Positions 1-64,000 of a stretch of DNA of 64,000 nucleotides are shown piece by piece. The DNA lies in the NCBI RefSeq assembly GCF_003605575.1, contig NZ_QKNY01000003.1, positions 62,001 through 126,000 on the forward strand. Reading direction: 5' to 3'. Positions within the stretch are counted from its first letter, which is position 1, and each line of letters starts with the position of its first letter. This DNA comes from Halonotius aquaticus (GTDB lineage: Archaea > Halobacteriota > Halobacteria > Halobacteriales > Haloferacaceae). The notes beneath the pieces were generated by a model. It saw only the letters and a list, made by a program, of their open reading frames with translations. It ran no database searches and had not been told where the DNA came from. The translations under genes and the position numbers were made by a program.

Positions 1-336
1 GTGACGGAACTGATCGGCGACCGCGAGATCGCCGTGACGCTGTTGCTCGCAAGCGGCGCTGAGGCGGCGGTCGACGATCGCTTAGAAACTGCTGCGACCC
101 AGCTTCGCGAGGCCGGGATCGACACAAACACGTCGACTGCAGCCGGCTCGCCGTTCGATTCGCTGATGGATGCGGCACCAACCCACGACGCGATTGTGAT
201 CGGCGAGGCAGCCCCCTCGCTGCGGTCGCTCGTTTTCGGTGATGAAGCCGAGCGCGTGGCCGCGTCCTCTGTCGGCCCGGTGTTGGTCGTCCGCCGAGAG
301 GAAGAGAAGGCTGAAGCTACCGATTCAGAGCAGTAA
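1..336 (+). CDS. UspA-family universal stress protein, C-terminal part (5' cut by window edge)
   Basis: The 111 residues match the C-terminal two thirds of a UspA domain: the beta strand HDAIVIGE, then a helix with the DEAERVA pattern, then the closing SVGPVLVVRR strand. UspA proteins are nucleotide-binding dimers of about 140 residues. The usual first strand with its Asp is absent, so the true start probably lies before base 1; the GTG at base 1 may be an internal codon. The Gly-rich ATP loop (G-x2-G-x9-G-S/T) of ATP-binding members is not recognisable, since GEAAPSLRSLVFGD stands there. This could be the non-ATP-binding type. Family is fairly sure; start and ligand are not. Confidence 0.7.
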   Translation: MTELIGDREIAVTLLLASGAEAAVDDRLETAATQLREAGIDTNTSTAAGSPFDSLMDAAPTHDAIVIGEAAPSLRSLVFGDEAERVAASSVGPVLVVRREEEKAEATDSEQ

Positions 337-436
337 TGCACTTCCAGTATCGAAGTCGAGGAGACCGAGGGCAAGAACGGAGCGACGCGCCGAAATCGAG
401 TCAGATATATTGAACCGAACGTCGTACCTGCCCACT

Positions 437-583
437 GTGAACGTCGAATTCGAATGCATTGTCTGTGGCGAAACAGCAGTCGCATCGGTTGACGACGATG
501 AGGTACCGGACGACGATGAGCCGATGGAGACGCTCCACGACTGTCCAAACTGTGGGATCGAAACGATCTGGGTCGAAGCCTAA
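437..583 (+). CDS. Small CxxC...CxxC zinc-ribbon protein, 48 aa
   Basis: A 48-residue acidic microprotein has two knuckles, CIVC near residue 7 and CPNC near residue 36, a spacing that suits one zinc ribbon. It begins at GTG 437. A TATA-like element (gatatattga, about 404-413) lies about 28 nt upstream, which fits a leaderless transcript and supports this start. Haloarchaea encode many such tiny zinc-finger proteins, mostly of unknown role, and some affect stress response or biofilm. I do not recognise a specific function. It is co-directional with the stress protein upstream and convergent with the metal regulator downstream. Confidence 0.7.
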   Translation: MNVEFECIVCGETAVASVDDDEVPDDDEPMETLHDCPNCGIETIWVEA

Positions 584-636
584 CGCACCACGCCACGTGT
601 CGCCCTGCTGGTATCGCGGTGGCAACCGCTCACAGC

Positions 637-1311
637 TCAGGCTACAGCCTCATCAACCGGCTCAACCCGAATCGACCGCGCAACGGATTCAGGAAGGCTC
701 TGTTCGTCGCCGCTGGCGGTTTCGACGGTAATCATCCCGAACGGCGCGATATCGGTGAGTTCGAGCTCCGTCCCCGGCGTGATGCCGGCCGCTTCGAGAT
801 AGGTCAACTCTTCCTCGTCGCGGTCGCTAACGCGGCTGACGACGACGTGGTCGCCGGTCTCAAACTCGGTGAGTCGGACGGCATCGTCGCCTTCGATCGG
901 GTCGAGTTCGACACCCGGAATCGGATCGCCGTGGGGGTCGACAGTCGGGTTATCGAGGGCCTCGGCGACGCGGCGTTCAAACTCCTCAGAGATGTGGTGT
1001 TCTAAGGCGTCGGCCTCCTCGTGTACCTCGTGCCAGTCGTAATCGAGGTGTTCGGTGAGATACGTTTCCAGCAGGCGATGGTGGCGAATCACCTCTAAGG
1101 CGACAGTTTCGCCCTCCGCGGTCAACTCGACGCCCTTGTACTTCTCGTGGTCGATAAGGTCGTTTTCGGCCAGCGAACTCACCATGCTGGTGACCGTCGG
1201 CGGGGTCTTCTCAAGATACTCCGCGATTTCGGAGGTCGACACCGGCGGCCCGCCCTCGGTCTGAAGGACGTAAATCGCTTTCAGGTAGTCCTCCATGGTG
1301 TCGCTGAACAT
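637..1311 (-). CDS. sirR: DtxR/MntR-family metal-dependent transcriptional regulator
   Basis: This is a 224-residue three-part repressor: N-terminal winged helix (about 1-65, SEIAEYLEKTPPTVTSMVSS recognition region), dimerisation/metal domain (about 70-140), and a C-terminal FeoA/SH3-like domain (about 150-220). Such regulators bind Fe(II) or Mn(II) and then repress uptake genes. In the metal segment DALEHHIS, the position that is Cys in DtxR and Glu in MntR is Asp, so the preferred metal cannot be read from sequence. It stands alone on the minus strand. Two DtxR-type operators occur far away in this window (52725-52772) and could be targets of this or another family member. Confidence 0.88.
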   Translation of the reverse strand: MFSDTMEDYLKAIYVLQTEGGPPVSTSEIAEYLEKTPPTVTSMVSSLAENDLIDHEKYKGVELTAEGETVALEVIRHHRLLETYLTEHLDYDWHEVHEEADALEHHISEEFERRVAEALDNPTVDPHGDPIPGVELDPIEGDDAVRLTEFETGDHVVVSRVSDRDEEELTYLEAAGITPGTELELTDIAPFGMITVETASGDEQSLPESVARSIRVEPVDEAVA

Positions 1312-1368
1312 ACAGGGGCTAGCGGTGTCGAGGGCAAATAGCTACCGGGAAGCAGCGACGACCGCGGG

Positions 1369-2598
1369 CTATCCACCGGGGCCCATCAGATGACTGCGGA
1401 GAATATCCGGCGTCTTGGTGCCGGATTCGGTGTTGAGCAACACCACCGTCTCGTCGCCATCGAAGCCGCCATCGTCGGCGTACCGCCACGCGCCAGCCGG
1501 GGCCGCGCCGCCGGCCGCGCCCATCTCGATGACCTCGTTGCTGGCGACGGCGACCGCCGATTCGAGGATCTCATCGTCGTCAACGGTGACGGCCGCCCCG
1601 TTGAGTCGCTCCAAGGCAGCGACAGCCTGCTCACCGCCGGCCGGATCAGGCACCTCCAGTTCGCCGACGATCGTATCCGGGACAGCCCACGGCTCGGGTG
1701 CGCTCGCGCCGCTGTCGACCGCGGTGGCGATCGGTGCACACCCCGTCGGCTGTACCGCCACCAAGGTTGGCGTCTCGTCAGCAACGCCAATCGTGACCAA
1801 CTCCTCAAAGCCAGCGGCAACGCCAACGACCACCTCGCCGGTGCTTGCCGGGACGAAAACGACATCCGGAACCGCGCCGAGATCCGCATACAGCTCGAAG
1901 GCCAGGGTCTTCGCGCCCTCCTGTCGGTACGGCGTGGTGAACTCCTGTAGCGAGTAGTAGTCGCCAGCCAACTGCTCGTCGACAGCGTCGGCGGCATCCG
2001 AATACCGCCCACCGACGACCTGCATCTCCCCGCCGTGGACGTTGATCATCGCCTTGTTCGAAAACGCTGACCGCGAGGGAACAAACGCGTAGCTCCGGAC
2101 GCCGAGGCGACCCAGATACGCCGCTGCCGACTGCCCACTGTTGCCGGTTGTCGCCAGTGCGGCCGGTTCGACAGCCTCGGGAGCTGCTCTGGCTGCGATC
2201 GCGGTCGTCGCGATACTCATGCCGCGATCATAGATCGTTCCTGTTGGATTCCGGCTCTCGTCTTTGATGTAGACGCTGTCGACGCTGAGTTCGTCGGCCA
2301 GCCGATCGGCGGCGACCAGCGGTGTCGCCCCCTCGCCGGCGGTGACGGCGTCGGCGGCGTCGAACGGCAACAAGGCGTCATACTGCCACTGTCCGCGTGC
2401 GGACTGGCCACCGGTGGCCGCGTCAGCGTCGCGGGGAGGTGCGCCGCGGTCGAACAGCGCGGCATCATCAACCGCGTCGTAGTCGTAGGCGACGGTGCAG
2501 GCAGTGCCACAGGTCGGACAGCCCTGATCGGCATCGAGCGGGTGGATCGTCTCGCAGTCCGGACACCGTAGGCCCTGAACAGCCCCCGTTGGTTCCAT
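1369..2598 (-). CDS. Threonine-synthase-like fold-type II protein lacking the PLP lysine
   Basis: The 409-residue protein has an N-terminal four-Cys zinc ribbon (CPDC...CPTC), as in archaeal threonine synthases, followed by the fold-type II PLP-enzyme body. The phosphate-binding TTGNSGQSAAAY loop and late STGEVVVG loop are present. The Schiff-base motif, normally NPTGSFKDRG, reads NPTGTIYDRG, so Lys is replaced by Tyr. I rechecked the codon (TAT on the minus strand). Without that lysine normal PLP catalysis is not expected, so a non-catalytic or altered role is likely. Start chosen at ATG 2598: the 52 residues that could be read upstream have no family likeness and lie over the divergent promoter region. 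Confidence 0.8.
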   Translation of the reverse strand: MEPTGAVQGLRCPDCETIHPLDADQGCPTCGTACTVAYDYDAVDDAALFDRGAPPRDADAATGGQSARGQWQYDALLPFDAADAVTAGEGATPLVAADRLADELSVDSVYIKDESRNPTGTIYDRGMSIATTAIAARAAPEAVEPAALATTGNSGQSAAAYLGRLGVRSYAFVPSRSAFSNKAMINVHGGEMQVVGGRYSDAADAVDEQLAGDYYSLQEFTTPYRQEGAKTLAFELYADLGAVPDVVFVPASTGEVVVGVAAGFEELVTIGVADETPTLVAVQPTGCAPIATAVDSGASAPEPWAVPDTIVGELEVPDPAGGEQAVAALERLNGAAVTVDDDEILESAVAVASNEVIEMGAAGGAAPAGAWRYADDGGFDGDETVVLLNTESGTKTPDILRSHLMGPGG

Positions 2599-2701
2599 AC
2601 ACGGCGTTGGGTACCGACGCCCTAAGCCCTTCCCGTCGCTCGGGGAGCTACGAGTGACCTGATGGCAAGCTATTATGTGTGCAGCAGCGTAGCCTACAGC
2701 G

Positions 2702-3694
2702 ATGGGTTCCCCGCTGTCCCGGCGGCAGACACTCGGGTTGACCGCAACCGCCATCGCCGGCGGTACAGCCGGCTGTCTCGGCGGCGACCCACCCGAGGGA
2801 ACGATCGATTACTCAGTGCTGGACGCCATCGACTGGGCGAATGCTCCGCCAACAAAGGAGACAACCGCGGGCACCCAAAAGCCGGTGTTCCGGGAGTATC
2901 TGGCTGACGGCGATCCAGACACCGTGTTGATCCTGTATCATAACGCGACCCTCGATAGCCGGATGCTCACTCCGCTGGCCACGGCGATTGCCGAGACAGG
3001 AGTTGCCCACGTCATCACCCCCGACATTCGGGGCCACGGGCCCAACCCGATTCGCCGTGGTGACAGCGAGTATGTGGGGCAACTCAGCGACGATCTTGAA
3101 GCGGTTATCGCCACCGCAAACAGCCTCCAGCGGCCGACGCCACTCGATGAGTTCGACACGGTCATCATCGGCGGCCACGGTGCCGGCGGCGGGTTTGCGG
3201 CCCGAATCGGCGCGGATCCACTCGGCGACAGCCTCGCCGACGCCTATCTGTTTTTGGCACCGCATCTCGGGCGACTGCTCACTCCGACGAGCCGACGCGC
3301 CTTCGGCGGCTGGCAGCAGTTCAACGTCCAATCGGCCCTGGTAGCTGGGCTGTTCAACGGCCTCGGTGTTGGCCTCTACAATGACACCGAGGTCGTCAGC
3401 TACGAGATGCCGGAGAGCGCCCGCTATGGAGCTGAGACGCGCTCTTACACGTTCCGGCTGGCCACCGATCTGGTGCCGGATGAGCATACCGTCGTCACCG
3501 AGATCGAACAGCCGACGCTCACGCTTGTCGGCAGCGACGACGAGGCCGTGATCCCGTCGGCCTACGAGTCGTTGCTGGCTGACACCGAGGGGAGTCAGGT
3601 ATCGATTCTCGACGGCCTCTCGCATCTCGAACTGATGGCCCACCCGAAAACGCTTGAGGCAACGATCGCGTGGATTGAGTCACTCGGTGGGTAG
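2702..3694 (+). CDS. Alpha/beta-hydrolase-fold TAT lipoprotein with altered nucleophile elbow
   Basis: The 330-residue protein starts with a twin-arginine signal (SRRQTLGLTATAIAGG) and a lipobox ending GTAGC, so it should be exported and lipid-anchored. The body has alpha/beta-hydrolase order: a strand then ILYHNATLD, DIRGHG near residue 110, an elbow, and late Asp (GSDDEAV) and His (DGLSHLE) positions of the triad. The elbow reads GGHGAGGG where serine hydrolases have GHSxGG. Ser is therefore Gly, while the Asp and His candidates remain. It may be a pseudo-hydrolase, a binding protein, or use another nucleophile. It is divergent from the threonine-synthase-like gene. Confidence 0.78.
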   Translation: MGSPLSRRQTLGLTATAIAGGTAGCLGGDPPEGTIDYSVLDAIDWANAPPTKETTAGTQKPVFREYLADGDPDTVLILYHNATLDSRMLTPLATAIAETGVAHVITPDIRGHGPNPIRRGDSEYVGQLSDDLEAVIATANSLQRPTPLDEFDTVIIGGHGAGGGFAARIGADPLGDSLADAYLFLAPHLGRLLTPTSRRAFGGWQQFNVQSALVAGLFNGLGVGLYNDTEVVSYEMPESARYGAETRSYTFRLATDLVPDEHTVVTEIEQPTLTLVGSDDEAVIPSAYESLLADTEGSQVSILDGLSHLELMAHPKTLEATIAWIESLGG

Positions 3695-3760
3695 GCCGAC
3701 ACCGCTACAGTCTGATAGGAGTCCGGGTGCTTCTTTGCCCCCGCCATCCCATATAACAGT

Positions 3761-5032
3761 ATGAGTCGTTCTGTTGTCGTTATCGGCGGCGGACTCGCGG
3801 GGTTGGTCGCCACCCGCCATCTCGCGGCTGGTGGCGCGGATGTCACGCTGTATGAGGCCGACGAGACGGTGGGGGGCCGCGTCACCACCCACACCGAACG
3901 CGGCTATACGTTGGATCGCGGCTTTCAGGTGCTGTTTACCGCCTATCCGGCGGTACAGCGGGAGCTCGATCTTGCTGCCCTCGACCTCCGGCGGTTTTCG
4001 CCGGGCGCCACGATCGCCCGGCCCGGCGGTCGGTCGGTGTTGGCCGACCCACTGGGTGATCCGAGTGCTGCCCTTGCCAGTCTGCTTACTGATGAGGTCA
4101 CCACAACCGACAAACTGCGAACGCTCGCGCTCCGACAGGATCTTTCGACACGGGCCTACGACGATCTGCTCCAGCGACCCGACGCATCGATCCGCGAGTG
4201 GCTTCGTGAATGGGGCTTCTCCGAGCAGTACAGCAGTAACTTCATCGCGCCGTTCTACGGTGGGATCACGCTGGATCGATCGCTGTCGACCTCCAAGCGC
4301 GTCTTCGAGTACACGTTCAAGGCCCTCAGCGACGGCGACAGCGCGGTGCCGGCCGAGGGGATGGCCGCAATCCCGCGGCAACTCGCCGCGGCCGCCGCCG
4401 ACGCCGGGGCAACAATCCAGACCGGCGAGGCTGTCACAGAACTCACACAGAAACGCCGGCATGCGGTCGTTGTCACCGACAACGATCGCCGCGCGGTCGA
4501 CGCCGTCGTCGTGGCAACCGGCGCGCGACAGGCGGCGCGGCTCACCGACTGTGCTGCGATCCCGACCGATGGCGTCGGCTGTGTCACCCAACACTATCGG
4601 CTCCCAGCGGCTGACGGTCTCGACACCGGGCGGCGACTGCTGTTGAACGCCGGCGACAGCGCGCCGAATACGGTTGTGCCGATGTCGACGGTCGCCCCCG
4701 AGTACGCGCCCGACGACGGGGTGCTGCTGAATGCGACGTTCCTCGGCGACGACGTCGTCGACACCGACAGCCAGCAACTCGCTGCCAAGACCCGCGAGAC
4801 GCTGTCGGCGTGGTACCCCGACCGGCAGTTCGACGGCCTCGACCCCCTTCGAACCGATCGGATTCCGTTTGCGCAGTTCGCCCAACCGCCCGGGATTCAC
4901 GAGTCGCTGCCAGATGTACGTGATGGCGGACGACGCACCTATCTGGCCGGTGAGTACACCGAGTGGTCGTCGATTCAGGGCGCGATGGAAAGCGGTCGCA
5001 AAGCCGCCCGTGCGGTGTTAAAGGATCGCTGA
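3761..5032 (+). CDS. FAD-dependent amine oxidase / phytoene-desaturase-like oxidoreductase
   Basis: The 423-residue flavoprotein has an N-terminal Rossmann dinucleotide motif (VVVIGGGLAGLVATRHL) followed by the EADETVGGR ribose-binding and GGR motifs typical of the phytoene desaturase, protoporphyrinogen oxidase and monoamine oxidase group. A C-terminal FAD-binding segment reads YLAGEYTEWSSIQGAMESG. Substrate cannot be told from sequence; haloarchaeal relatives are usually annotated as protoporphyrinogen-oxidase-like or carotenoid-related. It lies 66 bp behind the lipoprotein gene, possibly with its own promoter (catataacag just before the start). Length is normal for the family. Confidence 0.85.
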   Translation: MSRSVVVIGGGLAGLVATRHLAAGGADVTLYEADETVGGRVTTHTERGYTLDRGFQVLFTAYPAVQRELDLAALDLRRFSPGATIARPGGRSVLADPLGDPSAALASLLTDEVTTTDKLRTLALRQDLSTRAYDDLLQRPDASIREWLREWGFSEQYSSNFIAPFYGGITLDRSLSTSKRVFEYTFKALSDGDSAVPAEGMAAIPRQLAAAAADAGATIQTGEAVTELTQKRRHAVVVTDNDRRAVDAVVVATGARQAARLTDCAAIPTDGVGCVTQHYRLPAADGLDTGRRLLLNAGDSAPNTVVPMSTVAPEYAPDDGVLLNATFLGDDVVDTDSQQLAAKTRETLSAWYPDRQFDGLDPLRTDRIPFAQFAQPPGIHESLPDVRDGGRRTYLAGEYTEWSSIQGAMESGRKAARAVLKDR

Positions 5033-5039
5033 GACGGGG

Positions 5040-5753
5040 TCACAACAACCGCTGTAACTGCTGGAGTGGCGGAAACCACAGCGTGTCGTCATCTTCGTCA
5101 TCCCAGACCACCGGCTGTAGCGGGGCCAGCGTTGACACCAGCGGCGACGGCAGATCGGCTGCTCGTCGGTCGCTGATATCGACGCCGCCAGCGAGGGTGG
5201 TAAACGCTGGGAGCACCAGTAATTCGCCGCCGCGGTAAGCGTCTTTGCCAAACAGATAGCAGGGGCGTTTCACCCCCTCGATCGTGATCGCCGGATGGGC
5301 ATGGCCGATCACGTAGCGATGCCCACGTTCCTCGGGCGGGGCGTGGCCATGGCAAACAACCGTGCCGTCATCGAGTGTGACCGCGTCAGCAACCGAGCCC
5401 GGCCAGCAGTCGGCCAGCCGGCTATCGTGGTTGCCGACAACAGCGAGCGCGTCGACATCGGCGTCGGCACAGTCGGCCCACAGCCCTTCGATGGCGTCGG
5501 CAGCAGTCCGTGGCAGCCGATCGAAGCTGTGGAGGAGATCGCCAGCAAAGACGATCGTCGCCGGCGCGAAGCGATCCAGCAGTGTGCGAACGCGCTGGCG
5601 GATCGACTCGCCAGCGTCGATCGGAGCCGCAACACGGGAGGCGTCGCCCCGGCCAACATGGAGATCAGCGAGCACCACCGCGTCGGCGGCGTCGAGGTAC
5701 ACCGCCCGGTCGGCGAACCTCAGCGTCTCAGCAGCCGGTGGGCGGACAGCCAT
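5040..5753 (-). CDS. Calcineurin-like metallophosphoesterase
   Basis: The 237-residue protein has the full set of metallophosphoesterase blocks in order: DLHVG (about 30), GDLLHSF (about 70), GNHD (about 104), CHGH (about 134) and GHAHP (about 151). These coordinate two metal ions. The overall form matches the archaeal SbcD-related phosphoesterase subfamily of about 230-250 residues, whose substrate is not firmly known. It is convergent with the flavoprotein gene (7 bp apart) and divergent from the regulator at 5837, an arrangement suggesting a shared control region of 83 bp. Confidence 0.85.
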   Translation of the reverse strand: MAVRPPAAETLRFADRAVYLDAADAVVLADLHVGRGDASRVAAPIDAGESIRQRVRTLLDRFAPATIVFAGDLLHSFDRLPRTAADAIEGLWADCADADVDALAVVGNHDSRLADCWPGSVADAVTLDDGTVVCHGHAPPEERGHRYVIGHAHPAITIEGVKRPCYLFGKDAYRGGELLVLPAFTTLAGGVDISDRRAADLPSPLVSTLAPLQPVVWDDEDDDTLWFPPLQQLQRLL

Positions 5754-5836
5754 ACCGACGTGTTGGCGTCGACGGACAAAACCCTCCGGTCGGCGATCCC
5801 GTCGGGCTTTTTACCGTGCCACCGAAAGCAACGGGT

Positions 5837-6616
5837 ATGAGCGATGCCCTCGCGGACAAGCGAACGGCCACGCGGTTTCGCGTGCTGGTGGAGATCGCTG
5901 ACCGCCAGCCGGCGGTGAGCCAAGGCGAGATCGCCGACTCGGTTGGCGTCACCAGCCAAGCTGTCTCCGAGTACATCCGCGAGCTCGTCGACGACGGCCT
6001 CGTCCGCAAGGAGGGGCGCTCCCGGTATGCCGTCACCAAGGAGGGCGTCGACTGGCTGTTTCAGGAGGCCAGATCCCTCCAGCGGTTCGCCAACCACGTC
6101 ACCGACGACGTGTTGGGCAGCGTCCAGGAGGATACAGCGATCGCCACCGACGCGATCGAAGCCGGCCAGCAGGTCACTCTCTCACTGGAAGACGGGTTGC
6201 TGCATGCGACCCCCGGCGACGAGGGGCCGGCAACCGGGGTCGCCACGACCGATGCCAACGCCGGCACCGACGTGAGCGTCACCTCATTTGAGGGGATCAT
6301 CGAGATGACAACCGGCACGGTCACTGTCGCACAGGTGCCGCCGGCTCGTGATGGCGGCAGCCGCGAGGCCGATATCGACGCGTTGGCCGACCACTGTGAG
6401 ACCGCCGATCAGTGTCTGGCAGCCGATGTCGAAGGCGTCGTCTCACTCCGGGAGGCGGGCTACGAGCCAGCGGTGACGGTTGCTGCCGGCGAGGTCGCTG
6501 CCGCGGCGGCCGCCGTCGGGATGGCTGTCGTCGTCGCCGCCTCAACCGACACAGTTGGTCGTGTCACCGACGCACTCCGCGATGGCGACACGGATTATGA
6601 CGTCACAACGCTGTAA
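5837..6616 (+). CDS. Winged-helix transcriptional regulator with long C-terminal domain
   Basis: The 259-residue protein carries an N-terminal winged helix (about 10-75; VSQGEIADSVGVTSQAVSEY is the HTH, then DDGLVRKEGRSRYAVTKEG is the wing), of MarR/Lrp-like type. The 180-residue C-terminal part has alternating strands and Ala/Val-rich segments near the end but no ligand domain that I recognise. The start is set at ATG 5837; reading farther upstream would overlap the divergent phosphoesterase and gives Arg-rich non-protein-like sequence. The divergent position suggests it could control the phosphoesterase or itself, which is inference. Confidence 0.8.
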   Translation: MSDALADKRTATRFRVLVEIADRQPAVSQGEIADSVGVTSQAVSEYIRELVDDGLVRKEGRSRYAVTKEGVDWLFQEARSLQRFANHVTDDVLGSVQEDTAIATDAIEAGQQVTLSLEDGLLHATPGDEGPATGVATTDANAGTDVSVTSFEGIIEMTTGTVTVAQVPPARDGGSREADIDALADHCETADQCLAADVEGVVSLREAGYEPAVTVAAGEVAAAAAAVGMAVVVAASTDTVGRVTDALRDGDTDYDVTTL

Positions 6617-6639
6617 GCGCACGCTATCGCCGCGCCCGC

Positions 6640-7254
6640 TCAGGCGGTGCCCTCGGCGTGATCTTTCGCGGTCGCATAGGCTTCCTGGAGCTGTTTGAAC
6701 TCCTCGCTGCTGCCGCCGCGATCGGGGTGGGTCTCTTTGGCTCGCGAGCGGTAGGCATCGCGAACCTCGGTGGCGGTGGCGTCAGGCGAAATCCCCAGCT
6801 GCTCGTAGGCACGATCCACCGGGTCGTTGCTGGTCGGTGGGGGACGGACATCATCCGGGATCTCAAAGGGCAGTCGGCGGCCGAGGTTGGCCGCGGGCAT
6901 CTCAGCCTCACACAGAATGACGTGGGTTGTGGTCTCCTCAAGTCCAAAGAGGACGCGTGGATCAAAGGTAAGCCCGACATCTCGATCCGGCAGATAGAAC
7001 TCCAGGCTGTGGCCGGCACGGTCGTGGCCTTCAAGATACGGTTCGTCGATCGCCGTCAGATACTCTCGGAATTCGGCACGCCGCCGCTCCGTGCCACTGG
7101 TGTACTGGGTGCGGTCGTGGTGGCCGTGATCTGTGGCAGGAAACAGTCGATCGCCAACATAGAAGAGGGCAGCGACGATCGCGGAGGCAACCAGTCCCAA
7201 GAGGAGCCCAAAGACGACCCACGCCGGCAGCGTGGCCTGCAGCACGGATAACAC
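6640..7254 (-). CDS. Membrane-anchored J-domain (DnaJ-like) protein
   Basis: The 204-residue protein has one N-terminal transmembrane helix (about 10-32), a 100-residue middle part with no known domain, and a C-terminal J domain (about 145-200) with the invariant HPD in KETHPDRGG. J domains stimulate Hsp70 (DnaK) ATPase. The terminal placement and membrane anchor are unlike cytosolic DnaJ, which has an N-terminal J domain. It may recruit DnaK to the membrane. It follows the MTH865 gene by 46 bp on the same strand, so the two may be co-transcribed. Confidence 0.85.
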   Translation of the reverse strand: MLSVLQATLPAWVVFGLLLGLVASAIVAALFYVGDRLFPATDHGHHDRTQYTSGTERRRAEFREYLTAIDEPYLEGHDRAGHSLEFYLPDRDVGLTFDPRVLFGLEETTTHVILCEAEMPAANLGRRLPFEIPDDVRPPPTSNDPVDRAYEQLGISPDATATEVRDAYRSRAKETHPDRGGSSEEFKQLQEAYATAKDHAEGTA

Positions 7255-7300
7255 ACCTGTCGTTTGCGCTCCAGAATAAAGAACGTCTCGCCCCTGTCGC

Positions 7301-7558
7301 TCAGATCACGCCTTCGTCTTTCAGGCCCGCGATCGCGTCGTCCACGAGTGACTCAACATCCTCGTAGGGAAACTCTTGGTGGCCGCTGAGCTCCGAGGCA
7401 AGTTCCATTGCGGTAAGCGTTCGTTCTCCGGCGGTGAACGTTGTCCCCGGGCCGTTGGGGAGTGCGGGAACCAGATCCATCTGGCCGGTGATCGGGTAGT
7501 CGGCCCCGGCGAAGGCCTCGGTGAACTGCTCGCGGAGTTCGGCTTCAACTGATGACAT
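7301..7558 (-). CDS. MTH865-like small protein, 85 aa
   Basis: The 85-residue acidic protein matches the archaeal MTH865 family by its layout: an N-terminal helix (EAELREQFTEAF), a central TFTAGERTLTAMEL segment and a C-terminal helical half ending in GLKDEGVI. The family has a solved small EF-hand-like helical fold but no assigned function. The start at 7558 (ATG) is preferred because the upstream extension is Cys/Arg-rich and unlike protein. It is probably the first gene of a two-gene unit with the membrane J-protein and is divergent from the halocyanin gene. Confidence 0.75.
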   Translation of the reverse strand: MSSVEAELREQFTEAFAGADYPITGQMDLVPALPNGPGTTFTAGERTLTAMELASELSGHQEFPYEDVESLVDDAIAGLKDEGVI

Positions 7559-7681
7559 GGGCGAATGTGTCGGGATCGGCAGTAAAAGCGTTCCGAAACG
7601 GGTGACACGCGGGGAGACGCACCAGTGGGTGGGCGGCTGCGAACCAACATATTCACTACACCCGATCACGAAGGGCGAGAT

Positions 7682-8317
7682 ATGAGCGACAACGACGCGG
7701 TCTCGCGGCGGGGGCTGCTTCGAACAGCGGCCGGCGGCGTCGCCGCGGCGGGAGCCGCAACGGCCACGGCAGGTACCGCGGCTGGGCAGTCGGAGATGGC
7801 TGATTTCGGGAGCCACCTACAGGGCGTCGACGGCGGCACCGAAGATCTTCGTGGAAACGATGAAGTTACTGTCCAGGTCGGTGCCAGCGGCAACGGCGGC
7901 AATCTCGCCTTCAGCCCAGCCGGCATCTGGATCGACCCAGGAACGACCGTCATCTGGGAGTGGACCGGCGAAGGCGGCGGCCACAACGTCGAGACCGTTG
8001 AGGGGCCAGCCGAGCTTGGAAGCGAGACGGTGAGCGAGGCCGGCTTCACCTACGAGTTCACCTTCACCGAGGAACACGCCGGTATCACCAAGTATCAGTG
8101 TGTCCCCCACTCCTCGCTTGGGATGCTCGGAGCGGTCGCTGTCGGCGGCGACGTGCCGACAGTTGAGACCGGCGGCGGTGGCGGCGGTGGCGGCGCGCCA
8201 CAGATCCCGGATACAGCCAAAACACTCGGGTTGGCAACGTTTGTGGCGATGGTCTCGACGCTCTCGTTTGCCTTCTTCTTCCTCAAATACGGCGGCGACT
8301 ACGAGGACGCGGCCTGA
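7682..8317 (+). CDS. Halocyanin: TAT-exported, membrane-anchored type I copper protein
   Basis: The 211-residue protein opens with a twin-arginine signal (SRRGLLRTAAGG), then a plastocyanin-like domain (about 55-155). Type I copper ligands are visible: His in GGHNVE, then Cys, His and Met in YQCVPHSSLGMLG. A poly-glycine linker (about residues 163-170) leads to a C-terminal transmembrane helix (about 180-203). Halocyanins carry electrons to terminal oxidases or from denitrification enzymes at the outer membrane face. The C-terminal anchor replaces the N-terminal lipid anchor of many halocyanins. No oxidase subunit is adjacent; its stop touches that of the convergent glycosyltransferase. Confidence 0.9.
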   Translation: MSDNDAVSRRGLLRTAAGGVAAAGAATATAGTAAGQSEMADFGSHLQGVDGGTEDLRGNDEVTVQVGASGNGGNLAFSPAGIWIDPGTTVIWEWTGEGGGHNVETVEGPAELGSETVSEAGFTYEFTFTEEHAGITKYQCVPHSSLGMLGAVAVGGDVPTVETGGGGGGGGAPQIPDTAKTLGLATFVAMVSTLSFAFFFLKYGGDYEDAA

Positions 8318-9391
8318 TCACAACAGGCCGTAGTTGTCGATCGCCTGCCGGTAACAGGTGAGATACCGCTCGACGATATTGCTGTAATCGTAGCGTTCGT
8401 ACGCTGGATCGATGGTTCGGTGTTCAAGCGCGCTTGCGGCGACGATCTCATCAGCAAACTCCTGTGGCGTCGAGACGAGTTCACCGCGAGTCTCGGCAAG
8501 CCGGGATTTCTCCTCAATCAGCTCGTGGGCCGCTGAATCGGTCTGATACTCCGCGATGCCGACACAGCCACAGGCTAATCCCCACAGCAGGTTCGTCGCA
8601 AACGGCTCTTGTTCGGCGGTCTGGGCGAAAACGTGGGCCCCTTTCAACACAGCAACGCGCTGTTCGTCGCCCAACTCGCCGAGAAATGAAACCCGATCGC
8701 GGATGCGGAGGTCGCGGGCTGTCCGCTCGATATCCGACGCCGCGTCCCCGTTGCCGATGATCGCCGCCGACCAGTCACGGTCGCGGAGCTCGGCCAACGC
8801 GAGCAGAAACGTCTCGGCGTTGGCATGTGAGTCCAGCTGGCGACTGTAGACCAGATCAAACTCGTCGTTGACGGGCGCGGATTCGATCAACGAGAAGTCC
8901 AATCCCTCAGGGATGATGCTGACCGCCGACTCGGCGGCCCCGTACTCACGGACGACCGTTTCAACCGTTTGGGAGGGGGCGATGAGCCGGTCGGCGTTGC
9001 TGGCGACGCTCCGGCAGTCGCTGTCGCTGTCGTCGTCACCGATCGCCCACCAGTCGACAACCAACGGCACCCGCAGTAGTCGGCACACTGCTTTGGCGGC
9101 GCGGGCGTGTCGAGCCGGCGTGTTCGGCATGTGGACGACATCCGGGTCGACCCGTCGAATGGCCAACGGGAGTTTGGCGACAAAGCGGTTCGTCGAGAAC
9201 TCGCCGTCGACCGCGCGGTAGGAAATACCGTCCTGCTCGAAGGTTGGGTGATCGCCGTCCCACCAGCGGCTACAAAGCACCACAACCTCGTGGTCAGTGT
9301 GGCTGAGCAGGCGAATCAGTCGCGTTCGTCGGCGAATCGCAGGGGTGTCGCGGGTGTGGTGGGTATGCATCGAGACGAACGCGACACGCAT
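8318..9391 (-). CDS. Family 4-type (GT-B) glycosyltransferase
   Basis: The 357-residue protein has a GT-B layout: an N-terminal Rossmann half (RVAFVSMHTHHTRDTP), a middle LIAPSQTVETVVREYG acceptor-side motif, and a C-terminal donor half with IPEGLDFS, AIIGNGD and an acidic AQTAEQEPFATNLLWGLACG segment resembling the E-x7-E nucleotide-sugar motif. It probably transfers a sugar to a glycolipid, S-layer glycan or polysaccharide. Start at ATG 9391 gives the classical N-terminus; a longer frame exists but reads Gly/Arg/His-rich. No other glycosylation genes are adjacent. Confidence 0.82.
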   Translation of the reverse strand: MRVAFVSMHTHHTRDTPAIRRRTRLIRLLSHTDHEVVVLCSRWWDGDHPTFEQDGISYRAVDGEFSTNRFVAKLPLAIRRVDPDVVHMPNTPARHARAAKAVCRLLRVPLVVDWWAIGDDDSDSDCRSVASNADRLIAPSQTVETVVREYGAAESAVSIIPEGLDFSLIESAPVNDEFDLVYSRQLDSHANAETFLLALAELRDRDWSAAIIGNGDAASDIERTARDLRIRDRVSFLGELGDEQRVAVLKGAHVFAQTAEQEPFATNLLWGLACGCVGIAEYQTDSAAHELIEEKSRLAETRGELVSTPQEFADEIVAASALEHRTIDPAYERYDYSNIVERYLTCYRQAIDNYGLL

Positions 9392-9597
9392 ACCTGAAGC
9401 GTGCCACCCGTTCATTAAAAACCCACGCGAAACGTGCCCGATCGACCCCAGGCGTCGGTCGCTACCCACGTACCCGACCGGTTAGCTGTCACTCCTTGTG
9501 TGATATGTCGCGTCTGTGGTTCGTTGGTGTCAGAACCCACCTGCAGAAGTGTTCGTCGCAGGCTACGATGCCTGCCGTGGACGGTTGGAGCGGCGAT

Positions 9598-9828
9598 TCA
9601 GTGCGTTCGGTCAGTTGATGGTACCGGCTGCATGTCCGGCCCTGAGAGCCGGCTGAGGCCAACAAGCAGCGAGAGTGTCATTACAACCAACAGTCCAGCC
9701 AAGGCGAGCGCAAACGTCGTCACACCGAGGGTGACGAGTGCAGCGGCACCGGCCAGCTCACCGCCGATGGTGGTGAGGAGGGCCGCGATGGCGAGTCCGA
9801 GGAGTCGATCTTCCAGTTTCGTGGTCAT
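9598..9828 (-). CDS. Small membrane protein, two predicted helices, 76 aa
   Basis: After the hydrophilic start TTKLEDRLLG there are two hydrophobic stretches (about residues 10-34 and 36-60) rich in Ala, Leu, Gly and Thr, then a polar tail. I do not recognise a family. ATG 9828 is preferred over an upstream in-frame start that would add 14 residues. It sits alone in a minus-strand slot between the glycosyltransferase and the mutase subunit genes. Confidence 0.55.
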   Translation of the reverse strand: MTTKLEDRLLGLAIAALLTTIGGELAGAAALVTLGVTTFALALAGLLVVMTLSLLVGLSRLSGPDMQPVPSTDRTH

Positions 9829-9935
9829 ACTTCCCCTTGGGGCTGGAAGGTGATAAGCCGCGCCCGACACCTGCGGTCGTGTCTCACACCCGCATGGCCG
9901 GTAGAATCAAACCGTTCTCGCCCAAACCCACAGCT

Positions 9936-10352
9936 ATGAGCGCGGAATCGACACAGCGGGCGATCCGGTGTCTGATCGCCAAGGTTGGCCTCGATGGCCA
10001 CGACCGCGGCGCGCAGGTCATCGCTCGGGCGTTCCGGGATGCTGGCTTCGAGGTGGTGTACTCCGGACTCCACCGCGCGCCCGAGGAGATCGTCCAGGCT
10101 GCCGTCCAAGAGGACGTGGATGTTCTTGGCATCTCGATCCTCTCAGGGGCCCACAACACGCTGATCCCGAAGATCATCGACGGCCTGGAATCCTACGGCG
10201 CGCTTGATGACACCCTAATCCTCGTTGGCGGCATCATCCCCGAAGAGGATACGACGACGCTCAAAGAGATGGGCGTCGCCGAGATCTTCGGCCCCGGGAC
10301 GCCGATGGAAGAGACCGTCACGTTCGTCCGCGAACACGCCGGAGCGGAGTGA
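9936..10352 (+). CDS. mcmA2: Methylmalonyl-CoA mutase, small B12-binding subunit
   Basis: The 138-residue stand-alone cobalamin-binding domain shows the signature KVGLDGHDRGAQVIARAF (DxHxxG, here DGHDRG, where His is the lower axial ligand to cobalt), then SILSGAHNTL and VGGIIP. Together with the large catalytic subunit it interconverts methylmalonyl-CoA and succinyl-CoA. The large subunit is not in this window, so it must be encoded elsewhere. The gene overlaps or abuts the next gene, the MeaB GTPase that protects and reloads this enzyme, a classical pairing. The start at ATG 9936 gives the normal length. Confidence 0.93.
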   Translation: MSAESTQRAIRCLIAKVGLDGHDRGAQVIARAFRDAGFEVVYSGLHRAPEEIVQAAVQEDVDVLGISILSGAHNTLIPKIIDGLESYGALDDTLILVGGIIPEEDTTTLKEMGVAEIFGPGTPMEETVTFVREHAGAE

Positions 10353-10354
10353 CA

Positions 10355-11617
10355 ATGGGCGACGACACCCCCCAGACCGCCGACGACGATGGCGACGATG
10401 GCGACGAGACGACCGACGATGAGCCCACAGCGTCGCTCCCGGATGAGTTGCTGGCGACCCGTCCAGCGGCTCCACGCGAGCAACTATCGGCGACGAATAC
10501 AGCGTTGCTGGATGACCTCTTAGATGGCGACCAGCGCGCGCTCGCACGCGTGCTCACGAAGATCGAAGATCGGACAGCGGGAGCCCGTGACCTCCTGGCC
10601 GCGCTGTACACCCACGCCGGCACGACACCGGTACTCGGGATCACCGGCAGTCCCGGCGCGGGCAAATCCACGCTGGTCGACAAACTCACCGACTACTATC
10701 GCGAGCGCGGCGAGATTGTCGGCGTGTTGGCGGTCGATCCCGCCTCGCCGTACACCGGCGGGTCAGTGTTAGGCGATCGGATCCGGATGGGGTCGACCGC
10801 CGGCGATGAGGGCGTCTTCGTCCGCTCGATGAGCGCGCGCGGCCGCCTCGGTGGGCTCTCGATGGCGACGACCGACGCCGTCACCGCCTTCGAGGCCTTC
10901 GGGATGGATCGGATCATCATCGAGACGGTCGGCGCGGGCCAAAACGAGGTCGACATCGTCGAAACCGCCGACACCGTCGCGGTCGTCGTCCAGCCGGGCT
11001 CCGGCGATGACGTCCAACTGCTGAAAGCCGGCATCCTCGAGATCGGCGACCTCTTCGTCGTCAACAAGGCCGATATGGACGAGGCCGCCCAGACAGTCGC
11101 AGATCTGGAGGCGATGGTACACGGCGCGAAGCCGACCGGTGGGGTTGCTGGTCACCACACCGCCGATATCGGCCCTGTTGGCCACGATAGCGACGACAGC
11201 GAGACCAGCACCACCGACGACAATGAAGAGCCGACGTCGTGGACACCCACAGTCATCGAGACGATCGCCACGACCGGCGAGGGAGTTGAGGAGTTCGCCG
11301 ATGCTGTCGCTGCACACACAACCCACCTTGATTCGTCAGCCGGAGCGACCAGCCGCCGGCACCAACGGGCGGCAGCAACCCTGCAGCGACTCCTCCGGAG
11401 TGATCTGAGCGAGATCAGCGAACGCCTGCTGGACGCCAACGGCGGCCTCAATGTGTTGGCCGCAGCCGTCGCAGAACGCGACATTGACCCATACACGCTC
11501 GTCGACCGGCTTGTTGCGCCACTTGATTCGGCTGTCGCATCGGTACCCGTCGACACCGACGGTACAGACGAGACACCGGATGCCAACACCAACAGCGACG
11601 GCAACACCCCAACCTGA
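10355..11617 (+). CDS. meaB: MeaB/ArgK-type GTPase, methylmalonyl-CoA mutase chaperone
   Basis: This SIMIBI-class G protein of about 420 residues has a Walker A in GSPGAGKSTLVDKL, the switch region with VDPASPYTGGSVLGDRIRM, a DxxG-like ETVGAGQNEVD and an NKAD guanine motif. MeaB gates cobalamin loading and release of the inactive cofactor on the mutase. Between NKAD and the C-terminal helices there is an acidic insert rich in Asp, Ser and Thr (about 270-300). A GTG at 10349, two codons earlier, is an alternative start; either way the junction with the mutase subunit is within a few bases, so translation is coupled. Succinyl-CoA made here feeds sucCD, also in this window. Confidence 0.93.
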   Translation: MGDDTPQTADDDGDDGDETTDDEPTASLPDELLATRPAAPREQLSATNTALLDDLLDGDQRALARVLTKIEDRTAGARDLLAALYTHAGTTPVLGITGSPGAGKSTLVDKLTDYYRERGEIVGVLAVDPASPYTGGSVLGDRIRMGSTAGDEGVFVRSMSARGRLGGLSMATTDAVTAFEAFGMDRIIIETVGAGQNEVDIVETADTVAVVVQPGSGDDVQLLKAGILEIGDLFVVNKADMDEAAQTVADLEAMVHGAKPTGGVAGHHTADIGPVGHDSDDSETSTTDDNEEPTSWTPTVIETIATTGEGVEEFADAVAAHTTHLDSSAGATSRRHQRAAATLQRLLRSDLSEISERLLDANGGLNVLAAAVAERDIDPYTLVDRLVAPLDSAVASVPVDTDGTDETPDANTNSDGNTPT

Positions 11618-11700
11618 GGTCACAAGAGCCACCCGTGAGGTTCCTATAGGCTTATTGTAGTTCGATTGTAAGGGATCAATACGTCGTACCGAGCAGCAGC

Positions 11701-11712
11701 GGTGGGCCCACC
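11701..11712. promoter_or_regulatory. 12-bp perfect palindrome upstream of the HEAT-repeat gene
   Basis: The sequence ggtgggcccacc is a perfect palindrome 38 bp before the start codon at 11751. A TATA-like element (ggcttattgtag, about 11649-11660) lies farther upstream, so the palindrome would fall in the 5' leader or just after the transcription start. It could be an operator or a short RNA stem; nothing more can be said. Confidence 0.3.
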
Positions 11713-11750
11713 ACTGTCGCGCCGGACACCACCAGCTTTCAGAGGACGCA

Positions 11751-13007
11751 ATGGACGACCAGCCACAGACCACACAGCCGGATTTCCTCTACACACTGGC
11801 GACCAACGGCCAGTTCGACCGGATCGCCCGCTATCTCGGGAGCAACGATTCACTGGGCGTCCGGTTGGGGGCCGCCGGCATCCTCGCCGAGTTCGGCGAC
11901 GGGGTGAAACAGGCCGACAACGGCGAGATCAAACAACAACTTATCAGCGGCGTCTTAGAGGAAACCGACGAAACCGTTCGGGCCCGCATCGTCGAGACAC
12001 TGCTGTACATCCACGACGAGGACATCATTGAGACGCTCGTCAGAAAGGTCGCATCCGACACCGAGCCGACACCGACCGACTCGCCACACCCACTGGTGTT
12101 AGTCGAGTGGCTCGGCAGCGACCACCCCGAACTCCGTCTGCTAGCGGTCGCTGGCCTCGGCGATGTCGGCACCCACACCGTCGTCCCAAAGCTGGCCTCC
12201 GCGTGTACGGACGACGACTACCGCGTCCGAGCCAGAGCGATCGAGGAATGCGGCCGGGTCGGCGACCACCGCTGTGTCGACGCGCTCATCGAAGCGCTTG
12301 AGAGTTACAACGAGGAAATCAAGATGAAGGCGGCCCGGTCGCTCGCCCAGATCGGCGGCGATGCTGCCATCGAGGCCCTTATCGACGCCGCGAAAACCGA
12401 CAACGAGGAACTCCGGCGGACGGTCATCGAAAGCCTCGGGACGCTCGGGTCGCTTGATGTCCTCACAATTTTGCTCAACGGGATCGACGACAGTGATGAC
12501 GGTGTCCAACAGGCGGCCGCCGAATCCATCGTCGAGTTGGTGTATCAGGCCCCTTTCGAGGAGAGCCATACCGTCCGCGAAACGGTCGTCGAAGAGCTAC
12601 AGGCCAGCACCGACAGCGACACCGTCCCGATCTTTTTGGCGCTCTTCGAGGAGAGCGACCGGCGGGCGATCCGGCGAAATACGGCGTGGCTGCTTGGGCG
12701 CATCGCCAACCCGCATCCACGCGATGAAACCGTCGAGACCCTTATCGACGCGCTGGATGCCTACGACGATACCACCGCCCAGATCGCCGCCACCAGCCTC
12801 GTCCGGATCGGCGGCATCGATCTCGAAGAACGGCTTGAAGCCGCCATCGACAGCTACGAGACCAGCGAGGACGCCCGCCAGCGCGCGGAGTTCGTCCACA
12901 CCCAGATCACCGACAGCGAGGCCGAAGAGCTGCTGAAACAGACTGTCGAGTACGTGCGGGTCACAGAGCCCGCCGACTACACGGCCAAGAAGCGCGACGA
13001 CGCCTAG
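11751..13007 (+). CDS. HEAT-repeat protein (PBS-lyase type repeats)
   Basis: The 418-residue acidic protein consists almost wholly of HEAT/armadillo-like helical pairs of about 30 residues. Examples are LRLLAVAGLGDVGTHTVVPK, VRARAIEECGRVGDHRCVDA, IKMKAARSLAQIGGDAAIEA and LRRTVIESLGTLGSLDVLTI. Such solenoids are protein-interaction scaffolds; no catalytic residues are seen. It is convergent with the RecA-like protein at 13009 (one base between stops). A partner role is possible but not shown. There is no signal peptide, so it is cytoplasmic. Confidence 0.85.
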   Translation: MDDQPQTTQPDFLYTLATNGQFDRIARYLGSNDSLGVRLGAAGILAEFGDGVKQADNGEIKQQLISGVLEETDETVRARIVETLLYIHDEDIIETLVRKVASDTEPTPTDSPHPLVLVEWLGSDHPELRLLAVAGLGDVGTHTVVPKLASACTDDDYRVRARAIEECGRVGDHRCVDALIEALESYNEEIKMKAARSLAQIGGDAAIEALIDAAKTDNEELRRTVIESLGTLGSLDVLTILLNGIDDSDDGVQQAAAESIVELVYQAPFEESHTVRETVVEELQASTDSDTVPIFLALFEESDRRAIRRNTAWLLGRIANPHPRDETVETLIDALDAYDDTTAQIAATSLVRIGGIDLEERLEAAIDSYETSEDARQRAEFVHTQITDSEAEELLKQTVEYVRVTEPADYTAKKRDDA

Positions 13008-13008
13008 C

Positions 13009-13827
13009 TTACTCTTGGAGGAACAGCGGTCCCTCAGCTTTGATCTGCATATCGAACACGGGATCTAACACGTTCATACTGGAGGCCATCCGGTCGCGGT
13101 TGACGAAGAAATGCGACAGCGCGGTCACATCCTCCAGTCGAGCCGTCAGGAGGTGAAGGAATTTGAAGATGCGCTGAAGCTTTGCTTTCTGGATGAGTTC
13201 GGTGAGGATGTCGAACTCGAAGGCGATCTTCCGGCCGGGCTCTTGTTGCTCTTCGAGCACGCGTGAGATGGTCTCGGTGAGACTCCCCAACCCCATCTGT
13301 TTGTCGAGATGGACGATCTCGACGGGGATATCCATCAACTGGACACCGCTGAGCCCCTCCAGTGGATCTTCCTTTGTCGTCAGGACGACCGTCCATTCGG
13401 GCCACTCACTAAGTTTAGACCGCAGCAGATCGATCCGCTCTGCCGGGTTCGTGGTGACGATTACGACAACATCACCCGGCGAGAGAAAATGGACTCTGGC
13501 GTTGTCGGCACCGGTCGATTCGATCGGGGAGAGCACCGCAACTGACCCCGTTCCGTTGATGTCGTCGGCGACGTGGACACCCGACTCCAACAGCGGTTTT
13601 TTGTGTGAAAACAGGTGCTGTTTGAACGTTTCAAGCGCGACGTGCTCGTCGTGGGCGGAGTTACGGCGATCGCAGTACGGACACGACCAGCCGACCATCA
13701 CCCCCTCCTGTGTGAGGCGGTTTTGGTTGCGCTTGGCGATGTAGGTTTTCACCCGCTCGACGGTCTCCTCGCGGCTGGCCGACCAGACGGTGAAATCCCC
13801 ACTTCGCGCACGCCATCGGTACACCAT
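13009..13827 (-). CDS. Zinc-finger plus degenerate RecA-like (KaiC-related) protein
   Basis: The 272-residue protein has two parts. Residues about 45-80 form a C2H2-like finger (CPYC, then spaced histidines in HVALETFKQHLFSH). The C-terminal half (about 110-260) resembles the core of haloarchaeal KaiC/DUF7504-like RecA domains: a strand in VVIVTTNP, a strand in IAFEFDILTELIQ in the Walker B position, and FKFLHLLTARLEDVTALSHF. I see no Walker A, so ATP hydrolysis is unlikely. Relatives are thought to act in signalling or regulation. The finger fused to a RecA-like domain could be a DNA-binding adaptor. Family assignment is by shape only. Confidence 0.55.
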   Translation of the reverse strand: MVYRWRARSGDFTVWSASREETVERVKTYIAKRNQNRLTQEGVMVGWSCPYCDRRNSAHDEHVALETFKQHLFSHKKPLLESGVHVADDINGTGSVAVLSPIESTGADNARVHFLSPGDVVVIVTTNPAERIDLLRSKLSEWPEWTVVLTTKEDPLEGLSGVQLMDIPVEIVHLDKQMGLGSLTETISRVLEEQQEPGRKIAFEFDILTELIQKAKLQRIFKFLHLLTARLEDVTALSHFFVNRDRMASSMNVLDPVFDMQIKAEGPLFLQE

Positions 13828-13971
13828 CGACTACCTCATCGGAGTCGGGTAGCATACTTAAAACTCACCATGAACTAAGTAGTGCCGTTCAGAGCCTGAG
13901 ACGCCGGTCAGTTGGTGAGTATCGATCAGGACACAGTCGTCAGTTGACAGCCCGACGCAGATACCAACGAA

Positions 13972-14766
13972 TCAGGCTTCGACGGTGAGGCCGGCCGCAC
14001 TCAGCGCGTCCTCGGCGTCGTGGTCGTCGTGGACAACCGCCGAGACAGCACGGGTGATCGCCTCGGGTGTGTCGTGTTGGAAGATCGATCGGCCCATCGA
14101 GACGCCCGCCGCGCCGGCATCCATCGCGCCACGAACCATCTCGACGGTTTCGGCATCAGTTCCCTTCGAGCCACCGGCGATAACGATCGGCAGGCTGGTC
14201 GACTCACAGACGTGTTGGAAGCTCTCGGCGTCGCCGCTGTAACCGGTTTTGACGATATCGGCACCGAGTTCCTCGGCGAGCCGAACCGCGTGGCCGAGTG
14301 CCTCAGGTTCATCGCCCTGAATCCCGGGGCCACGCGCGTAGGCCATCGCCAACACCGGGATGCCAAACCGCTCGGCCTCGCCGGTAATCTCGGCGAGTTC
14401 CTCGATCTGCTTTGGTTCGTAGTTCGAGCCGACGTTGATATGGAAGGAGACCGCATCAGCGCCGGCACGGATCGCCTCTTCGACGGTGCAGGTGAGGCGT
14501 TTGTCGTTTTCGTCCGGGCCGATCGTCGTCGAGCCGTTGACATGGACGATGTAACCGCTGCCGTTGGTGTTGCCGTGGACGCGGTCGGCGACGCCCTTCT
14601 GGGTGAGGACGGCATCGGCACCGCCGCTGGTGACGCCGTCGACGGTCGCCTCCAACTGCTTGAGGCCGGTAACCGCGCCCATTGTGATCCCGTGATCCAT
14701 CGGGACGATCAGATACCGGCCCCCGGTGGAGATGCGATCGAGCCGCGCGCTGATTCCTGCGGACAT
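13972..14766 (-). CDS. aroA': 2-amino-3,7-dideoxy-D-threo-hept-6-ulosonate (ADH) synthase
   Basis: The 264-residue class I aldolase-fold enzyme makes ADH, the first step of the archaeal route to dehydroquinate that replaces DAHP synthase. The family signature is clear: an N-terminal VPMDHGITMG, a central FHINVGSNYEPKQ, the Schiff-base lysine in DIVKTGYSG (about 191) and the phosphate-binding IAGGSKG and GVSMGRSIFQ. It is the last gene of the trpC-trpB-trpA unit (54 bp after trpA), linking the entry point of aromatic synthesis with its tryptophan branch and probably sharing the trpC promoter control. Confidence 0.93.
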   Translation of the reverse strand: MSAGISARLDRISTGGRYLIVPMDHGITMGAVTGLKQLEATVDGVTSGGADAVLTQKGVADRVHGNTNGSGYIVHVNGSTTIGPDENDKRLTCTVEEAIRAGADAVSFHINVGSNYEPKQIEELAEITGEAERFGIPVLAMAYARGPGIQGDEPEALGHAVRLAEELGADIVKTGYSGDAESFQHVCESTSLPIVIAGGSKGTDAETVEMVRGAMDAGAAGVSMGRSIFQHDTPEAITRAVSAVVHDDHDAEDALSAAGLTVEA

Positions 14767-14820
14767 AACTGTTGTGTGAACCTCTGTCAGTAGGAGGGTA
14801 TGTAGCTTGCGACTCCGACC

Positions 14821-15717
14821 CTACTCGTCGCTGGGTGCCGGCTCAGTTTGCCCACGGGTCGCACCTTCGGCCAACTCCCGGGCTTTCGCTTCGAGCTTGT
14901 CGGCCGTTTCCGCAGTCGACCACTCGCTGTCGACGCCGTCGGCGACGATATCGACGAGAGCGGAGCCGACGATGATCCCATCGGCACCGCTGGCGACGAT
15001 GCGTTCGGCCTGCTCGCCGCTGGAGATCCCGAAGCCGACGGCTTTCGGGACGTTCCACTCGCTGAGTCGCTGGAGGCTCCGGTCGGTCTGATCCGACACG
15101 TCACTTTTCGCGCCGGTCGTCCCGAGGCGAGCCTGCACATAGACGTAGCCCGAAACGCGCTCCATCATCGATTGCAGCCGCTCACCCTCGGTTGTCGGTG
15201 CGACGATGAAGACGAGATCCAAGCCGTGTTCGTCACAGGCTGCCCGCAGCGGGTCGGCCTCCTCGGCGGGGAGGTCTGGGACGACGAGCCCCGAGATGCC
15301 AGCCTCGGCGGCGCGAGCGACGAACTGTTCAGGGCCTCGCTCGTCACTGCCCGGCGGGCTATACTGGTAGATCAGGTTGTAGTAGGTCATACAGACCAGC
15401 GGGACATCGACGTCGACGTCTTCAACGAACTCGAAGAACAGTTCGGGCGTCATGCCGCCTTCCAAGGCGCGAACAATCGCGCCCTGAATCGTCGGCCCCT
15501 CGGCGATCGGCTCCGAGAACGGCAAGCCGAGTTCGATCACGTCCGCGCCGCCGCGAGCGAGGGCTTCGACATACGCCTTCGAGGCCTCATAGCTTGGGTC
15601 GCCGACCGCGAGATAGGGGATGAACGCGGGGCCGTCGTCGAAGGCCGCGGCGATTTCGCTGTTGGCGGCCGCGCCGTCGCTGCGGCGAGTCTCGGCTGCC
15701 TGTCCACTGTCAGCCAT
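14821..15717 (-). CDS. trpA: Tryptophan synthase alpha subunit
   Basis: The 298-residue TIM-barrel protein cleaves indole-3-glycerol phosphate to indole, which is channelled to TrpB. The core motif reads [19 protein letters not shown]. The catalytic Glu (E49 of the Salmonella enzyme) is present in IELG. The position of the second catalytic acid, Asp60 in LADGPTIQ, is Glu here (IAEGPTIQ), and the structural FSDP is FSEP. Both changes are conservative, and I believe them to be common in haloarchaeal TrpA. The C-terminal phosphate loop FGISSG and IVGSALVD are intact. The start codon directly abuts the trpB stop, so the subunits are translated in coupled fashion. An acidic C-terminal tail adds length. 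Confidence 0.95.
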
Positions 15718-16998
15718 TCAGATCCCCTCCGAGAACATCGACATATCCGGCGCGTTTGGGATGTCGCGGGCCTCGGTCTCCTCGATGGCCGCCTGGAGAT
15801 CCTTGTCACCGCGGCCGGAAACGTTGACGACGACCGTGCCGGAGAGCTCCTCGGCGTGTTCTTCCAGATAGCCGAAGGCGTGGGCCGTTTCGAGCGCGGG
15901 AATGATCCCCTCGGTGTTGGACAGGCGGTGGAAGCCTTCCAGTGCTGCGTCGTCGTCGATGGCGACCGGTGTGACGCGGTCTTCATCGACGAGGTGGGCG
16001 AGTTCGGGACCCACACCCGCATAGTCGAGGCCTGAGGAGATGGAGTGCGATTCCATGATCTGGCCGAAGCTATCCTGGAGGAGTTTCGTGCGCGCGCCGT
16101 GGAGCACACCCTCGTCGCCGGTCGACAGCGACGCGGAGTTTGGCGCGACGCCTTTCTCCTCGTCGACTGCCAGCGAGGAGCCGCCGGCCTCGACAGCAAC
16201 GAGGTTTACGTCTTCGTCGTCGACGAAGTGGGCGAACGCGCCCATCGTGTTCGAGCCGCCGCCGGCACAGGCGACAACAGAGTCTGGGAGCCCCCCGGTT
16301 TGCTCGCGAACCTGGGTGCGCATCTCCTCGGAGATGACCGCGTGGAAATCCCGCACCATCACCGGGAACGGATGGGGGCCAACGATGCTGCCGATCACGT
16401 AGTGGGTCGTCTCGACGCTGGCCGCCCAATCGCGCATCGTCTCCGAGATCGCTTCCTTCAGCGTGCCGCGACCCGCCGTCACCGGCTTTACATCCGAGCC
16501 GTTGAGCTTCATGCGGAAGACGTTGGGTCGCTGGCGGTTGATGTCGCGTTCGCCCATATAGATCGTACAGGGCATATCGAGGTGGGCGGCGGCCATCGCC
16601 GTCGCCGTCCCGTGTTGGCCCGCGCCGGTCTCGGCGATGATGCGGTCTTTGCCCATGTATTTGGCAAGGAGCACCTGACCGAGGGCGTTGTTCAGCTTGT
16701 GGGCCCCGCCGTGGAGCAGATCCTCGCGTTTGAGGTAGACATCGCAGTCGTATCGCTCCGAGAGCCGATCGGCCCGCTGCAGCGGCGTCGGTCGGCCGCC
16801 GAAATCCGCCAGCCGCTGGCGGAACTCATCCATGAACCCATCCTCGTTGTTGACGACGTATCGCTCGTAGGCATCGGTGAGCTCCTGGATCGCCGGCATC
16901 AGCGCTTCCGGCACGTACTGGCCGCCGTAGTCGCCGAACTTGCCGTCGGCCGCCTTCGTGGGTGAGTCCTCAGCATCTGTCGCGTGGTCTGTACTCAT
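15718..16998 (-). CDS. trpB: Tryptophan synthase beta subunit
   Basis: The 426-residue PLP enzyme condenses indole with serine. The Schiff-base lysine lies in [11 protein letters not shown] (HKxN, about residue 112), the catalytic Glu in [11 protein letters not shown], and the phosphate loop [10 protein letters not shown] follows at about 255. It is of the TrpB1 type, which works as an alpha2beta2 complex with TrpA. The first 25 residues are an acidic haloarchaeal extension before [10 protein letters not shown]. The gap to trpC upstream is 67 bp. Confidence 0.96.
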
Positions 16999-17065
16999 TG
17001 TGTGTTCCTCTCGTATGGCATGGTGATGTAACCCTCGCTTCGCTGTGTCAGTGCGCTGTCTCCCA

Positions 17066-17830
17066 TCAGTTCGCTGCTCCGGTCAACCGCTCGGTGTTTG
17101 TCTGTGGATCGCCGTCCATGATCGCACTGCCGATCAGCAGGCCGTCCGCGCCGGCCTCCCGCATTCGGCGGACATCCTCGACCGTCGCAACACCGCTTTC
17201 GGCGATCAGCGTCACGTCGTCAGGGGCGTCGGGTGCCAACTGTTCGACAGTCGAAAGGTCGACCGTTAGCTCCGCGAGATCGCGGTTGTTGATCCCGATA
17301 ACCGCCGCGCCGGCGTCGATGGCGTCGGCGAGTTCCGAGGCAGTGTGTACCTCGACGAGTACCTGAAAGCCACGGTCGCGGGCAGCCGCAAGCATCGGTT
17401 CGAGATCGTCGCCGAGGAATCGGGCGATCAGCAGGATCACGTCGCTGTCGGCGGTGTCGAGTTGGGCCTCACGTAGGATGAAATCCTTGCGCAAGACTGG
17501 GACGTCAACGGCCTCGCGGACACGCCGAAGGTTCTCGATCGAGCCACCGAAATGTTCCGGCTCTGTGAGCACCGACAGCGCGGCTGCGCCGCCGTCAACC
17601 ATCGCTTTCGCCAACGCAACCGGATCGGCGTCGTGTTCGCCGTCGGTCGTCGGACTCGTCGGTTTGACCTCCGCGATCACCGGCACGCGGCCGTCGCGTT
17701 CGGCCACCGCGAACGCTGCCGACAGCGACCGCGGGGTCACCGACACGCGCTCGTCGCCGCCCGACCGGGCCGCAGCCGCATCGAGAATCGACTGCACTGC
17801 CGGGGCCACCTCCCCTTGTTGTTCGTTCAT
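17066..17830 (-). CDS. trpC: Indole-3-glycerol phosphate synthase
   Basis: The 254-residue TIM-barrel enzyme closes the indole ring of CdRP. Family motifs are present: [11 protein letters not shown] (catalytic Lys), LRKDFIL (catalytic Lys/Asp), [15 protein letters not shown] and [10 protein letters not shown]. It is the first gene of the trpC-trpB-trpA-aroA' unit. The start at ATG 17830 lies one base beyond the operator array at 17832-17861, so the transcript should be leaderless or nearly so. trpD, trpE, trpF and trpG are not in this window. Confidence 0.95.
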
Positions 17831-17831
17831 C

Positions 17832-17861
17832 TATGTACATCAGTGTACGTATCTGTACATA
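17832..17861. promoter_or_regulatory. Triple TGTAC operator array over the trpC promoter
   Basis: Three boxes, TGTACA (17834-17839), TGTACG (17844-17849) and TGTACA (17854-17859), recur at exactly 10 bp, one helical turn. The outer two are flanked as TATGTACA and TGTACATA, forming an inverted repeat of 8-bp arms around the middle box. On the trpC strand the far box overlaps a TATA-like ttatgtac about 30 nt before the ATG, so a bound protein would block TBP or RNA polymerase. TGTACA is the core of the TRP box bound by TrpY in Methanothermobacter. The cognate factor here is unknown. Confidence 0.75.
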
Positions 17862-17916
17862 AGACTTGCGTCGTAAGCCGGAACCGTTGAATGGAGTCGC
17901 CCCTTTTGATCGACTA

Positions 17917-18369
17917 ATGACGCCCGGAATCTACGCACAGCGGTTCGACGACCTCGATACCGTCGTCCAACTCGGTGTCGCCAGCGGCCAGGTGATCGAT
18001 GTGTCGTTTCCGGAGACGGTTCCCGACGACGCCGCAACCGACCACGAAGTCTTCACGCTGATCGGCGACTATCTCGACGGTGATCGGCTCGCGCTGACCG
18101 ACGTCGAGATCGCCCTGACGGTGCCAACCGACCACCGGCAGGTGCTTGAGGCCCTCCAGAATGTCTCGGCTGGCAACACGGTGACCGTCTCGCGACTGGC
18201 ACGGCTGGCCGGAATGGATGAGGACAGCGAGGAAGACGCCGCAACTGTCCGAGACGCACTACAGGCAAACCCGGTGCCGCTGTTGATCCCGGATCACCGC
18301 GTCCATGACGCTCAGGGAGCGACGCCGACAGATGTTGCTGCGACGCTCCGCGATCTCGAAGACGACTAA
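17917..18369 (+). CDS. MGMT/alkyltransferase-like protein with Asp in place of the acceptor Cys
   Basis: The 150-residue protein resembles the C-terminal domain of O6-alkylguanine-DNA alkyltransferase: the HTH region with VTVSRLARLAGM and the active-site stretch PVPLLIPDHRV. Active MGMT has PCHR; here it is PDHR (codon GAT), so alkyl transfer to Cys is impossible. This makes it an ATL-like protein. Known ATLs bind alkylated DNA and mark it for excision repair, usually with Trp or Ala at that site; Asp is unusual. It is divergent from trpC with only 86 bp between starts, so the TGTAC array could also affect it. Confidence 0.75.
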   Translation: MTPGIYAQRFDDLDTVVQLGVASGQVIDVSFPETVPDDAATDHEVFTLIGDYLDGDRLALTDVEIALTVPTDHRQVLEALQNVSAGNTVTVSRLARLAGMDEDSEEDAATVRDALQANPVPLLIPDHRVHDAQGATPTDVAATLRDLEDD

Positions 18370-18403
18370 CGACAAAACAGCGACGGAGGTGGACTGTGAT
18401 CGG

Positions 18404-18742
18404 TTACTCGTCGACGTATCCGAGCAGGCGGATCGCCCCGTAGACAAATAGGGCTGCTCCCAGCGGCCCGTCAAACTCGAAGAGATTCGGCACGTCAAAC
18501 CCGACGAGAACACTGCCGAGCACCATCGCCGAGACTGGGATCGCCAGTTTGGCTTCGACCGGCTCGATCCGCTGGAGTGCAAACCAGACGAATGCGACGG
18601 TGCCACCGACCAAGGATAGAATCGACAAAAAGTGGCCCTCAGCGTTGCCGACGATGACAAAGAGGCTGCCGAAGGCGATGGCGACGGTTGCGGTCACCAA
18701 CGGGATGTCATCGGAGTCGATATCGACCGAGACTGCATCCAT
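18404..18742 (-). CDS. Small integral membrane protein, about four helices, 112 aa
   Basis: A short acidic N-terminus (VSVDIDSDD) is followed by about four hydrophobic helices (residues about 15-33, 40-57, 66-84 and 90-108). The length and topology suit a conserved haloarchaeal membrane protein of unknown function; no catalytic or transport motif is visible. It lies 51 bp downstream of lonB on the same strand and could be co-transcribed with it. That is interesting because LonB is itself membrane-bound, but a functional link is only a guess. Confidence 0.75.
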   Translation of the reverse strand: MDAVSVDIDSDDIPLVTATVAIAFGSLFVIVGNAEGHFLSILSLVGGTVAFVWFALQRIEPVEAKLAIPVSAMVLGSVLVGFDVPNLFEFDGPLGAALFVYGAIRLLGYVDE

Positions 18743-18793
18743 ACAGAACCCTCGAAAAACAGCGTCTTGAAACTCCCGCTCCCGGCAGCCCGC

Positions 18794-21049
18794 TTACTGC
18801 GGGCTGGGGCTGGAGGGGCCGGCGACGCTGCCGTCTTGCAGCGCCGAGCCGGTGATGTTTTTCAGTCGAGCGACCAGCGAGTCGGTCTCGGCTTCCCCTT
18901 CGAGCGCCACGTCAAGCACCTCGCTGATGTGGCTGACGGGGATGATCTCGACCATATCCTCGTACTCGTCTTCGATCATCACGTCTTGTTCGTTGGCCTG
19001 CGGGATGATGACGCGCTTGCAGCCGGCTTTGGCGGCGGCTTCGATCTTGTGGGTCACCCCACCGACCGGAAGCACGTCGCCGCGAACCGACAGCGAGCCG
19101 GTCATCGCCAGATCCTGGCTGACGCCGACACCCTCAAGCGCAGAGATCACGGCCGTCGCAACCGTGATCGACGCCGAGTCGCCGTCGACACCCTGTTGGC
19201 CGGTCTGGACGAACTGGATGTGAATATCCTTCTCCGAGATGTTCTCGTCGGAGAATTTCTTGATGATTGCCGAGACATTCTGCACCGACTCCTCGGCCAT
19301 CTCCTGGAGCTGGCCGGTGGCGATCACCTGCCCACCGCTTTGGGTGGGTGTGATCTCAGCCATCACCGGCAGCATGATCCCGGAGTCCTCGCCCATCACG
19401 GCGAGGCCGTTGACGCGGCCGACCTCGTAGCCATCGGAGACCTGGAGTTCGTAGTCCTTCCGTTTCTCGATGAACTCGTCGGCGAGCTGCTGTTCGATCG
19501 ATCGAGAGCGTTCTTTGGCCTGCAGGACGTGATCGCGGGTCGTGTACTCGGTGTCCTCGGCGCGAGCGATATCACCAGCGACGCGGACGAGCCCGCCAAG
19601 ATCACGGAAGTGCAGCGTGAGCTGTCCCTTCCGGCCAGCGCGTCGCCGCGCCTCAAGGACGACCTCCTCAATCGCCTCGGCTTCAAACGGCGGGAGGCGA
19701 CCGTCGTTAGCGACTTCTTGAGCCACGAAGCGCACGTACTTCTGGCGCATTTCAAGCGTGTCGTCGATGGTGTCGTCCATGTAGACCTCGTAGCCGTACC
19801 CCTTGATACGGGAGCGAAGTGCGGGGTGCATGTTCTCCATGGCATCAAGGTTGCCGGCGGCGATCATGATGAAGTCCGTCGGCACCGGCTCGGTCTGAAC
19901 CATCGCACCAGAGGAGCGTTCGCTCTGCCCCGTAATCGAGAACTCACCCTCCTGGATCGCAGTCATCAGCTTCTGTTGGCTGCGGATATCGAGGGTGTTG
20001 ATCTCGTCGACGAACAGCACGCCCTTGTTGGCTTTATGGATCGCCCCGGCCTCAACGCGGTCGTGAGAGGGCGTCTCCATGCCGCCGGACTGGAAGGGGT
20101 CGTGTCGCACGTCGCCCAACAGCGCGCCGGCGTGGGCACCGGTGGCGTCGCGGAACGGCGCGCTCGTGGTGTCGGCGTTGTTGACCAGTAGGTTCGGGAT
20201 CATCGCGTCGCCGCCACGGGAGGCATAGCGGAAGGCGAGATAGACGATCCCCGCGGCGAGAATCCCCAGCAGGATCTGGCCAGCGATGATGAGCGCGTAG
20301 CCCAACACGACGGCGATGATGATCCACATGAGGAAGGTACGCATCTGGTCGCGCTTGCGAGCCTCCTCCTTGTGGGCGTCGACGATCTGTTCACCCTTAC
20401 CCGCCGGCACCGTCCGCACCTTCGGCTTGTTGCCGTCGTCGGGGTTGTGGTAGATCAGGACATCCTGCAGTTCCTCTTTCGGGAGGAGTTCCGTCATCGC
20501 CTTCGCCAGCATGGACTTGCCGGTTCCTGGCGAGCCGATCATCATGACGTGTCGCCGCTGGCGGGCAGCTTTGATGATCACATCGCGGGCGTGTTCCTGG
20601 CCGATGACCTGGTCGACGAGGCGGTCGGGGATCTCGACGTCCTCGGTGCTGTCGATCAACAGCCCGCCAAGGAGGTCATCTTCATCCGGGTCGTCGGCGA
20701 CCGGCGCGCTGACCTCGACATCGCTGCCGAGTTCCTCGATCGTGCCCGCCGTCCCTTCGGTTTCGGCCGGTTCGTTGCCACGGGTGCGGTCTGTGTTAGG
20801 GTCGGAATCGAAGGCGTCCTCGTCGGCGATCGTCGGCCCGTCGTGATCCGGCCCCGTTGGTGGCCACTCATCCTCGCCGTCCTCGGAGTGGTCGCCGCCC
20901 TCGTCGGCGTCCGATCGCTCCTCGTGGTCGTCGTGCGGTCGATCGCCGGCCTCGCCGTCGGCGACCTCCTCGGAGTGCCCGGGCTCCGAGGCCGTCTCCT
21001 CGGCCTCCGTGTCGGGAGGCCCGTCGTCTGTGTCCGTGTTGTTGCTCAT
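18794..21049 (-). CDS. lonB: Archaeal Lon protease, LonB type, membrane-bound
   Basis: The 751-residue ATP-dependent protease starts with a very acidic low-complexity extension (about 1-125). The AAA domain follows with Walker A GSPGTGKS (about 172-179) interrupted by two transmembrane helices (about 235-280), the hallmark of LonB, then Walker [10 protein letters not shown]. The C-terminal protease domain has the Ser of the Ser-Lys dyad in [12 protein letters not shown] and the Lys in [10 protein letters not shown]. LonB is the main membrane-associated energy-dependent protease of haloarchaea and controls, among others, carotenoid synthesis enzymes. It is divergent from the NMN adenylyltransferase gene. 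Confidence 0.97.
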
Positions 21050-21185
21050 AGAACGGGTTCGCTACGCGAATAGACGGCTCGGCGACTGATATACTTTCTC
21101 CCCTTGTGAAAAATCGTCAGTATGCATAATTACGGTGGTAGCAGCCCGCTACCGTTCGTCTGCGATTCCGCCAGCGACTCGCCGT

Positions 21186-21195
21186 GCTTATAAAG
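21186..21195 (+). promoter_or_regulatory. TATA box of the NMN adenylyltransferase gene
   Basis: The sequence gcttataaag is an excellent archaeal TATA element, centred about 26 nt before ATG 21217. That spacing puts transcription start at or next to the ATG, so the mRNA is expected to be leaderless. It also decides the start codon of the gene against the in-frame ATA/TTA region upstream. Confidence 0.7.
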
Positions 21196-21216
21196 GGCGA
21201 CGTGATAGCGTGTGGT

Positions 21217-21735
21217 ATGCGGGGATTCTACATCGGCCGGTTTCAACCGTACCATGCGGGTCATCACCACATGGTCGAGGAGATCGCCGAGCAGGTCGAC
21301 GAACTGGTGTTAGGGATCGGCTCGGCGGGGGACTCCCACACCCCACGCAATCCGTTTACCGCCGGCGAACGCGTCATGATGGTCACCAAATCCGTCGCCG
21401 AGTTCGATATCCCAACCTACGTCGTCCCAATCGAGGATCTCGACCGCAACTCGGTGTGGGTCAGCCACGTCCAGAGCATGTCGCCGGCCTTCGATGTCGC
21501 CTTCTCGAACAATCCGCTGGTGATCCGGCTGTTTGAGGAAGCCGGCGTCGAGGTGCGACAATCCCCGATGTTCCGCCGGGAGATCCTGGAAGGCTCAGAA
21601 CTCCGAGAGCGCATGATCGACGGCGAGGACTGGGACTCGTTAGTCCCTGATCCGGCGGCAGCCGTCATCAAGGAGATCGGCGGCGTCGAGCGCATCCAGC
21701 AGGTCAGCGACACCGACGGCGCGGGCGACACCTAA
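21217..21735 (+). CDS. Nicotinamide-nucleotide adenylyltransferase
   Basis: The 172-residue archaeal NMNAT makes NAD from NMN and ATP. The nucleotidyltransferase motif GRFQPYHAGHHHM (HxGH type, about 7-19) is at the N-terminus, and GSAGDSHTPRNPFTAGER follows, with the FTAGER signature of archaeal members. The ISSTxxR-type C-terminal motif of bacterial enzymes is replaced by FRREILEGSELRERM, as usual in archaea. The next gene, a SAM hydrolase, starts 11 bp later, so they probably form an operon. Confidence 0.94.
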   Translation: MRGFYIGRFQPYHAGHHHMVEEIAEQVDELVLGIGSAGDSHTPRNPFTAGERVMMVTKSVAEFDIPTYVVPIEDLDRNSVWVSHVQSMSPAFDVAFSNNPLVIRLFEEAGVEVRQSPMFRREILEGSELRERMIDGEDWDSLVPDPAAAVIKEIGGVERIQQVSDTDGAGDT

Positions 21736-21745
21736 GGGCCGACCG

Positions 21746-22543
21746 ATGCTTACGCTTGCCTCTGATTTTGGCAGCCCCTATCCGGCGGCGATGAAAGGCG
21801 TCATCTGCTCGCGGACAGACGCCCGCCTCGTCGATATCGCCCACGATCTCCCACGACAGGATCCCCGTGCGGCGGCCTTCTGGCTGCGGGAGACGATCCC
21901 GTGGTTTCCACCCGCTGTCCATCTCGCGGTTGTCGACCCCGGTGTCGGCACCGATCGCCGCGCGATCGCGGTTCGCGTCGGCGACCACGCGATCGTCGCC
22001 CCCGACAACGGGCTGGCCCGGCCGGTCGTGCGACGACTCCGGGAGCCGACAGCCGCGGGCGACCCAGCCGCCGCAGAGCCGACCGTCGAGGCCTTCGAGA
22101 TCACCGTCGAGACGCCGGCGTCATCGACGTTCCACGGGCGAGATGTCTTCGCGCCCGCGGCCGGTGAGATTCATGCTGTCGGCGTCGACGCCATGGCCGA
22201 CCTCGGGATGCTTAGCCGGATCGATCTCGATTCCTGTGTCGACATCGAGTTTCCGACCCCCACTGTCGACGGTGGAACGATCCACGGCGAGGTGCTCGTT
22301 GTCGACGACTTCGGCAACGTGATCACGAACATTCCGGGCGACGAGCTCGCCGACGTCGAGACGGTTGGAATCGACGGCACAAGCGTTCCGGTCGTCGAAA
22401 CATTCGACCATGTTGACCGCGGTGAGACGCTGGTCACTGTCGGGAGTCACGGCTACGTCGAATGTGACGTGAATCACGGCCGTGGCGACGAGGCCTTCGG
22501 ACTCGCTGTGGGCGATGCAGTCCGGCTCTCGCACGGCCGCTAA
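21746..22543 (+). CDS. SAM hydroxide adenosyltransferase (DUF62 family)
   Basis: The 265-residue enzyme splits S-adenosylmethionine with hydroxide to adenosine and methionine; it is a relative of fluorinase and chlorinase. Seen: N-terminal LASDFGSPYPAAMKG, central VVDPGVGTDRR, VAPDNGLARP and STFHGRDVFAPAA, then a C-terminal beta-rich domain with VVDDFGNVITNIP. These are the conserved blocks of the family. The fluorinase halide-site loop is not evident, so hydrolysis is the likely activity. It lies in an apparent operon with NMNAT and is convergent with the histidine kinase, with 6 bp between. Confidence 0.88.
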   Translation: MLTLASDFGSPYPAAMKGVICSRTDARLVDIAHDLPRQDPRAAAFWLRETIPWFPPAVHLAVVDPGVGTDRRAIAVRVGDHAIVAPDNGLARPVVRRLREPTAAGDPAAAEPTVEAFEITVETPASSTFHGRDVFAPAAGEIHAVGVDAMADLGMLSRIDLDSCVDIEFPTPTVDGGTIHGEVLVVDDFGNVITNIPGDELADVETVGIDGTSVPVVETFDHVDRGETLVTVGSHGYVECDVNHGRGDEAFGLAVGDAVRLSHGR

Positions 22544-22549
22544 CGACTC

Positions 22550-24730
22550 CTATTCGTCAACCGGCACTCGCGGCAGTGTCAACACCATCTGGGTACCGAT
22601 ATCGCTTCCTTCAATTCGAACTTCCCCACCAAGCAGTGAGACTGTCCAGTGGACGAGCCAGAGGCCAAGCCCGCTACCGTGTTGGAGTTGTGTCTCCTCA
22701 CCCTGTTCGATCGCTCGCCACTCGTGTTCCGGAACCCCGAGGCCGTTGTCGGTGACCGTGATCTCAACCCACTCCTCGCTACGGTCGGCGGCTGGCGTGG
22801 CCGTCACGGTGATCGCTGGTATCGTCTCGTCGTTGTAACTGAGCGTGGTCGTTAACAACTCCTCAAGTGCCACCCGGAGGCGGCTATCGGCGCGCACCGC
22901 CAGTGCCCCCGAGAGCTCGGTTTTGATCGTCGCCTCAGGATGAGCTTCCTCGAACTCGGCGGTCACCGCCTCAAAGAGGTCGTCGATCGGATAGCGGGCA
23001 TCGCTCGGTGGTTCCTGTTCGAACAGCGACCGCACCGTCGATGCCTTCTCGCTGAGTGCCGCAAGCTCCGTCGCGCGCTCCTCGATCGCATCAACAAACC
23101 AGCGGGCCTCCTCGTCGGCGACCTGCTCGGCCAGCAGTGTCGCGTTGCCCTCGATGACATTGATCCCGTTGCGAAGATTGTGGCGGAGAATGCGGTTGAG
23201 CACCGACAGCTGTTGCTCCCGAAGTTGGCGGTCGGTCACATCGGCCTCGATGGCGACAAAGTGGGTGATATCGCCGACGCTGTTTGTGATCGGCGAGATC
23301 TCCTGTTCGACGTGGTAGAGTTCGCCGGATTTTCGCTGGTTGACCAGCTCCGCCTCCCACGTGTCACCGTCAAGAATCGTCTCCCAGAGCTCCTCGTAGA
23401 ATTCCTCTGACTGTTTCCCTGAGGCAAACAGGTTTGGATTTTTATCGACAACCTCCTCGTAACTATACCCGGTTTGGAACTCGAAGGCCGGGTTGACGTA
23501 TTTGATGTCGCCGGTGCGATCGGTGATCACGACAGCACTCCCGACATTTTCGACAGCCCGGCGGAACAGCTGCAGATCCTGTTCGCGTTCCTTGCGCTCG
23601 GTGACATCTTCTTGGAACCCGATGTAGTTGACAACCTCACCGTCATCGTCGCGGACGGGGGCGATCGTCACCCGGTTCCAAAACGGCGTGCCGTCCTTCC
23701 GGTAGTTCCGGAGTTCGACGCTGACGGGCTCCTCGTTGTCGATCGCTTCCCGCATCTCGGCGACCGGCTCCTCGCGGGTGCCCGGCCCCTGGAGATACCG
23801 ACAGTTTCGGCCGATCCCCTCCGACTTGCTGTACCCGGTTAGTTCCGTGTAGCCGTCGTTGACGTAGACAAGCGGATTGTCCGGCTGGGATGGATCGCTG
23901 ATCGTGATGCCGATTGGCGCGCCATCGATCGCCTGTGTTTTGAGCTCTAACTCCTCCTGGTAGGCTTTCCGCTCGGTGATGTCACGGATCGACAGCAAGA
24001 TCGACGGGTCGTCGCTGGTCTCAAAGGTGGTCGCCGAGATCTCGATCGCCCGCTCCTCGCCGGCTTTCGTCCGGCAGGTGAGCTCGTCTGTCCACGCATC
24101 GCCGGTGGCGATGATATCTTCGAAAAACGACGCAAGCGTGTCCGGCTGGTCGGGGGCAAACAGTTCAGACGGCTCTGTTTCGAGGATCGTCGCCCGCGAG
24201 TAGCCAAGCAGGTCGCTGGCGGCGGGGTTGCAGGCGGTAATAAACAGTGACTCCGCATCGAGAACGAATGTTGCGTCGTTGGTCGCCTCAAAGAGCCGTT
24301 CGAATCGAGTCTGAATGTCGGCGTACCGCTGGGTGAGTTCGGCGGACTGTCGGCGGCGGACAAGGAGGTTTTCGAGCCGGCGGTACAGCGTCTCCCGATC
24401 AATCGGGGCGGTGACGACCTCATCGATCAACGGCGGGCTATCGTCACCGTTGTCGGCACCCAACTGCGGTGCTGTCTCAGCAGCTTGCTCTCGCCGGAGC
24501 AACAACACCGGCTGAAAGGTTGGATCTAATTCGGCTTTCTGGGCTTCAATCGCCTCGCTGTAGGCTGGCAGGCTGCGATCATCAACGAGATAACAGTCGA
24601 CGGCCCGCAGTTCGTCGTCGATGACAACATCGTATTGTTCGCTGAGCATCGACCGGATCGCTTCGCGGTCGGCCTCGTTGGCGACGATGAGTTGGAGCCG
24701 ATCGACTGCGTCGGGATGGCCGTCACGCAT
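22550..24730 (-). CDS. Multi-PAS sensor histidine kinase
   Basis: The 726-residue cytoplasmic kinase has no transmembrane segment. Its layout is an N-terminal receiver-like or domain-X region of about 110 residues, without a clear phospho-Asp set; three PAS/PAC units (about 145-265, 270-390, 395-515); a HisKA-like RHNLRNGINVIEGN with the phospho-His; and an HATPase with DNGLGVP and GSGLGLWLVHW. The second PAS carries GRNCRYLQGPGTRE, the Cys motif of LOV-type flavin domains (NCRFLQ), so it may sense blue light. Start chosen at ATG 24730, which overlaps the kaiC stop by 8 bp; the two are translationally coupled. Confidence 0.9.
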   Translation of the reverse strand: MRDGHPDAVDRLQLIVANEADREAIRSMLSEQYDVVIDDELRAVDCYLVDDRSLPAYSEAIEAQKAELDPTFQPVLLLRREQAAETAPQLGADNGDDSPPLIDEVVTAPIDRETLYRRLENLLVRRRQSAELTQRYADIQTRFERLFEATNDATFVLDAESLFITACNPAASDLLGYSRATILETEPSELFAPDQPDTLASFFEDIIATGDAWTDELTCRTKAGEERAIEISATTFETSDDPSILLSIRDITERKAYQEELELKTQAIDGAPIGITISDPSQPDNPLVYVNDGYTELTGYSKSEGIGRNCRYLQGPGTREEPVAEMREAIDNEEPVSVELRNYRKDGTPFWNRVTIAPVRDDDGEVVNYIGFQEDVTERKEREQDLQLFRRAVENVGSAVVITDRTGDIKYVNPAFEFQTGYSYEEVVDKNPNLFASGKQSEEFYEELWETILDGDTWEAELVNQRKSGELYHVEQEISPITNSVGDITHFVAIEADVTDRQLREQQLSVLNRILRHNLRNGINVIEGNATLLAEQVADEEARWFVDAIEERATELAALSEKASTVRSLFEQEPPSDARYPIDDLFEAVTAEFEEAHPEATIKTELSGALAVRADSRLRVALEELLTTTLSYNDETIPAITVTATPAADRSEEWVEITVTDNGLGVPEHEWRAIEQGEETQLQHGSGLGLWLVHWTVSLLGGEVRIEGSDIGTQMVLTLPRVPVDE

Positions 24731-26222
24731 CGTCGCGTCTCTCCGCCCGGTGGCCGGTGCCCTGCATGATCCCGTGGACGTTCTCGAAGGGGCCGGTGAT
24801 CTGAAGGCCCTCGTCGCTGACGATCGCAAACCGGTGGAAACGGCTGTCGAAATCGCCGAGCCGCTTTTTCAGCACGCCGATCGCCCGCTGGAGTTCGCCG
24901 TCGACCTCGACATACGAGAGGAACACGATGTTGTCGGCGATGTAGCTGGTGTTCGTGCTTGTTGCCTCCGGAAACCCGGTCAGTGCATTGGATTCGTCGG
25001 TGATGATCGTCGCCACGTTGTGGTTTTTGAGCACCCGTGTGAGCCCGTGAAGTCGGCGGACAAGTCGCTGATCGTCGCCCTGCAAGGAGATCTTGTAGCC
25101 AGCGAGCCCATCGATGAAGACGGCAGCCGGATCGTGCGTTTCGACCTCGTTGACGACGTATTGGCCGAACTCTTCGGCCGACCGCACCAAGGGTTCGACC
25201 TCGGTAAGATGGAGCTGACCCGTCTCCAGAAGCTCAGAAACTGGGATCCCGAGGTTCTTACACCGGTAGGTGAACTGGTCGATCGACTCCTCAAAGAGAT
25301 AGCCGAGAGCGGTTCTGCCGTCGGCAGCGAGCCCCGACAGCATCTGCGCACCGGTTGTCGATTTGCCGATCCCGGTTGGCCCAGAGATAAACGACACCGC
25401 GCCGCGTTCGATCCCGCCGCCGAGCAGCGAATCCAACGTCTCGTGGCCGGTCGTGATCAGTGTCGGATCGAAGGTTCGGTCGTCGTGGTCGGGGATCGTC
25501 TGTGGGTAGATCTCGATGCCGTCGTCGCGGATTTCGAGGCCGTGGGTGCCGTCGACCTGCCCGAGACCACGGTGTTTGGGGACGGCGATGCGGCGTTCGC
25601 TCTCATCCAGATAGAGGTTGACCACGCCGTCGCTGAGCGACTCGAAGTCGTCGTAGCTGCTGCCGTGGGGGACGCCGCGGCTAACCGTCCGTGTAGCAAC
25701 AGTTGTCACCCGCCGATCCCGGAGAAACCGGATCAGCGATTGGAGGCGTTTGCGGTACTGGTATTCGTCGCGTTCGACGTACTGCAGTTGGGTGATCGGA
25801 TCGATCAGGAGGCGTTCGGGATCGACCGACTCGATGACCTCCTTGATATCCTTGGTGAAACGTTCGGACTCAACCTCGGCGGTTTCGACGAGATCATAGG
25901 AGATGTCCTCGGCGAAAAAGTCGGTGCCCGGCCCGATGTCGAGGAACTCGGCGTCGCTGATATCGACAGACAGCTGGGCGGCGTTGAGCACGATGTCGGC
26001 CTTCGATTCCTCGCCGTGGATGTAGACGACAGTGTCGCCGTTCTCAATGCCGGTTTCGAGAAAGTGCTGGCCGAGCAACGACTTGCCGGTGCCGGAGACG
26101 CCCTGGACAAGGTAGGTACGACCCCGAATGTACCCGCCGTTCAGGAGTTTGTCGAGCTCGGCGATGCCGGTGCTGATCGGCTCGATATCGTACTCGTCGG
26201 CGGTTGCTGTCTCATCTGTCAT
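24723..26222 (-). CDS. KaiC-like double RecA-domain ATPase
   Basis: The 499-residue protein has two RecA/KaiC domains: the first with Walker A GVSGTGKS (about 42) and the second with GPTGIGKS (about 285). Walker B-like strands are RLLIDPITQL and AVFIDGLAGY. Length equals cyanobacterial KaiC, but no KaiA or KaiB is nearby. In haloarchaea KaiC homologues are linked to light-dark behaviour and signalling rather than a proven clock. It sits directly upstream of, and overlaps, a kinase with a LOV-like PAS domain. That pairing suggests a light- or redox-input module, with the histidine kinase acting on or with KaiC. Confidence 0.92.
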   Translation of the reverse strand: MTDETATADEYDIEPISTGIAELDKLLNGGYIRGRTYLVQGVSGTGKSLLGQHFLETGIENGDTVVYIHGEESKADIVLNAAQLSVDISDAEFLDIGPGTDFFAEDISYDLVETAEVESERFTKDIKEVIESVDPERLLIDPITQLQYVERDEYQYRKRLQSLIRFLRDRRVTTVATRTVSRGVPHGSSYDDFESLSDGVVNLYLDESERRIAVPKHRGLGQVDGTHGLEIRDDGIEIYPQTIPDHDDRTFDPTLITTGHETLDSLLGGGIERGAVSFISGPTGIGKSTTGAQMLSGLAADGRTALGYLFEESIDQFTYRCKNLGIPVSELLETGQLHLTEVEPLVRSAEEFGQYVVNEVETHDPAAVFIDGLAGYKISLQGDDQRLVRRLHGLTRVLKNHNVATIITDESNALTGFPEATSTNTSYIADNIVFLSYVEVDGELQRAIGVLKKRLGDFDSRFHRFAIVSDEGLQITGPFENVHGIMQGTGHRAERRDDA

Positions 26223-26374
26223 TGTGTGGTACGCCGTGTCAGGTAGCTCGTGCTCGTGGTGATTTACCTACTGCACCGCGCTTGGTATACAATGCCGCCG
26301 TATTCACTTAAACATGTGCAAGCCAAAAAAGACGGACCCAACCGTGACCGCCATCGGGGCGGCAGCGAGCGTCG

Positions 26375-27940
26375 TTAGTTGTCGGAGCTGATCACGTCGT
26401 CGATGCGGAGGATCATCGTCGCGGCCTCGGTCGCCGAATCAACGGCTTCGTGTTTGACGGCTGCGGGATCGAGGATGTCCTCCTCGACTGGGTCGCCAAC
26501 TTTGCCGGAGCGGCCCGTCGAAACGAGGCCGGCTCGTCCCTGCGCATCGTGGCGGGCCCGGAGATCGACGAGCGCGTCGATCGGATCCATGCCGGTGTTT
26601 TCGGCGAGCGTTCGTGGCAGCTCATCGACTGCCGTCGCGAAGGCCTCGATGGCAAGCTGTTTCCGGCCTTCGACGCTGGCAGCGTGACTCCGGACGTGGT
26701 CGGCGATCGCGATCTCAGCCGCGCCCGCGCCGCCGACGACGCCGCCAGCATCGAGGGCGGCGATGACGACATCAAGGGCGTCGTTGAGCGCGCGTTCGAG
26801 CTCGTCGACAACGTGGTCGGTGCTGCCGCGGACGAAGAGGCTGACGTGGGCGGCGTCGGCACCCTCGACGAAGGTGAACTTGTCCTCGCCGTAGGTCTCG
26901 ACGCTCAGGGCGGCGGTGGTGCCGAGATCCGCATCCTCGATGTCCTCAAGGGTGCCGAGCTGTCGGGCACCGGTTGCCGCCGCGATGGCGTCGGCATCCG
27001 AGGAGCCGATATCCTCGAAGGCGACGATCTCCTCGGCAGCGAGGTGGCTGGCGACGCGGTCGTCGATATCGCCGGTGACAAACAGAAGCTCAATCCCGGC
27101 GTCGGCGATCGTCTCAGCGTAGCCTTCCAGCTCTGCTTCCTCGGCGGCGATAGCCTCGTTGAGCTGATCGACGTCAGTGATGTTGTACTCGGCGTCGGCC
27201 TCGCCGGTGTCGAACTCCAGATCGGTATCGAGGATCGCCGTCGTCGCATCCGCAAGCTGGCTCGGGGCTGCGTCGTCGAGCGGCGTTTCGTCGATGACAA
27301 CGCCCTCGATCAGTTCGGTCGCACTCGTCGACGCGCCCGGATGGGTGTGGATGTGGATATCCTCGCGGTCGACACCGGCGTCGGTGGCGACCTGCTGAAC
27401 CGCGCTGACGACCGGTTCCGCCAGGGCATCGACGGTCACATCGCCGGTGCCTTTGCCGGTCATACTGGAGCGGGCGACCGCTTCCAGCGTGTCGTCGTCG
27501 AGATCGACAGCAAGCGTCTGGTCGTCGACCGCCTCGTGGGCGAGTTTGGCGGCTTCGTGGTAGCCTTCGACGATGACGGTGGGGTGAAGATCCTGATCGA
27601 GCAGTTCCTCGGCCTCGGCGAGCAACTCGCCGGCAAGCACAGACGCGGTCGTCGTCCCGTCGCCGACCTCGATCTCCTGAGTCTCGGCGACCTCGACGAG
27701 CATCTGGGCGGCGGGATGTTCGATATCCATCTTGTTGAGAATCGTCGCCCCGTCGTTGGTGATCGTCACATCACCCGAGGAGCCGACGAGCATCTTGTCC
27801 ATCCCTTTCGGGCCCAGCGTCGTCCGCACTGAGTTGGCGACGGCCTTGCCGGCCCGGATGTTGGAATCCTGGGCGTCCTCGCCTTGCGTTCGTTCGTTGT
27901 CCTCCGAGAGAATTACCATCGGTTGCTGTCGTTGTGCCAT
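26375..27940 (-). CDS. Thermosome (group II chaperonin) subunit
   Basis: The 521-residue chaperonin subunit shows the equatorial motifs [13 protein letters not shown] and [15 protein letters not shown] (nucleotide-binding GDGTT) and the intermediate-domain [15 protein letters not shown] with Gly-Gly-rich ATP site. Start ATG 27940 gives [16 protein letters not shown], the usual N-terminus; a longer frame upstream reads Arg/His-rich. The C-terminus stops at about IDDVISSDN, without the long Gly/Met-rich tail of many haloarchaeal subunits, so length is at the short end. It folds proteins in an eight- or nine-fold double ring; other subunits are presumably encoded elsewhere. Confidence 0.96.
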
Positions 27941-28135
27941 GTAGAATCGCCTCGTTCGATGATGGTTTGCAGTTCTATATAAATCCATCGACCTTCGACA
28001 CCACAAATCGCCAGCAAGCGGCGTGTGGGCTCGTCACATACTCACGTGGATTCGCCGGGTGTATGCCGTCACAAGTGGTCGATTCGGCCCAAACAGTCTG
28101 CAACAATTATGTGGGTCGCCCGCAACCCTCAGGCA

Positions 28136-28966
28136 ATGCTAGAGTTGGAACACGGGTTCCGCGTGGTCGACATCCACGGGCATCTCGACCACGACGAGGT
28201 GGCTGTCTCCACCCACGGGCATAATGTGGGCCCCGACCGACTCGAACGAGAATGTCACCAGGCCGGCGTCGTCCGAACAGCCGTCTCGCCGACCCGCCGC
28301 CCGAGCGACATCGGCTACGTGCGGGCTAACAACGCTGTCGCGCGGCTCAGTGTCGACCGTCCGTTTCTCGCCTTCGCCCGACTCAACGGCCCGCTGGCGG
28401 CCGCCGAAAGTCCGATCTCGACGTTTCGAAACCTCTACGCGCCCCGTGAGACCCACCACACGCGTCCGGGCGACATCGAACAGTACGCCTACGACGACCG
28501 GTTTCACGGCTTCGTGCTCGATCCGATCCACGACGGCCTCCCGAAAGAGCCGGTACGCGAGGAGTTGGCGGACGTCGATCTTCCTGTTGTCGTCTACTGT
28601 CGAGACGGGTTCCCGCCATCAGCGGCTGCCGATACGCTACTGAACGATGGGTATCCTGTCGTGCTTGCTGGCTTCGGGGGCTACCCGATGGCCGAATCGC
28701 GGATGGAGACCGCCCTCGCGTTGCTCGATGAGTACGACCATCTCTATCTCGATACCTGTGCGGTTCGCTCCCGTGACATCCTCGAGCGCGGCCTCCAAGA
28801 ACATCCCGACCGGATCATCTTCGGCAGCGGCACCCCCGATGTCCATCCGAACGTTGCCGTCATGGAGATTCTCACGCTGGATTTGCCGGAAGATGCGATG
28901 ACACGCGTGTTTAACCGAAACCCGAGCCGGCTCATTCCTGGCTTTGCGGCCGGTGCTGATGTCTGA
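28136..28966 (+). CDS. TatD/amidohydrolase-superfamily metal-dependent hydrolase
   Basis: The 276-residue TIM-barrel hydrolase begins with the metal motif VDIHGHLDHD (HxH type). Later segments are FHGFVLDPIHDG, VVVYCRDGFPP, YDHLYLDTCAV and the C-terminal IIFGSGTPDVHPN, where the last catalytic Asp would lie. The overall shape is that of the amidohydrolase_2 group (decarboxylases and hydrolases). The usual H in the third strand is not obvious, so metal binding may be reduced. ATG 28136 is supported by a TATA-like acaattatgtg about 28 nt upstream. It is divergent from the thermosome gene. Substrate unknown. Confidence 0.75.
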   Translation: MLELEHGFRVVDIHGHLDHDEVAVSTHGHNVGPDRLERECHQAGVVRTAVSPTRRPSDIGYVRANNAVARLSVDRPFLAFARLNGPLAAAESPISTFRNLYAPRETHHTRPGDIEQYAYDDRFHGFVLDPIHDGLPKEPVREELADVDLPVVVYCRDGFPPSAAADTLLNDGYPVVLAGFGGYPMAESRMETALALLDEYDHLYLDTCAVRSRDILERGLQEHPDRIIFGSGTPDVHPNVAVMEILTLDLPEDAMTRVFNRNPSRLIPGFAAGADV

Positions 28967-28967
28967 G

Positions 28968-29882
28968 CTACTGGCTCGCGTCGTCGAGCTCGTATTTTGT
29001 CACCGCGCGGTCGGCCCGTTTTGAGAGGCCGTGTGGGTTGCGCGCCTCGCTTCGGTCGCGGGCACGAGCGACGAGCCCATCGGAGCCACCGGTCAACATT
29101 CCGGTAATGACCTGCCGGCCAGTGCCAAACCACGTTGTCGGCTCGGCGTCACCCCGGATCACATCGCGGGCCGCGGTGATCGCGTCGCTGGCGGCGTGTG
29201 ACAGCGTGCGACGGGCGACCGTCGGCCGAAGGCCGTAGTTTTTCACCAGCCGGTAGGCCAATGCGCGATACGTCCATCCCCAGTCGGGGTCGGCGCGCCC
29301 ACCGTCGGCTTCGAACTCGCGGCGGACGCTCATGTCGGGTCGCCACGCGACGGCGTGATCGGTGGCCGCCAGCCGATGGGCCACATCCCATGCGCCGCCA
29401 GTTTCAAGATACTCGTCGAAGCCGTCGATGGTCTCCAAAACACGTCGCTGAAACGCCACATTGTGACCGGCGATCGCGGTCACCCCGCGACCGGCGATCG
29501 TTACCTCCTCGGTCGATTCAGTGGTGACGCCGCCGCGGAGCGTTCGGTGGGTCGGGCCGGTGACGACCGGGGCCTCGGTGAGGCCGTCGACGACCGCGGG
29601 CAGCCAGTCAGATTCGAGCCGAAGATCGTCGCCGAGGAAGGCGATCACGTCGCCGCTGGCGGCGTCGATGCCGGCGTTGCGGGCGACGTTGACCGTTCGA
29701 GAGGCGACCTCGACGAGGACATCAACGTCTGCTCGCTCGGTGACCATCCCGGTGGTGCCATCGGCCGAAGGGCCGTTGACGACGACAACTTCTGCGTCGG
29801 GGGCCTGGTCGGCGACCGTATCGAGACAGGCACCCAGTTGGTCGCGCCCGTTGAGCGTGGGGACAACGACCGAGAGATCCAT
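28968..29882 (-). CDS. Family 2 (GT-A) glycosyltransferase
   Basis: The 304-residue GT-A enzyme has the first strand SVVVPTLNGRDQLGACLDTV, the NVARNAGIDAASGDVIAFLGDD acceptor/donor region with its DD metal-binding pair, and IAGHNVAFQRRVLETIDGFDE, typical of GT2. There is no C-terminal membrane anchor. It probably adds a sugar during glycan or glycolipid assembly. The promoter carries a TATA element on the minus strand (ttttatata, about 29908-29916), 30 nt from the start. A strong palindrome lies between TATA and ATG, so the gene looks regulated. Confidence 0.85.
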   Translation of the reverse strand: MDLSVVVPTLNGRDQLGACLDTVADQAPDAEVVVVNGPSADGTTGMVTERADVDVLVEVASRTVNVARNAGIDAASGDVIAFLGDDLRLESDWLPAVVDGLTEAPVVTGPTHRTLRGGVTTESTEEVTIAGRGVTAIAGHNVAFQRRVLETIDGFDEYLETGGAWDVAHRLAATDHAVAWRPDMSVRREFEADGGRADPDWGWTYRALAYRLVKNYGLRPTVARRTLSHAASDAITAARDVIRGDAEPTTWFGTGRQVITGMLTGGSDGLVARARDRSEARNPHGLSKRADRAVTKYELDDASQ

Positions 29883-29884
29883 AT

Positions 29885-29901
29885 CCGGTGTACTACACCG
29901 G
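29885..29901. promoter_or_regulatory. Palindromic operator between TATA box and start of the GT2 gene
   Basis: The sequence ccggtgtactacaccgg consists of two perfect 8-bp arms around one base. It ends 3 bp before the GT2 start codon (29882) and lies just downstream of the TATA element. In a near-leaderless transcript this covers the transcription start, the classic position for a repressor. The winged-helix regulator encoded next (29955-30227) is a candidate for binding it. Confidence 0.6.
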
Positions 29902-29954
29902 CTGCTATATAAAAGAGGTGATCAGCCGGGACACCACATGATTGATCCTGACGA

Positions 29955-30227
29955 TCAGGTGTTGCGGTAGTAGACCTGCTTGCGGGCGTCTTTGAAGCTG
30001 TATCGGGAGCCGATCAGCTCCGATTCCTCCAGTCGGTTGAGCGCGTATCGTACCGTTCGATCCGGCAGCAACGACTCCTCGGCAAGTTCGCCCTGTGAGA
30101 GTGGTTCGTCGCCCTCAAGGACTTTGGCGATGAGCTTTGCACTCGGCGGGAGCTCCCGGAGCCGTTCGCGGAACTCGGCGTCTGAGAGTCGAACTGGACT
30201 GTTGGCCTCGATCGGACTAGTGCTCAT
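29955..30227 (-). CDS. Winged-helix (MarR-like) transcriptional regulator, 90 aa
   Basis: The 90-residue protein is essentially one winged helix: LSQGELAEESLLPDRTVRYA is helix-turn-helix and LIGSRYSFKDARKQVYY the wing. There is no ligand domain. ATG 30227 is preferred over one 14 codons upstream because a TATA element on the minus strand (tacaatatatatt, about 30282-30294) predicts a transcription start near 30260. It lies upstream of and co-directional with the GT2 gene, 72 bp away, which makes local regulation of that palindromic promoter plausible. Small proteins of this type are widespread in haloarchaea. Confidence 0.82.
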   Translation of the reverse strand: MSTSPIEANSPVRLSDAEFRERLRELPPSAKLIAKVLEGDEPLSQGELAEESLLPDRTVRYALNRLEESELIGSRYSFKDARKQVYYRNT

Positions 30228-30414
30228 ATCTACCTCACCGCCGAGCCCAGTGGTAAAGGTTGGCTCCATATTGCGCCGGTCAATATATATTGTATAAGGT
30301 TACAAACGTGGGATTCCGGCTGTCGGCGGTCGCTCAACGTGTCACCCACGAGAGCTCCGTTGGTGGGGCATATCCAGTACGGTTTTATCCCTCGGGTGAG
30401 CAGTTGCCGCCAGC

Positions 30415-31116
30415 GTGAAAGGCACCGAGTGGTACCAGGCCGACGAGATCGCCGAGGCCTACGACGACAAGCGGTTTTCCGGCGGCGGACAGTTCATTGA
30501 TCGCCGCGAGAAGACCGCCGTTCGCAACGCCCTAGGGCCGGTCGCAGACAAGGAGATCCTGGAGGTTGCCTGCGGTACCGGCCGATTTACCGTCATGCTG
30601 GCACAGTTGGGCGCCGACATTGTCGGCCTCGATGTGTCGGGACCGATGTTGGCACAGGGCCGCGAAAAGGCACAGGCCGTCGGCGTCGACGACACCGTCG
30701 AGTTCATGCGCGGTGACGCGGCGCGGCTGCCGTTTCCCGACGACCATTTCGATGCCGTCTTCGCGATGCGATTTTTCCATCTCGCCGACCGGCCGGTGAC
30801 GTTCCTCAAAGAACTGGCCCGTGTCTCGGCGGGGCCAGTGCTGTTTGATACGTTCAACCTCGAAAGCAGCCGCGTGCTGTATAACTGGCTGTTGCCGATG
30901 GGCTCGCGGCTCTACTCCCGGCAGGCCGTCGAGAGCCTGCTGGCCGATGCCGGTGTCGACCTCATCGACGCCACCCACGATTTCGTCCTGCCGTATGGCT
31001 TCTACCGGAGCCTGCCGACGCGAATCGCTCGCCCGTTCCGCAAACTCGATCGGGCGATCGGTTCAGCGGGCGGCGGCGACCGCGTGGCCTCGGTGTCGTA
31101 CTGGGTCGTCGAGTAA
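30415..31116 (+). CDS. Class I SAM-dependent methyltransferase
   Basis: The 233-residue protein has the Rossmann SAM motifs: I in LEVACGTGRFTVMLAQLG (about 43-60), acidic II in IVGLDVSGPML, a motif III region with VEFMRGDAARLPFPD, and DAVFAMRFFHL. It belongs to the UbiE/Methyltransf_11 group. Substrate unknown. It begins with GTG 30415 (no ATG nearby; gtggtacc follows) and shares no operon. Its stop is immediately adjacent to the stop of the convergent TRAM gene, leaving no room for a separate terminator. Confidence 0.85.
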   Translation: MKGTEWYQADEIAEAYDDKRFSGGGQFIDRREKTAVRNALGPVADKEILEVACGTGRFTVMLAQLGADIVGLDVSGPMLAQGREKAQAVGVDDTVEFMRGDAARLPFPDDHFDAVFAMRFFHLADRPVTFLKELARVSAGPVLFDTFNLESSRVLYNWLLPMGSRLYSRQAVESLLADAGVDLIDATHDFVLPYGFYRSLPTRIARPFRKLDRAIGSAGGGDRVASVSYWVVE

Positions 31117-31527
31117 CTAGAAGTCTTCCTCGATGATCTCGCCGACCGCGAAGTTGGATTTGACCTCCGAGACCTCGATTTTGACGCGCTCGTCGATCTC
31201 CGCGCCGGGAACGATGATCACGTAGCCGCGTTCGACACGCGCGATACCGTCGCCCTGTTTGCCGATATCCTCGATCTCGACATAGCGGAGTTCACCCGGC
31301 TCGACGGGGGGTTGGGGCTCGCCGCTGTCGCCGCCGGTCGTCGAGGACTCGTCGATTGTCGTCGACGCTGTCGTGTCGGTGTCGTCGATCAACGCCACCC
31401 GGTAGGTCTCGCCGACCTCGATATCACCGGTTTCGACCTCGCGTTTCGGAACCTCGACAGTGTAGCCGTCGTCGGATTCGCTCACAGACGCACTGAACAG
31501 ACAAAGGAGTTGTTCTGAGATTTCCAT
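31117..31527 (-). CDS. TRAM-domain protein
   Basis: The 136-residue protein has an N-terminal strand-rich part with the Val-rich VEVPKREVETGDIEVGETY, a Ser/Thr/Gly/Pro linker (about 52-75), and a C-terminal TRAM domain (about 78-135; VEIEDIGKQGDGIARVERGY, then VIIVPGAEIDERVKIEV). TRAM is an OB-fold RNA-binding domain; archaeal single TRAM proteins act as cold-shock-like RNA chaperones and can influence termination or translation. The N-terminal half may be a second, degenerate unit. No enzymatic domain is fused. Confidence 0.88.
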   Translation of the reverse strand: MEISEQLLCLFSASVSESDDGYTVEVPKREVETGDIEVGETYRVALIDDTDTTASTTIDESSTTGGDSGEPQPPVEPGELRYVEIEDIGKQGDGIARVERGYVIIVPGAEIDERVKIEVSEVKSNFAVGEIIEEDF

Positions 31528-31684
31528 AGATGACTTCCCTCAGATATCATCGACCAATGATAATAGAAGTACCGCCACGGCGACGAGCCCATGGGCAGCG
31601 GGCGATGTGTCGAACAAGCGGTTGTGTGCGACGAAAAAACCACAGCGCGATCAGCCGCAGCGACGACAGGGCCGGTGAGCGCGG

Positions 31685-32581
31685 TTAGTCGTCGGCTGGC
31701 GGGGCGTCGGTGATGTCGCGGCTGTTGACATCGATCTCGCCGGTGAGTTCCGTGTAGGGGTACGGCATGCCGATCCCCTCAGCGTCAAAGCGACGCTTGA
31801 CGTTTTCGACGAGTTTGTGCTTGACACCACCGGCACCGGTCTCTGCGGGGTCGATCCAGACGCGACCGTTCAGCACAACCGCCGAGTCGCCAAGGCCGGT
31901 CACTGGTGCGGCTGGTTCCGGATCCGCAAGGACGCCATCGATCTTGCTGGCTTCATCGAGTATGACCTCCCGGGCATCCGCGATGCTGGCCCCGTATTCG
32001 ATCCCGAAATCAAAGGTGACGCGTCGGGTTTCGTTGGCAACCGGGTTGGTGACGACCGCGCTAGCGAGGTCGCCGTTCGGCACCGTCAGCTGTTCGTTAT
32101 CGAAGCTGTCGAGTTTGGTCACACGAAGGTTGATCTCCCGGACGATACCATCGTTGCCGTCCCACTCGATGTAGTCGCCGACGGTGAACGGCTTATCCTT
32201 GAGGATGAAGATGCCGGCGACGAAGTTCTCGATGATATCGCCAGCGGCGAAGGAAAGCCCCAATGCGAGCGCGCCGGCCAGCGTCGCAAACGCCGAGAGG
32301 ATCGCCGGGAAGCCGGCGACCGTTGCGGCGATCGCAACCGCACCGACGACCGCAAGCACGGCGGCAACGCTTGAGCCGAGACTGACGACCGCCGAGGAGA
32401 ACTCCCGTGCGTTGAGTGCCTTCTTTGTTGCCCGGACAAGGACTGATTTGCCGATTCGGTACAGCAACAGGAACGTCACCAGGAACGTGACGACGGTGAT
32501 CCCGAAGTCAACGACGACGCTCCCGTACTGTGTGAGGAGCCCATCCAAGCTGTTCGGAACTTGCAGTAGTGTGAATAGCAC
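31685..32581 (-). CDS. MscS-family mechanosensitive channel
   Basis: The 298-residue membrane protein has three predicted transmembrane helices (about 20-45, 65-90, 95-120). The Gly/Ala-rich pore helix GALALGLSFAAGDIIENFVAG is followed by the MscS beta domain (FTVGDYIEWDGNDGIVREI). Such channels open under membrane tension to release solutes after hypo-osmotic shock, highly relevant to a halophile. The start is GTG 32581: a minus-strand TATA (tttttaaga, about 32606-32614) lies 28 nt upstream and no in-frame ATG exists nearby. Divergent from the dehydrogenase gene. Confidence 0.92.
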   Translation of the reverse strand: MLFTLLQVPNSLDGLLTQYGSVVVDFGITVVTFLVTFLLLYRIGKSVLVRATKKALNAREFSSAVVSLGSSVAAVLAVVGAVAIAATVAGFPAILSAFATLAGALALGLSFAAGDIIENFVAGIFILKDKPFTVGDYIEWDGNDGIVREINLRVTKLDSFDNEQLTVPNGDLASAVVTNPVANETRRVTFDFGIEYGASIADAREVILDEASKIDGVLADPEPAAPVTGLGDSAVVLNGRVWIDPAETGAGGVKHKLVENVKRRFDAEGIGMPYPYTELTGEIDVNSRDITDAPPADD

Positions 32582-32674
32582 GGTTGTACCATTGTCTAAA
32601 ACCTCTTAAAAATGGGTGTCTCGGCCGTTCCGACCGAGAGATGGATTTTTGATGACTGAACACGCCTAGCCGAT

Positions 32675-33712
32675 ATGCGCGCAGCCACCTTCCATGGCCC
32701 CGGCGACATCCGCGTTGAATCTGTCCCGCAACCCGAACTCGATTCGTCACGCGGTGCGATCGTTCGCGTCACCCACACCGCGATCTGCGGCTCCGACCTC
32801 TGGTTTTATCGCGGCGAGAGCGACCGCGATGTCCCCTCCCGAGTCGGCCACGAGCCGATGGGGGTCGTCGAAGCAGTCGGCGATGACGTGGTCTCCGTCG
32901 AACCGGGCGACCGCGTCTTGGCACCGTTTTTCATCAGCTGTGGGCGCTGTGAGTTCTGCCGAAAGGGCCTGCACACCTCCTGTGTCAACCAAGCCAGTTG
33001 GAGCGGCGACAACGGCGGCGCACAAGGCGAGTACGTGCGCTGTCCCGAAGCCGATGGCACGCTCGTTCGCGTTCCCGACCGACACGCCGACGACGAGGAC
33101 ACCCTGCGGTCGCTGCTCCCGCTGACGGACGTGATGGGCACGGGCCACCATGCCGCCGTCAGCGCGGGCGTCGAAGCCGGATCGACGGTTGCGGTCATCG
33201 GCGACGGCGCGGTCGGCCTCTGTGGCGTGCTGGCCACCAAGCGACTCGGCGCAGAACGGATCATTGCTATGGGCCACCACGAGGATCGCCTCGAAATCGC
33301 CGAGGAGTTCGGCGCGACCGACCTCGTCAGCGAACGCGGCGACGAGGCCATCGAACGCGTCCAGGAACTCACAAACGGCGGCGTCAACCACGTCATGGAG
33401 TGTGTCGGCGCGACCTCCTCGATGGAGACCGCCATCGGCGTCGCCCGCCCCGGCGGCACCGTCGGCTACGTCGGCGTGCCCCACGGCCTCGGCGACGGAC
33501 TCGATCTGGAACCGTTCTTCCGGGCGAACGTCACGCTGAACGGCGGCGTCGCCCCTGTCCGGGCCTACGCCGAGGAGCTGATGGCCGACGTGCTGCAGGG
33601 GACGCTTGACCCGTCGCCGATCTTCACGAAAACGGTCGATCTCGATGGTGTCCCGGAGGGGTACGCCGCAATGGACGACCGCGAGGCGGTGAAAGTACTT
33701 GTCAAGCCGTAG
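32675..33712 (+). CDS. Zinc-dependent medium-chain alcohol dehydrogenase
   Basis: The 345-residue MDR protein has catalytic zinc ligands in TAICGSDLWFY and GHEPMGVVEAVG, the structural zinc set in CGRCEFCRKGLHTSC, and an NAD(P) Rossmann segment VAVIGDGAVGLCGVLATK. The GHHEDRLEIAEEFGA segment after the fold places the cofactor-selectivity region, where the residue after the second strand is not acidic (MGHHED), leaning to NADP. Substrate unknown. It stands alone between MscS and a short intergenic region. Confidence 0.92.
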   Translation: MRAATFHGPGDIRVESVPQPELDSSRGAIVRVTHTAICGSDLWFYRGESDRDVPSRVGHEPMGVVEAVGDDVVSVEPGDRVLAPFFISCGRCEFCRKGLHTSCVNQASWSGDNGGAQGEYVRCPEADGTLVRVPDRHADDEDTLRSLLPLTDVMGTGHHAAVSAGVEAGSTVAVIGDGAVGLCGVLATKRLGAERIIAMGHHEDRLEIAEEFGATDLVSERGDEAIERVQELTNGGVNHVMECVGATSSMETAIGVARPGGTVGYVGVPHGLGDGLDLEPFFRANVTLNGGVAPVRAYAEELMADVLQGTLDPSPIFTKTVDLDGVPEGYAAMDDREAVKVLVKP

Positions 33713-33836
33713 GCCGTCGGCGAAGACGCAGCGATCGACCGTGTCGGGTTGTGGCACGGGTTTTTCTCGACAGAGAGCAGATTCAGGAGTAGGCCGTCGT
33801 CCAGAACTGAGTTGCTCACCGCCACAACGCTGGTTC

Positions 33837-33962
33837 ATGGCCGCGCCACTGCTGTATGATGTCGGCTTCATCGCCACCGCCGGCGCGCAGTTGTCCGTAA
33901 CGGTGGTTGCCACCTTCGGCCTGTACACGGGTATTGCCGGACGCACTGAGTCTGCGGTCTAA
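33837..33962 (+). CDS. Possible 41-aa single-helix membrane microprotein
   Basis: The 41-residue frame starts at ATG 33837 and is mostly hydrophobic in its middle part (FIATAGAQLSVTVVATFGLY), compatible with one transmembrane helix. Its G/C third-position pattern resembles coding sequence. I see no clear TATA at the expected distance and recognise no family. It could be a genuine microprotein or chance. Confidence 0.4.
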   Translation: MAAPLLYDVGFIATAGAQLSVTVVATFGLYTGIAGRTESAV

Positions 33963-34030
33963 CGAACGTCTTCTCGCACACTAATTGTGTCCTGCTCGGT
34001 CGCCACCAGCAAAGATCCGGAACCGTAACG

Positions 34031-34054
34031 TTGATAATAAAACGAACGTTCGTT
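34031..34054 (+). promoter_or_regulatory. TATA element followed by 14-bp perfect palindrome
   Basis: An AT-rich TATA candidate (ttgataataaaa, 34031-34042) runs into the perfect palindrome aacgaacgttcgtt (34041-34054), upstream of the membrane protein gene at 34151. A second half-like aacgaacgt occurs at 33962-33970 and a further inverted repeat acac-taatt-gtgt at 33979-33991. The arrangement is typical of a repressed promoter; the cognate factor is unknown, possibly the TetR protein at 38010. Confidence 0.5.
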
Positions 34055-34150
34055 CGGGACGCGGTGGAACGATCATGACAGATACAGCGAGACACAGACC
34101 GTACAGAAGCAACAAGAAGCGATCACACACGCGACCGGTGGTGACGAGGC

Positions 34151-35275
34151 ATGGTCGTTGAACCGGTTGTGGCCCTGCAGGCCTTCGGCGGCTCACTCGC
34201 CGACGTCACAGCTGTCCTCGGTGAGGCATCCATCTGGATCGGCGCGTTCGCTGGCGGAGCGTTCGGAGCGGCGATCGGCGCGCTGCCGGCGTTTATTTTG
34301 ACCGGGCTGTTGGTCGTTGCCGGCGCGGCGGCCAATATTGTTGGCGTCGCCCCCGAAGGAACCGTTGGGCTCGTCGGCATCGGCTTCGGCCACGTCTTTG
34401 GCCCCCACATTTCGTTTGCCGGCGGCGCGGCCGCCGCGGCCTACGCGGCCAAACGCGGCTACATGGAGAGTGGGTTTGACTTCCATAACGCGAAAGATAT
34501 CGGCTTCGCGCTTGGCACCAAGCCCGATGTGCTGGCCGTCGGCGGGGCCTTCGGCCTGCTGGGGATCGCCGTCGAACAGCTGTCCCGCAACCTGCTGATC
34601 CCGGTCGATCCGATCCCGGTCAGCATCGTCGTCAGCGCGTTCGTCCACCGAGCAGTCTTCGGCTACGCGCTGATCGGCAAACCGCAGGGCTCGGGCCTGC
34701 TCGATATGGGGCCCTTCGAGCGCGGTGACACCCTCGCGGCGACGGCTACCGGCAGCACAAGTGTCGACGACAACGGCACCGAAAACGGCGGCGAGTCGGC
34801 CAGCGAGTGGCTGGCGACCGAGCCGTGGCTCCCACAGCAGTACAAGTGGGCCAATGTCGCCATGATCGGCCTGGCTGCCGGGCTGGCGTCGGGCTATCTC
34901 GCCTTCCGTACCGGGAGTCCGTTCCTTGGCTTCGGGCTGAGCGCGGCCTCGCTGCTGTTCCTCAACCTCGGGATCGAGCGGTTCCCGGTGACCCACCACA
35001 TCACGCTGGCCGGCTCGACGATCTTCCTCGCGGTGACAGCCTCGGGTGAGGCCGCGCTGGCTGGTCTTTCGCCGACTGTCGGCCTGCTGTTTGCTGGTGG
35101 CCTTGGCATCGTTGCCGCGCTGGCCGGCGAGGTCACCCAGCGGATCTTCTACGCCCACGGCCGCACTCACATCGATCCGCCCGCGATGGCGATCATCATC
35201 TGGTCGTTCGGTGTTGGGCTCCTGTACGTCGCCGGCGTGTTGCCGACCGGCGTCTGGATCCCCGGGACGGTCTAA
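34151..35275 (+). CDS. Polytopic membrane protein of unknown function
   Basis: The 374-residue protein has about nine hydrophobic helices rich in Gly and Ala in two blocks (residues about 10-110 and 235-370), divided by a hydrophilic loop (about 185-225) with an acidic, Ser/Thr-rich stretch. No transporter signature that I know is visible. The repeated Gly-rich helices and the cytosolic loop between two halves suggest an internal duplication of a permease-like fold, which is inference. The promoter upstream carries palindromes, so expression is probably regulated. Confidence 0.7.
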   Translation: MVVEPVVALQAFGGSLADVTAVLGEASIWIGAFAGGAFGAAIGALPAFILTGLLVVAGAAANIVGVAPEGTVGLVGIGFGHVFGPHISFAGGAAAAAYAAKRGYMESGFDFHNAKDIGFALGTKPDVLAVGGAFGLLGIAVEQLSRNLLIPVDPIPVSIVVSAFVHRAVFGYALIGKPQGSGLLDMGPFERGDTLAATATGSTSVDDNGTENGGESASEWLATEPWLPQQYKWANVAMIGLAAGLASGYLAFRTGSPFLGFGLSAASLLFLNLGIERFPVTHHITLAGSTIFLAVTASGEAALAGLSPTVGLLFAGGLGIVAALAGEVTQRIFYAHGRTHIDPPAMAIIIWSFGVGLLYVAGVLPTGVWIPGTV

Positions 35276-35557
35276 GCGATCACGTGGCGGTTCGGCCCTC
35301 GGCAGCCCTCGCGGGCTGCCACCACACTCCTTGTCGTGCGGCGACACACAGCCGCGATGGCTCTTGTCTCCCTGAGCGACGCACGAGCAGCATAGCGATA
35401 GTGGTGCTGATTGGCGTGCAAGATGGACGATACATATCAACCCAGACTCCTGCTCAGTCCGGCCATATACGCCGGCTACAACAGGTTCACCGGTCTACAA
35501 GCGAACGGGAGTACCGATACGTGCCACTCAAGAGCGTCGATCGCAAAGCCGAGCGCA

Positions 35558-36214
35558 GTGAGTCAGGAGATCCTCGGGCTGCTCTTCGGCGACCCATTTG
35601 CGGTGATGAATACAATTGGGTTGATCGCCTTCGCCCTCGTTGGTTCCTCGAAGGCTATTCGTGAGGAGTTCGACCTGCTCGGACTCATCATCGTCGGGCT
35701 TGCCATGGCGTTTGCTGGTGGCGCGACGCGTGATCTGCTTGTAACGCGAACCCCGCTGGCCCTGCAATCGCCGATCGAGATCAGTCTGGGACTTCTCGGC
35801 GTTGGCTTGGCAATCGCACTGAGCATCGTCCTTGAGGCACCGGAAACACATCCGGTGACGCTCGTCGCCGACGCGATCGGCCTCGCTGCCTTTGCGACAA
35901 CCGGTGCTATCGTCGCAACTGAGGCTGGCGTGTCGGCGTTTGGGATCGTGGCGATTGCGACGATCAATGCCGTCGGTGGTGGTGCCGTCGCCGACATTCT
36001 GCTGGATCGACCCCCGTTTATCCTCTTTGAGGACTTCTATGCAAGCTGTGCCGTCCTTGGTGGAACCGCCTATTGGGTCGTTGGGCTGCTTGGTGCCCCA
36101 GCGAGTACCGCTGCGGTGGTGTGTGCGCTGGTAACCGTCGGGACGCGGTTGGTGGCGGTACTGTTCGACTGGAGCCTGCCGACAGTCCAAACGTTGGGGC
36201 TCCGAGCCGACTGA
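35558..36214 (+). CDS. TRIC-type/UPF0126 (YadS-like) membrane channel protein
   Basis: The 218-residue protein has two homologous three-helix halves. The first holds GLIAFALVGSSKAIREEFDLLG and GLAMAFAGGATRDLL, the second GLAAFATTGAIVATEAG and NAVGGGAVADILLDRPP. Each carries the GGG-x-RD/AD type motif of the family. Prokaryotic members form trimeric cation channels; some bacterial ones transport glycine. Start chosen at GTG 35558, which gives the usual short N-terminus; about 49 more residues could be read upstream but are Cys/Ser/Arg-rich and not hydrophobic. Orientation suggests an independent unit. Confidence 0.85.
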   Translation: MSQEILGLLFGDPFAVMNTIGLIAFALVGSSKAIREEFDLLGLIIVGLAMAFAGGATRDLLVTRTPLALQSPIEISLGLLGVGLAIALSIVLEAPETHPVTLVADAIGLAAFATTGAIVATEAGVSAFGIVAIATINAVGGGAVADILLDRPPFILFEDFYASCAVLGGTAYWVVGLLGAPASTAAVVCALVTVGTRLVAVLFDWSLPTVQTLGLRAD

Positions 36215-36291
36215 AGCCGTTGGAGGTGTAGACGCTCTCGCTTCTTTCGACCCAGCAATCGAACCGACACGGGAGCAGTAGACAGAATAAT

Positions 36292-37875
36292 ATGCACGCG
36301 AGCCCTCTACCGACGTACTTCACTGCTTCCGCTATGCCTGAAAAGAACTTCTCGTACGAGGGTAATATCATTAAGTCTGCTGAGTGGGATCGAGACTTCA
36401 TCGAAGCGAGTCTCAATGCGATTCCAGATATCTTCTATGTGGTCGATACTGACGGCGATTTTCAGTGGTGGAACGACAAACTCCCACAACGTACCGGCTA
36501 CACCGACGAAGAGATCGGAACGATGAACGCCCTCGAATTTTTTACAGGGGATGATCGCGAGACGATCGAATCATCGATTGAGACGGTGCTACAGACGGGC
36601 GAGGCGATCACCGAAGCTGAGATCACCACTAAAGAGCAACACACAATCTCTCATGAGTTTCGAGGGGTCAGACAAACTGACGCTGAGGGGGTACCAACGA
36701 GCATCATCGGTATTGCGAGGGATATATCGACCCGGAAGCACCGAGAGGATGAACTGAAAGCGCTGAACACACGGTTTGATCTGGCATTGTCGCAGACCGA
36801 TACGGGGATCTGGGAACTTGATATCGCGTCCGGAACCGTCCGCTGGGATACAACCAGTGAACGGCTGTTCGGATACGACCCCGGTGAGTTTCCGGGGACA
36901 TATGTTGGGGTCGGCAGCCGGGTCAGCGAAAGTGACGCAGAGCCCAGCGCGGAGACTGCCGACACAGCGGGTTCTGAGCCAAAGTACCGACCCGAATACG
37001 GTGATCGCATTCCAGCAGAGGATATTGATCGGGTGTCAGAACAGCTTGAACACGCGATCAAGACCGGCGAGCAGTATCAGGCTGATTTCCGGGTGCAACC
37101 GCCGGATGAGCCCCAACGGTGGATCCAAGCTCGTGGGGTCGTCGAGTACGATCATGATGGGCAGCCAGACCGAGTGCTCGGTGTCCAAACCGATATCACG
37201 GCGCAAAAAGAGCGTGAACGCGAACTCGAACGGACAAAGCAGACCCTCGAACAGAAGAATGAGCGGCTCAATCAGTTTGCCGCGACGGTTTCACACGACC
37301 TGCGGAATCCGCTTGAGATCGCACAGGGATACCTCGATGTCGCTCGGGAGACCGGTGAAGAAGATGCCTTTGACACGCTTGAGCGGTCGCTCGATCGCAT
37401 GGAGTCGATGATCGATGAGTTGCTGGCATTGGCTCGAACCGAGACCATCGATCCTGAAACGGAACCGGTTCGTGTGGCCGACATTGTTACCATGGCGTGG
37501 GAAACCACCCAGACAGGAGCGGCGGAAATGGCGTGTGAGCTGCCGGCCTCGCTGACCGTCGTGGCTGAGCAATCACTCCTGAAAAACGTCTTTGAGAATC
37601 TGTTCCGCAATGCCGTCGAACACAACGAGTCGCCGGTGACCGTCACCGTCGGCGAACTAGACGGCGGCGGCTTCTATATCGAAGATACCGGGAGTGGACT
37701 GCCTGAGACTGACGACCAGTCGGTGTTTGCGCAAGGGTTTACCACCAATGACAGTGGGACTGGATTCGGGCTGGCCATCACCCGAAACCTGATCGAGGCC
37801 CACGGGTGGACGATCACCGCGACTGCGAGCGCGGCTGGCGGAGCCCGATTTGAGATCCGTACCGATGGCTCGTGA
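36292..37875 (+). CDS. PAS-domain sensor histidine kinase
   Basis: The protein of about 527 residues is cytoplasmic: PAS 1 (about 35-150), PAS 2 (about 155-300, split by an acidic insert with many Ser/Glu), a coiled-coil-like linker (KERERELERTKQTLEQKNER), HisKA with phospho-His in FAATVSHDLRNPLE, and HATPase with N box NLFRNAVEHN, DTGSGLP and GTGFGLAITRN. It differs from the kinase at 22550 by having a canonical HDLRNP motif. ATG 36334, 14 codons downstream, is an alternative start. No response regulator is adjacent, as is common in haloarchaea. Confidence 0.92.
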   Translation: MHASPLPTYFTASAMPEKNFSYEGNIIKSAEWDRDFIEASLNAIPDIFYVVDTDGDFQWWNDKLPQRTGYTDEEIGTMNALEFFTGDDRETIESSIETVLQTGEAITEAEITTKEQHTISHEFRGVRQTDAEGVPTSIIGIARDISTRKHREDELKALNTRFDLALSQTDTGIWELDIASGTVRWDTTSERLFGYDPGEFPGTYVGVGSRVSESDAEPSAETADTAGSEPKYRPEYGDRIPAEDIDRVSEQLEHAIKTGEQYQADFRVQPPDEPQRWIQARGVVEYDHDGQPDRVLGVQTDITAQKERERELERTKQTLEQKNERLNQFAATVSHDLRNPLEIAQGYLDVARETGEEDAFDTLERSLDRMESMIDELLALARTETIDPETEPVRVADIVTMAWETTQTGAAEMACELPASLTVVAEQSLLKNVFENLFRNAVEHNESPVTVTVGELDGGGFYIEDTGSGLPETDDQSVFAQGFTTNDSGTGFGLAITRNLIEAHGWTITATASAAGGARFEIRTDGS

Positions 37876-38009
37876 CTTCGTAGCGCAGCACCCACAGTCA
37901 GGTTCGAGTGACTGTATCGCTGTGTTCGTACCGCGCGCCGATTCTGGCCGACGGTGTCACACAACCGCGGGTGCCAAGCTATTTTCCGGCCGACAGCGAA
38001 CCCCCACGT

Positions 38010-38639
38010 ATGAGCGACGAGGCACTGCTCGACGGCAACCCGGCCGACACCCACGAAGCCATCATGATGGCGACGTTTGCCGCGCTTCGCACCCACGGCT
38101 ATCCCGGCATCTCGATCCAGCGGATCGCCGACGAATCTGACCTGACGAAATCGACATTTTATCACCACTTTGACGGGAAAGACGACATCCTCCTGTCGTT
38201 CGTCGAATATATGCGAGATTACTTCGAGCGTGGCTACCGGATCGAATCAACGGGCGATCCGGTCGGCGACCTCAAAGCGTTCGTGACTGTCTCGCTCGGC
38301 GAGTATCCGGCCGCCGAGGGCACGCCGGACGCCGACGCGCGGCTCTCGACGTATCTGGAGCTGCGGGCCCAAGCGATCCAAAATGAGGCGTTCCGGTCGG
38401 AGTTCACCGAGCTGTCGGCCACCCTCGTCGACAACCTCACCGAGATCATCGAAACCGGGGTCGACCAGGGCGTCTTCGCTGTCGACGATCCGGAGACAAC
38501 GGCGGAGTATCTGGTCGCCACCATCGAAGGCATCAATCTCCAGCAGACAACCCGGACTGACGACCCACGCTCGATGCTCCGAAAAGAGTTGGAAACCTAC
38601 ATCGAGACAACGGTACTGGCCGACGACATCGCGTTCTAA
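38010..38639 (+). CDS. TetR/AcrR-family transcriptional regulator
   Basis: The 209-residue protein has an N-terminal TetR HTH (about 15-60; ISIQRIADESDLTKSTFYHH) and an all-helical ligand domain with a conserved C-terminal dimer helix. Such repressors respond to small molecules and usually regulate an adjacent exporter or enzyme; here the neighbours are a histidine kinase and a LOG-like protein, with no obvious transporter. Start at ATG 38010 fits family length. The nearest strong palindromic promoter in the window is at 34041-34054; the link is speculative. Confidence 0.92.
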   Translation: MSDEALLDGNPADTHEAIMMATFAALRTHGYPGISIQRIADESDLTKSTFYHHFDGKDDILLSFVEYMRDYFERGYRIESTGDPVGDLKAFVTVSLGEYPAAEGTPDADARLSTYLELRAQAIQNEAFRSEFTELSATLVDNLTEIIETGVDQGVFAVDDPETTAEYLVATIEGINLQQTTRTDDPRSMLRKELETYIETTVLADDIAF

Positions 38640-38702
38640 GTGTGACTGGCCGCCCGCAGAGCGATCCAAAACAGCAAGACCCCCGGCGACGAGAAATGGG
38701 GT

Positions 38703-39152
38703 ATGCGTGTCAGCGTGATCGGCGGCAGCACCGTCACCGACGAGGAGTACGCCACAGCCCAGACGCTCGGCGAGCAGCTTGCCGACCGCGGCCACGAGGT
38801 CGTCTGCGGCGGTCGAACGGGTGTGATGGAAGCCGTCTGTCAGGGAGCCCAGTCAGCCGGCGGTCACACCATCGGTATCCTTCCGGGCTCGGAGCCGGCA
38901 GCTGCTAACCCCTTCGTCGAGACGGCGATCGCCACCGGAATCAACGATGCCCGCAATGCGGTCGTGGTGTTGAACGGCGACGCCGTCATCGCTGTCGACG
39001 GCGGCCCAGGAACGCTGTCGGAACTCGGCCACGCGCTCAGCCTCGGCAAGCCGGTCGCCGGCATCGACACCCACCGCGTCGACAGCGTCGCGGGTATCGA
39101 ACACGTCGACACCCCGGCGGCGGCGATCGATTACGTCGAAGCCAGCGTATAA
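38703..39152 (+). CDS. LOG-like Rossmann-fold nucleotide-binding protein
   Basis: The 149-residue protein matches the small LOG/'possible lysine decarboxylase' group by the motifs VVCGGRTGVMEAVCQGA and VDGGPGTLSELGHAL (GG-x-GT-x-x-E). LOG enzymes release cytokinin bases from nucleotides; the microbial small type is broadly a nucleotide phosphoribohydrolase-like or binding protein. It lacks the full PGGxGTxxE (DGGPGTLSE here) and is shorter than true LOGs (about 180-200). Its last 11 codons including the stop are duplicated downstream in a perfect 33-bp tandem repeat. Confidence 0.8.
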   Translation: MRVSVIGGSTVTDEEYATAQTLGEQLADRGHEVVCGGRTGVMEAVCQGAQSAGGHTIGILPGSEPAAANPFVETAIATGINDARNAVVVLNGDAVIAVDGGPGTLSELGHALSLGKPVAGIDTHRVDSVAGIEHVDTPAAAIDYVEASV

Positions 39153-39197
39153 GCGGCGATCGATTACGTCGAAGCCAGCGTATAAGCGGCGATCGAT
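39120..39197. repeat. Perfect 33-bp tandem duplication at the 3' end of the LOG-like gene
   Basis: The unit covering 39120-39152, which holds the last ten sense codons and the stop, is repeated exactly at 39153-39185. The first 12 bases occur a third time at 39186-39197. Because 33 is a multiple of three, a slip deleting a unit would not change the protein. The identity of the copies indicates a recent event. The third fragment reaches to the upstream region of the SDR gene, so the repeat lengthens its 5' region. Confidence 0.95.
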
Positions 39198-39251
39198 ACC
39201 ATGCGTCGACAGCGGCGGACAGCTTTTGCCGCTCGTGGCCCTGTCGTCTGC

Positions 39252-39950
39252 ATGGACATTCCTCTCTACGATAGTTTAGATGGGCAGGTCGCACTGGTCA
39301 CCGGTGCGACCCGCGGGATCGGCAAGCGCATCGCCGATGGGCTCGTCGACCACGGTGCGACCGTCTACGCCGGCGCGCGTGACACCGCCGACATCGACAA
39401 CGACGACCGCGAGGCAATCGAACTCGACGTAACAGTCGACTCACAACGAGCGGCAGCCATCGACCGCATCAGCGACGAAGCCGGCTGTCTGGATATTCTC
39501 GTCAACAACGCTGGTGTGATGGACAGCCGCGAGTCGCTGGCCGAGATGCCGACTGAGACGATCGAGCAGACGTTGTCGACGAACCTCCATGGGCCGATCC
39601 ACCTAACGAAACAGGCACTCGATCTCTTACTGCCGCAGCCCGGCCCCCGCGTCGTCAACGTCTCCTCCGGGTTGGGCGCGATCACCGAGCCACAGTCCGG
39701 TGGGATGCCGGCCTACCGGATTTCGAAAACCGGGCTCAACGGTCTCACACGATATCTTGACGGCGAATACAACAGACAAGGATTGCTCGCCAATTCGGTC
39801 TGTCCGGGCTACGTCCAGACCGACATGACCGAGGGGAGTGCGCCCAGAACGCCCGAAAAAGGAGCAGAAACACCGATCTGGCTGGCGCAGTTCAAGCCTG
39901 ATGCCCCAAGTGGAGCGTTCTGGCGTGATCAATCGCCGAAGGACTGGTGA
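39252..39950 (+). CDS. Short-chain dehydrogenase/reductase
   Basis: The 232-residue classical SDR shows the cofactor motif TGATRGIGKRIA, NNAG in LVNNAGVMDS, catalytic Ser in VNVSSGLGA, and the YxxxK pair in AYRISKTGLNGL, followed by NSVCPGYVQTDMT. The residue after the second strand (AGARDTADID) suggests NADP use. Start at ATG 39252 gives MDIPLYDSLDG and normal length; an upstream frame is Arg-rich. Substrate cannot be told; the length is slightly under the usual 245-250. Confidence 0.92.
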   Translation: MDIPLYDSLDGQVALVTGATRGIGKRIADGLVDHGATVYAGARDTADIDNDDREAIELDVTVDSQRAAAIDRISDEAGCLDILVNNAGVMDSRESLAEMPTETIEQTLSTNLHGPIHLTKQALDLLLPQPGPRVVNVSSGLGAITEPQSGGMPAYRISKTGLNGLTRYLDGEYNRQGLLANSVCPGYVQTDMTEGSAPRTPEKGAETPIWLAQFKPDAPSGAFWRDQSPKDW

Positions 39951-40168
39951 CAATCGGTTCAACCGAAGCAGGCAGTGCCTGTCTGGAGCGCAGTTCGACC
40001 AGCGTGACGGATCGCAGACAGCAGGCAACGTGATACTAACCGGCTGCAGCACATACAGTAAGACATGTCTCGATCACAGCAGGCGGTCGCACCCACCGCG
40101 ACACCCCGTGGCAGCAGCCACGGAAGGGGAGCGACGGCGATCGCTGTTGATCTCAGGAGTTGGCAGGG

Positions 40169-40999
40169 ATGACACGAGGATCGTCACGAACCGGCAGGGG
40201 AGGCGTGACACGGCGTGCCGCCATCGGGATCCTCCTTGGTGGGGTGGCACTGGGTGTGAGTACCTCGGGGGCTTTCGATCAGGTCGACACCAGACGGCCC
40301 TTCGGGATCGCTGTCAGCGACACCAACGCGCTTGTCGGGCTCGTCGATCGTGGCCCGGTGAAAAAGAACGCCCGAGAGCCGATGGTGACGATCACGAACA
40401 ACACGGCCGACACCGTGAGTTACACTCTCACACTGGATAGCTGTGCCGACGGGACACTCCACAGCCCAAACGGCGGCACTGGCTGTTCGATTACGTTCAG
40501 TCTCGCCGGCGGCAACAGCGGCACCGTCGATCTGACCGCCACCATAGCAGGGACGATCACCTACAGCATCAGCGCGACCAGCCCCACGCTTTCGATTCAA
40601 ACGACCGGCAGCGTGACAGCTGAAACCGGCAACGTCGCCGGCGCGATCCGGATCCAGAAACCGGTTCGGGATCAGGAGTTCACCGCGGCCCCACCGCAGG
40701 GCAACCAGGGGAACGTCTTCGAGATCAAAAGCGTCGATGTGCGTGACGACGACGGCGACGATGATCTCGTCGCGGTCGCCTACGAGGTACGAGAAGGGGG
40801 CTCGGGTGGGACGATCGTCGGCGAAAAAACGGTCACGCTCCCGCCGTCGAACCGCTACAATCCGAGCGGCAACCCCGCGGAAACGATCGATCCAAATTCG
40901 GGATACACGATCCAAAGCGGGGTGTTGTACACCCTCACCGTCACCGGCACCGACGCCGACGGCAACACCGAAACCTCGACGATCGAAGATACGGCCTAA
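40169..40999 (+). CDS. Secreted surface protein with SipW/DUF1102-like signal region
   Basis: The 276-residue exported protein has TRRAAIGILLGGVALGVSTS, a signal helix preceded by RR, then GAFDQVDTRRPFGIAVSDTN. That sequence is the hallmark of a haloarchaeal family of small secreted beta-rich proteins (signal, then GAF, then a strand with D-x-A/N). The mature part is a beta sandwich rich in Thr, Gly and Asp, with YTLTLDSC and CSIT offering a possible disulfide, then a second beta domain from about 165 containing DDDGDDD, a possible Ca-binding loop. Function unknown; likely cell-surface. ATG 40169 overlaps the stop of a 35-codon upstream frame starting at 40065. Confidence 0.65.
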   Translation: MTRGSSRTGRGGVTRRAAIGILLGGVALGVSTSGAFDQVDTRRPFGIAVSDTNALVGLVDRGPVKKNAREPMVTITNNTADTVSYTLTLDSCADGTLHSPNGGTGCSITFSLAGGNSGTVDLTATIAGTITYSISATSPTLSIQTTGSVTAETGNVAGAIRIQKPVRDQEFTAAPPQGNQGNVFEIKSVDVRDDDGDDDLVAVAYEVREGGSGGTIVGEKTVTLPPSNRYNPSGNPAETIDPNSGYTIQSGVLYTLTVTGTDADGNTETSTIEDTA

Positions 41000-41016
41000 A
41001 TGCCGCTGGGGGCCGC

Positions 41017-41106
41017 TCACAGCGGGATTTCGAGGGCCATGCCGATCAGCAGAAACAGCAGGATAACCCCCACAATCGCCAGGCCGATCTTTTGGAACGT
41101 GTTCAT
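41017..41106 (-). CDS. 29-aa single-helix membrane microprotein
   Basis: An ATG at 41106 opens a 29-codon frame: a short polar start (NTFQKIG) and then an unbroken hydrophobic helix (LAIVGVILLFLLIGMAL). Codon third positions are G/C-biased. It lies between the secreted-protein gene and the ZIP gene, with start and stop both clear. A shape like this, with one helix and a basic start, fits small regulatory or assembly peptides of membrane complexes. No family recognised. Confidence 0.5.
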   Translation of the reverse strand: MNTFQKIGLAIVGVILLFLLIGMALEIPL

Positions 41107-41214
41107 CGATATCTCGTATCAGCGACAGGCGTAAAAATAGTTGTGCGCAGCTCCCGATCGAATCGGGGGTGAGCGTCACCAGCAACCCCCGGAGGCGTCG
41201 ACGACGGGTGCTAC

Positions 41215-42159
41215 TTAGACGTACAACAACGGCAGCATCAACAAGACGCCGGCGACGATCCCGGTCGCCAACTCGCCGTAGCCGTGACGCGGGAGGTCGA
41301 CGCCGGTGGCCAACGCCTCCGGGATGAACTCCGTGAGGACGAGATAGATCATCGCGCCGGCCGCAAAGCCGAAGCCGAACGGAAGGAACGATTCAGCCCA
41401 GGTCACAAACGCGAAGGCGATGACCGCGCCGATCGGCTGGGGCAGACTCGAAAAGACCGCCGCGCCGACCATCCGCCACTTCGAGAGCCCCATTGCCCGC
41501 ATCGGGATGGCGATAGCGGTGCCCTCGGGGATATTGTGGATCGAGATCGCGATCGTCATAAACACAGCCAGCAGTGGCACGGAGATACCGAGCACGCCGA
41601 CCCCGCCTTCCAAGCCGAGTTCCGCAAAGGAGACACCGACGGCGACGCCTTCCGGGAAGCTGTGAACGGTCAGAATCCCCAGAATCAACACGAGCTTTTT
41701 GAGGTCGCCCTCGGCGAAGGCTTCGACGTCAATCGGATGGTCGTGGCTGTGAGTCCCCCCATCGCCGTCAGGGAGGGCCTCGTTCTCGTCGACAGCGGCG
41801 GCTGCGTCAGCGTCGTGGTCGTCCGCATGGTCGTGCTCGTGCGCCGTATCGTGGCCACCGTCGCCACCGACATCGGCCGCATCAAGCACGCGATCAGCAA
41901 CCTCAACGAGGACGACCCCCGCGACGAGGCCGCCGACCATGAGCGTCGGCAGTCCGTCGCTGGCGTAGGCCAACCCCTCGTTGACGAGGCCGAACAGCGA
42001 TGCGGCGACCATGATCCCCGAGGCGATACCCCACAGGGCGACGTTCCAGCGGTCGCTGAAGTCCTCAACGAAGAAAAACGGGATCGCCCCAAGCCCGGTC
42101 GCCAACGCCGTGATTAGCCCGGCAACAAAGACAAGCGTCAAATTCACCAGGAGGCTCAT
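41215..42159 (-). CDS. ZIP-family divalent metal transporter
   Basis: The 314-residue protein has about eight transmembrane helices. A His/Asp-rich cytosolic loop (about 105-150, with HEHDHADDHDAD and THSHDHP) lies between helices 3 and 4, and the metal-binding helices read HSFPEGVAVGVS and HNIPEGTAIAIPM, the H-x3-E pairs of the ZIP core. ZIP proteins import Zn2+, Fe2+ or Mn2+ into the cytosol. The sequence resembles the GufA/ZupT subgroup. The promoter side (42160-42200) has no DtxR-like box that I can see. Confidence 0.93.
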   Translation of the reverse strand: MSLLVNLTLVFVAGLITALATGLGAIPFFFVEDFSDRWNVALWGIASGIMVAASLFGLVNEGLAYASDGLPTLMVGGLVAGVVLVEVADRVLDAADVGGDGGHDTAHEHDHADDHDADAAAAVDENEALPDGDGGTHSHDHPIDVEAFAEGDLKKLVLILGILTVHSFPEGVAVGVSFAELGLEGGVGVLGISVPLLAVFMTIAISIHNIPEGTAIAIPMRAMGLSKWRMVGAAVFSSLPQPIGAVIAFAFVTWAESFLPFGFGFAAGAMIYLVLTEFIPEALATGVDLPRHGYGELATGIVAGVLLMLPLLYV

Positions 42160-42318
42160 ACGTCGGTTTTCACACCCGATAGTAAAGAAAGTTTGTAAGT
42201 GAAAAACAAAATTTTGTCTAACCTAAAACAGCGCGGGAGAGTAGTCTCACTCCTGCTGGCAAGGACTCATATTGTGGTGAGTCGGTGTCATTTTGTCTGC
42301 GACAGCCGATATGGAGTT

Positions 42319-43476
42319 ATGGAACGACGCAGCTATCTGTCGGCTGTAGGGGTAGTCGGTGCCGGCGCGCTTGGGGGCTGTCTGAGCGAGCCACCAGAGC
42401 AGTCAACGCAGGCAGGGATCACCGTCGAGCGAGTCGTTGAGGGGCTGACCCACCCGTGGGGGCTGGCTGCTGGCGGCCCTAATGACGCGCTGTTGGTCAC
42501 CGAGCGCGATCCAGGGCGGCTTCAGCAGGTCGACCCCAACGCCGGCACAGCAACCGAGATCAGCGGGGTACCCGCGGTCGATGCCGCCGGACAGGGCGGG
42601 CTACTCGATGTGACGTGGGGGCCCGACGATTCGTGGGTGTATCTTACCTACGCGATCGCAGCCGAGGATGGCACAACAACCCGGCTTGCTCGCGGGCGAC
42701 TCGACGCCGGTGGCGACCGGTTGACCAACTTCGAAACGCTGTACACCGCGGAACCGGCCGTCGATTCCTCGGGGCATTACGGCTCTCGGGTCACATTCGG
42801 GCCCGAAGGCTATCTGTATATGACGGTCGGCGATCGCCAGTTCAAGAACTTCGGCCCCGAGCACGTCGCCCAAGACCGAGGCAATGACCTTGGGACAACA
42901 CTGCGACTGGGGGCGGATGGCTCGATCCCCGCGGATAACCCCTTCGTCGACGAGGAGGCCGCCCAAGATGCGATCTACAGCTACGGCCACCGAAACGCAC
43001 AGGGCCTCGATGTTCATCCCGAAACGGGCGCGATCTGGGAAAGTGAGTTCGGCGAGTCCGATGGCGACGAGATCAACGTCATCGAGCGCGGCGGCAACTA
43101 CGGCTGGCCAATCGCCGACGAGGGCTGTACCTACGGCACCGGCCAACCGATCGGCGTGAGCCACGCCGACCGCGAGGACGTGATCGGGCCGGTCTTCGGC
43201 TGGCCCTGCGGCGAGGACGGCCCCGCACCGAGCGGAATGACGTTCTACGACGGCGAGGCATTCCCGGCGTGGCAAGGTGACCTCTTCGTCGGCGGACTGG
43301 CCGGCCAACGCCTTGTGCATCTCGGGATTGATGGCCATGACGTGACTCTCCGTGAACCACTCGTCGCCGACCGCGGCTGGCGGGTGCGGGCGGTCGCCGT
43401 CGGCCCCGAGGGTGGGCTCTATCTCGCGATCGACGACGGATCGGCCCCGATCGTTCGGCTGCTGCCGGACACCTGA
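42319..43476 (+). CDS. PQQ-type aldose/sorbosone dehydrogenase-like lipoprotein
   Basis: The 385-residue TAT lipoprotein has ERRSYLSAVGVVGAGALGGC, with twin Arg and lipobox Cys at about 23. The mature domain is a six-bladed beta propeller of the soluble glucose dehydrogenase family. Seen: GLTHPWGLA, the catalytic-His region SSGHYGSRVTFGPEGYLYMT, the ligand YGHRNAQGLDVHPETG, and EFGESDGDEINVIERGGNYGWP. It should oxidise sugars outside the membrane using PQQ; whether this archaeon makes PQQ is not shown. Start at ATG 42319 is set by the signal peptide. Convergent with the large surface protein. Confidence 0.9.
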   Translation: MERRSYLSAVGVVGAGALGGCLSEPPEQSTQAGITVERVVEGLTHPWGLAAGGPNDALLVTERDPGRLQQVDPNAGTATEISGVPAVDAAGQGGLLDVTWGPDDSWVYLTYAIAAEDGTTTRLARGRLDAGGDRLTNFETLYTAEPAVDSSGHYGSRVTFGPEGYLYMTVGDRQFKNFGPEHVAQDRGNDLGTTLRLGADGSIPADNPFVDEEAAQDAIYSYGHRNAQGLDVHPETGAIWESEFGESDGDEINVIERGGNYGWPIADEGCTYGTGQPIGVSHADREDVIGPVFGWPCGEDGPAPSGMTFYDGEAFPAWQGDLFVGGLAGQRLVHLGIDGHDVTLREPLVADRGWRVRAVAVGPEGGLYLAIDDGSAPIVRLLPDT

Positions 43477-43485
43477 GCCCGCGGC

Positions 43486-45147
43486 TCACAGCGATCGGCG
43501 AGAGCCAGAGATAACGCCCAACACGCCGACGATCACACCGACCGCGATCGACGGGAGCCCGGCCTCCACCGGCATCCAGCCGGCAAGCCAGAGCAGACCG
43601 GCGGCAATGATGATCACCGCACCACCGACCGAGGGGGCGATGCGCATGGCGAGACTGCCGAGAACAACGACTAACAGGATCGACAACACCGCGCGCACCA
43701 CCGCATCCCGACGTTCTTGGCGTGTTGGATTCTGGATTGACTGCTGGCCGCTGATCGTCGCATCGTTCATGTTCGTCGCCTCGTAGTCGGCGTTCCAGTT
43801 CGACTCAGTGGTGTCGTCCGGAACCGGCACATCCGCGGTCATATTCTGCGCATAGGAGTCCTCCAAGATCGTGTTCGATGCGTTGCCCGCCTCCGAGAGC
43901 GTCAGCTCAGCAGCGCGGACATTCGAGAGGTTGACCGCGAGTCGATCGCCACCCTCGGGGCGACGGTAGGCCGTCGAGATGTTGATCCCTGAGATCGATT
44001 CGGTCGTGGTGTATTCGATCGGCTCAATCGGCAGCGCAGTCGGTTCGCTCCGCCGAGGCGTGACGGTGGTGACGTGGGTTTGCTGGGCGGTCGGATCGAC
44101 GATCACGACGCGATACTGCTGGTTGCGCTGGAGGGCCGTCTGAAAGCCATTGTCGCCGAGGATGTCGCCGGCGACGGTCTGATACTGGGTGCCGGCGTCT
44201 GTTGGCACCGGTCGCTGAAGGCGGAGTTCGGATCGTTCCGCATCGAACCGGCCGGTTTGATCAGCCAGCCGCAGCCGTGGGGTAACGGCTGCCACCGAGT
44301 CCTCAGCAGGCAGCAGATATGCCGGCTGTTGGTCGATCCGGGCGGGGAGCCGGACGCGGCGGTCGTAGTAGCCACCATCCGAAGCGAGTTCGGCAGCAAA
44401 CCGTGTGTTGACCGGGAGGCCAGTCATGTTGATCGTGCCATCACGCGTTGTCTGGCGGGTGACCGGCTCGCCGGTATCGACGGGCGTGAGCGTTACAGTG
44501 GTCTCGCTGCCGTCGATCAGCGAGCCATCGGTGACATCCCGGATCGACAGCTCGGAGGGGAGTTCGGCCACGCGAATCGTCTGCTGGCCGCGCGGGAGAT
44601 CCTGAAATGTCGCTGTCCCATCCGGGTTCGGAGCGGCGTCGGTGGCAACGACCTGGTCGTCGGCGACAGCAGCGACGCTGTTGTCGGGCGAGACGCCGCT
44701 GACCGAGACGGTGACAGGCTCACCGGCTCGATAACTAAAGTCGGGTTGCTCGTCGGTCGGGTCGATGCCGGGGGTCGTGAACTGATCGAACTGTCCGTCC
44801 AGCGTGACCTGGCCGATATCGCTTCGGTTGACGGTGACGGGGTTGCGTGTGGCGTCGACCGATTCGATGCCGACCTGTGAGGCCTCGAAGGCATCGTCGC
44901 TGACGGTAGCCGACGCCGGGCCACCGCTGCTGAGTTCGAGGGGGCCACTCGTCCAGGAGTCGTTGCCGACGACCGGTTTCGACTCGACGGCTTTGCTTTC
45001 GGTGACCGTGACCTCAAAGCCAGTCTCGGTCTCGTAGGTGAGGTCGCTGACGGTCGTGTTGGTGATGACCGAGTAAGAGATCACAGAGACCGGAATCGCC
45101 ATTAGTGCGACGGCGATCACGACGACCAGCAGTTCGTTTCGATCCAT
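43486..45147 (-). CDS. Large membrane-anchored extracellular protein with beta-sandwich repeats
   Basis: The 553-residue protein has an N-terminal transmembrane helix (about 5-27), an extracellular region of about 420 residues of beta domains with repeated CNA/carboxypeptidase-regulatory-like units (TFQDLPRGQQTIRVAEL, TINMTGLPVNTRFAAELAS), and then three C-terminal helices (about 480-550). Many NxS/T sites suggest N-glycosylation. No enzyme motif is seen; an envelope or surface-assembly role is likely. Start ATG 45147 puts MDRNEL before the helix; an ATG eight codons upstream is possible. Confidence 0.7.
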   Translation of the reverse strand: MDRNELLVVVIAVALMAIPVSVISYSVITNTTVSDLTYETETGFEVTVTESKAVESKPVVGNDSWTSGPLELSSGGPASATVSDDAFEASQVGIESVDATRNPVTVNRSDIGQVTLDGQFDQFTTPGIDPTDEQPDFSYRAGEPVTVSVSGVSPDNSVAAVADDQVVATDAAPNPDGTATFQDLPRGQQTIRVAELPSELSIRDVTDGSLIDGSETTVTLTPVDTGEPVTRQTTRDGTINMTGLPVNTRFAAELASDGGYYDRRVRLPARIDQQPAYLLPAEDSVAAVTPRLRLADQTGRFDAERSELRLQRPVPTDAGTQYQTVAGDILGDNGFQTALQRNQQYRVVIVDPTAQQTHVTTVTPRRSEPTALPIEPIEYTTTESISGINISTAYRRPEGGDRLAVNLSNVRAAELTLSEAGNASNTILEDSYAQNMTADVPVPDDTTESNWNADYEATNMNDATISGQQSIQNPTRQERRDAVVRAVLSILLVVVLGSLAMRIAPSVGGAVIIIAAGLLWLAGWMPVEAGLPSIAVGVIVGVLGVISGSRRSL

Positions 45148-45338
45148 CGAGAGGGTGATGGCGACCGGCATCGGGATGCCGTCACGCCATGTATGCCATA
45201 GGAGTCTGTCGGGCGGACGGTTAACCTCGTTTATTAGCCGCGGCTCGTGTGAACCAGTTGTCGGGGTAGACGTAATGGGGCTGCTCGACCATCGCGGCCG
45301 TGAATTGGAACGCCAAGGCTCAGTGTTACAGTAAAAGT

Positions 45339-45410
45339 AGTCCCGGGCGGATTCGAACCGCCGTCATAGGCTCCAAAGGCCCATATGATTGGCCACTACA
45401 CCACGGGACT
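45339..45410 (-). tRNA. tRNA-Gln (TTG anticodon)
   Basis: On the minus strand the 72 nt fold as a complete cloverleaf. A perfect 7-bp acceptor stem pairs agtcccg with cgggact, the TpsiC arm contains ggttcgaatcc, and the anticodon stem tgggc/gccta encloses loop ctttgga, giving anticodon TTG (reads CAA, Gln). There is no intron and CCA is not encoded. A short A-run on the plus strand just beyond its 3' end (45333-45336) provides the U tract expected for termination. Confidence 0.95.
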
Positions 45411-45518
45411 GCATTCCAAGGTCAGGCTGGCGATTACATTAGTCCTTTCTTTTCGTGACACGGCTGGTGCTGCGGCGACGCCCACCAGCGATATACGCCA
45501 CCGGTGTCAGTGGCCGGT

Positions 45519-45809
45519 ATGGGACTACAACGCGTCGGGGTGCTCTGTGTCACCCTCGGGCTTGCGGTGGTGATGCTGACGGCCGTGCTCTTCGGCCCGG
45601 CTGCCGGCAGTACCGACGTTGGCTGCCCCGACCACGAGCCACGCTACGCGCTGGAAGGGGTCGATCTCGACTCCCTTACAGTCAGCTACACCGACGGCTG
45701 CAACACGTTCGTCCTCCAGCCGCTCATCACCGGCGGCGTCGGGCTGACCGGCCTCGGGGCTCTCTTCGGCCTGCTTGGGATCGGCCGAGCGAGTGTCAAC
45801 AGGTCGTAG
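45519..45809 (+). CDS. Small membrane protein with two helices and a Cys pair, 96 aa
   Basis: An N-terminal helix (about 6-30) is followed by a 45-residue hydrophilic loop holding two Cys (VGCPDH and DGCNTF) and a second helix (about 68-90). The loop should lie outside and could be disulfide-linked. I recognise no family. Start ATG 45519 leaves the tRNA-Gln promoter free on the other strand. It is 76 bp before sucC on the same strand but sucC has its own TATA. Confidence 0.6.
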   Translation: MGLQRVGVLCVTLGLAVVMLTAVLFGPAAGSTDVGCPDHEPRYALEGVDLDSLTVSYTDGCNTFVLQPLITGGVGLTGLGALFGLLGIGRASVNRS

Positions 45810-45885
45810 CCGTCGGGGTCGAGGTGTCACCCAAGTCGCCGAAAATGGGCGGATTTAACCGTCAGTCCGTCCCGCGTACACACGT

Positions 45886-47031
45886 ATGCGACTTCACGAG
45901 TATCAGGCGAAGGACATCTTCGCGGACGCCGGGATTCCGGTGCCGAACTCCCAACTTGCAGACAGCGTTGCGGGCGTCCTCGATGCGGTGTCCGCGATCG
46001 GCTATCCAGCAGCGATCAAAGCGCAGGTACACGTCGGCGGCCGCGGGAAAGCCGGCGGGATCAAGATCGCCACCAGCGAGGAGGAAGCACGCGAGGCCGC
46101 TGAGTCCATCCTCGGAATGGATCTCAAAGGCTACACCGTCGACCGCGTCCTCGTCGAGGAAGGCGTCGACTTCGTCGACGAGTACTACGTCGGCGTCACG
46201 ATGGATCGCGGCGAAGGCGAACCCGTCGCCATGGTCTCAACGAAAGGCGGTGTCGATATCGAGGCCGTCGCCGAGGAGGATCCCGACGCCATCGCCCAAG
46301 AGCACATCGACCCCGCCTTCGGGCTCCACCCCTACCAGGCGCGCAAGGTCGTCTACGACGCCGGCGTCCCCGCCGAGTACGCCCGCGACGTATCCTCGAT
46401 TCTCTCGACGCTCTACGAGCTCTACGAGGCCAACGACGCCAGCGACATCGAGATCAACCCCGTGATGATCACGGGCGACGGTGACGTGATCGCCGCCGAC
46501 GCGGTCATGAACATCGACGAGGACGCCCTTTTCCGCCAGCCCGACCTCGCCGACATGGAGGAAGATTCCTACCAGAACGACCTCGAACGCAAGGCCGGCG
46601 AGTACGGCTTCGATTACGTTCGCCTCTCCGGCAACACGGGGATTATCGGCAACGGCGCGGGCCTCGTGATGGCGACACTCGACCTCGTCGACTACTACGG
46701 CGGCACCCCCGCGAACTTCCTCGATGTCGGCGGCGGCGCGAAAGCCGACCGCATCGGCAACGCCCTCGACATGGTTTTCTCCGACGAAAACGTCGACAGC
46801 GTCGTCTTCAACATCTTCGGCGGGATTACCCGTGGCGACGAAGTAGCGAAGGGCATCAACGAAGCCCTCGAAGACTTCGAGGAGATCCCGAAACCGGTCG
46901 TCGTCCGACTCGCCGGCACCAACGCCGAGGAAGGCATGGAAATCCTCAACACCGACCTTGTGCAGGTCGAAGCGACGCTTGAGGACGCCGTCCAACGTGC
47001 GGTCGCCAACGCCGAGGAGGTGGCTCAATGA
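45886..47031 (+). CDS. sucC: Succinyl-CoA synthetase (ADP-forming) beta subunit
   Basis: The 381-residue subunit has the ATP-grasp N-terminal half beginning [20 protein letters not shown], the [11 protein letters not shown] nucleotide loop, DIEINPVMI, and the C-terminal ligase CoA domain with [14 protein letters not shown] and [17 protein letters not shown]. It links the TCA cycle to substrate-level phosphorylation. A TATA (gatttaacc, about 45852-45860) 28 nt upstream predicts a leaderless mRNA. It overlaps sucD by 4 bp (ATGA). Confidence 0.97.
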
Positions 47032-47897
47032 GCGTCTTCGTTGACGATGACACCCGCGTCGTCGTGCAGGGCATCACCGGCGGCGAAGGGAAGTTCCACA
47101 CCGAACAGATGCTGGAGTACGGCACCAACGTCGTCGCCGGCGCGGTGCCAGGCAAGGGCGGCCAAGAGGTCGCCGGGGTTCCGGTCTACGACACCGTCGA
47201 CGAGGCTGTCGAGGCCGAGGATGCAAACGCTTCTGTCGTCTTCGTCCCGCCGGCGTTCGCCGGCGACGCCGTCTTCGAAGCTCTCGATACCAACCTCGAT
47301 CTCGTCGTCGCTATCACCGAAGGCATCCCGACACAGGACATGGCGAAGGTGAACAAACGGCTATCCGAAGTCGATACGAACCTCATTGGCCCGAACTGTC
47401 CGGGCATCATCACGCCGGGCGAGGCCAAACTCGGCATCCTGCCGGGCAACATCTTCGAGGCCGGCAACGTCGGCCTTGTCTCCCGCTCGGGCACCCTGAC
47501 GTATCAGGTCGTCTCGAATCTGACCGACCGCGGGATCGGCCAAACGACCGCCATCGGCATCGGTGGCGACCCGATCATCGGCACCTCCTTTATCGACGCG
47601 CTGGAGGCCTTCGAGGCCGACCCCGAAACCGACGCGATCGCCATGTGTGGCGAGATCGGCGGCGAGGACGAGGAGCAGGCCGCGAAATACATCGCCGAGT
47701 ACATGGACACCCCAGTTGCGGGCTTCATCGCCGGTCGCACCGCGCCGCCGGGCAAGCGGATGGGCCACGCGGGGGCCATCGTCTCCGGCTCCGGCACCGG
47801 CACCGCCGAATCGAAGATCAACGCGCTCAACGACGCCGGCGTCCCGGTTGCCGACACGCCTGGTGAGGTCGCCGAAGCGATCGACGACTTCCTGTAG
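47028..47897 (+). CDS. sucD: Succinyl-CoA synthetase alpha subunit
   Basis: The 289-residue subunit has the CoA-binding Rossmann domain ([18 protein letters not shown]), [19 protein letters not shown], and the active-site His loop [12 protein letters not shown] (phospho-His, about 244) that relays phosphate. It forms the enzyme with sucC and overlaps its stop codon by 4 bp. Succinyl-CoA is also the product of the methylmalonyl-CoA mutase whose small subunit and chaperone are at 9.9-11.6 kb. Confidence 0.97.
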
Positions 47898-47998
47898 TCA
47901 CCGCTGCTGCGATTTTATTTCAAGCATCTACAAGCGCCGCCCGGGAGTACCGACCGCGGGTGCGAGCATATAAATCCGGGTAGGCACCAACCCCAGAT

Positions 47999-50524
47999 GT
48001 GACCAGCGAGTCCGACCCGGACTGGGGGCCGTATTTCGGCTTTTCGGCGCCCTACGCAAACCAAGCCGACGCCATCGAGCAGGCCATCGAGACCGTCGGC
48101 GACCGTGGCTACCTCGCCATGGAGGGCCCTTGCGGCACCGGAAAGACGATGGCCGCGTTGACCGCGGCGGCAACCCTCCTCCGTGAGACCGACAGCTTCG
48201 ACAACGTCTTCGTCGCCACACCGGTCAAACAGCAACGCCAGCAGTTCATCGACGACCTGCGAACGATCAACCGCAGGATCGAGGAGCCACTCGCCGGCGT
48301 CGCCCTCGTCGGCAAAACCGATCTCTGTCCGTACGGCCGTGAAGACCTGTTTCCGGACGACGCGAGCGTCCACGATCGGTGTGAGGAGCTCCGGGATTCG
48401 ACAGCCGATCTCATTCGCGCCGACGACAATGACGGCGGAGGTGAGACGACAACGCAATCGTCGATCGCCTCCCAACTCCTCGGCAGCGTTGCCGGTGGGG
48501 TTGGCGGCGACACCGCTGACGCCCCCGAGCCAGCAGCGCGGCTCACCGCCGGCCGTGAGGATACCGAACAGTGGTGGGATACTGAGCGCGCACTCGAACT
48601 CGTTCAGACGGCTCAGCAGGATCTCCGCGCAGCCCAGCAGTCCGGCGGCGATGCCGACGCCACGCCACTTGAGACGGCCGGCGCGAGCGCACCGTACGGC
48701 ACTGCCCAGCCGGCAGCGCCGGCAGAACTGACCGAGGGGGAGTCGACACCGCTGTACTGTCCGTTCGAGGCCGACTGGTACGCCCGCGACAAAGGGTCGC
48801 CCGTCGGCTTCGAGCAGGGCGTCGATCATGTGCTCTCGACTGAGGAATTCCTGCCGGCGTCGGTCGAGGCCGGCACCTGTCCCCACCGGGCGATGGGTGT
48901 CCTGCTGGAACACGCGGATGTCGTCATCGGCAACTACAACCATCTCTTCGATTCCCGCACCCGCAACCTCACCGAGCCGATCCTCGATGAGCGCACGCTC
49001 GTGATCCTTGATGAGGCCCACCGGATCGAGGAGCGCGTCCGCGATCTCGTCAGCGACACGGTCGGTCGGGTGACGCTCACACAGGCCCAGCGCGATCTCG
49101 GCGAACTGCTGGATCGCGCCAGCCAACACCCCGACAACAAGGAACTGGTCGAGAAATATCTCGCCGAACACGACGTGCCCTACGAAGCCGTCGAGCAGGC
49201 CCAAACCTTCTACCGCGAGGCGGTCGCGTGGCTCGACGATCACATCGACGACGCGCTCGCCGAGCGGTTCGAGGGCTACGCGGCCGGCTACCCTGACGAC
49301 CTGCCGAGCGAGCGGATCGAACTCGAACTCCGCGATCCCGAAACCGACGAACGCGATAGCTTCACAGAATGGGCCGAAACTGCGGGCTACGATGGCGCGT
49401 TCTTCCGAACGCTTGGGAAAGTCGGGGGTGCGGTCGAAGACGCACTCAGCCAACTCGGCATCGACCGCGACTGCGTCTGTACCGTCGTCGGCGCACGCTT
49501 CGGCCAGTGGTGGACGCGGGATCACACCGCCTTTTTCCGAGAGATCACGCTGGAGCCGACCGACGCCGACAGAGATCGTCTCGATCCCGAGTGGCGAACC
49601 GCCTACAACGCCTCGCTGGTGATGTACAACTGTATTCCAGCCGAGCAGGTGGGCGAAATCTTAGGCGAGTTCGGCGGCGGCGTTCTGATGAGTGCGACGC
49701 TAGAACCGTTGGACGTGTTCGAGGCGGTCAGTGGGCTGTCGTCGGTCGCGGCGGGAGGCAGCACAGCCGGCGGCGACACAGCCGGCAGGGGCGACGACCG
49801 ACCGCCCCGTCGCGTCGACCGCCGCAGCTACGATCTCCAGTTCCCCGTCGCCAACCGCGAAAGCTGGATCGTCGATGTGGAGCCGTTCACCGCCCGCAAC
49901 CGTGGCGACCCGACCGGCCCCGATAACGCGACCCGGGATCGCTACGCCTACGTCGCCCGCGAGATCGCCCGCAGCCACGGGAACATCCTACTGTGTTACC
50001 CCAACTACGCCGAGGCAAAGTGGGCCGCCGGTCGGCTGCGCGAGGAGATCGACAAACCAGTCTATCTCGATGAATCCTCAAGTCACGAGGCGACCCACGC
50101 GCTCCGCGAGGGGTTCGTCGACGACGATCACGCGGTGTTGGTGACAAGCACCCGCGGGACGCTGACTGAGGGCGTCGACTACGAGGGCGAGGAGTTACAC
50201 ACCTGTGCGGTGTTCGGGATTCCGCTTGTCAACATCGGCTCCCCGCGCGTGCAGGCGGTACGGCACGCCTACGGCGATCGGTTCGGGCGCGACAACGCCT
50301 TCGACTACGCGCTGACGGTGCCAGCCGTCCGACAGGTGCGGCAGGCGATCGGTCGGGTGTTGCGCGGGCCCGAGGAACGCGGCGTTCGAGTGCTCGTCGG
50401 CGAGCGATACCTCCCCGACAAACCGCGGTCGGTCGCGCCGTTTTTTGCCGACCAAGAGCGTGCGGAGTTTCGGCGGTTAACGCCGGAGTATCTCGACAGC
50501 CAATTTGAGGCATTCTGGGAGTAA
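47999..50524 (+). CDS. XPD/DinG-like superfamily 2 DNA helicase
   Basis: The 841-residue helicase has Walker A in GPCGTGKTMAALTA (about 44) and a DEAH box in LVILDEAHRIEE (about 336). A four-Cys cluster between motifs Ia and II (CPYG, HDRCEEL, YCPFEA, TCPHRA) matches the 4Fe-4S domain of XPD/FancJ/DinG. C-terminal motifs are LVTSTRGTLTEGVDYEG and QAIGRVLRGPEERG. It unwinds DNA 5' to 3', likely in repair. Acidic inserts around 145-230 and 590-620 lengthen it. GTG 47999 is the start; catataaatc about 30 nt upstream serves as TATA. Confidence 0.92.
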   Translation: MTSESDPDWGPYFGFSAPYANQADAIEQAIETVGDRGYLAMEGPCGTGKTMAALTAAATLLRETDSFDNVFVATPVKQQRQQFIDDLRTINRRIEEPLAGVALVGKTDLCPYGREDLFPDDASVHDRCEELRDSTADLIRADDNDGGGETTTQSSIASQLLGSVAGGVGGDTADAPEPAARLTAGREDTEQWWDTERALELVQTAQQDLRAAQQSGGDADATPLETAGASAPYGTAQPAAPAELTEGESTPLYCPFEADWYARDKGSPVGFEQGVDHVLSTEEFLPASVEAGTCPHRAMGVLLEHADVVIGNYNHLFDSRTRNLTEPILDERTLVILDEAHRIEERVRDLVSDTVGRVTLTQAQRDLGELLDRASQHPDNKELVEKYLAEHDVPYEAVEQAQTFYREAVAWLDDHIDDALAERFEGYAAGYPDDLPSERIELELRDPETDERDSFTEWAETAGYDGAFFRTLGKVGGAVEDALSQLGIDRDCVCTVVGARFGQWWTRDHTAFFREITLEPTDADRDRLDPEWRTAYNASLVMYNCIPAEQVGEILGEFGGGVLMSATLEPLDVFEAVSGLSSVAAGGSTAGGDTAGRGDDRPPRRVDRRSYDLQFPVANRESWIVDVEPFTARNRGDPTGPDNATRDRYAYVAREIARSHGNILLCYPNYAEAKWAAGRLREEIDKPVYLDESSSHEATHALREGFVDDDHAVLVTSTRGTLTEGVDYEGEELHTCAVFGIPLVNIGSPRVQAVRHAYGDRFGRDNAFDYALTVPAVRQVRQAIGRVLRGPEERGVRVLVGERYLPDKPRSVAPFFADQERAEFRRLTPEYLDSQFEAFWE

Positions 50525-50626
50525 GACTGGCTGTGTGATACTAAATAACAGAAGAGCAGCCGGTGATACCGCAGCGACCGTCGCCGTCGATCAGTGATCG
50601 ATCCGATTCTGGTGTCGCGCAGTCGC

Positions 50627-50959
50627 TTACGCGCGCAGTTCGTCAAGCGCAGCCTGCAGGTCGGCCTTATCCTGGACGCCGACAACGCGGTCAGCGGCTT
50701 CGCCGTTGTGGTAGAACTCGATGGTCGGGACGCTCCGGATGCCCTTTTCGCTGGCGAGCTCTTGGAGCTCGTCGATGTCGACTTTCAGGACTGCGGCGTC
50801 GGTTTCGGCAGCCAACTCCTCTACTGTTGGGGCCAGCATCTTACAGGGGCCACACCAGTCGGCGTAGTAGTCGACGAGGGCAACCTCGTTGTCGGCGATC
50901 AGTTCCGCGAAGTGGTCGCTGTCGGATACGTGGATCGGCTCGGTAGCTGCTTGGCTCAT
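50627..50959 (-). CDS. trxA: Thioredoxin
   Basis: The 110-residue classical thioredoxin has the WCGPC active site (YYADWCGPCKMLAP, about residues 32-36) and cis-Pro in RSVPTIEFYHNGE. It reduces protein disulfides. Start ATG 50959 is preceded by a good ribosome site (agaaggt, 6-10 nt upstream on the minus strand) and a TATA-like cttatatgtaa. This is therefore one of the few genes here with a real leader and Shine-Dalgarno, and the start is well supported. Another thioredoxin-like protein is at 53113 and a glutaredoxin at 51788. Confidence 0.95.
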   Translation of the reverse strand: MSQAATEPIHVSDSDHFAELIADNEVALVDYYADWCGPCKMLAPTVEELAAETDAAVLKVDIDELQELASEKGIRSVPTIEFYHNGEAADRVVGVQDKADLQAALDELRA

Positions 50960-51030
50960 ATTACCTTCTTCGGTAGCATTACATATAAGCATGGAGGGGC
51001 GATGCCGACAGCACACACAACCGCTCGGGT

Positions 51031-51696
51031 TTAGCCGTCGATCGTGTAGTTCAACACCACGCCGTCGTCCAATTGTTCGATATCGTCGAGCGTGAGCGCC
51101 GGGAACTCCTCGGTGAAGCCGTCGCCGTCGGCCAGCGTCGGCGCGTCTCGGCCGCCGATGAGCATCGAGCCGACGAACACAGAGAGTTCATCGACGAGTC
51201 CCTCCTCAAAGGCCGAGGAGATGAGTTCACCGCCGCCCTCGATCATGAGCCGTTCAAGCCCCTCGTCGGCGAGGCGGTCGATCCCGGCGGCGAGATCAAC
51301 GCGGTCGTCGCCAGCGACGATGAGCTCCGCGCCTGCATCAGCCAGTTCGGTTCGCCTGTCTTCGGGTGCCTGTTCGGACACAAGCAGGTAGGTCGTCGCC
51401 TCGTCGTCGAGAATGCGGGCATCGAGTGGGGTTCGGGCTGTCGAGTCAGCGACGACACGGGCGGGGTTACCCGGCCGGCCGTGTCGCTGTCGCTGCACGC
51501 GGCGGTCAGTCACGTCAAGTGTGAGATGGGGGTCGTCAGCCAGCACAGTGCCGACGCCGACCATGACGCCGTCGGCGGCCGCCCGGATTCGGTCGACGCG
51601 GTCAAAATCCTCGGGGCCGCTGATGGCGAGTTGCTCCCGGCGTCGGGAGGCGAGTTTGCCATCGACGCTCATCGCGGCGTTGACGACGACGTGCAT
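51031..51696 (-). CDS. Diaminohydroxyphosphoribosylaminopyrimidine-type reductase (archaeal riboflavin pathway)
   Basis: The 221-residue RibD C-terminal-type reductase acts on 2,5-diamino-6-ribosylamino-pyrimidinone phosphate in archaeal riboflavin synthesis. Visible: N-terminal VVVNAAMSVDGKLASRR (substrate loop with SxDGK), ADGVMVGVGTVLADDP, VVADSTARTPLDARI, and C-terminal IEGGGELISSAFEEGLVDEL (GGG NADPH loop). Size and the lack of a deaminase domain match the archaeal stand-alone enzyme. ATG 51696 is the family-like start. Confidence 0.9.
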   Translation of the reverse strand: MHVVVNAAMSVDGKLASRRREQLAISGPEDFDRVDRIRAAADGVMVGVGTVLADDPHLTLDVTDRRVQRQRHGRPGNPARVVADSTARTPLDARILDDEATTYLLVSEQAPEDRRTELADAGAELIVAGDDRVDLAAGIDRLADEGLERLMIEGGGELISSAFEEGLVDELSVFVGSMLIGGRDAPTLADGDGFTEEFPALTLDDIEQLDDGVVLNYTIDG

Positions 51697-51787
51697 ACCG
51701 GCATTCAGCGCGTGATCGACATCTGGGTTTCGGTCGCCGCGTAACCGCGGCACTAAGCTACTTGCCTGCTGAACCCAAACGCGGGGT

Positions 51788-52024
51788 ATGGTGACCCTGT
51801 ATGCGCTCGATGGGTGTCCGTACTGCGAAAACGTCCACGACGCCCTCGACGACAACGATATCGACTACGAGACGAGCTGGACAGACCCGCTTCACTCCGA
51901 TCGCAACGATGTCAAACGCGTCAGCGGGCAGCGAAGCGTCCCCGTCATCGTCGACGAGGAACGCGGTGTGACGATGGCCGAAAGCGAAAATATTCTCAGC
52001 TTTATCGAACGGAGTCTGGCATGA
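51788..52024 (+). CDS. Glutaredoxin-like protein, 78 aa
   Basis: The compact thioredoxin-fold protein has the CPYC active site (ALDGCPYCENVHDAL) near the N-terminus and cis-Pro in QRSVPVIVDEERGVTM, the two core glutaredoxin features. Haloarchaea use gamma-glutamylcysteine rather than glutathione, so it probably works with that thiol. It overlaps the adenosyltransferase gene by 4 bp (ATGA), so the two are co-translated. A link to keeping cobalamin or the enzyme reduced (Co(II) to Co(I)) is an attractive but unproven reading. Confidence 0.9.
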   Translation: MVTLYALDGCPYCENVHDALDDNDIDYETSWTDPLHSDRNDVKRVSGQRSVPVIVDEERGVTMAESENILSFIERSLA

Positions 52025-52548
52025 CGATCTACACCGGCCGCGGCGACGAGGGACTCACGGATCTGCGGGATCGCTCGCGGGTGTCGAAAACGAACGTCCG
52101 GATCGAAGCCTACGGCGTTGTCGACGAGGCCAACTCGCTGATCGGCCGGGCGCGACCGACCGGTTACGACGATGTCGACGACTGGCTGGCCGGCGTCCAA
52201 AACCACCTCCATATCATCCAAGCGGAGTTCTCGATGCCGGAGGCCGACGATCCCTCGATCGAGGAGGCCCACGTCGAAGAAGTCGAAGACTGGATCGACA
52301 CCGCTGATGAGGAGCTTGACCCGCTCACCGAGTTCATCCTGCCGGGTGGCAGCGACAGCGGGGCAGCACTCCATCACGCCCGGTCGGTGACCCGGCGGGC
52401 CGAGCGGCGGGCGGTTGAACTCGCCAACAATGAACCGATCAACGCCGAGGCGTTGGTGTATCTGAATCGGCTCTCGGACGCACTGTTTACGTTCGCGCGA
52501 CTGGTCAACTCACGCGACGAAATCCCTGAGGAATCGCCAAGCTACTGA
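52021..52548 (+). CDS. pduO: Cob(I)alamin adenosyltransferase, PduO type
   Basis: The 175-residue enzyme transfers the adenosyl group of ATP to Co(I) corrinoid, making coenzyme B12. Motifs: TGRGDEGLTDL (ATP loop at the N-terminus), VDEANSLIGRAR, ILPGGSDSGAALHHARSVTRRAERR (the arginine-rich signature) and LNRLSDALFTFARLVN. Its product is needed by the methylmalonyl-CoA mutase encoded in part at 9936. It overlaps the glutaredoxin gene. The 324-bp spacer after it holds the iron-box-like repeats. Confidence 0.94.
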   Translation: MTIYTGRGDEGLTDLRDRSRVSKTNVRIEAYGVVDEANSLIGRARPTGYDDVDDWLAGVQNHLHIIQAEFSMPEADDPSIEEAHVEEVEDWIDTADEELDPLTEFILPGGSDSGAALHHARSVTRRAERRAVELANNEPINAEALVYLNRLSDALFTFARLVNSRDEIPEESPSY

Positions 52549-52724
52549 GCAGTGCTGATCAGTGCTCGCCATTCAGTCGAAGAGAACCCGGCGACGACCG
52601 ACGGGACAGACGGGCGGATGACGGTCGTCGCGGTGCGGATGATGCCAACGATGCCGTCGGTGACACGACGGAGGCGATACGATGCGGTCGCAACGGAAGC
52701 AGGAATCCGTCGGCGACCGTATTT

Positions 52725-52738
52725 TTAGGTTTGCCTAA
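52725..52738. promoter_or_regulatory. DtxR/IdeR-type iron box 1
   Basis: The sequence ttaggtttgcctaa carries the inverted half-sites TTAGG and CCTAA of the DtxR/IdeR operator. It lies 34 bp before a second copy, which would be on nearly the same helix face. Confidence 0.6.
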
Positions 52739-52758
52739 TCCAATGTATAGGTTTCGGT

Positions 52759-52772
52759 TTAGGCGAGCCTAA
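52759..52772. promoter_or_regulatory. DtxR/IdeR-type iron box 2
   Basis: The sequence ttaggcgagcctaa has perfect 6-bp arms (TTAGGC/GCCTAA) around GA. A TATA-like cctaaata overlaps its right half, so binding would hide a rightward promoter. Confidence 0.65.
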
Positions 52773-52872
52773 ATAGTGCGTGGCCGAACGCGGTTCGTCA
52801 CCTCCCCCAGCGTGGGCGGCGATATCGCGGAGAGAAGCCTTTAAGTCCAGCCGAGTGTGAGTTTTCGCTGTC

Positions 52873-52947
52873 GGGTCGGTGGTCTAGTCTGGTTATGACG
52901 GCTCCTTCACACGGAGCAGGCCGACGGTTCAAATCCGTCCTGACCCA
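52873..52947 (+). tRNA. tRNA-Val (CAC anticodon)
   Basis: The 75 nt fold as a cloverleaf. Acceptor gggtcgg pairs with ctgaccc (one G-T) plus discriminator A; the D arm contains ggtctagtctggttatgacg; anticodon stem gctcc/ggagc encloses loop ttcacac, giving anticodon CAC; the TpsiC arm has ggttcaaatcc. CCA is not encoded. The TATA-like cctttaag lies about 30 nt upstream. Confidence 0.95.
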
Positions 52948-53112
52948 TTCGATTTCTTGCGCGTTTGAAGGAGTAAGCCGACAGGCTCGCGGTCAATGCA
53001 GCAGTCACAGCAGCAGGACTGACCAGCTTCGCGCAGCCGTCGGCAACAAGGATACTAGGGTCTCCTCACTGAGTCGAACGCAGCCGGGAGAGACTGCCGT
53101 CGAAACCGATAC

Positions 53113-53490
53113 TCAGTGATCCGTGGTTGTGTCGACTTGGGCGTCGATCCAAGCGGTAAGGTCGTCGCCGGGGACGAAGCCCTCGGCATAGCGGGCAACT
53201 GGGTCGCCGTCGACAAACAAGACAAACAGCGGCACGCTCCGCACCTCAAAGCGGTCGACGAGCGGCGGGTCGTCTCGTGGGTTGACGAGAGCGACCCCGA
53301 TGTCGAGTTGGCGAGCAACGTTGCCGACGATCGGTTCCATGCTTGCACAGATGCTACAGCCCTCCGTGTAGAACTCGACCAACGCGATCTCGTGTTCCGA
53401 GATGAAGTCATCAAGGGCCGCTTCGTCGGCAAGATTGGTTGGGCGGGTTGTCGCTTGGGTGTCCGCCGCAGTATCGGCTGTCTCAGTCAT
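53113..53490 (-). CDS. Thioredoxin-like protein
   Basis: The 125-residue protein has a Thr/Ala/Asp-rich N-terminal extension (about 1-22) and then a thioredoxin fold. The active site is EGCSICASMEP (CSIC rather than CGPC), and cis-Pro is in RSVPLFVLFVDGDPV. The unusual dipeptide between the cysteines implies a different redox potential from TrxA at 50627. No signal peptide is evident, so it is cytoplasmic. Partner unknown. Confidence 0.88.
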   Translation of the reverse strand: MTETADTAADTQATTRPTNLADEAALDDFISEHEIALVEFYTEGCSICASMEPIVGNVARQLDIGVALVNPRDDPPLVDRFEVRSVPLFVLFVDGDPVARYAEGFVPGDDLTAWIDAQVDTTTDH

Positions 53491-53629
53491 AGCGAGAAGT
53501 AGGGGGGCTGGCTATCTAAGGCGTTCGGCCAAACTGAATCCCGGTCTTGACCGCGGTGCGATCCACCTCGTAGGTATGGCATGTGATATCAACCCATGAA
53601 ATTTTGCCTATCGAGCCGAAATATGTGTT

Positions 53630-53809
53630 ATGAGTTCGATCATTCTCTCGGTTTCCGCCGAGCAACAGTTGCTGCTGAAACTCCAGTCGATGGTCGTGAT
53701 GACAATCTTCGGGCTCATCGCCGGGCTCGCGCTCAAGCAGGTGGTACGGGCGACCCTCGGGGATGGCTTCATCGACGCCAGCCCCTCCCGGCAGTCGCCG
53801 TGGCGATAA
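53630..53809 (+). CDS. Small membrane protein, 59 aa
   Basis: ATG 53630 opens a 59-codon frame with a polar, Gln-containing start (SSIILSVSAEQQLLLKLQSM), one long hydrophobic helix (VVMTIFGLIAGLALKQVV) and a polar tail ending SPSRQSPWR. G/C third-position bias supports coding. The form resembles conserved short haloarchaeal membrane proteins of unknown role. It lies between a thioredoxin-like gene and the transducer. Confidence 0.6.
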   Translation: MSSIILSVSAEQQLLLKLQSMVVMTIFGLIAGLALKQVVRATLGDGFIDASPSRQSPWR

Positions 53810-53975
53810 CAGTCACCGCGTTGGGAGAGAGCATACCTCTCGAACTAGTCAGTGGCTGTCACCGTCGACTCACACCGTGGAGGCGTACGGGCGACTGGGA
53901 GTCAAAAGCGGTGCCGGTGTGGTAAAATCGGGAAACGCAACCGTTGTGAGTCCGCGTTGTGACAGTTCGAATACC

Positions 53976-53990
53976 TATGTATTGTACATA
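53976..53990. promoter_or_regulatory. Inverted repeat in AT-rich region upstream of the transducer
   Basis: The arms tatgta and tacata flank ttg within a 140-bp AT-rich stretch (about 53950-54090) that contrasts sharply with the surrounding GC-rich DNA. TATA-like strings follow (ttattatatat near 54043; gcatatatg near 54072) before the ATG at 54092. It is probably the promoter/operator region of the transducer. Confidence 0.4.
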
Positions 53991-54091
53991 TTTTCTATAC
54001 TTATTCAAACATACATTTTGTTAAAACCGAATGTTCACCATTTATTATATATCCGAAACGGTTATACTGGCATATATGTTTAATTAGGGCC

Positions 54092-55981
54092 ATGCTGGCC
54101 CAGACTGAGAGCCGCGTCGGCCGGAAACTGCAACGATTCATCACCAATATTCCCGATGGGAGTCGGATCTCAGATGATGCATTCGAGAGCCGCCATCGGG
54201 GCGTGCTCATCGCGACAGCGCTGCAGTTGCCGATTATCTACGCGATCAGTCGTCTCACAGGCATCGAATCGGTCACTGGGGCAGAGCTGCCCGCCATCCC
54301 GCTGACCCACTCGATCGCCGGGATCGGGCTCATCGTCGGTTTACTTGGACTTGCTGTGGTGCCAACCTTCCCACGACGGGTACGCACCTCACTCGCCTCG
54401 TTTGGCTTTATGACCACGGCCGCGGTATTAGCCTACTTTACTGGCGGCTTCATCGAGGCACACTTTCTGTACTTTGTCGGCGTCGGTGTCGTCGCGCTCT
54501 ACGAGGACTGGGTGCCGTTCGGCGTTGCGATCGGCTACGTTGCCACCCAACACAGCGTCTTCGGGCTGATCGAGTGGTTTACGGTCTACAATCATCCGGC
54601 TGCGATGGCCAACCCGGTCGTCTGGGGCGGCATTCACGCGGTGTTTGTCAGCATGCTTTCGGTCGCCATCCTGATCAACTGGCAGTCGCTGGCGATCGCC
54701 CGCAACGAGATCGAAGCCCAGATCGAGGAGGTCGAACAGGCGAAAGACAACGTCGAACAGCAGCGTGCAGAGGCAGACCGACAGCGACAACAGGCTGAAC
54801 AACAGCGCGAGGAGATGGCTGCGCTCAACACGAAGTTGGCCGACTCCTACGGAAGTGTGATCGATGCCTGTGCGGCCGGGGATCTGACACAGCGGCTCGA
54901 CGAGGATGTTGACAACGAGGCGATGGCAGAGATCGCAACCTCATTCAACACCATGGTCGACCGGTGGGAAGACACCGTCATGGAGATTCAGTCGTTTGCG
55001 ACAGCCGTCTCAGATGCAAGCGAGGAGGTGACAACGAGCGTGAGCGAGATCGAACAGGCCGGAGAGGATGTCGCCCGATCGGTTGAGGATGTCTCCCGCC
55101 GGGCCGACACCCAAAACGAACAACTCGAGAGTGTGTCCGGGGAGATGAGCGATATGTCCGCGACGATCGAAGAGATCGCGGCCTCCGCTGAGGAGGTGTC
55201 GTCGACAGCAGCGATGGCCGCTGATCAGAGCGATACCGGTCGGGCGCGTGCGGCCGACGCAACGGCCCAGGTCGACGAGATCGAACACCAAGCCCAGGCG
55301 GTGGCCGATCAGGTCGAAACGCTGGACGAGAAGATGGCGGAGATCGACGCGATCGTCGATATGATCGATGAGATCGCCGAACAGACCAACCTGCTTGCGC
55401 TTAACGCCTCGATTGAGGCCGCTCGTGCAGGCGAGGCCGGAGATGGGTTTGCGGTCGTTGCCACCGAGGTAAAATCACTGGCTGAGGCGGCCTCTGAGGC
55501 AACCGACGATATCGAACAGCAGATCACCGAGGCACAGTCAGTGACCGACGAGACAGTCGACGGCATCGACGCGATGACCGATCAGGTCGCCGAGGGTGCC
55601 GAAACGATCGACGCAACGATCGAGATCTTCGATGAGATCGCCGATGTGATCGATGAGGCCGAAAGCGGCACCGCCGAAATCTCCGAAGCAACCGACGATC
55701 AGGCAGCGTCCTCTACAGAGGTAGCCTCGATGGTCGACGAGGCCGTGACGCTGAGCGACAAGACGGCGGGCGACGCCGCCGATGTGTCGGCCGCAACCGA
55801 GGAACAGGCTGCCTCTCTCAAGGAAGTCACCGACAGCGTCCACGAACTCTCAGAGCGGGCCGCCGCGCTTCGCGATGAGATCACTGCCTTTGAAACATCG
55901 AACATGGAGACCGAACCGACGCAGACAGCGAGTTCCCCGGCCCCCAAAGCGACCGATGGCGGCCAGCACACCCCGCAGTAA
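54092..55981 (+). CDS. Methyl-accepting chemotaxis-type transducer (Htr)
   Basis: In this 629-residue transducer about five or six transmembrane helices fill residues 30-200 with no large outside domain, so it senses through the membrane or a membrane partner. A Gln/Arg/Glu-rich coiled coil (about 205-250) leads to one HAMP-like unit (about 250-305). The long cytoplasmic signalling coiled coil follows, with its hairpin tip at about 425-465 ([18 protein letters not shown] and [14 protein letters not shown]), which contacts CheA and CheW. Glu/Gln-rich methylation heptads flank it. The N-terminus resembles MHYT- or integral-sensor-type transducers. Ligand unknown. Confidence 0.93.
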
Positions 55982-56085
55982 CGCTCCCACACGCAGGGTC
56001 GACGAGCGTTGTATCGTTCGTGTCTGCCAGCGTACGGTCGTCTAGCCGAGGATTTTTATTCGTCGATGCCTTGGTGATTGTTGCC

Positions 56086-56241
56086 ATGTGCCACCACGTC
56101 GACATGGACATTGACTGGGAAGACGCCGTCACTGAACAGGATACCGAGATGCTAACCGAGACACCCGAGGCCGACGCCGAGGAGCCGGAACTCGACGCCG
56201 AGGAATCACCACCGGAAGCCGCGCCGCCAGCTGACGACTGA
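56086..56241 (+). CDS. Acidic microprotein with N-terminal CHH motif, 51 aa
   Basis: The 51-residue, strongly acidic peptide begins MCHHVDMDIDWEDA and continues with Glu/Asp/Pro-rich repeats. The Cys-His-His start could bind a metal ion. ATG 56086 is supported by a TATA-like gatttttatt (56051-56060) about 30 nt upstream, giving a leaderless mRNA. I believe short proteins opening with MCHH occur in many haloarchaea, but the function is not known to me. Confidence 0.6.
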   Translation: MCHHVDMDIDWEDAVTEQDTEMLTETPEADAEEPELDAEESPPEAAPPADD

Positions 56242-56408
56242 GCCCCGTTGTAATCGGTGGTGAGTAATCCCCGTGTCACACGCCACTTACTCACGGTCTC
56301 ACGCCGCTGGAATTGGCCGTGAGCCAGTGACAAGGAAACAGTGCAGTGGGCCAACGAAACTCGTTCGCAGGACAGCAGGTAGTTTTCCGATCGCTCGACC
56401 TATCGCTG

Positions 56409-57605
56409 TCAGTTATCTGCTGCTGCAGCCGCTAACTGTTCTTTGATGAACTGTCCAGCATCCTCGTCTGAGCCGCTGTCGGCCCCGCGCAACAACCATT
56501 CATCGGGTTCAGCCCCTTGAACGAACATCGCTGGCTCCCACCAGACATCTGCACACCACGCTGTCCAACTAATTGCGTCGTGTGATTCAAGCCAGTTCAT
56601 AAACGGTTCTCCGAAGTCGGCTGTCGTCCCGCCTAACCACCGATCATCGTAATCTCGCCAGCCGAATTCGGTAACGAACAGCGGATGTGTCTCATACACA
56701 GCTTCGACGCCACCCCCACCAGCCGTCTGCCCATCCCACGCACGGTTCTTGCTGACCGCATGGCCCGGATACACGTGGTATGCGTACGCGATATTGCCCC
56801 CGGTTACCGGATCGAGTAAGGCACCCTCCGGACTCGTTGACCACCCTGGGGAGCCGACGATAGCAACCGTATCACTGTGGTTCCGAATGGTATCAACGAT
56901 CGGTTGCATGAACGTCAGAAACAACGCCCAGATATCGTTGATCGCGGGGTCGCTCGTCGGTCCCCACATCCCGGGGGTGGTTGGTTCGTTATACACCTCA
57001 TAGAGAACGTGATCAGCATCGGCGTATCGGGACGCTACTGTCTCCCAGAACACCGTCGCCTCTGCTTGCAGCGACTGATTGATTGACTCCTCACGCAGCG
57101 ATCCCCATGGAATCTTTTCGCCGTCTCTGTGAAAGTCGATGATAGCGTAGACATTCCGGGCAGCACATTGCGCAACGAGTGGATCGAGATAACTGCTGAG
57201 ATACGTCTCCAGTTCAGCTTGCGTAAACGCCGGTGGCGTCGGTGCGACTCCATGCTCGGTATCACCGATATCGATCGGTTGGACAGGAATACGAATGACA
57301 GTTGGGTACCAGCCAGCGGTTTGATCAGTGAGATGGGCGAGGACGTCCTCACTGGAGCGTCCTCGATTCGGTGTCGTGGATCCCCGTTTTGGATCAACGA
57401 TTGAAACGCCGCGAAGGGTGACAGCCGTTCCATCAGGCGTGACGAGATGGTTGCCATCGACAGCTAGCGGTGGCAACTCGGCGGTCGCGTCCGAGTGACT
57501 CTGTTTTTCCTCACGTGCATTGTCGGTGGAAAGACAGCCACTCAGGCCTGTTAGTGCGCTCATCAGTAGGAGACTCGTTCGCCTTGTCTGCTGGCGACAA
57601 TCCAT
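56409..57605 (-). CDS. Glycoside hydrolase family 5 (endoglucanase-like) TAT lipoprotein
   Basis: The protein of about 400 residues is exported: two arginines (QQTRRTS) before a hydrophobic helix and a lipobox GLSGC, so lipid-anchored outside. The TIM barrel has GH5 landmarks: TLRGVSIVDP, AIIDFHRDG, the acid/base Glu in YEVYNEPTTPG, AYHVYPGH, and the nucleophile Glu in PLFVTEFGWRD. GH5 enzymes cut beta-glucans such as cellulose or beta-mannans. Third codon positions look less G/C-rich than in neighbouring core genes. An ATG five codons upstream (57620) is an alternative start. It lies 29 bp downstream of a GT2 synthase on the same strand, so synthesis and cleavage of one polymer may be coupled. 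Confidence 0.88.
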   Translation of the reverse strand: MDCRQQTRRTSLLLMSALTGLSGCLSTDNAREEKQSHSDATAELPPLAVDGNHLVTPDGTAVTLRGVSIVDPKRGSTTPNRGRSSEDVLAHLTDQTAGWYPTVIRIPVQPIDIGDTEHGVAPTPPAFTQAELETYLSSYLDPLVAQCAARNVYAIIDFHRDGEKIPWGSLREESINQSLQAEATVFWETVASRYADADHVLYEVYNEPTTPGMWGPTSDPAINDIWALFLTFMQPIVDTIRNHSDTVAIVGSPGWSTSPEGALLDPVTGGNIAYAYHVYPGHAVSKNRAWDGQTAGGGGVEAVYETHPLFVTEFGWRDYDDRWLGGTTADFGEPFMNWLESHDAISWTAWCADVWWEPAMFVQGAEPDEWLLRGADSGSDEDAGQFIKEQLAAAAADN

Positions 57606-57634
57606 ATCGGAGTGGTTCACAATTGGTTCCTCGG

Positions 57635-58909
57635 TTAGTCGTCGTCGGAGAGTACTCCCGTGTCGTCATCGGAGAACACGCCTGATTCGAACTCGTCCGG
57701 AGAGTCACGAAGCAGCCGCTCAGTCCCTTCGTGGGAAGCAAGCTCTCCTTGTTCCAGTTCATTCACCTCTTCGATCGTGTCGGCGGCAACTTTCTCAGTG
57801 ACCTCAAAGGTCTCAACCGGCCGAACGACGCCCCACATCGCACCGATCGAGTGTAAGACCACCGCAACCGGCGTCAGGAGCAAAAATAGCGGCCACAGAA
57901 TCGGATGTTTTCGGTAGGCGATCAGCCCAAACACCATATAGATGAACAGAATCCCGAGAAGGGCTGTCGAGAGGATCGAGTAGAGTTCCATCCCAGGAGC
58001 GGTTCCGGGTAGCAGATAGGAGGCAACAGCCAGAAACGGAACAAAGGGGGAAAATGCCCACGCGACCACGCGGGTGAAATACAGCGGCCGGTACAGCGGG
58101 GGCAGTAAATGATCGTCACCCATGGTACCGGACATCCATCGGCGTCGCTGTTTGAGCATCGCTGACACCGAGGGCGGTGCCTGGTTTCGGAAGCGAGTAT
58201 TCACCAACTGGTACGTGAGATCGTATTCTTTGGCTGCCCGCCAGATCAAGTTCGTATCCTCTGTTATCGTAGCGACATTCCATCCGATCTCAGCTTCGAT
58301 TGTCCGTCGGATAGCAAACCCGCCACCCCATGCATAGAGCGGATACGACAAGCGGTGGAAGCCGAGTTGTTCGAACTGGTACCCGGTGCGGAACACCTCA
58401 CACAGGTAGGTGAGCCGAGACCCCGTATAGATCGGCTTCTCGGTGAATTGGATGAAATCAGCATCCGGAAGGCCGGTAAGCTCGGTGACAATCGTATCTT
58501 CGTCGAGATACAGAAGGTATTCTTCGTCGGCATCGACGTTCCGACGAGCCCACTCGACGGCTCGACCTTTGTTCGTCGCCTCGCAATCAAACTCGTCAGG
58601 AACAACATGTACCGTCGCGCCGTCAATATCGACCGCAGCTTCGGCGATAACACGAATGTCAGCGACCCCATCAGGAACAGCATTGACTGTCTGTTGAACC
58701 ACTGGCTCGGCGTCTATCGTCAGCACACGGACTTGGATATCGTCGAGCCCCCAGACTTCGTCGGTATCTGTGTTCCACCCGTGGCGGAGCACAAACACTT
58801 CGAGCAGCCACCAGAGTGCCGAAAACGCATACACAGCGAACGCAACCCACAAAAAGACAGCCAGCAACCCCTGAACAGACAACAGTTCAGTCACAGATAT
58901 GCTTAGCAC
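57635..58909 (-). CDS. Processive-type membrane GT2 glycosyltransferase (copy A)
   Basis: The 424-residue protein has one N-terminal helix (about 12-38) and a GT-A catalytic domain with the LYLDEDTI DxD-like site, the ITEDTNLIWRA acceptor TED motif and QRRRWMSG (Q-x-x-R-W), the set that defines processive synthases such as cellulose, hyaluronan and beta-glucan synthases. Four C-terminal helices (about 280-385) form the membrane channel side. The acidic tail ends with a repeated SDDDTGVLSDDD. No PilZ domain. Codons are visibly more A/T-ending than in its paralogue at 59045. It is followed by the GH5 gene. Confidence 0.9.
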   Translation of the reverse strand: MLSISVTELLSVQGLLAVFLWVAFAVYAFSALWWLLEVFVLRHGWNTDTDEVWGLDDIQVRVLTIDAEPVVQQTVNAVPDGVADIRVIAEAAVDIDGATVHVVPDEFDCEATNKGRAVEWARRNVDADEEYLLYLDEDTIVTELTGLPDADFIQFTEKPIYTGSRLTYLCEVFRTGYQFEQLGFHRLSYPLYAWGGGFAIRRTIEAEIGWNVATITEDTNLIWRAAKEYDLTYQLVNTRFRNQAPPSVSAMLKQRRRWMSGTMGDDHLLPPLYRPLYFTRVVAWAFSPFVPFLAVASYLLPGTAPGMELYSILSTALLGILFIYMVFGLIAYRKHPILWPLFLLLTPVAVVLHSIGAMWGVVRPVETFEVTEKVAADTIEEVNELEQGELASHEGTERLLRDSPDEFESGVFSDDDTGVLSDDD

Positions 58910-58991
58910 TTAGTCCGGATTAGAATACTGTATATACTTTGAAGTGACGTGGCAAACGAAGATTGATTTGCGAACAAATGGCGACGACCCA

Positions 58992-59048
58992 ATGAGTATT
59001 ACAGACAGTGTAGGTGGCTGGAGCGGTAGCAGTGAGGGATTGCAGTGA
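58992..59048 (+). CDS. Possible 18-codon upstream reading frame of GT2 copy B
   Basis: ATG 58992 opens 18 codons rich in Ser and Gly, and its TGA stop overlaps the GTG start of the synthase in GTGA. This is a layout for translational coupling. Since the synthase has only a GTG start and no in-frame ATG upstream, re-initiation from this frame may be how it is translated. The frame is short and may be chance. Confidence 0.35.
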   Translation: MSITDSVGGWSGSSEGLQ

Positions 59049-60304
59049 TCAGCGCGCTCGCTGGCACAGCGATTGCGCTCGTATTCTGGGTGACGCTGGT
59101 GCTGTATGGCTTTTCGTCCTTCTGGTGGCTGCTTGAAGTGACGGTGCTGGCCACCGGCTGGCGGGCCGACGATGAGAGCGAAATCCCACTCGAAAATATC
59201 CAGGTGCGAATTTTGACCTACAACTCGCCGTCGACCGTGCAGGTGACGGTCAACTCGGTGCCGGAGAAGATCGGCGCGACGAAAGTGATCGCCGAGGCCG
59301 ACATGGATATCGACGGCGCGGATGTCCACGTTGTTCCCGACGACTTCGAGAGTCAAGCTCAAAAGAAGGGCCGAGCCATCGAATGGGCGCGCAAACACGT
59401 CGAGTGTGAGGAGGAGTACATCCTGTATCTCGACGAGGACAGCATCATGGTCAACTTCGAGGGGCTGCCGGCGGCCGATCTGATCCAGATTTCGGAGCAT
59501 CCGCTGCGAACCGGGTCGTGGTGGGTCTATCTCTGTGAGGTGTTCCGGGTCGGCTACCAGCGCGAGCAGCGCGCGTTCCACCGGATGGCGTATCCGCTCT
59601 ACGCATGGGGTGGTGCGGTCGCCGTCCGCCACGAACTCGAAAACGAGGTCACGTGGGACGTGCCGACGATCACCGAGGATACGACCTACATCTGGCGAGC
59701 CGCGAAGTATGTCGACCAACAGGGCGGCAAGTTCGAATACCGCCTGCTCAACAGGCGGTTTCGGAATCAGGCCCCGCCATCGATCCGAGAGATGTTCAAT
59801 CAGCGGCGACGCTGGATGTCGGGGACACTACGGGATATGTACCGCCTCCCGAAGCGATACCTCCCGCTGCAGTTCACGCGGATCATCACCTGGACGCTAT
59901 CGCCGGTGATTCCGCTGTTGTCGGTGTTGGCGTTTCTGTACCCGCAGTTCGTGCCCCAACACGGCCTCTATCAGGTCACCTCGATCGCCCTGTTCAGCAT
60001 GCTGTTCGTCTACATGATCGCCGGGCTGATCGAATACAAGAAGTATCCCGAGGTGTGGCCGATCTATCTGGTGTTGACACCGCTGGTCGTCGCACTCCAC
60101 GCGGTCGGCGCGCTGTGGGGACTGTTTCGGCCGGCGACGGATTTCAAAATCACCGAGAAAACGCCGGGACGGGTCACCCAAGACCAACCGGAGCGTGCAA
60201 GTTCCGAAACGCTCGCCGACCTGAATCCCGACCTCGATGCGGAGATTATGGAACCGAACAAACCAACGGAAGAAGACGAGACGCCCACCTCAGCGAATGA
60301 CTAA
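59045..60304 (+). CDS. Processive-type membrane GT2 glycosyltransferase (copy B)
   Basis: The 419-residue paralogue of the divergently transcribed copy A is easily aligned over its full length. It shares WWLLEV after the first helix, DMDIDGADVHVVPDDF, LYLDEDSI, CEVFRVGYQ, YPLYAWGG, ITEDTTYIWRAA, FRNQAPPS and QRRRWMSG, then four C-terminal helices and an acidic tail. Codon usage is strongly G/C-ending, like core genes here. The two copies meet head-to-head over a 135-bp AT-rich spacer containing tactgtatatac. They may form a heteromeric synthase or make two polymers. Start is GTG 59045. Confidence 0.9.
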   Translation: MISALAGTAIALVFWVTLVLYGFSSFWWLLEVTVLATGWRADDESEIPLENIQVRILTYNSPSTVQVTVNSVPEKIGATKVIAEADMDIDGADVHVVPDDFESQAQKKGRAIEWARKHVECEEEYILYLDEDSIMVNFEGLPAADLIQISEHPLRTGSWWVYLCEVFRVGYQREQRAFHRMAYPLYAWGGAVAVRHELENEVTWDVPTITEDTTYIWRAAKYVDQQGGKFEYRLLNRRFRNQAPPSIREMFNQRRRWMSGTLRDMYRLPKRYLPLQFTRIITWTLSPVIPLLSVLAFLYPQFVPQHGLYQVTSIALFSMLFVYMIAGLIEYKKYPEVWPIYLVLTPLVVALHAVGALWGLFRPATDFKITEKTPGRVTQDQPERASSETLADLNPDLDAEIMEPNKPTEEDETPTSAND

Positions 60305-60308
60305 CAAC

Positions 60309-60575
60309 TTAGCCCCAGATGTTGCCACCACCGTAGTCGGCTTCGCACTGACGGCATGTGTTGATTCCAAGGGCAGCGTAGATGCCACACGTGCCTGTCA
60401 GAGCACTTGTGACGAAAATAAAGACAAGCAGCCCGAGGCCGCCCATAGCCGCCAGCGTCGTCGTCGACTGCGGAACTGACGTGTAGAGCCACGCGATCGC
60501 ACCGAGAGCAACCGGTGTCAGGAGGGTTCGGACGATTCGGTCACGGCGACCAACGTTTGTTTTTCGACCGCTCAT
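60309..60575 (-). CDS. DUF2892-type (YgaP-like) small membrane protein
   Basis: In the 88-residue protein, an N-terminal basic stretch (RKTNVGRRDRIVRTLL) leads into two transmembrane helices with the GTCGIYAALGINTC motif near the C-terminus, typical of DUF2892 (the membrane part of YgaP-type rhodanese proteins). Cys residues cluster in the tail (NTCRQCEADYGG), so thiol or sulfide chemistry is possible. Start ATG 60575 was chosen; a longer frame reading 130 more residues is AT-rich, Ser/Arg-rich and not like the family. Confidence 0.8.
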   Translation of the reverse strand: MSGRKTNVGRRDRIVRTLLTPVALGAIAWLYTSVPQSTTTLAAMGGLGLLVFIFVTSALTGTCGIYAALGINTCRQCEADYGGGNIWG

Positions 60576-60800
60576 ACCATTTGTTACGTCGTTGAAATCC
60601 ATAAAGCAACCGCAAACAGACCAACTAACGCCTGTATCGGCACAATCAACACCGAAGATTTCGACGACACCCGATAAAACAGATGTTACAAGCGGCGGTG
60701 TGACGAAGGGATCAACGAAGTTTTTGTGTCTTGGTAACTTTTCTCGTGGAGAGATCTGTTCGATTGGACAGTTGACCGATTCAATCCCACCCAGAGCGAT

Positions 60801-60812
60801 GGGTTTATTACT
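60801..60812 (+). promoter_or_regulatory. TATA element of the leuA-type gene
   Basis: The sequence gggtttattact is a clear TATA element. Its centre is about 30 nt before ATG 60837, which predicts that the mRNA begins at or next to that ATG and not at TTG 60901. This is the main reason to believe the upstream frame is translated. Confidence 0.6.
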
Positions 60813-60836
60813 CAGGTAGCCACTTAGTGCAGGTAC

Positions 60837-60908
60837 ATGTCTCACCACGACACGGAGGACACGTCGGATTCCCCGGCGGATCGAGTTCTTCGAGGGCACA
60901 TTGACTAA
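60837..60908 (+). CDS. 23-codon leaderless upstream frame, frame-shifted against the leuA-type gene
   Basis: ATG 60837 opens 23 codons with a typical haloarchaeal acidic start (SHHDTEDTSDSPADR), ending at TAA 60906-60908 and overlapping TTG 60901. The downstream gene's frame, read upstream of its TTG, gives RIEFFEGTL directly before TNTDEIESVRIF, which looks like conserved protein. Coding character switches frames near the C4 run at 60871-60874. So this is either a true leader peptide or the first exon-like part of the gene separated by a +1 frameshift or sequencing indel. Confidence 0.5.
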   Translation: MSHHDTEDTSDSPADRVLRGHID

Positions 60909-62067
60909 CACTGACGAAATAGAGTCAGTACGAATTTTCGACACGACGCTGCGTGATGGCGAACAGTCACCACGCACCTCGTTTGATTACAACGACAAAC
61001 GCGCCATCGCCGAGCTGCTGGACGAGATGGGCACCCACGTCATCGAGGCTGGGTTCCCCGTCAACTCCGACCCCGAGTTCGAGGCCGTCTCGGACATCGC
61101 GGCGGCGACCGATGCGACGACCTGCGGGCTCGCCCGCGTCGTCGAGAAGGACGTCCAAGCGGCGATCGACGCTGGCGTCGACATGGTGCACATCTTCGTT
61201 TCGACGAGCGATGTGCAGCTCCAAGACTCGATGCACGCAAGCCGCGAGGAGGCGGTCAACCGCGCGGTCAAAAGCGTCGAGCAGGTTCGCGATGCGGGCT
61301 TGGAGGTCATGTTCTCGCCGATGGATGCGACTCGCACCAACGAGTCGTTCCTCGTCGAGGTCGTCGAGGCGGTCAGCGAGGCCGGCGTCGATTGGATCAA
61401 CATCCCCGACACCTGTGGCGTCGCAACCCCAACCCGGTTTGCGAAGCTCATCAGGCTTGTCGGCGAACACACCGACGCCCGGATCGACGTCCACACCCAC
61501 GACGACTTCGGGCTGGCGACCGCCAACGCGATGTCGGGCTTCGAGGCCGGCGCCCACCAAGCGCAGGTCTCGGTCAACGGCATCGGCGAACGCGCGGGCA
61601 ACGCGGCCTTCGAGGAGGTCGTCATGTCCGCCGAGAGCCTCTACAACGTTGACACCGGCATCGACACGACCCGAATCACCGAGCTGGCGAAGCTCGTCGA
61701 GGAGAAGTCGACGATCCCGATCCCGGTCAACAAGGCGGTCGTCGGCGACAACGCCTTCGCCCACGAAAGCGGCATCCACGCCGCGGGCGTCATGGAGAAC
61801 ACCGACACCTTCGAACCCGGCGTGATGACCCCCGAGATGGTCGGCGCGTCCCGGGAGTTCGTCCTTGGGAAACACACCGGCACCCACTCGGTTCGGAAAC
61901 GCTTGGAGGAGCTCAACTACGAGCCCAGCGATTCGGAGGTTCGGGCGGTCACCAAACTCGTCAAAGAGTTCGGTGCCGAGAAGGAGCAGGTCACCGACAG
62001 CGTGATCGCGCGCTTCGCCGAGGAGGTCGGTGTCAGCGAGATCGACTCAGAGGAGGTACGGGTCTAA
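60901..62067 (+). CDS. leuA: 2-isopropylmalate synthase / (R)-citramalate synthase family enzyme
   Basis: The 388-residue (from TTG 60901) DRE-TIM metallolyase begins TNTDEIESVRIFDTTLRDGEQSP, where DTTLRDGEQ carries the metal and catalytic residues. HVIEAGFPVNSD, VDVHTHDDFGLATANA (the HxH metal pair) and NGIGERAGNAAFEEVVM follow. It condenses acetyl-CoA with a 2-oxo acid, for leucine or, via citramalate, isoleucine. It lacks the C-terminal regulatory LeuA dimer domain (520-residue form), so feedback control by leucine at the protein is doubtful. The start is uncertain (see the frame at 60837). ilvB follows. Confidence 0.88.
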   Translation: MTNTDEIESVRIFDTTLRDGEQSPRTSFDYNDKRAIAELLDEMGTHVIEAGFPVNSDPEFEAVSDIAAATDATTCGLARVVEKDVQAAIDAGVDMVHIFVSTSDVQLQDSMHASREEAVNRAVKSVEQVRDAGLEVMFSPMDATRTNESFLVEVVEAVSEAGVDWINIPDTCGVATPTRFAKLIRLVGEHTDARIDVHTHDDFGLATANAMSGFEAGAHQAQVSVNGIGERAGNAAFEEVVMSAESLYNVDTGIDTTRITELAKLVEEKSTIPIPVNKAVVGDNAFAHESGIHAAGVMENTDTFEPGVMTPEMVGASREFVLGKHTGTHSVRKRLEELNYEPSDSEVRAVTKLVKEFGAEKEQVTDSVIARFAEEVGVSEIDSEEVRV

Positions 62068-62103
62068 TGCCCGTCCCCTGCTCGTTTGCACCCGGTGAGC
62101 GAC

Positions 62104-62135
62104 AGCCCCAGCCAACCGAGCGGGCAGCTGGGGCT
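62104..62135 (+). terminator. Strong hairpin after the leuA-type gene
   Basis: Perfect 9-bp arms agccccagc (62104-62112) and gctggggct (62127-62135) surround a 14-nt loop, 37 bp past the stop codon. No T tract follows, so it is not a classical intrinsic terminator; it may protect the mRNA 3' end or take part in the leader folding of the ilvB transcript. Confidence 0.5.
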
Positions 62136-62170
62136 TGGTGGTCAGTAGCACACCGATCACCGGAAACGCG

Positions 62171-62183
62171 TAACTATTATTAT
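62171..62183 (+). promoter_or_regulatory. TATA element of the ilvB leader
   Basis: The sequence taactattattat is the only AT-rich block between leuA and ilvB. Its centre (about 62177) predicts a transcription start near 62203-62209, so ATG 62209 of the leader frame would be leaderless and ilvB would have a leader of about 220 nt, exceptionally long for haloarchaea. Confidence 0.6.
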
Positions 62184-62208
62184 GAACCGTGTCATTTCTT
62201 CGGGTACG

Positions 62209-62286
62209 ATGCCACAGCAACTCCCTCTCGGCGCGGCGGTCGACCGAGTCAGTGCTGTCGGCGTACGCGGTATTGTAGGGGTCTAA
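62209..62286 (+). CDS. Branched-chain-rich leader peptide of ilvB, 25 codons
   Basis: From ATG 62209 the frame encodes 25 residues, of which six are Val, two Leu and one Ile. Its second half is almost Val every third codon and ends in IVGV. An in-frame ATG at 62182 would add nine residues but lies over the TATA element. The TAA stop (62284-62286) falls within the hairpin at 62278-62290. The composition parallels bacterial ilv leader peptides whose stalling on Val/Ile/Leu codons controls attenuation. This is a hypothesis from sequence. Confidence 0.5.
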   Translation: MPQQLPLGAAVDRVSAVGVRGIVGV

Positions 62287-62303
62287 CCCCGACTCCACTT
62301 TTT
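62278..62303 (+). terminator. Attenuator-like hairpin plus T5 tract in the ilvB leader
   Basis: The perfect stem ggggt (62278-62282) pairs with acccc (62286-62290) around the loop cta, which holds the first bases of the leader stop codon. After gactcca-c, a run of five T (62299-62303) follows. A ribosome on the last Val codons would melt this stem. Archaeal RNA polymerase stops mainly at T runs; whether the stem matters is untested. Confidence 0.45.
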
Positions 62304-62426
62304 ATCCCCAACTCCGGCGTTCGATCCACACCCGCAGTAGGTGTCGAACTCACACAAACCCGACAGCAAACCATGTATTCACCATCACACACAACACGCG
62401 ACCGACCGACCACAGGAGCAGGCCAA

Positions 62427-64000
62427 TGAGCGAAACAGCGAAATCACATCCCGACGCCGACGAGGAATCGACAACCGATGACACGACCGCGGAAGCGACG
62501 ACGGCCGAGGCCGACAGCGGACGGACGCCCGTCACCGACGGCTCGACGGCCATCGTTCGCGCACTCGAAAACGGCGGCGTCGAGCACGCCTTCGGCGTCC
62601 AGGGCGGGGCGATCATGCCCGTCTACGACGCGCTGTGGGACTCCGATATCGAACACATCACGATGGCCCACGAGCAGGGTGCGGCCCACGCGGCTGACGC
62701 CTACGGCGTCGTCGCCAACGAGCCCGGGATCGCGCTGGCCACCTCGGGGCCGGGCGCGACCAACCTCGTTACCGGCATCGCCGACGCCAACATGGACTCC
62801 GATGCGATGGTCGCCCTGACGGGCCAGGTTCCCAGCGACATGGTCGGTTCCGACGCTTTCCAAGAAACCGATACCACCGGCGTGACGATGCCGATCACGA
62901 AACACAACTGGTTCGCAGCCTCCGCCGACAGCATCGGCGACACCGTCGGCGAGGCCTTCGCGCTCTCTGAATCCGGCCGTCCCGGCCCGACGCTGGTCGA
63001 CCTCCCAAAGGACGTGAGCTTCGAGGAGACCGACAACGAGCCCGGCGAACCCGAACTTCCGCCGGGTCAGAAACCGCCAACCGAAGCCGATCAGGAGAAC
63101 GTCGAAGACGCCGCCCGCGCGATCGAACGCGCTGAAAAGCCGCTGCTGCTGCTCGGCGGCGGCGTCATCAAAGCTGAAGCCAGCGAGACCGCTCGCGAGT
63201 TCGCGCGCGAACACGGCATCCCGGTCGTGACGACGATGCCCGGCATCGGCAGCTACCCCGAAGACGACGAACTCTGTCTCTCGTGGGCCGGCATGCACGG
63301 CACCGGCTACGCCAACATGGCGATCACCCACACCGACTGCTTGATCGGCGTCGGCACCCGCTTCGACGACCGACTGACCGGCGGCATCGACACCTTCGCG
63401 CCGGAAGCTGAGGTCGTCCACGTCGATATCGACCCTGCCGAGATCTCGAAAAATATCCACGCCGACTACCCCTGTATCGGCGACGCGGGGACGGTGCTCG
63501 ACCAACTCACCGAGGAGATGGAGCATGAACCCGATGCCCGCGAGTGGCGCGAGCAGTGTCAGACGTGGAAAAACGAGTATCCGATGGATTACTCGATCGA
63601 CAAGGACGCGCCGCTGCGACCGGAGTTCGTCGTCGAGGCCTTCGACGAGGCGACCGACGACGACACCATCGTCACCAGCGGTGTCGGGCAACACCAGATG
63701 TGGGCCTCCCAGTACTGGGAGTTCACCGAGCCGCGCACGTGGGTCTCTTCCCACGGCCTCGGCACGATGGGCTACGGCCTGCCGGCGACCATCGGCGCGC
63801 GCTTCGCCGCTGACGACGACCAGGACGTGGTCTGTTTCGACGGCGACGGCTCCTTTTTGATGACGATCCAGGAGCTGTCGGTCGCCGTCCGCGAAAACCT
63901 TGATATCACAGTCGCCGTCCTCAACAACGAGTACGTCGGGATGGTTCGGCAGTGGCAGGACGCCTTCTTCGAGGGTCGCCACATGGCATCGGAGTACAAC
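62427..64000 (+). CDS. ilvB: Acetolactate synthase large subunit (3' end beyond the window)
   Basis: This ThDP enzyme makes acetolactate or acetohydroxybutyrate, the first common step to Val, Leu and Ile. About 524 residues are visible. After an acidic 30-residue extension come GVEHAFGVQGGAIMPVYDAL, the catalytic Glu in TMAHEQGAAHAADAY, SGPGATNLVTGIADA, the FAD-linker domain (GTRFDDRLTGG), and the ThDP-binding GDGSFLMTIQEL with the start of LNNEYVGMVRQWQ. Roughly the last 60 residues are cut off. It starts 140 bp after the attenuator-like hairpin; ilvN and ilvC are expected next. Confidence 0.96.

Follow-up and report, generated by a model that had tools for sequence, protein, structure and literature searches.

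Two palindromes of the type read by DtxR-family iron regulators lie between the end of pduO and a tRNA gene in Halonotius aquaticus, which raises the question of what they control. We addressed this question for a stretch of 64,000 nucleotides (positions 62,001 to 126,000 of contig NZ_QKNY01000003.1, hereafter the window) and for related genomes. The reading that we favor, with a probability of roughly 0.86, is that the two boxes are the operators of a gene for an iron-responsive, trans-acting, iron-sparing antisense sRNA under DtxR-family control. The neighbours are those of the original prediction (pduO ends at 52548 and tRNA-Val(CAC) begins at 52873), and the pair of boxes between them is real, both being exact and spaced by 34 bp from start to start:

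52021 to 52548, plus strand: pduO-type cobalamin adenosyltransferase (PF01923, E 7e-54), convergent to the predicted RNA
52725 to 52738, minus strand: box 1, TTAGGTTTGCCTAA, exact match to TTAGGN4CCTAA, adjoining the predicted RNA start
52759 to 52772, minus strand: box 2, TTAGGCGAGCCTAA, exact match, upstream of the BRE
52873 to 52947, plus strand: tRNA-Val(CAC) (ARAGORN, Rfam)

The exact palindrome TTAGGN4CCTAA occurs twice in the window and in none of 100 dinucleotide shuffles. Allowing two mismatches gave five sites against 5.3 expected, which is the chance level, and consequently the exact form alone is informative. Over the whole 2.47-Mb genome eight exact sites were found, compared with none for the reversed control pattern. 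All of the six other sites are located in loci with iron-transport or iron-storage genes (gene names being a reading of the translations), namely four in a Fe-type ABC transporter cluster (L031), one between DpsA-like and sensor-like genes (L032) and one ahead of an ABC-transporter ATPase gene (L033). With respect to this recurrence of the palindrome at iron loci of the same genome, the boxes fit the DtxR-family type of operator. The genome encodes two DtxR-family proteins over the Pfam cut-off as candidate regulators. One of the two (PF01325, over cut-off) is encoded in the window itself (637-1311, minus strand) and may be the protein that reads the boxes. In the available text of PMC11349517, iron genes of Halobacterium and Haloferax are regulated by the DtxR-family proteins Idr1/Idr2 and Idr/SirR/TroR.

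The four congeners examined (G002 being N-masked beyond box 1) and other genera have retained both boxes at this position. Most searches required box 1, so that the homologs have it by design, but it was found independently in the syntenic relatives; a second box at the spacing seen in the window, directly upstream of the BRE, occurs in 19 of 43 homologs.

If the favored reading holds, operators in a spacer with no annotated target can point to an RNA gene that annotation has missed. The block to the left of box 1 is conserved, hairpin-forming and non-coding, and the following features were assigned there and to the promoter:

52745 to 52756, minus strand: BRE (CGAAAC) and TATA (CTATAC) of the leftward promoter, their spacing to box 1 being constant among 43 homologs
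about 52724 to about 52580, minus strand: predicted small RNA, its start placed by promoter spacing and hairpin
52685 to 52719, minus strand: 5' hairpin of the RNA, with compensatory pair changes and a folding z of -5.1 for the window sequence
52640 to 52650, minus strand: ferredoxin element CGTTGGCATCA, antisense to TG-ATG-CCA-ACG
52591 to 52631, minus strand: hairpin with the aconitase element in its loop, a 10-bp stem read from the sequence and in the consensus fold of 5 congeners
52603 to 52611, minus strand: aconitase element GTCTGTCCC, antisense to GGG-ACA-GAC of ATGGGACAGAC

Alignment of 43 homologs on box 1 (G002 was left out because of N) revealed a BRE-like A-rich block at about -20 to -15 and a T-rich TATA at -12 to -8 ahead of the box. 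At the usual archaeal promoter spacing the RNA would start at about the first base after box 1 (52724 of the window, minus strand), and the 5' hairpin begins five bases beyond this predicted start. Compared with dinucleotide shuffles, the segment behind the box folds better: among 53 distinct homologs the median z is -1.70 and 58% lie below -1.5, vs -0.05 and 8% behind 91 other boxes, with a Mann-Whitney p of 5e-14 that is optimistic because the homologs are related. Furthermore, 3 of the 13 hairpin pairs changed on both sides within the genus of the window (5 congeners), and in Halobacterium compensatory changes were found in 2 of 8 pairs. The hairpin signal is weak or absent in the three f5 members, L006 and L159, and hairpin length and element order vary among the homologs. 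Downstream of the 5' hairpin no folding signal was observed relative to shuffles (median z -0.47), and the unpaired probabilities of the two elements, 0.51 and 0.55, exceed the 0.37 of the remaining RNA by a modest margin only. A search of positions 52500-53100 against Rfam (E up to 5) returned no match other than the tRNA, neither RyhB nor any other family. A guide RNA of the C/D or H/ACA type, prompted by a GATGATG string, was considered and rejected, as no D box was seen and no Rfam match was obtained.

At least 44 haloarchaeal genomes, drawn from five families (f1, f4, f5, f7 and f12), carry box, hairpin and both elements together, and the laboratory species Halobacterium salinarum is one of the carriers. 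A box followed after 22-52 bases by CTGTCCC is present in 47 of 392 genomes of the order vs 2 of 392 for the reversed pattern. Thirty-five of the 47 were judged homologous by hairpin and elements, and 12 were dropped by eye as non-homologous (G089, G122, G172, G180, G182, G197, G214, G290, G324, G361, G363 and G383). The set for the target tests (n = 44) comprises 34 of the 35 (without G355), eight genomes identified by synteny (G000-G004, G025, G026 and G031) and two by other patterns (G204 and G298). tRNA-Val(CAC) lies within 1.5 kb at 25 of the 28 homologous loci scanned, two non-homologous loci that were also scanned being outside this count. In H. salinarum the order of tRNA-Val, box, RNA and convergent pduO is that of the window, the box lying at L121:1129-1142 and the predicted RNA start at 1143 on the plus strand, and in genus g55 (family f4) similar RNAs are encoded away from tRNA-Val with reversed element order (three loci). 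Named genomes gave 19 matches, 17 of them haloarchaeal (including Halobacterium salinarum, Halorientalis, Halosimplex and Halorubellus); the other two (L128, L133) are Acetobacteraceae records with a box and GTCTGTCCCA, likely by chance.

Further patterns were less selective. CCGTGGGCATCATC alone was matched exactly in 27 of 293 genomes, five times beside a box, and the other 22 genomes were dropped, most of their matches apparently lying within genes. A box with GGCATC occurs in 99 of 392 genomes, many of these hits being iron genes, and only clear cases were used. A box-free pattern of the two elements was found in 11 of 293 genomes, eight of which were known already (the others being G006, G011 and G205). 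Genus g14, in which a box is followed by TATGTGGCGG...GATGGCATC, was rejected as a carrier of the sRNA, the box preceding an ABC-transporter ATPase gene at the one locus read. Since the strict patterns miss most sampled genomes, the RNA is either patchy in its distribution or more diverged than these searches reach. At L147 and L156 (G363 and G172) a box is followed by a hairpin and CTGTCCCGAACATCATCC, divergent from a gene resembling an iron-sulphur repair protein; this is perhaps a variant of the RNA.

The general form of the ferredoxin element is CCGTGGGCATCA, of which the window carries the version CGTTGGCATCA. It reads as antisense to a start codon followed by Pro-Thr, which we take to be the beginning of the haloarchaeal [2Fe-2S] ferredoxin. 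This ferredoxin was found in 44 of 44 genomes and starts with ATG CCN ACN GT in all of them. In the window genome the element forms 11 contiguous pairs with its own ferredoxin start (L175); over the 44 genomes the contiguous Watson-Crick match between own RNA and own ferredoxin start averages 11.5 bases, and in 43 of them it is 9 bases or longer. At the third position of codon 2 the genomes differ (CCC, CCA, CCG and CCT), and the RNA carries the complement in 44/44 (43/44 under another tie rule, owing to G191). Codon 3 is matched by the RNA in 39/44; among the five misses, G143 and G204 are matched by a second element, G193 could form a G-U pair, and G002 and G004 are unmatched. Single deviations are followed as well: G193 has the only CCT among five genomes sampled in its genus and its RNA has the matching A, and G143 has the only ACC among seven sampled Halobacterium and one matching element. 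On the ferredoxin gene tree the codon-2 base changed about six times.

For a statistical comparison, partners were shuffled among the 42 genomes that synteny or the CTGTCCC pattern had yielded; the patterns behind G298 and G204 include letters of the ferredoxin element, and these two were therefore left out. The summed pairing of 481 was reached in 0 of 20,000 shuffles (maximum 427), a procedure that ignores kinship. The pairing with the own ferredoxin exceeded that with every ferredoxin of another class in 26/42 genomes and was at least equal in 38/42. In three Halobacterium loci (L109, L111 and L112) two ferredoxin elements were observed in the RNA, one ending before the A of the start codon and the other reaching past it.

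For the second element, GUCUGUCCCA, 16 genomes were scanned with TGGGACAGAC, and 3 of 30 matches read were ATGGGACAGACGCT, encoding MGQTLTEKIL, presumably the start of aconitase. Aconitase was found in 43/44 genomes (none in G004) and its start could be read in 42 (not in G359). In the window genome the element forms 9 contiguous pairs with its own aconitase start (L271); over all readable starts the pairing extends over 8-13 bases with a mean of 10.6, and over at least 9 in 38/42. In G384, G296 and G229 an ACA at codon 4 is accompanied by a matching T in the RNA, giving 13 pairs, and in G000 (the window genome) and G001 the ACA is unmatched and the pairing ends there. Partner shuffling reached the observed value in 74 of 20,000 trials, a weak test because the aconitase start is nearly invariant. 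As a control, 431 other ATG starts of the same genomes were compared with their own RNA, resulting in a mean of 5.9 pairs and in at least 9 pairs for only 11 starts. RNAduplex energies did not single out the targets in the window genome, 66 of 165 window starts being as good as ferredoxin and 91 of 165 as good as aconitase. Taken as a product of evolution, the pairing of the predicted RNA with the ferredoxin and aconitase starts is well supported by these genome comparisons.

Other explanations of the boxes have to be weighed against the iron-sparing sRNA. A DNA search of 60 relatives gave matches in 59, mostly to pduO or the tRNA; in the congener G001 the match spans the entire spacer, in G003 and G004 it continues through both boxes, and in G025, of another genus, both boxes are present. 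In G003, G004 and G025 a small DUF7553 gene (PF24430) is located between box 2 and the tRNA, and it is absent from the window genome (52773-52872) and G001, where it appears to have been lost while relatives kept it. The boxes might therefore belong to this rightward gene and have been orphaned by its loss. In all three genomes the gene has its own TATA-like sequence near its start, other relatives have the gene but not the boxes (L009, L014), the leftward RNA also occurs in families that have one box only, and it is the left side that holds the conserved block. The window genome and G001 lack the gene yet keep both boxes, which therefore serve another purpose, and we consider control of DUF7553 very unlikely. 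Siderophore genes were not seen here in any of the relatives examined, so that the earlier idea of a remnant from a deleted divergent siderophore operon was abandoned, and long-range control, also proposed, is not needed. The spacer was moreover said to hold no gene to control, which is incorrect, the controlled gene being the predicted RNA on the pduO side. Strong support exists for the third proposal, a promoter for an iron-regulated small RNA: the locus is conserved, the promoter layout and the RNA structure fit, and there are two mRNA partners, of which one covaries with the RNA. Upstream of the DUF7553 start in L003, L004, L009 and L021 we observed GGACAGATATG, a sequence similar to the complement of the aconitase element.

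A small iron-regulated protein encoded by the left block would be in line with the one open frame on the minus strand of the window sequence. Across 10 loci, however, none of the three minus-strand frames is conserved, because of small indels, and the hairpin and the two antisense elements are conserved instead, which makes such a protein extremely improbable. We give equally little credence to orphan boxes combined with accidental complementarity: elements of 9-11 bases do occur elsewhere in a genome, and the 11 control starts mentioned above pair over 9 bases, but more than 40 genomes share the same two partners and show synonymous changes that the RNA matches, and covariation and shuffles contradict chance. 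A different objection accepts the RNA and its pairing with both starts and supposes that it activates or stabilises the mRNAs or is itself controlled by them. Pairing alone indeed gives no sign of the effect, and stabilisation of targets by some archaeal sRNAs is described in the accessible part of PMC5867862. Against this, the start codon itself lies under both elements, so that pairing should prevent initiation, and the two targets encode iron-sulphur proteins, as would fit sparing under an iron-repressed promoter; we regard this alternative as unlikely.

The iron-sparing sRNA would work as follows. In the presence of iron, a DtxR-family repressor of the Idr/TroR type would occupy box 1 and box 2 and keep the gene off. 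At box 1 it would sit between TATA and start site and thereby block initiation, and box 2 adjoins the BRE. When iron becomes scarce the repressor would leave, and an RNA of roughly 130 nt, with the 5' hairpin and two short elements, would be made leftward from about 52724. The elements would pair with the ferredoxin mRNA around codons 1-3 and with the aconitase mRNA around codons 1-4, covering the start codons, blocking initiation on both mRNAs and thus sparing iron.

RyhB, PrrF and FsrA are iron-sparing sRNAs of bacteria, for which aconitase is a classic target. The locus shares with this class an operator of iron-repressor type at the promoter, complementarity to the starts of iron proteins and a non-coding, structured and conserved product. 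By analogy, the predicted RNA is best explained as a functional counterpart of bacterial RyhB/IsrR, RyhB-type RNAs and IsrR being its closest analogues. Like RyhB, PrrF, FsrA and IsrR it is predicted to be trans-acting and to combine an iron-repressor box with exposed elements against iron-protein mRNA starts. Unlike them it is archaeal, has a DtxR-type box instead of a Fur box and no Rfam match, would cover the start codon and first codons, and shows synteny with tRNA-Val; no Hfq-type helper is known here. MrsI of Mycobacterium tuberculosis is an iron-sparing sRNA under the DtxR-family regulator IdeR and is not known to have the same targets; it would share both iron sparing and DtxR-family control with the predicted RNA, in an unrelated organism.

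For IsrR of Staphylococcus, the authors of PMC9410917 write that common targets are regulated by unrelated sRNAs. Archaeal sRNAs with targets include sRNA154, sRNA162 and sRNA41 of Methanosarcina and sRNA132 (phosphate) and s479 (zinc) of Haloferax volcanii, of which sRNA154 and sRNA41 mask ribosome-binding sites (PMC5867862, PMC11218638 and abstracts, as far as these texts were accessible). The predicted RNA resembles all five in being a trans-acting archaeal RNA tied to nutrient or metal supply; in those excerpts none of the five is described as controlled by an iron box or aimed at ferredoxin and aconitase. The boxes fit the type of the Idr1/Idr2 and Idr/SirR/TroR network, for which the available text of PMC11349517 names no small RNA. 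An archaeal iron-sparing sRNA was not found in the literature searched, as far as its text was available (including PMC11349517, PMC7002113, PMC5892119, PMC11218638, PMC12186497 and PMC5867862), and a mention in the primary Idr/TroR papers is possible.

We hold it quite probable that this is the first iron-sparing sRNA of Archaea, a RyhB-like regulator invented independently in haloarchaea under DtxR-family control, directed as antisense against the ferredoxin and aconitase start codons, re-tuned with the synonymous drift of ferredoxin, with the element order swapped in some lineages and a second ferredoxin element added in some Halobacterium. If so, the iron-sparing sRNA principle would extend to Archaea, DtxR-family regulators would gain an indirect means to lower iron proteins, and antisense control at start codons would become directly testable. 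Targets of archaeal sRNAs are few and hard to find, according to the accessible part of PMC5867862; here a single RNA is predicted in at least 44 genomes together with its two targets, the sites of pairing and the boxes that control it, with natural compensatory changes as evidence.

Two minor points concern the aconitase target. In Haloferax mediterranei, acnA is reported to be the sole protein of the tricarboxylic acid cycle that increases during denitrification, as does a DtxR-family repressor (available text of PMC11218638). In the window genome a heavy-metal-binding (CopZ-like) gene (L216, G000:C9:77661) starts with ATGGGACAGACGATT, which has 9 bases in common with the aconitase target and is either a third target or a coincidence.

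Follow-up and report, generated by a model that had tools for sequence, protein, structure and literature searches.

The window, a 64,000-nt stretch of forward-strand DNA from Halonotius aquaticus whose nearest named relatives are Halonotius species (ilvB identity 90-94%), carries leuA, which ends at 62067, followed by ilvB, which starts at 62426 on the forward strand and runs beyond the window end at 64000. The ilvB product, the large subunit of acetolactate synthase, was recognized by its Pfam TPP_enzyme N, M and C domains, and in H. volcanii ilvB1 is required for Val, Leu and Ile synthesis (PMC4300041). The gap between the two genes contains, from 5′ to 3′ and on the forward strand, a TATA-like element, a short open reading frame (sORF1) with a hairpin at the stop, five consecutive T, a spacer rich in C and another short frame (sORF2). 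The coordinates given in an earlier, sequence-only reading of this DNA were all correct on rechecking, including the 140 bp that separate the short-frame stop from ilvB.

sORF1 (62209-62286), encoding MPQQLPLGAAVDRVSAVGVRGIVGV, opens with ATG at 62209 and comprises 25 codons followed by TAA at 62284-62286. For comparison, 80 named haloarchaeal ilvB loci were fetched and more were added by genome search; the 80 leaders that carry the element consist of 79 loci and the window. An ATG-opened frame reaches the hairpin in 80/80 leaders, compared with 0/80 and 9/80 for the other two frames, and on these counts of open frames a chance origin of sORF1 is excluded. A BRE/TATA-like promoter element was located at 62170-62183, with TATTATTAT at 62175-62183, and in the 80 haloarchaea the AT content at positions -32 to -27 from the sORF1 ATG is 0.75-0.94. 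Because the TATA position is fixed relative to this ATG, the transcript is expected to be leaderless or nearly so, and its predicted start should lie at the ATG or a few nucleotides away; the earlier proposal that a single TATA element places the mRNA start at the frame is in keeping with this conserved spacing. Another ATG, at 62182, is located inside the TATA region itself; as it is probably not part of the transcript, 62209 is the likely start codon. Judged by the open frame in 80/80 leaders and by the TATA spacing, sORF1 would thus be a leader frame placed between promoter and operon. Upstream of the sORF1 promoter, a GCAA-N3-5-TTGC palindrome was observed in 25/80 leaders (0.35 expected) at a constant position of about -57 from the ATG (e.g., L040, L049 and L101). 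It is absent from the window and is likely to be a regulator binding site.

The body of sORF1 yielded a pN/pS of 0.90, compared with 0.25 for ilvB codons 41-100, and the length of the frame ranges from 18 to 54 aa across leaders. As purifying selection is not seen in the body, selection appears to act on translation up to the hairpin and not on the peptide; a functional small peptide was rejected on the same value. That sORF1 is a functional small protein, or else that an ordinary 5′ leader happens to contain such a frame, is hardly credible: small size and the abundance of unannotated small proteins speak for it, but the body evolves neutrally, yet frame, terminal codons and hairpin are kept class-wide. 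The description of the frame as rich in Val, Leu and Ile was retained for its last codons and dropped for the body, in which these residues make up 13.5% across the 80 leaders (ilvB N-terminus, 13.9%).

The branched-chain enrichment is limited to approximately the last seven codons, the upstream body being at background. The C-terminus of sORF1 reads [I/V/L]-V-G-[A/V], followed by 0 to 5 further residues. Taking this Val as position 0, the share of Ile, Leu and Val in the 80 leaders is 100% at positions 0 and -1, 75% at -3 and 56% at -6. The Val at position 0 is encoded by GTA in 80/80 leaders, a codon that accounts for 0.4% of the Val codons in ilvB. It is preceded by ATT in 66 leaders, ATC in 13 and GTA in one, although ATT represents only 8% of the Ile codons in ilvB. 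Where the preceding residue is not Ile, it is usually still branched-chain: GTA in L058, L299 and L300, GTC in L144/L198 and L305, CTC in L143 and GTG elsewhere. One divergent lineage (L148) has Ser before the GTA position. Since this residue swaps among Ile, Val and Leu codons, the constraint is at the level of the amino acid. In the window, the candidate sensor codons are ATT GTA (Ile-Val, 62272-62277), with more Val codons at 62257 and 62263. End-product codons were therefore found at the regulatory position in the 80 leaders; neither the invariant GTA nor the placement of branched-chain codons at the hairpin had been recognized in the sequence-only reading.

A near-invariant C-terminal IVG[A/V] would also be expected if sORF1 were a nascent-peptide arrest sequence, its terminal IVGA stalling the ribosome in response to the free amino acid instead of tRNA charging. 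This was judged improbable, as the upstream residues are unconserved (pN/pS 0.90), position -1 can be Ile, Val or Leu, between 0 and 5 residues are appended after the motif, and the Gly-Ala codons are also accounted for by the GGGG of the stem.

The hairpin at the sORF1 stop, GTAGGGGT-CTA-ACCCC (62275-62290), has a GGGGT/ACCCC stem in which 62278-62282 pairs with 62286-62290. The stop codon had been placed in the loop, which holds for its T and A; its last A belongs to the stem. Taken alone, the hairpin of the window does not reach significance (z -1.2 to -0.3); its support is comparative. The GTAGGGG–CCCC pairing spans loops of 5 to 9 nt, and GGGG is paired in 121/122 minimum free energy folds. 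In 46 relatives with an 8-nt loop, 99.6% of cells are paired and two pairs are changed on both sides, the covariation permutation test being one that ignores relatedness among sequences. Compensatory changes comprise C-G to U-A in three sequences, G-C to C-G in L303 (GGGC/GCCC), GGUG/CGCC in L148 and GGGCC/GGCCC in L301 and L302; L303, L148, L301 and L302 represent distant genera in which the stem persists with other bases. A structurally conserved hairpin that overlaps the leader frame was thus found, and frame and hairpin together are well supported by the comparison. A scan of 60000-64000 with Rfam gave no match at gathering score to a T-box, riboswitch or other element.

As GTAGGGG-N-CCCC is an inverted repeat, it might instead be a DNA operator for a transcription factor, the frame being incidental, and the separate palindrome found before some promoters makes protein regulators plausible. 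Such an operator is very improbable here: the half-sites are 5 to 9 nt apart depending on the leader, only the 5′ one of the two is invariant, the repeat lies nearer to or farther from the promoter according to the length of sORF1 (18-54 aa), and the reading frame is fixed in 80/80 leaders.

The element pattern was matched in 280/292 Halobacteria genomes, as a rule once per genome, and in 50 of 60 relatives compared it lies 76-424 nt before ilvB. The comparison with relatives that had been proposed earlier thus found both the short frame and the hairpin conserved across the class Halobacteria. Eight non-matching genomes were inspected; seven have recognizable variants and in one the contig is cut. 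Nine matches away from ilvB were obtained in the same 60 relatives, none of them with a comparable short frame, and a second copy of the element elsewhere was rejected because the off-ilvB matches that were opened have no such frame. A comparable leader was also sought at other amino-acid genes, and no shared short frame was found upstream of trpC, hom and hisG (30 haloarchaeal loci each). The leader element appears to have been lost in G013. In G043, G045 and G058 there is no leader and ilvB directly follows a leuA with the allosteric LeuA_dimer domain; L145, L146 and G058:C24 are examples of such leader-less lineages. The window leuA (60901-62067) is without this domain, and the correlation between leader absence and LeuA_dimer presence concerns a few lineages only. 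Separately, further copies of ATTGTAGGGGTGCATCCCC were seen at sites distant from ilvB within a single genus (G054:C25:38455, G212:C1:739288, G289:C7:136370 and G234:C1:346937). The one in G054 (L188) is not preceded by an ATG in that frame, coincides with a long open frame of the other strand and looks unrelated.

Following the hairpin, a T5 tract at 62299-62303 constitutes the candidate termination site. The five T noted earlier are thus present in the window, and tracts of at least four T are enriched in relatives (41/130 leaders at 0-40 nt after the hairpin, 10.3 expected) without being universal, occurring within 80 nt of the hairpin in 58/130. The enrichment agrees with known terminators of H. 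volcanii, where the motif is a stretch of T followed by C, and termination in vivo was 95% with a T5C insert and 59% with one hairpin alone (PMC7237163). From hairpin to ilvB the composition is 38% C and 23% G. The untranslated, C-rich spacer (62291-62372) is unstructured, folding against shuffled sequences giving no excess structure (mean z 0.14) and no antiterminator helix; a conserved structure hiding the ilvB start was rejected on the same score. As no mutually exclusive antiterminator helix was found in the spacer, the leader was not filed as a classical trp-type attenuator. FttA/aCPSF1 is the archaeal termination factor, and its exclusion by ribosomes is a hypothesis (PMC11616081). In many leaders (L040, L064, L099 and others) a conserved motif resembling GCACCGTTTTC precedes the ATG of sORF2 by 24-34 nt. 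It may be a termination site, an RNA element or a weak second promoter; considered as a promoter for sORF2, it does not resemble a TATA box.

sORF2 (62373-62429), encoding MYSPSHTTRDRPTTGAGQ, had escaped the sequence-only reading and is coupled in layout to ilvB, its TGA overlapping the ilvB ATG as ATGA. It is present in 66/80 leaders; an ATG-open frame within 120 nt was obtained in 64/80, compared with 1/80 in the control frame, and the pN/pS is 1.25. Its ATG lies 63-85 nt from the hairpin in 80% of leaders. Several leaders lack sORF2, Halorubrum-like ones included (L057, L061, L062, L087 and L088). Work in H. volcanii and E. coli found strict coupling by ATGA overlaps in 13/14 pairs (PMC6728339).

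This arrangement gives the main rival explanation, in which the same leader senses branched-chain tRNA but acts on translation: events at the hairpin, whether stalling or termination, would gate the passage of ribosomes to sORF2 and, by ATGA coupling, to ilvB. The frequency of sORF2 with its overlap, the narrow distance between hairpin and ATG, the strictness of ATGA coupling and the non-universal T-tracts all speak for it. We nevertheless consider a translational output rather unlikely, since several leaders do without sORF2, the spacer has no structure that would hide the ilvB start, and T-tracts are enriched.

The preferred reading, to which we assign a probability of roughly 0.6, is that of a class-wide haloarchaeal ilvB leader-peptide attenuator, mediated by the ribosome through occlusion. 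A conserved frame, conserved codons and a conserved hairpin with an unconserved peptide body match the expected look of an attenuator leader peptide. The attenuator proposed earlier before ilvB is supported in that frame, promoter spacing, terminal codons and hairpin were found conserved and the body was not; the regulatory step is one that we infer, and it would operate without an antiterminator. In short, a transcript from or near the ATG at 62209 would be translated at once into a peptide of mostly irrelevant sequence, its last codons, Ile and Val (the rare GTA), being placed at the foot of the hairpin that contains the stop codon. If charged Val- or Ile-tRNA were scarce, the ribosome would stall there, cover the 5′ arm and keep the hairpin open; staying close behind RNA polymerase, it would allow read-through into ilvB-ilvN-ilvC-leuC. 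If charged tRNA were plentiful, the ribosome would finish and leave, the hairpin would form, and transcription would stop a short way beyond it, in sequence that is either T-rich or untranslated and C-rich, with FttA/aCPSF1 probably assisting. On read-through transcripts, ilvB would probably be translated by termination-reinitiation from sORF2. An attenuator of this kind, without antiterminator, should still act like a trp-type one.

Several points count against the proposal. In Streptomyces, altering codons of the ilvB leader in a comparable way was without effect (PMC1262725). The switch would depend on fast release, because the hairpin would be covered just as well by a ribosome that paused at the stop codon. 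No alternative antiterminator helix emerged from a spacer that folds no better than shuffled sequence. A tract of at least four T is lacking within 80 nt in over half of the leaders, which counts against the termination model.

Leader-peptide attenuation is a textbook bacterial mechanism. In the enterobacterial ilvL and ivbL leaders, the regulatory codons form long runs, and antiterminator and terminator helices exclude each other. They share with the haloarchaeal leader a peptide with branched-chain codons that is encoded ahead of ilv genes, whereas neither the codon runs nor the exclusive helices were found in the latter. Attenuation of the pyrBI type senses UTP through polymerase pausing. 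It resembles the present case in that a ribosome close behind the polymerase would block a hairpin overlapping the leader frame, with no antiterminator needed, and differs in that the haloarchaeal hairpin carries amino-acid codons instead of UTP sensing. The similarity to leader control of the tnaC/Rho type is that the place of the ribosome at the end of the leader frame, with untranslated C-rich sequence alongside, could determine whether factor-dependent termination occurs; in archaea this factor would be FttA/aCPSF1. The nearest described counterpart is found in actinobacterial ilvB leaders (PMC1262725), of Corynebacterium, Mycobacterium and Streptomyces, in which, as here, a short frame with Ile, Val and Leu codons precedes ilvB and overlaps a hairpin near its end (PMC1262725, PMC11857589). 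Their terminators were reported with poly-U runs, and for C. glutamicum a three-hairpin model was proposed (PMC1262725, PMC11857589). In contrast to the actinobacterial leaders, the haloarchaeal frame is predicted to be leaderless, only its last codons are branched-chain, its hairpin is located at the stop codon and followed by a variable T-tract, and the host is an archaeon.

No archaeal amino-acid leader-peptide attenuation had been known to the sequence-only reading, and among the papers that we searched there was likewise no description of archaeal leader-peptide attenuation or of this ilvB leader. If true, archaea would here have their first case of attenuation by an amino-acid leader peptide. 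A conserved, class-wide case would show that coupling between ribosome and RNA polymerase in haloarchaea is tight enough for gene control, and would allow both this coupling and early termination dependent on FttA to be assayed in H. volcanii by simple genetics. It also suggests a search for short leaderless frames before other archaeal operons.

At the 5′ end of the adjacent leuA (60837-60900 in the window; relatives L031-L109), no usable in-frame start was observed. An out-of-frame ATG at 60837 runs to a conserved CGA GTT CTT C[CG]A GGG CAC, from which point LeuA continues in its own frame; this pattern points to a putative programmed +1 frameshift at Val-Leu codons. This ATG is kept in 73/74 loci with the motif, the LeuA frame is without ATG, GTG or TTG within 110 nt in 60/74, and in three loci an in-frame stop lies 18-21 nt before the putative shift site. 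Pfeiffer and Dyall-Smith had previously pointed out the leuA start-codon problem and the possibility of slippage (PMC8305020); what the present comparison adds is how widely the out-of-frame ATG is conserved. It is quite possible, though less likely than not, that in haloarchaea the cluster has two ribosome-based branched-chain sensors, the ilvB attenuator and a leuA that can be read only through the +1 frameshift (CGA GTT CTT C), which would jointly replace the LeuA allosteric domain missing from the window leuA.
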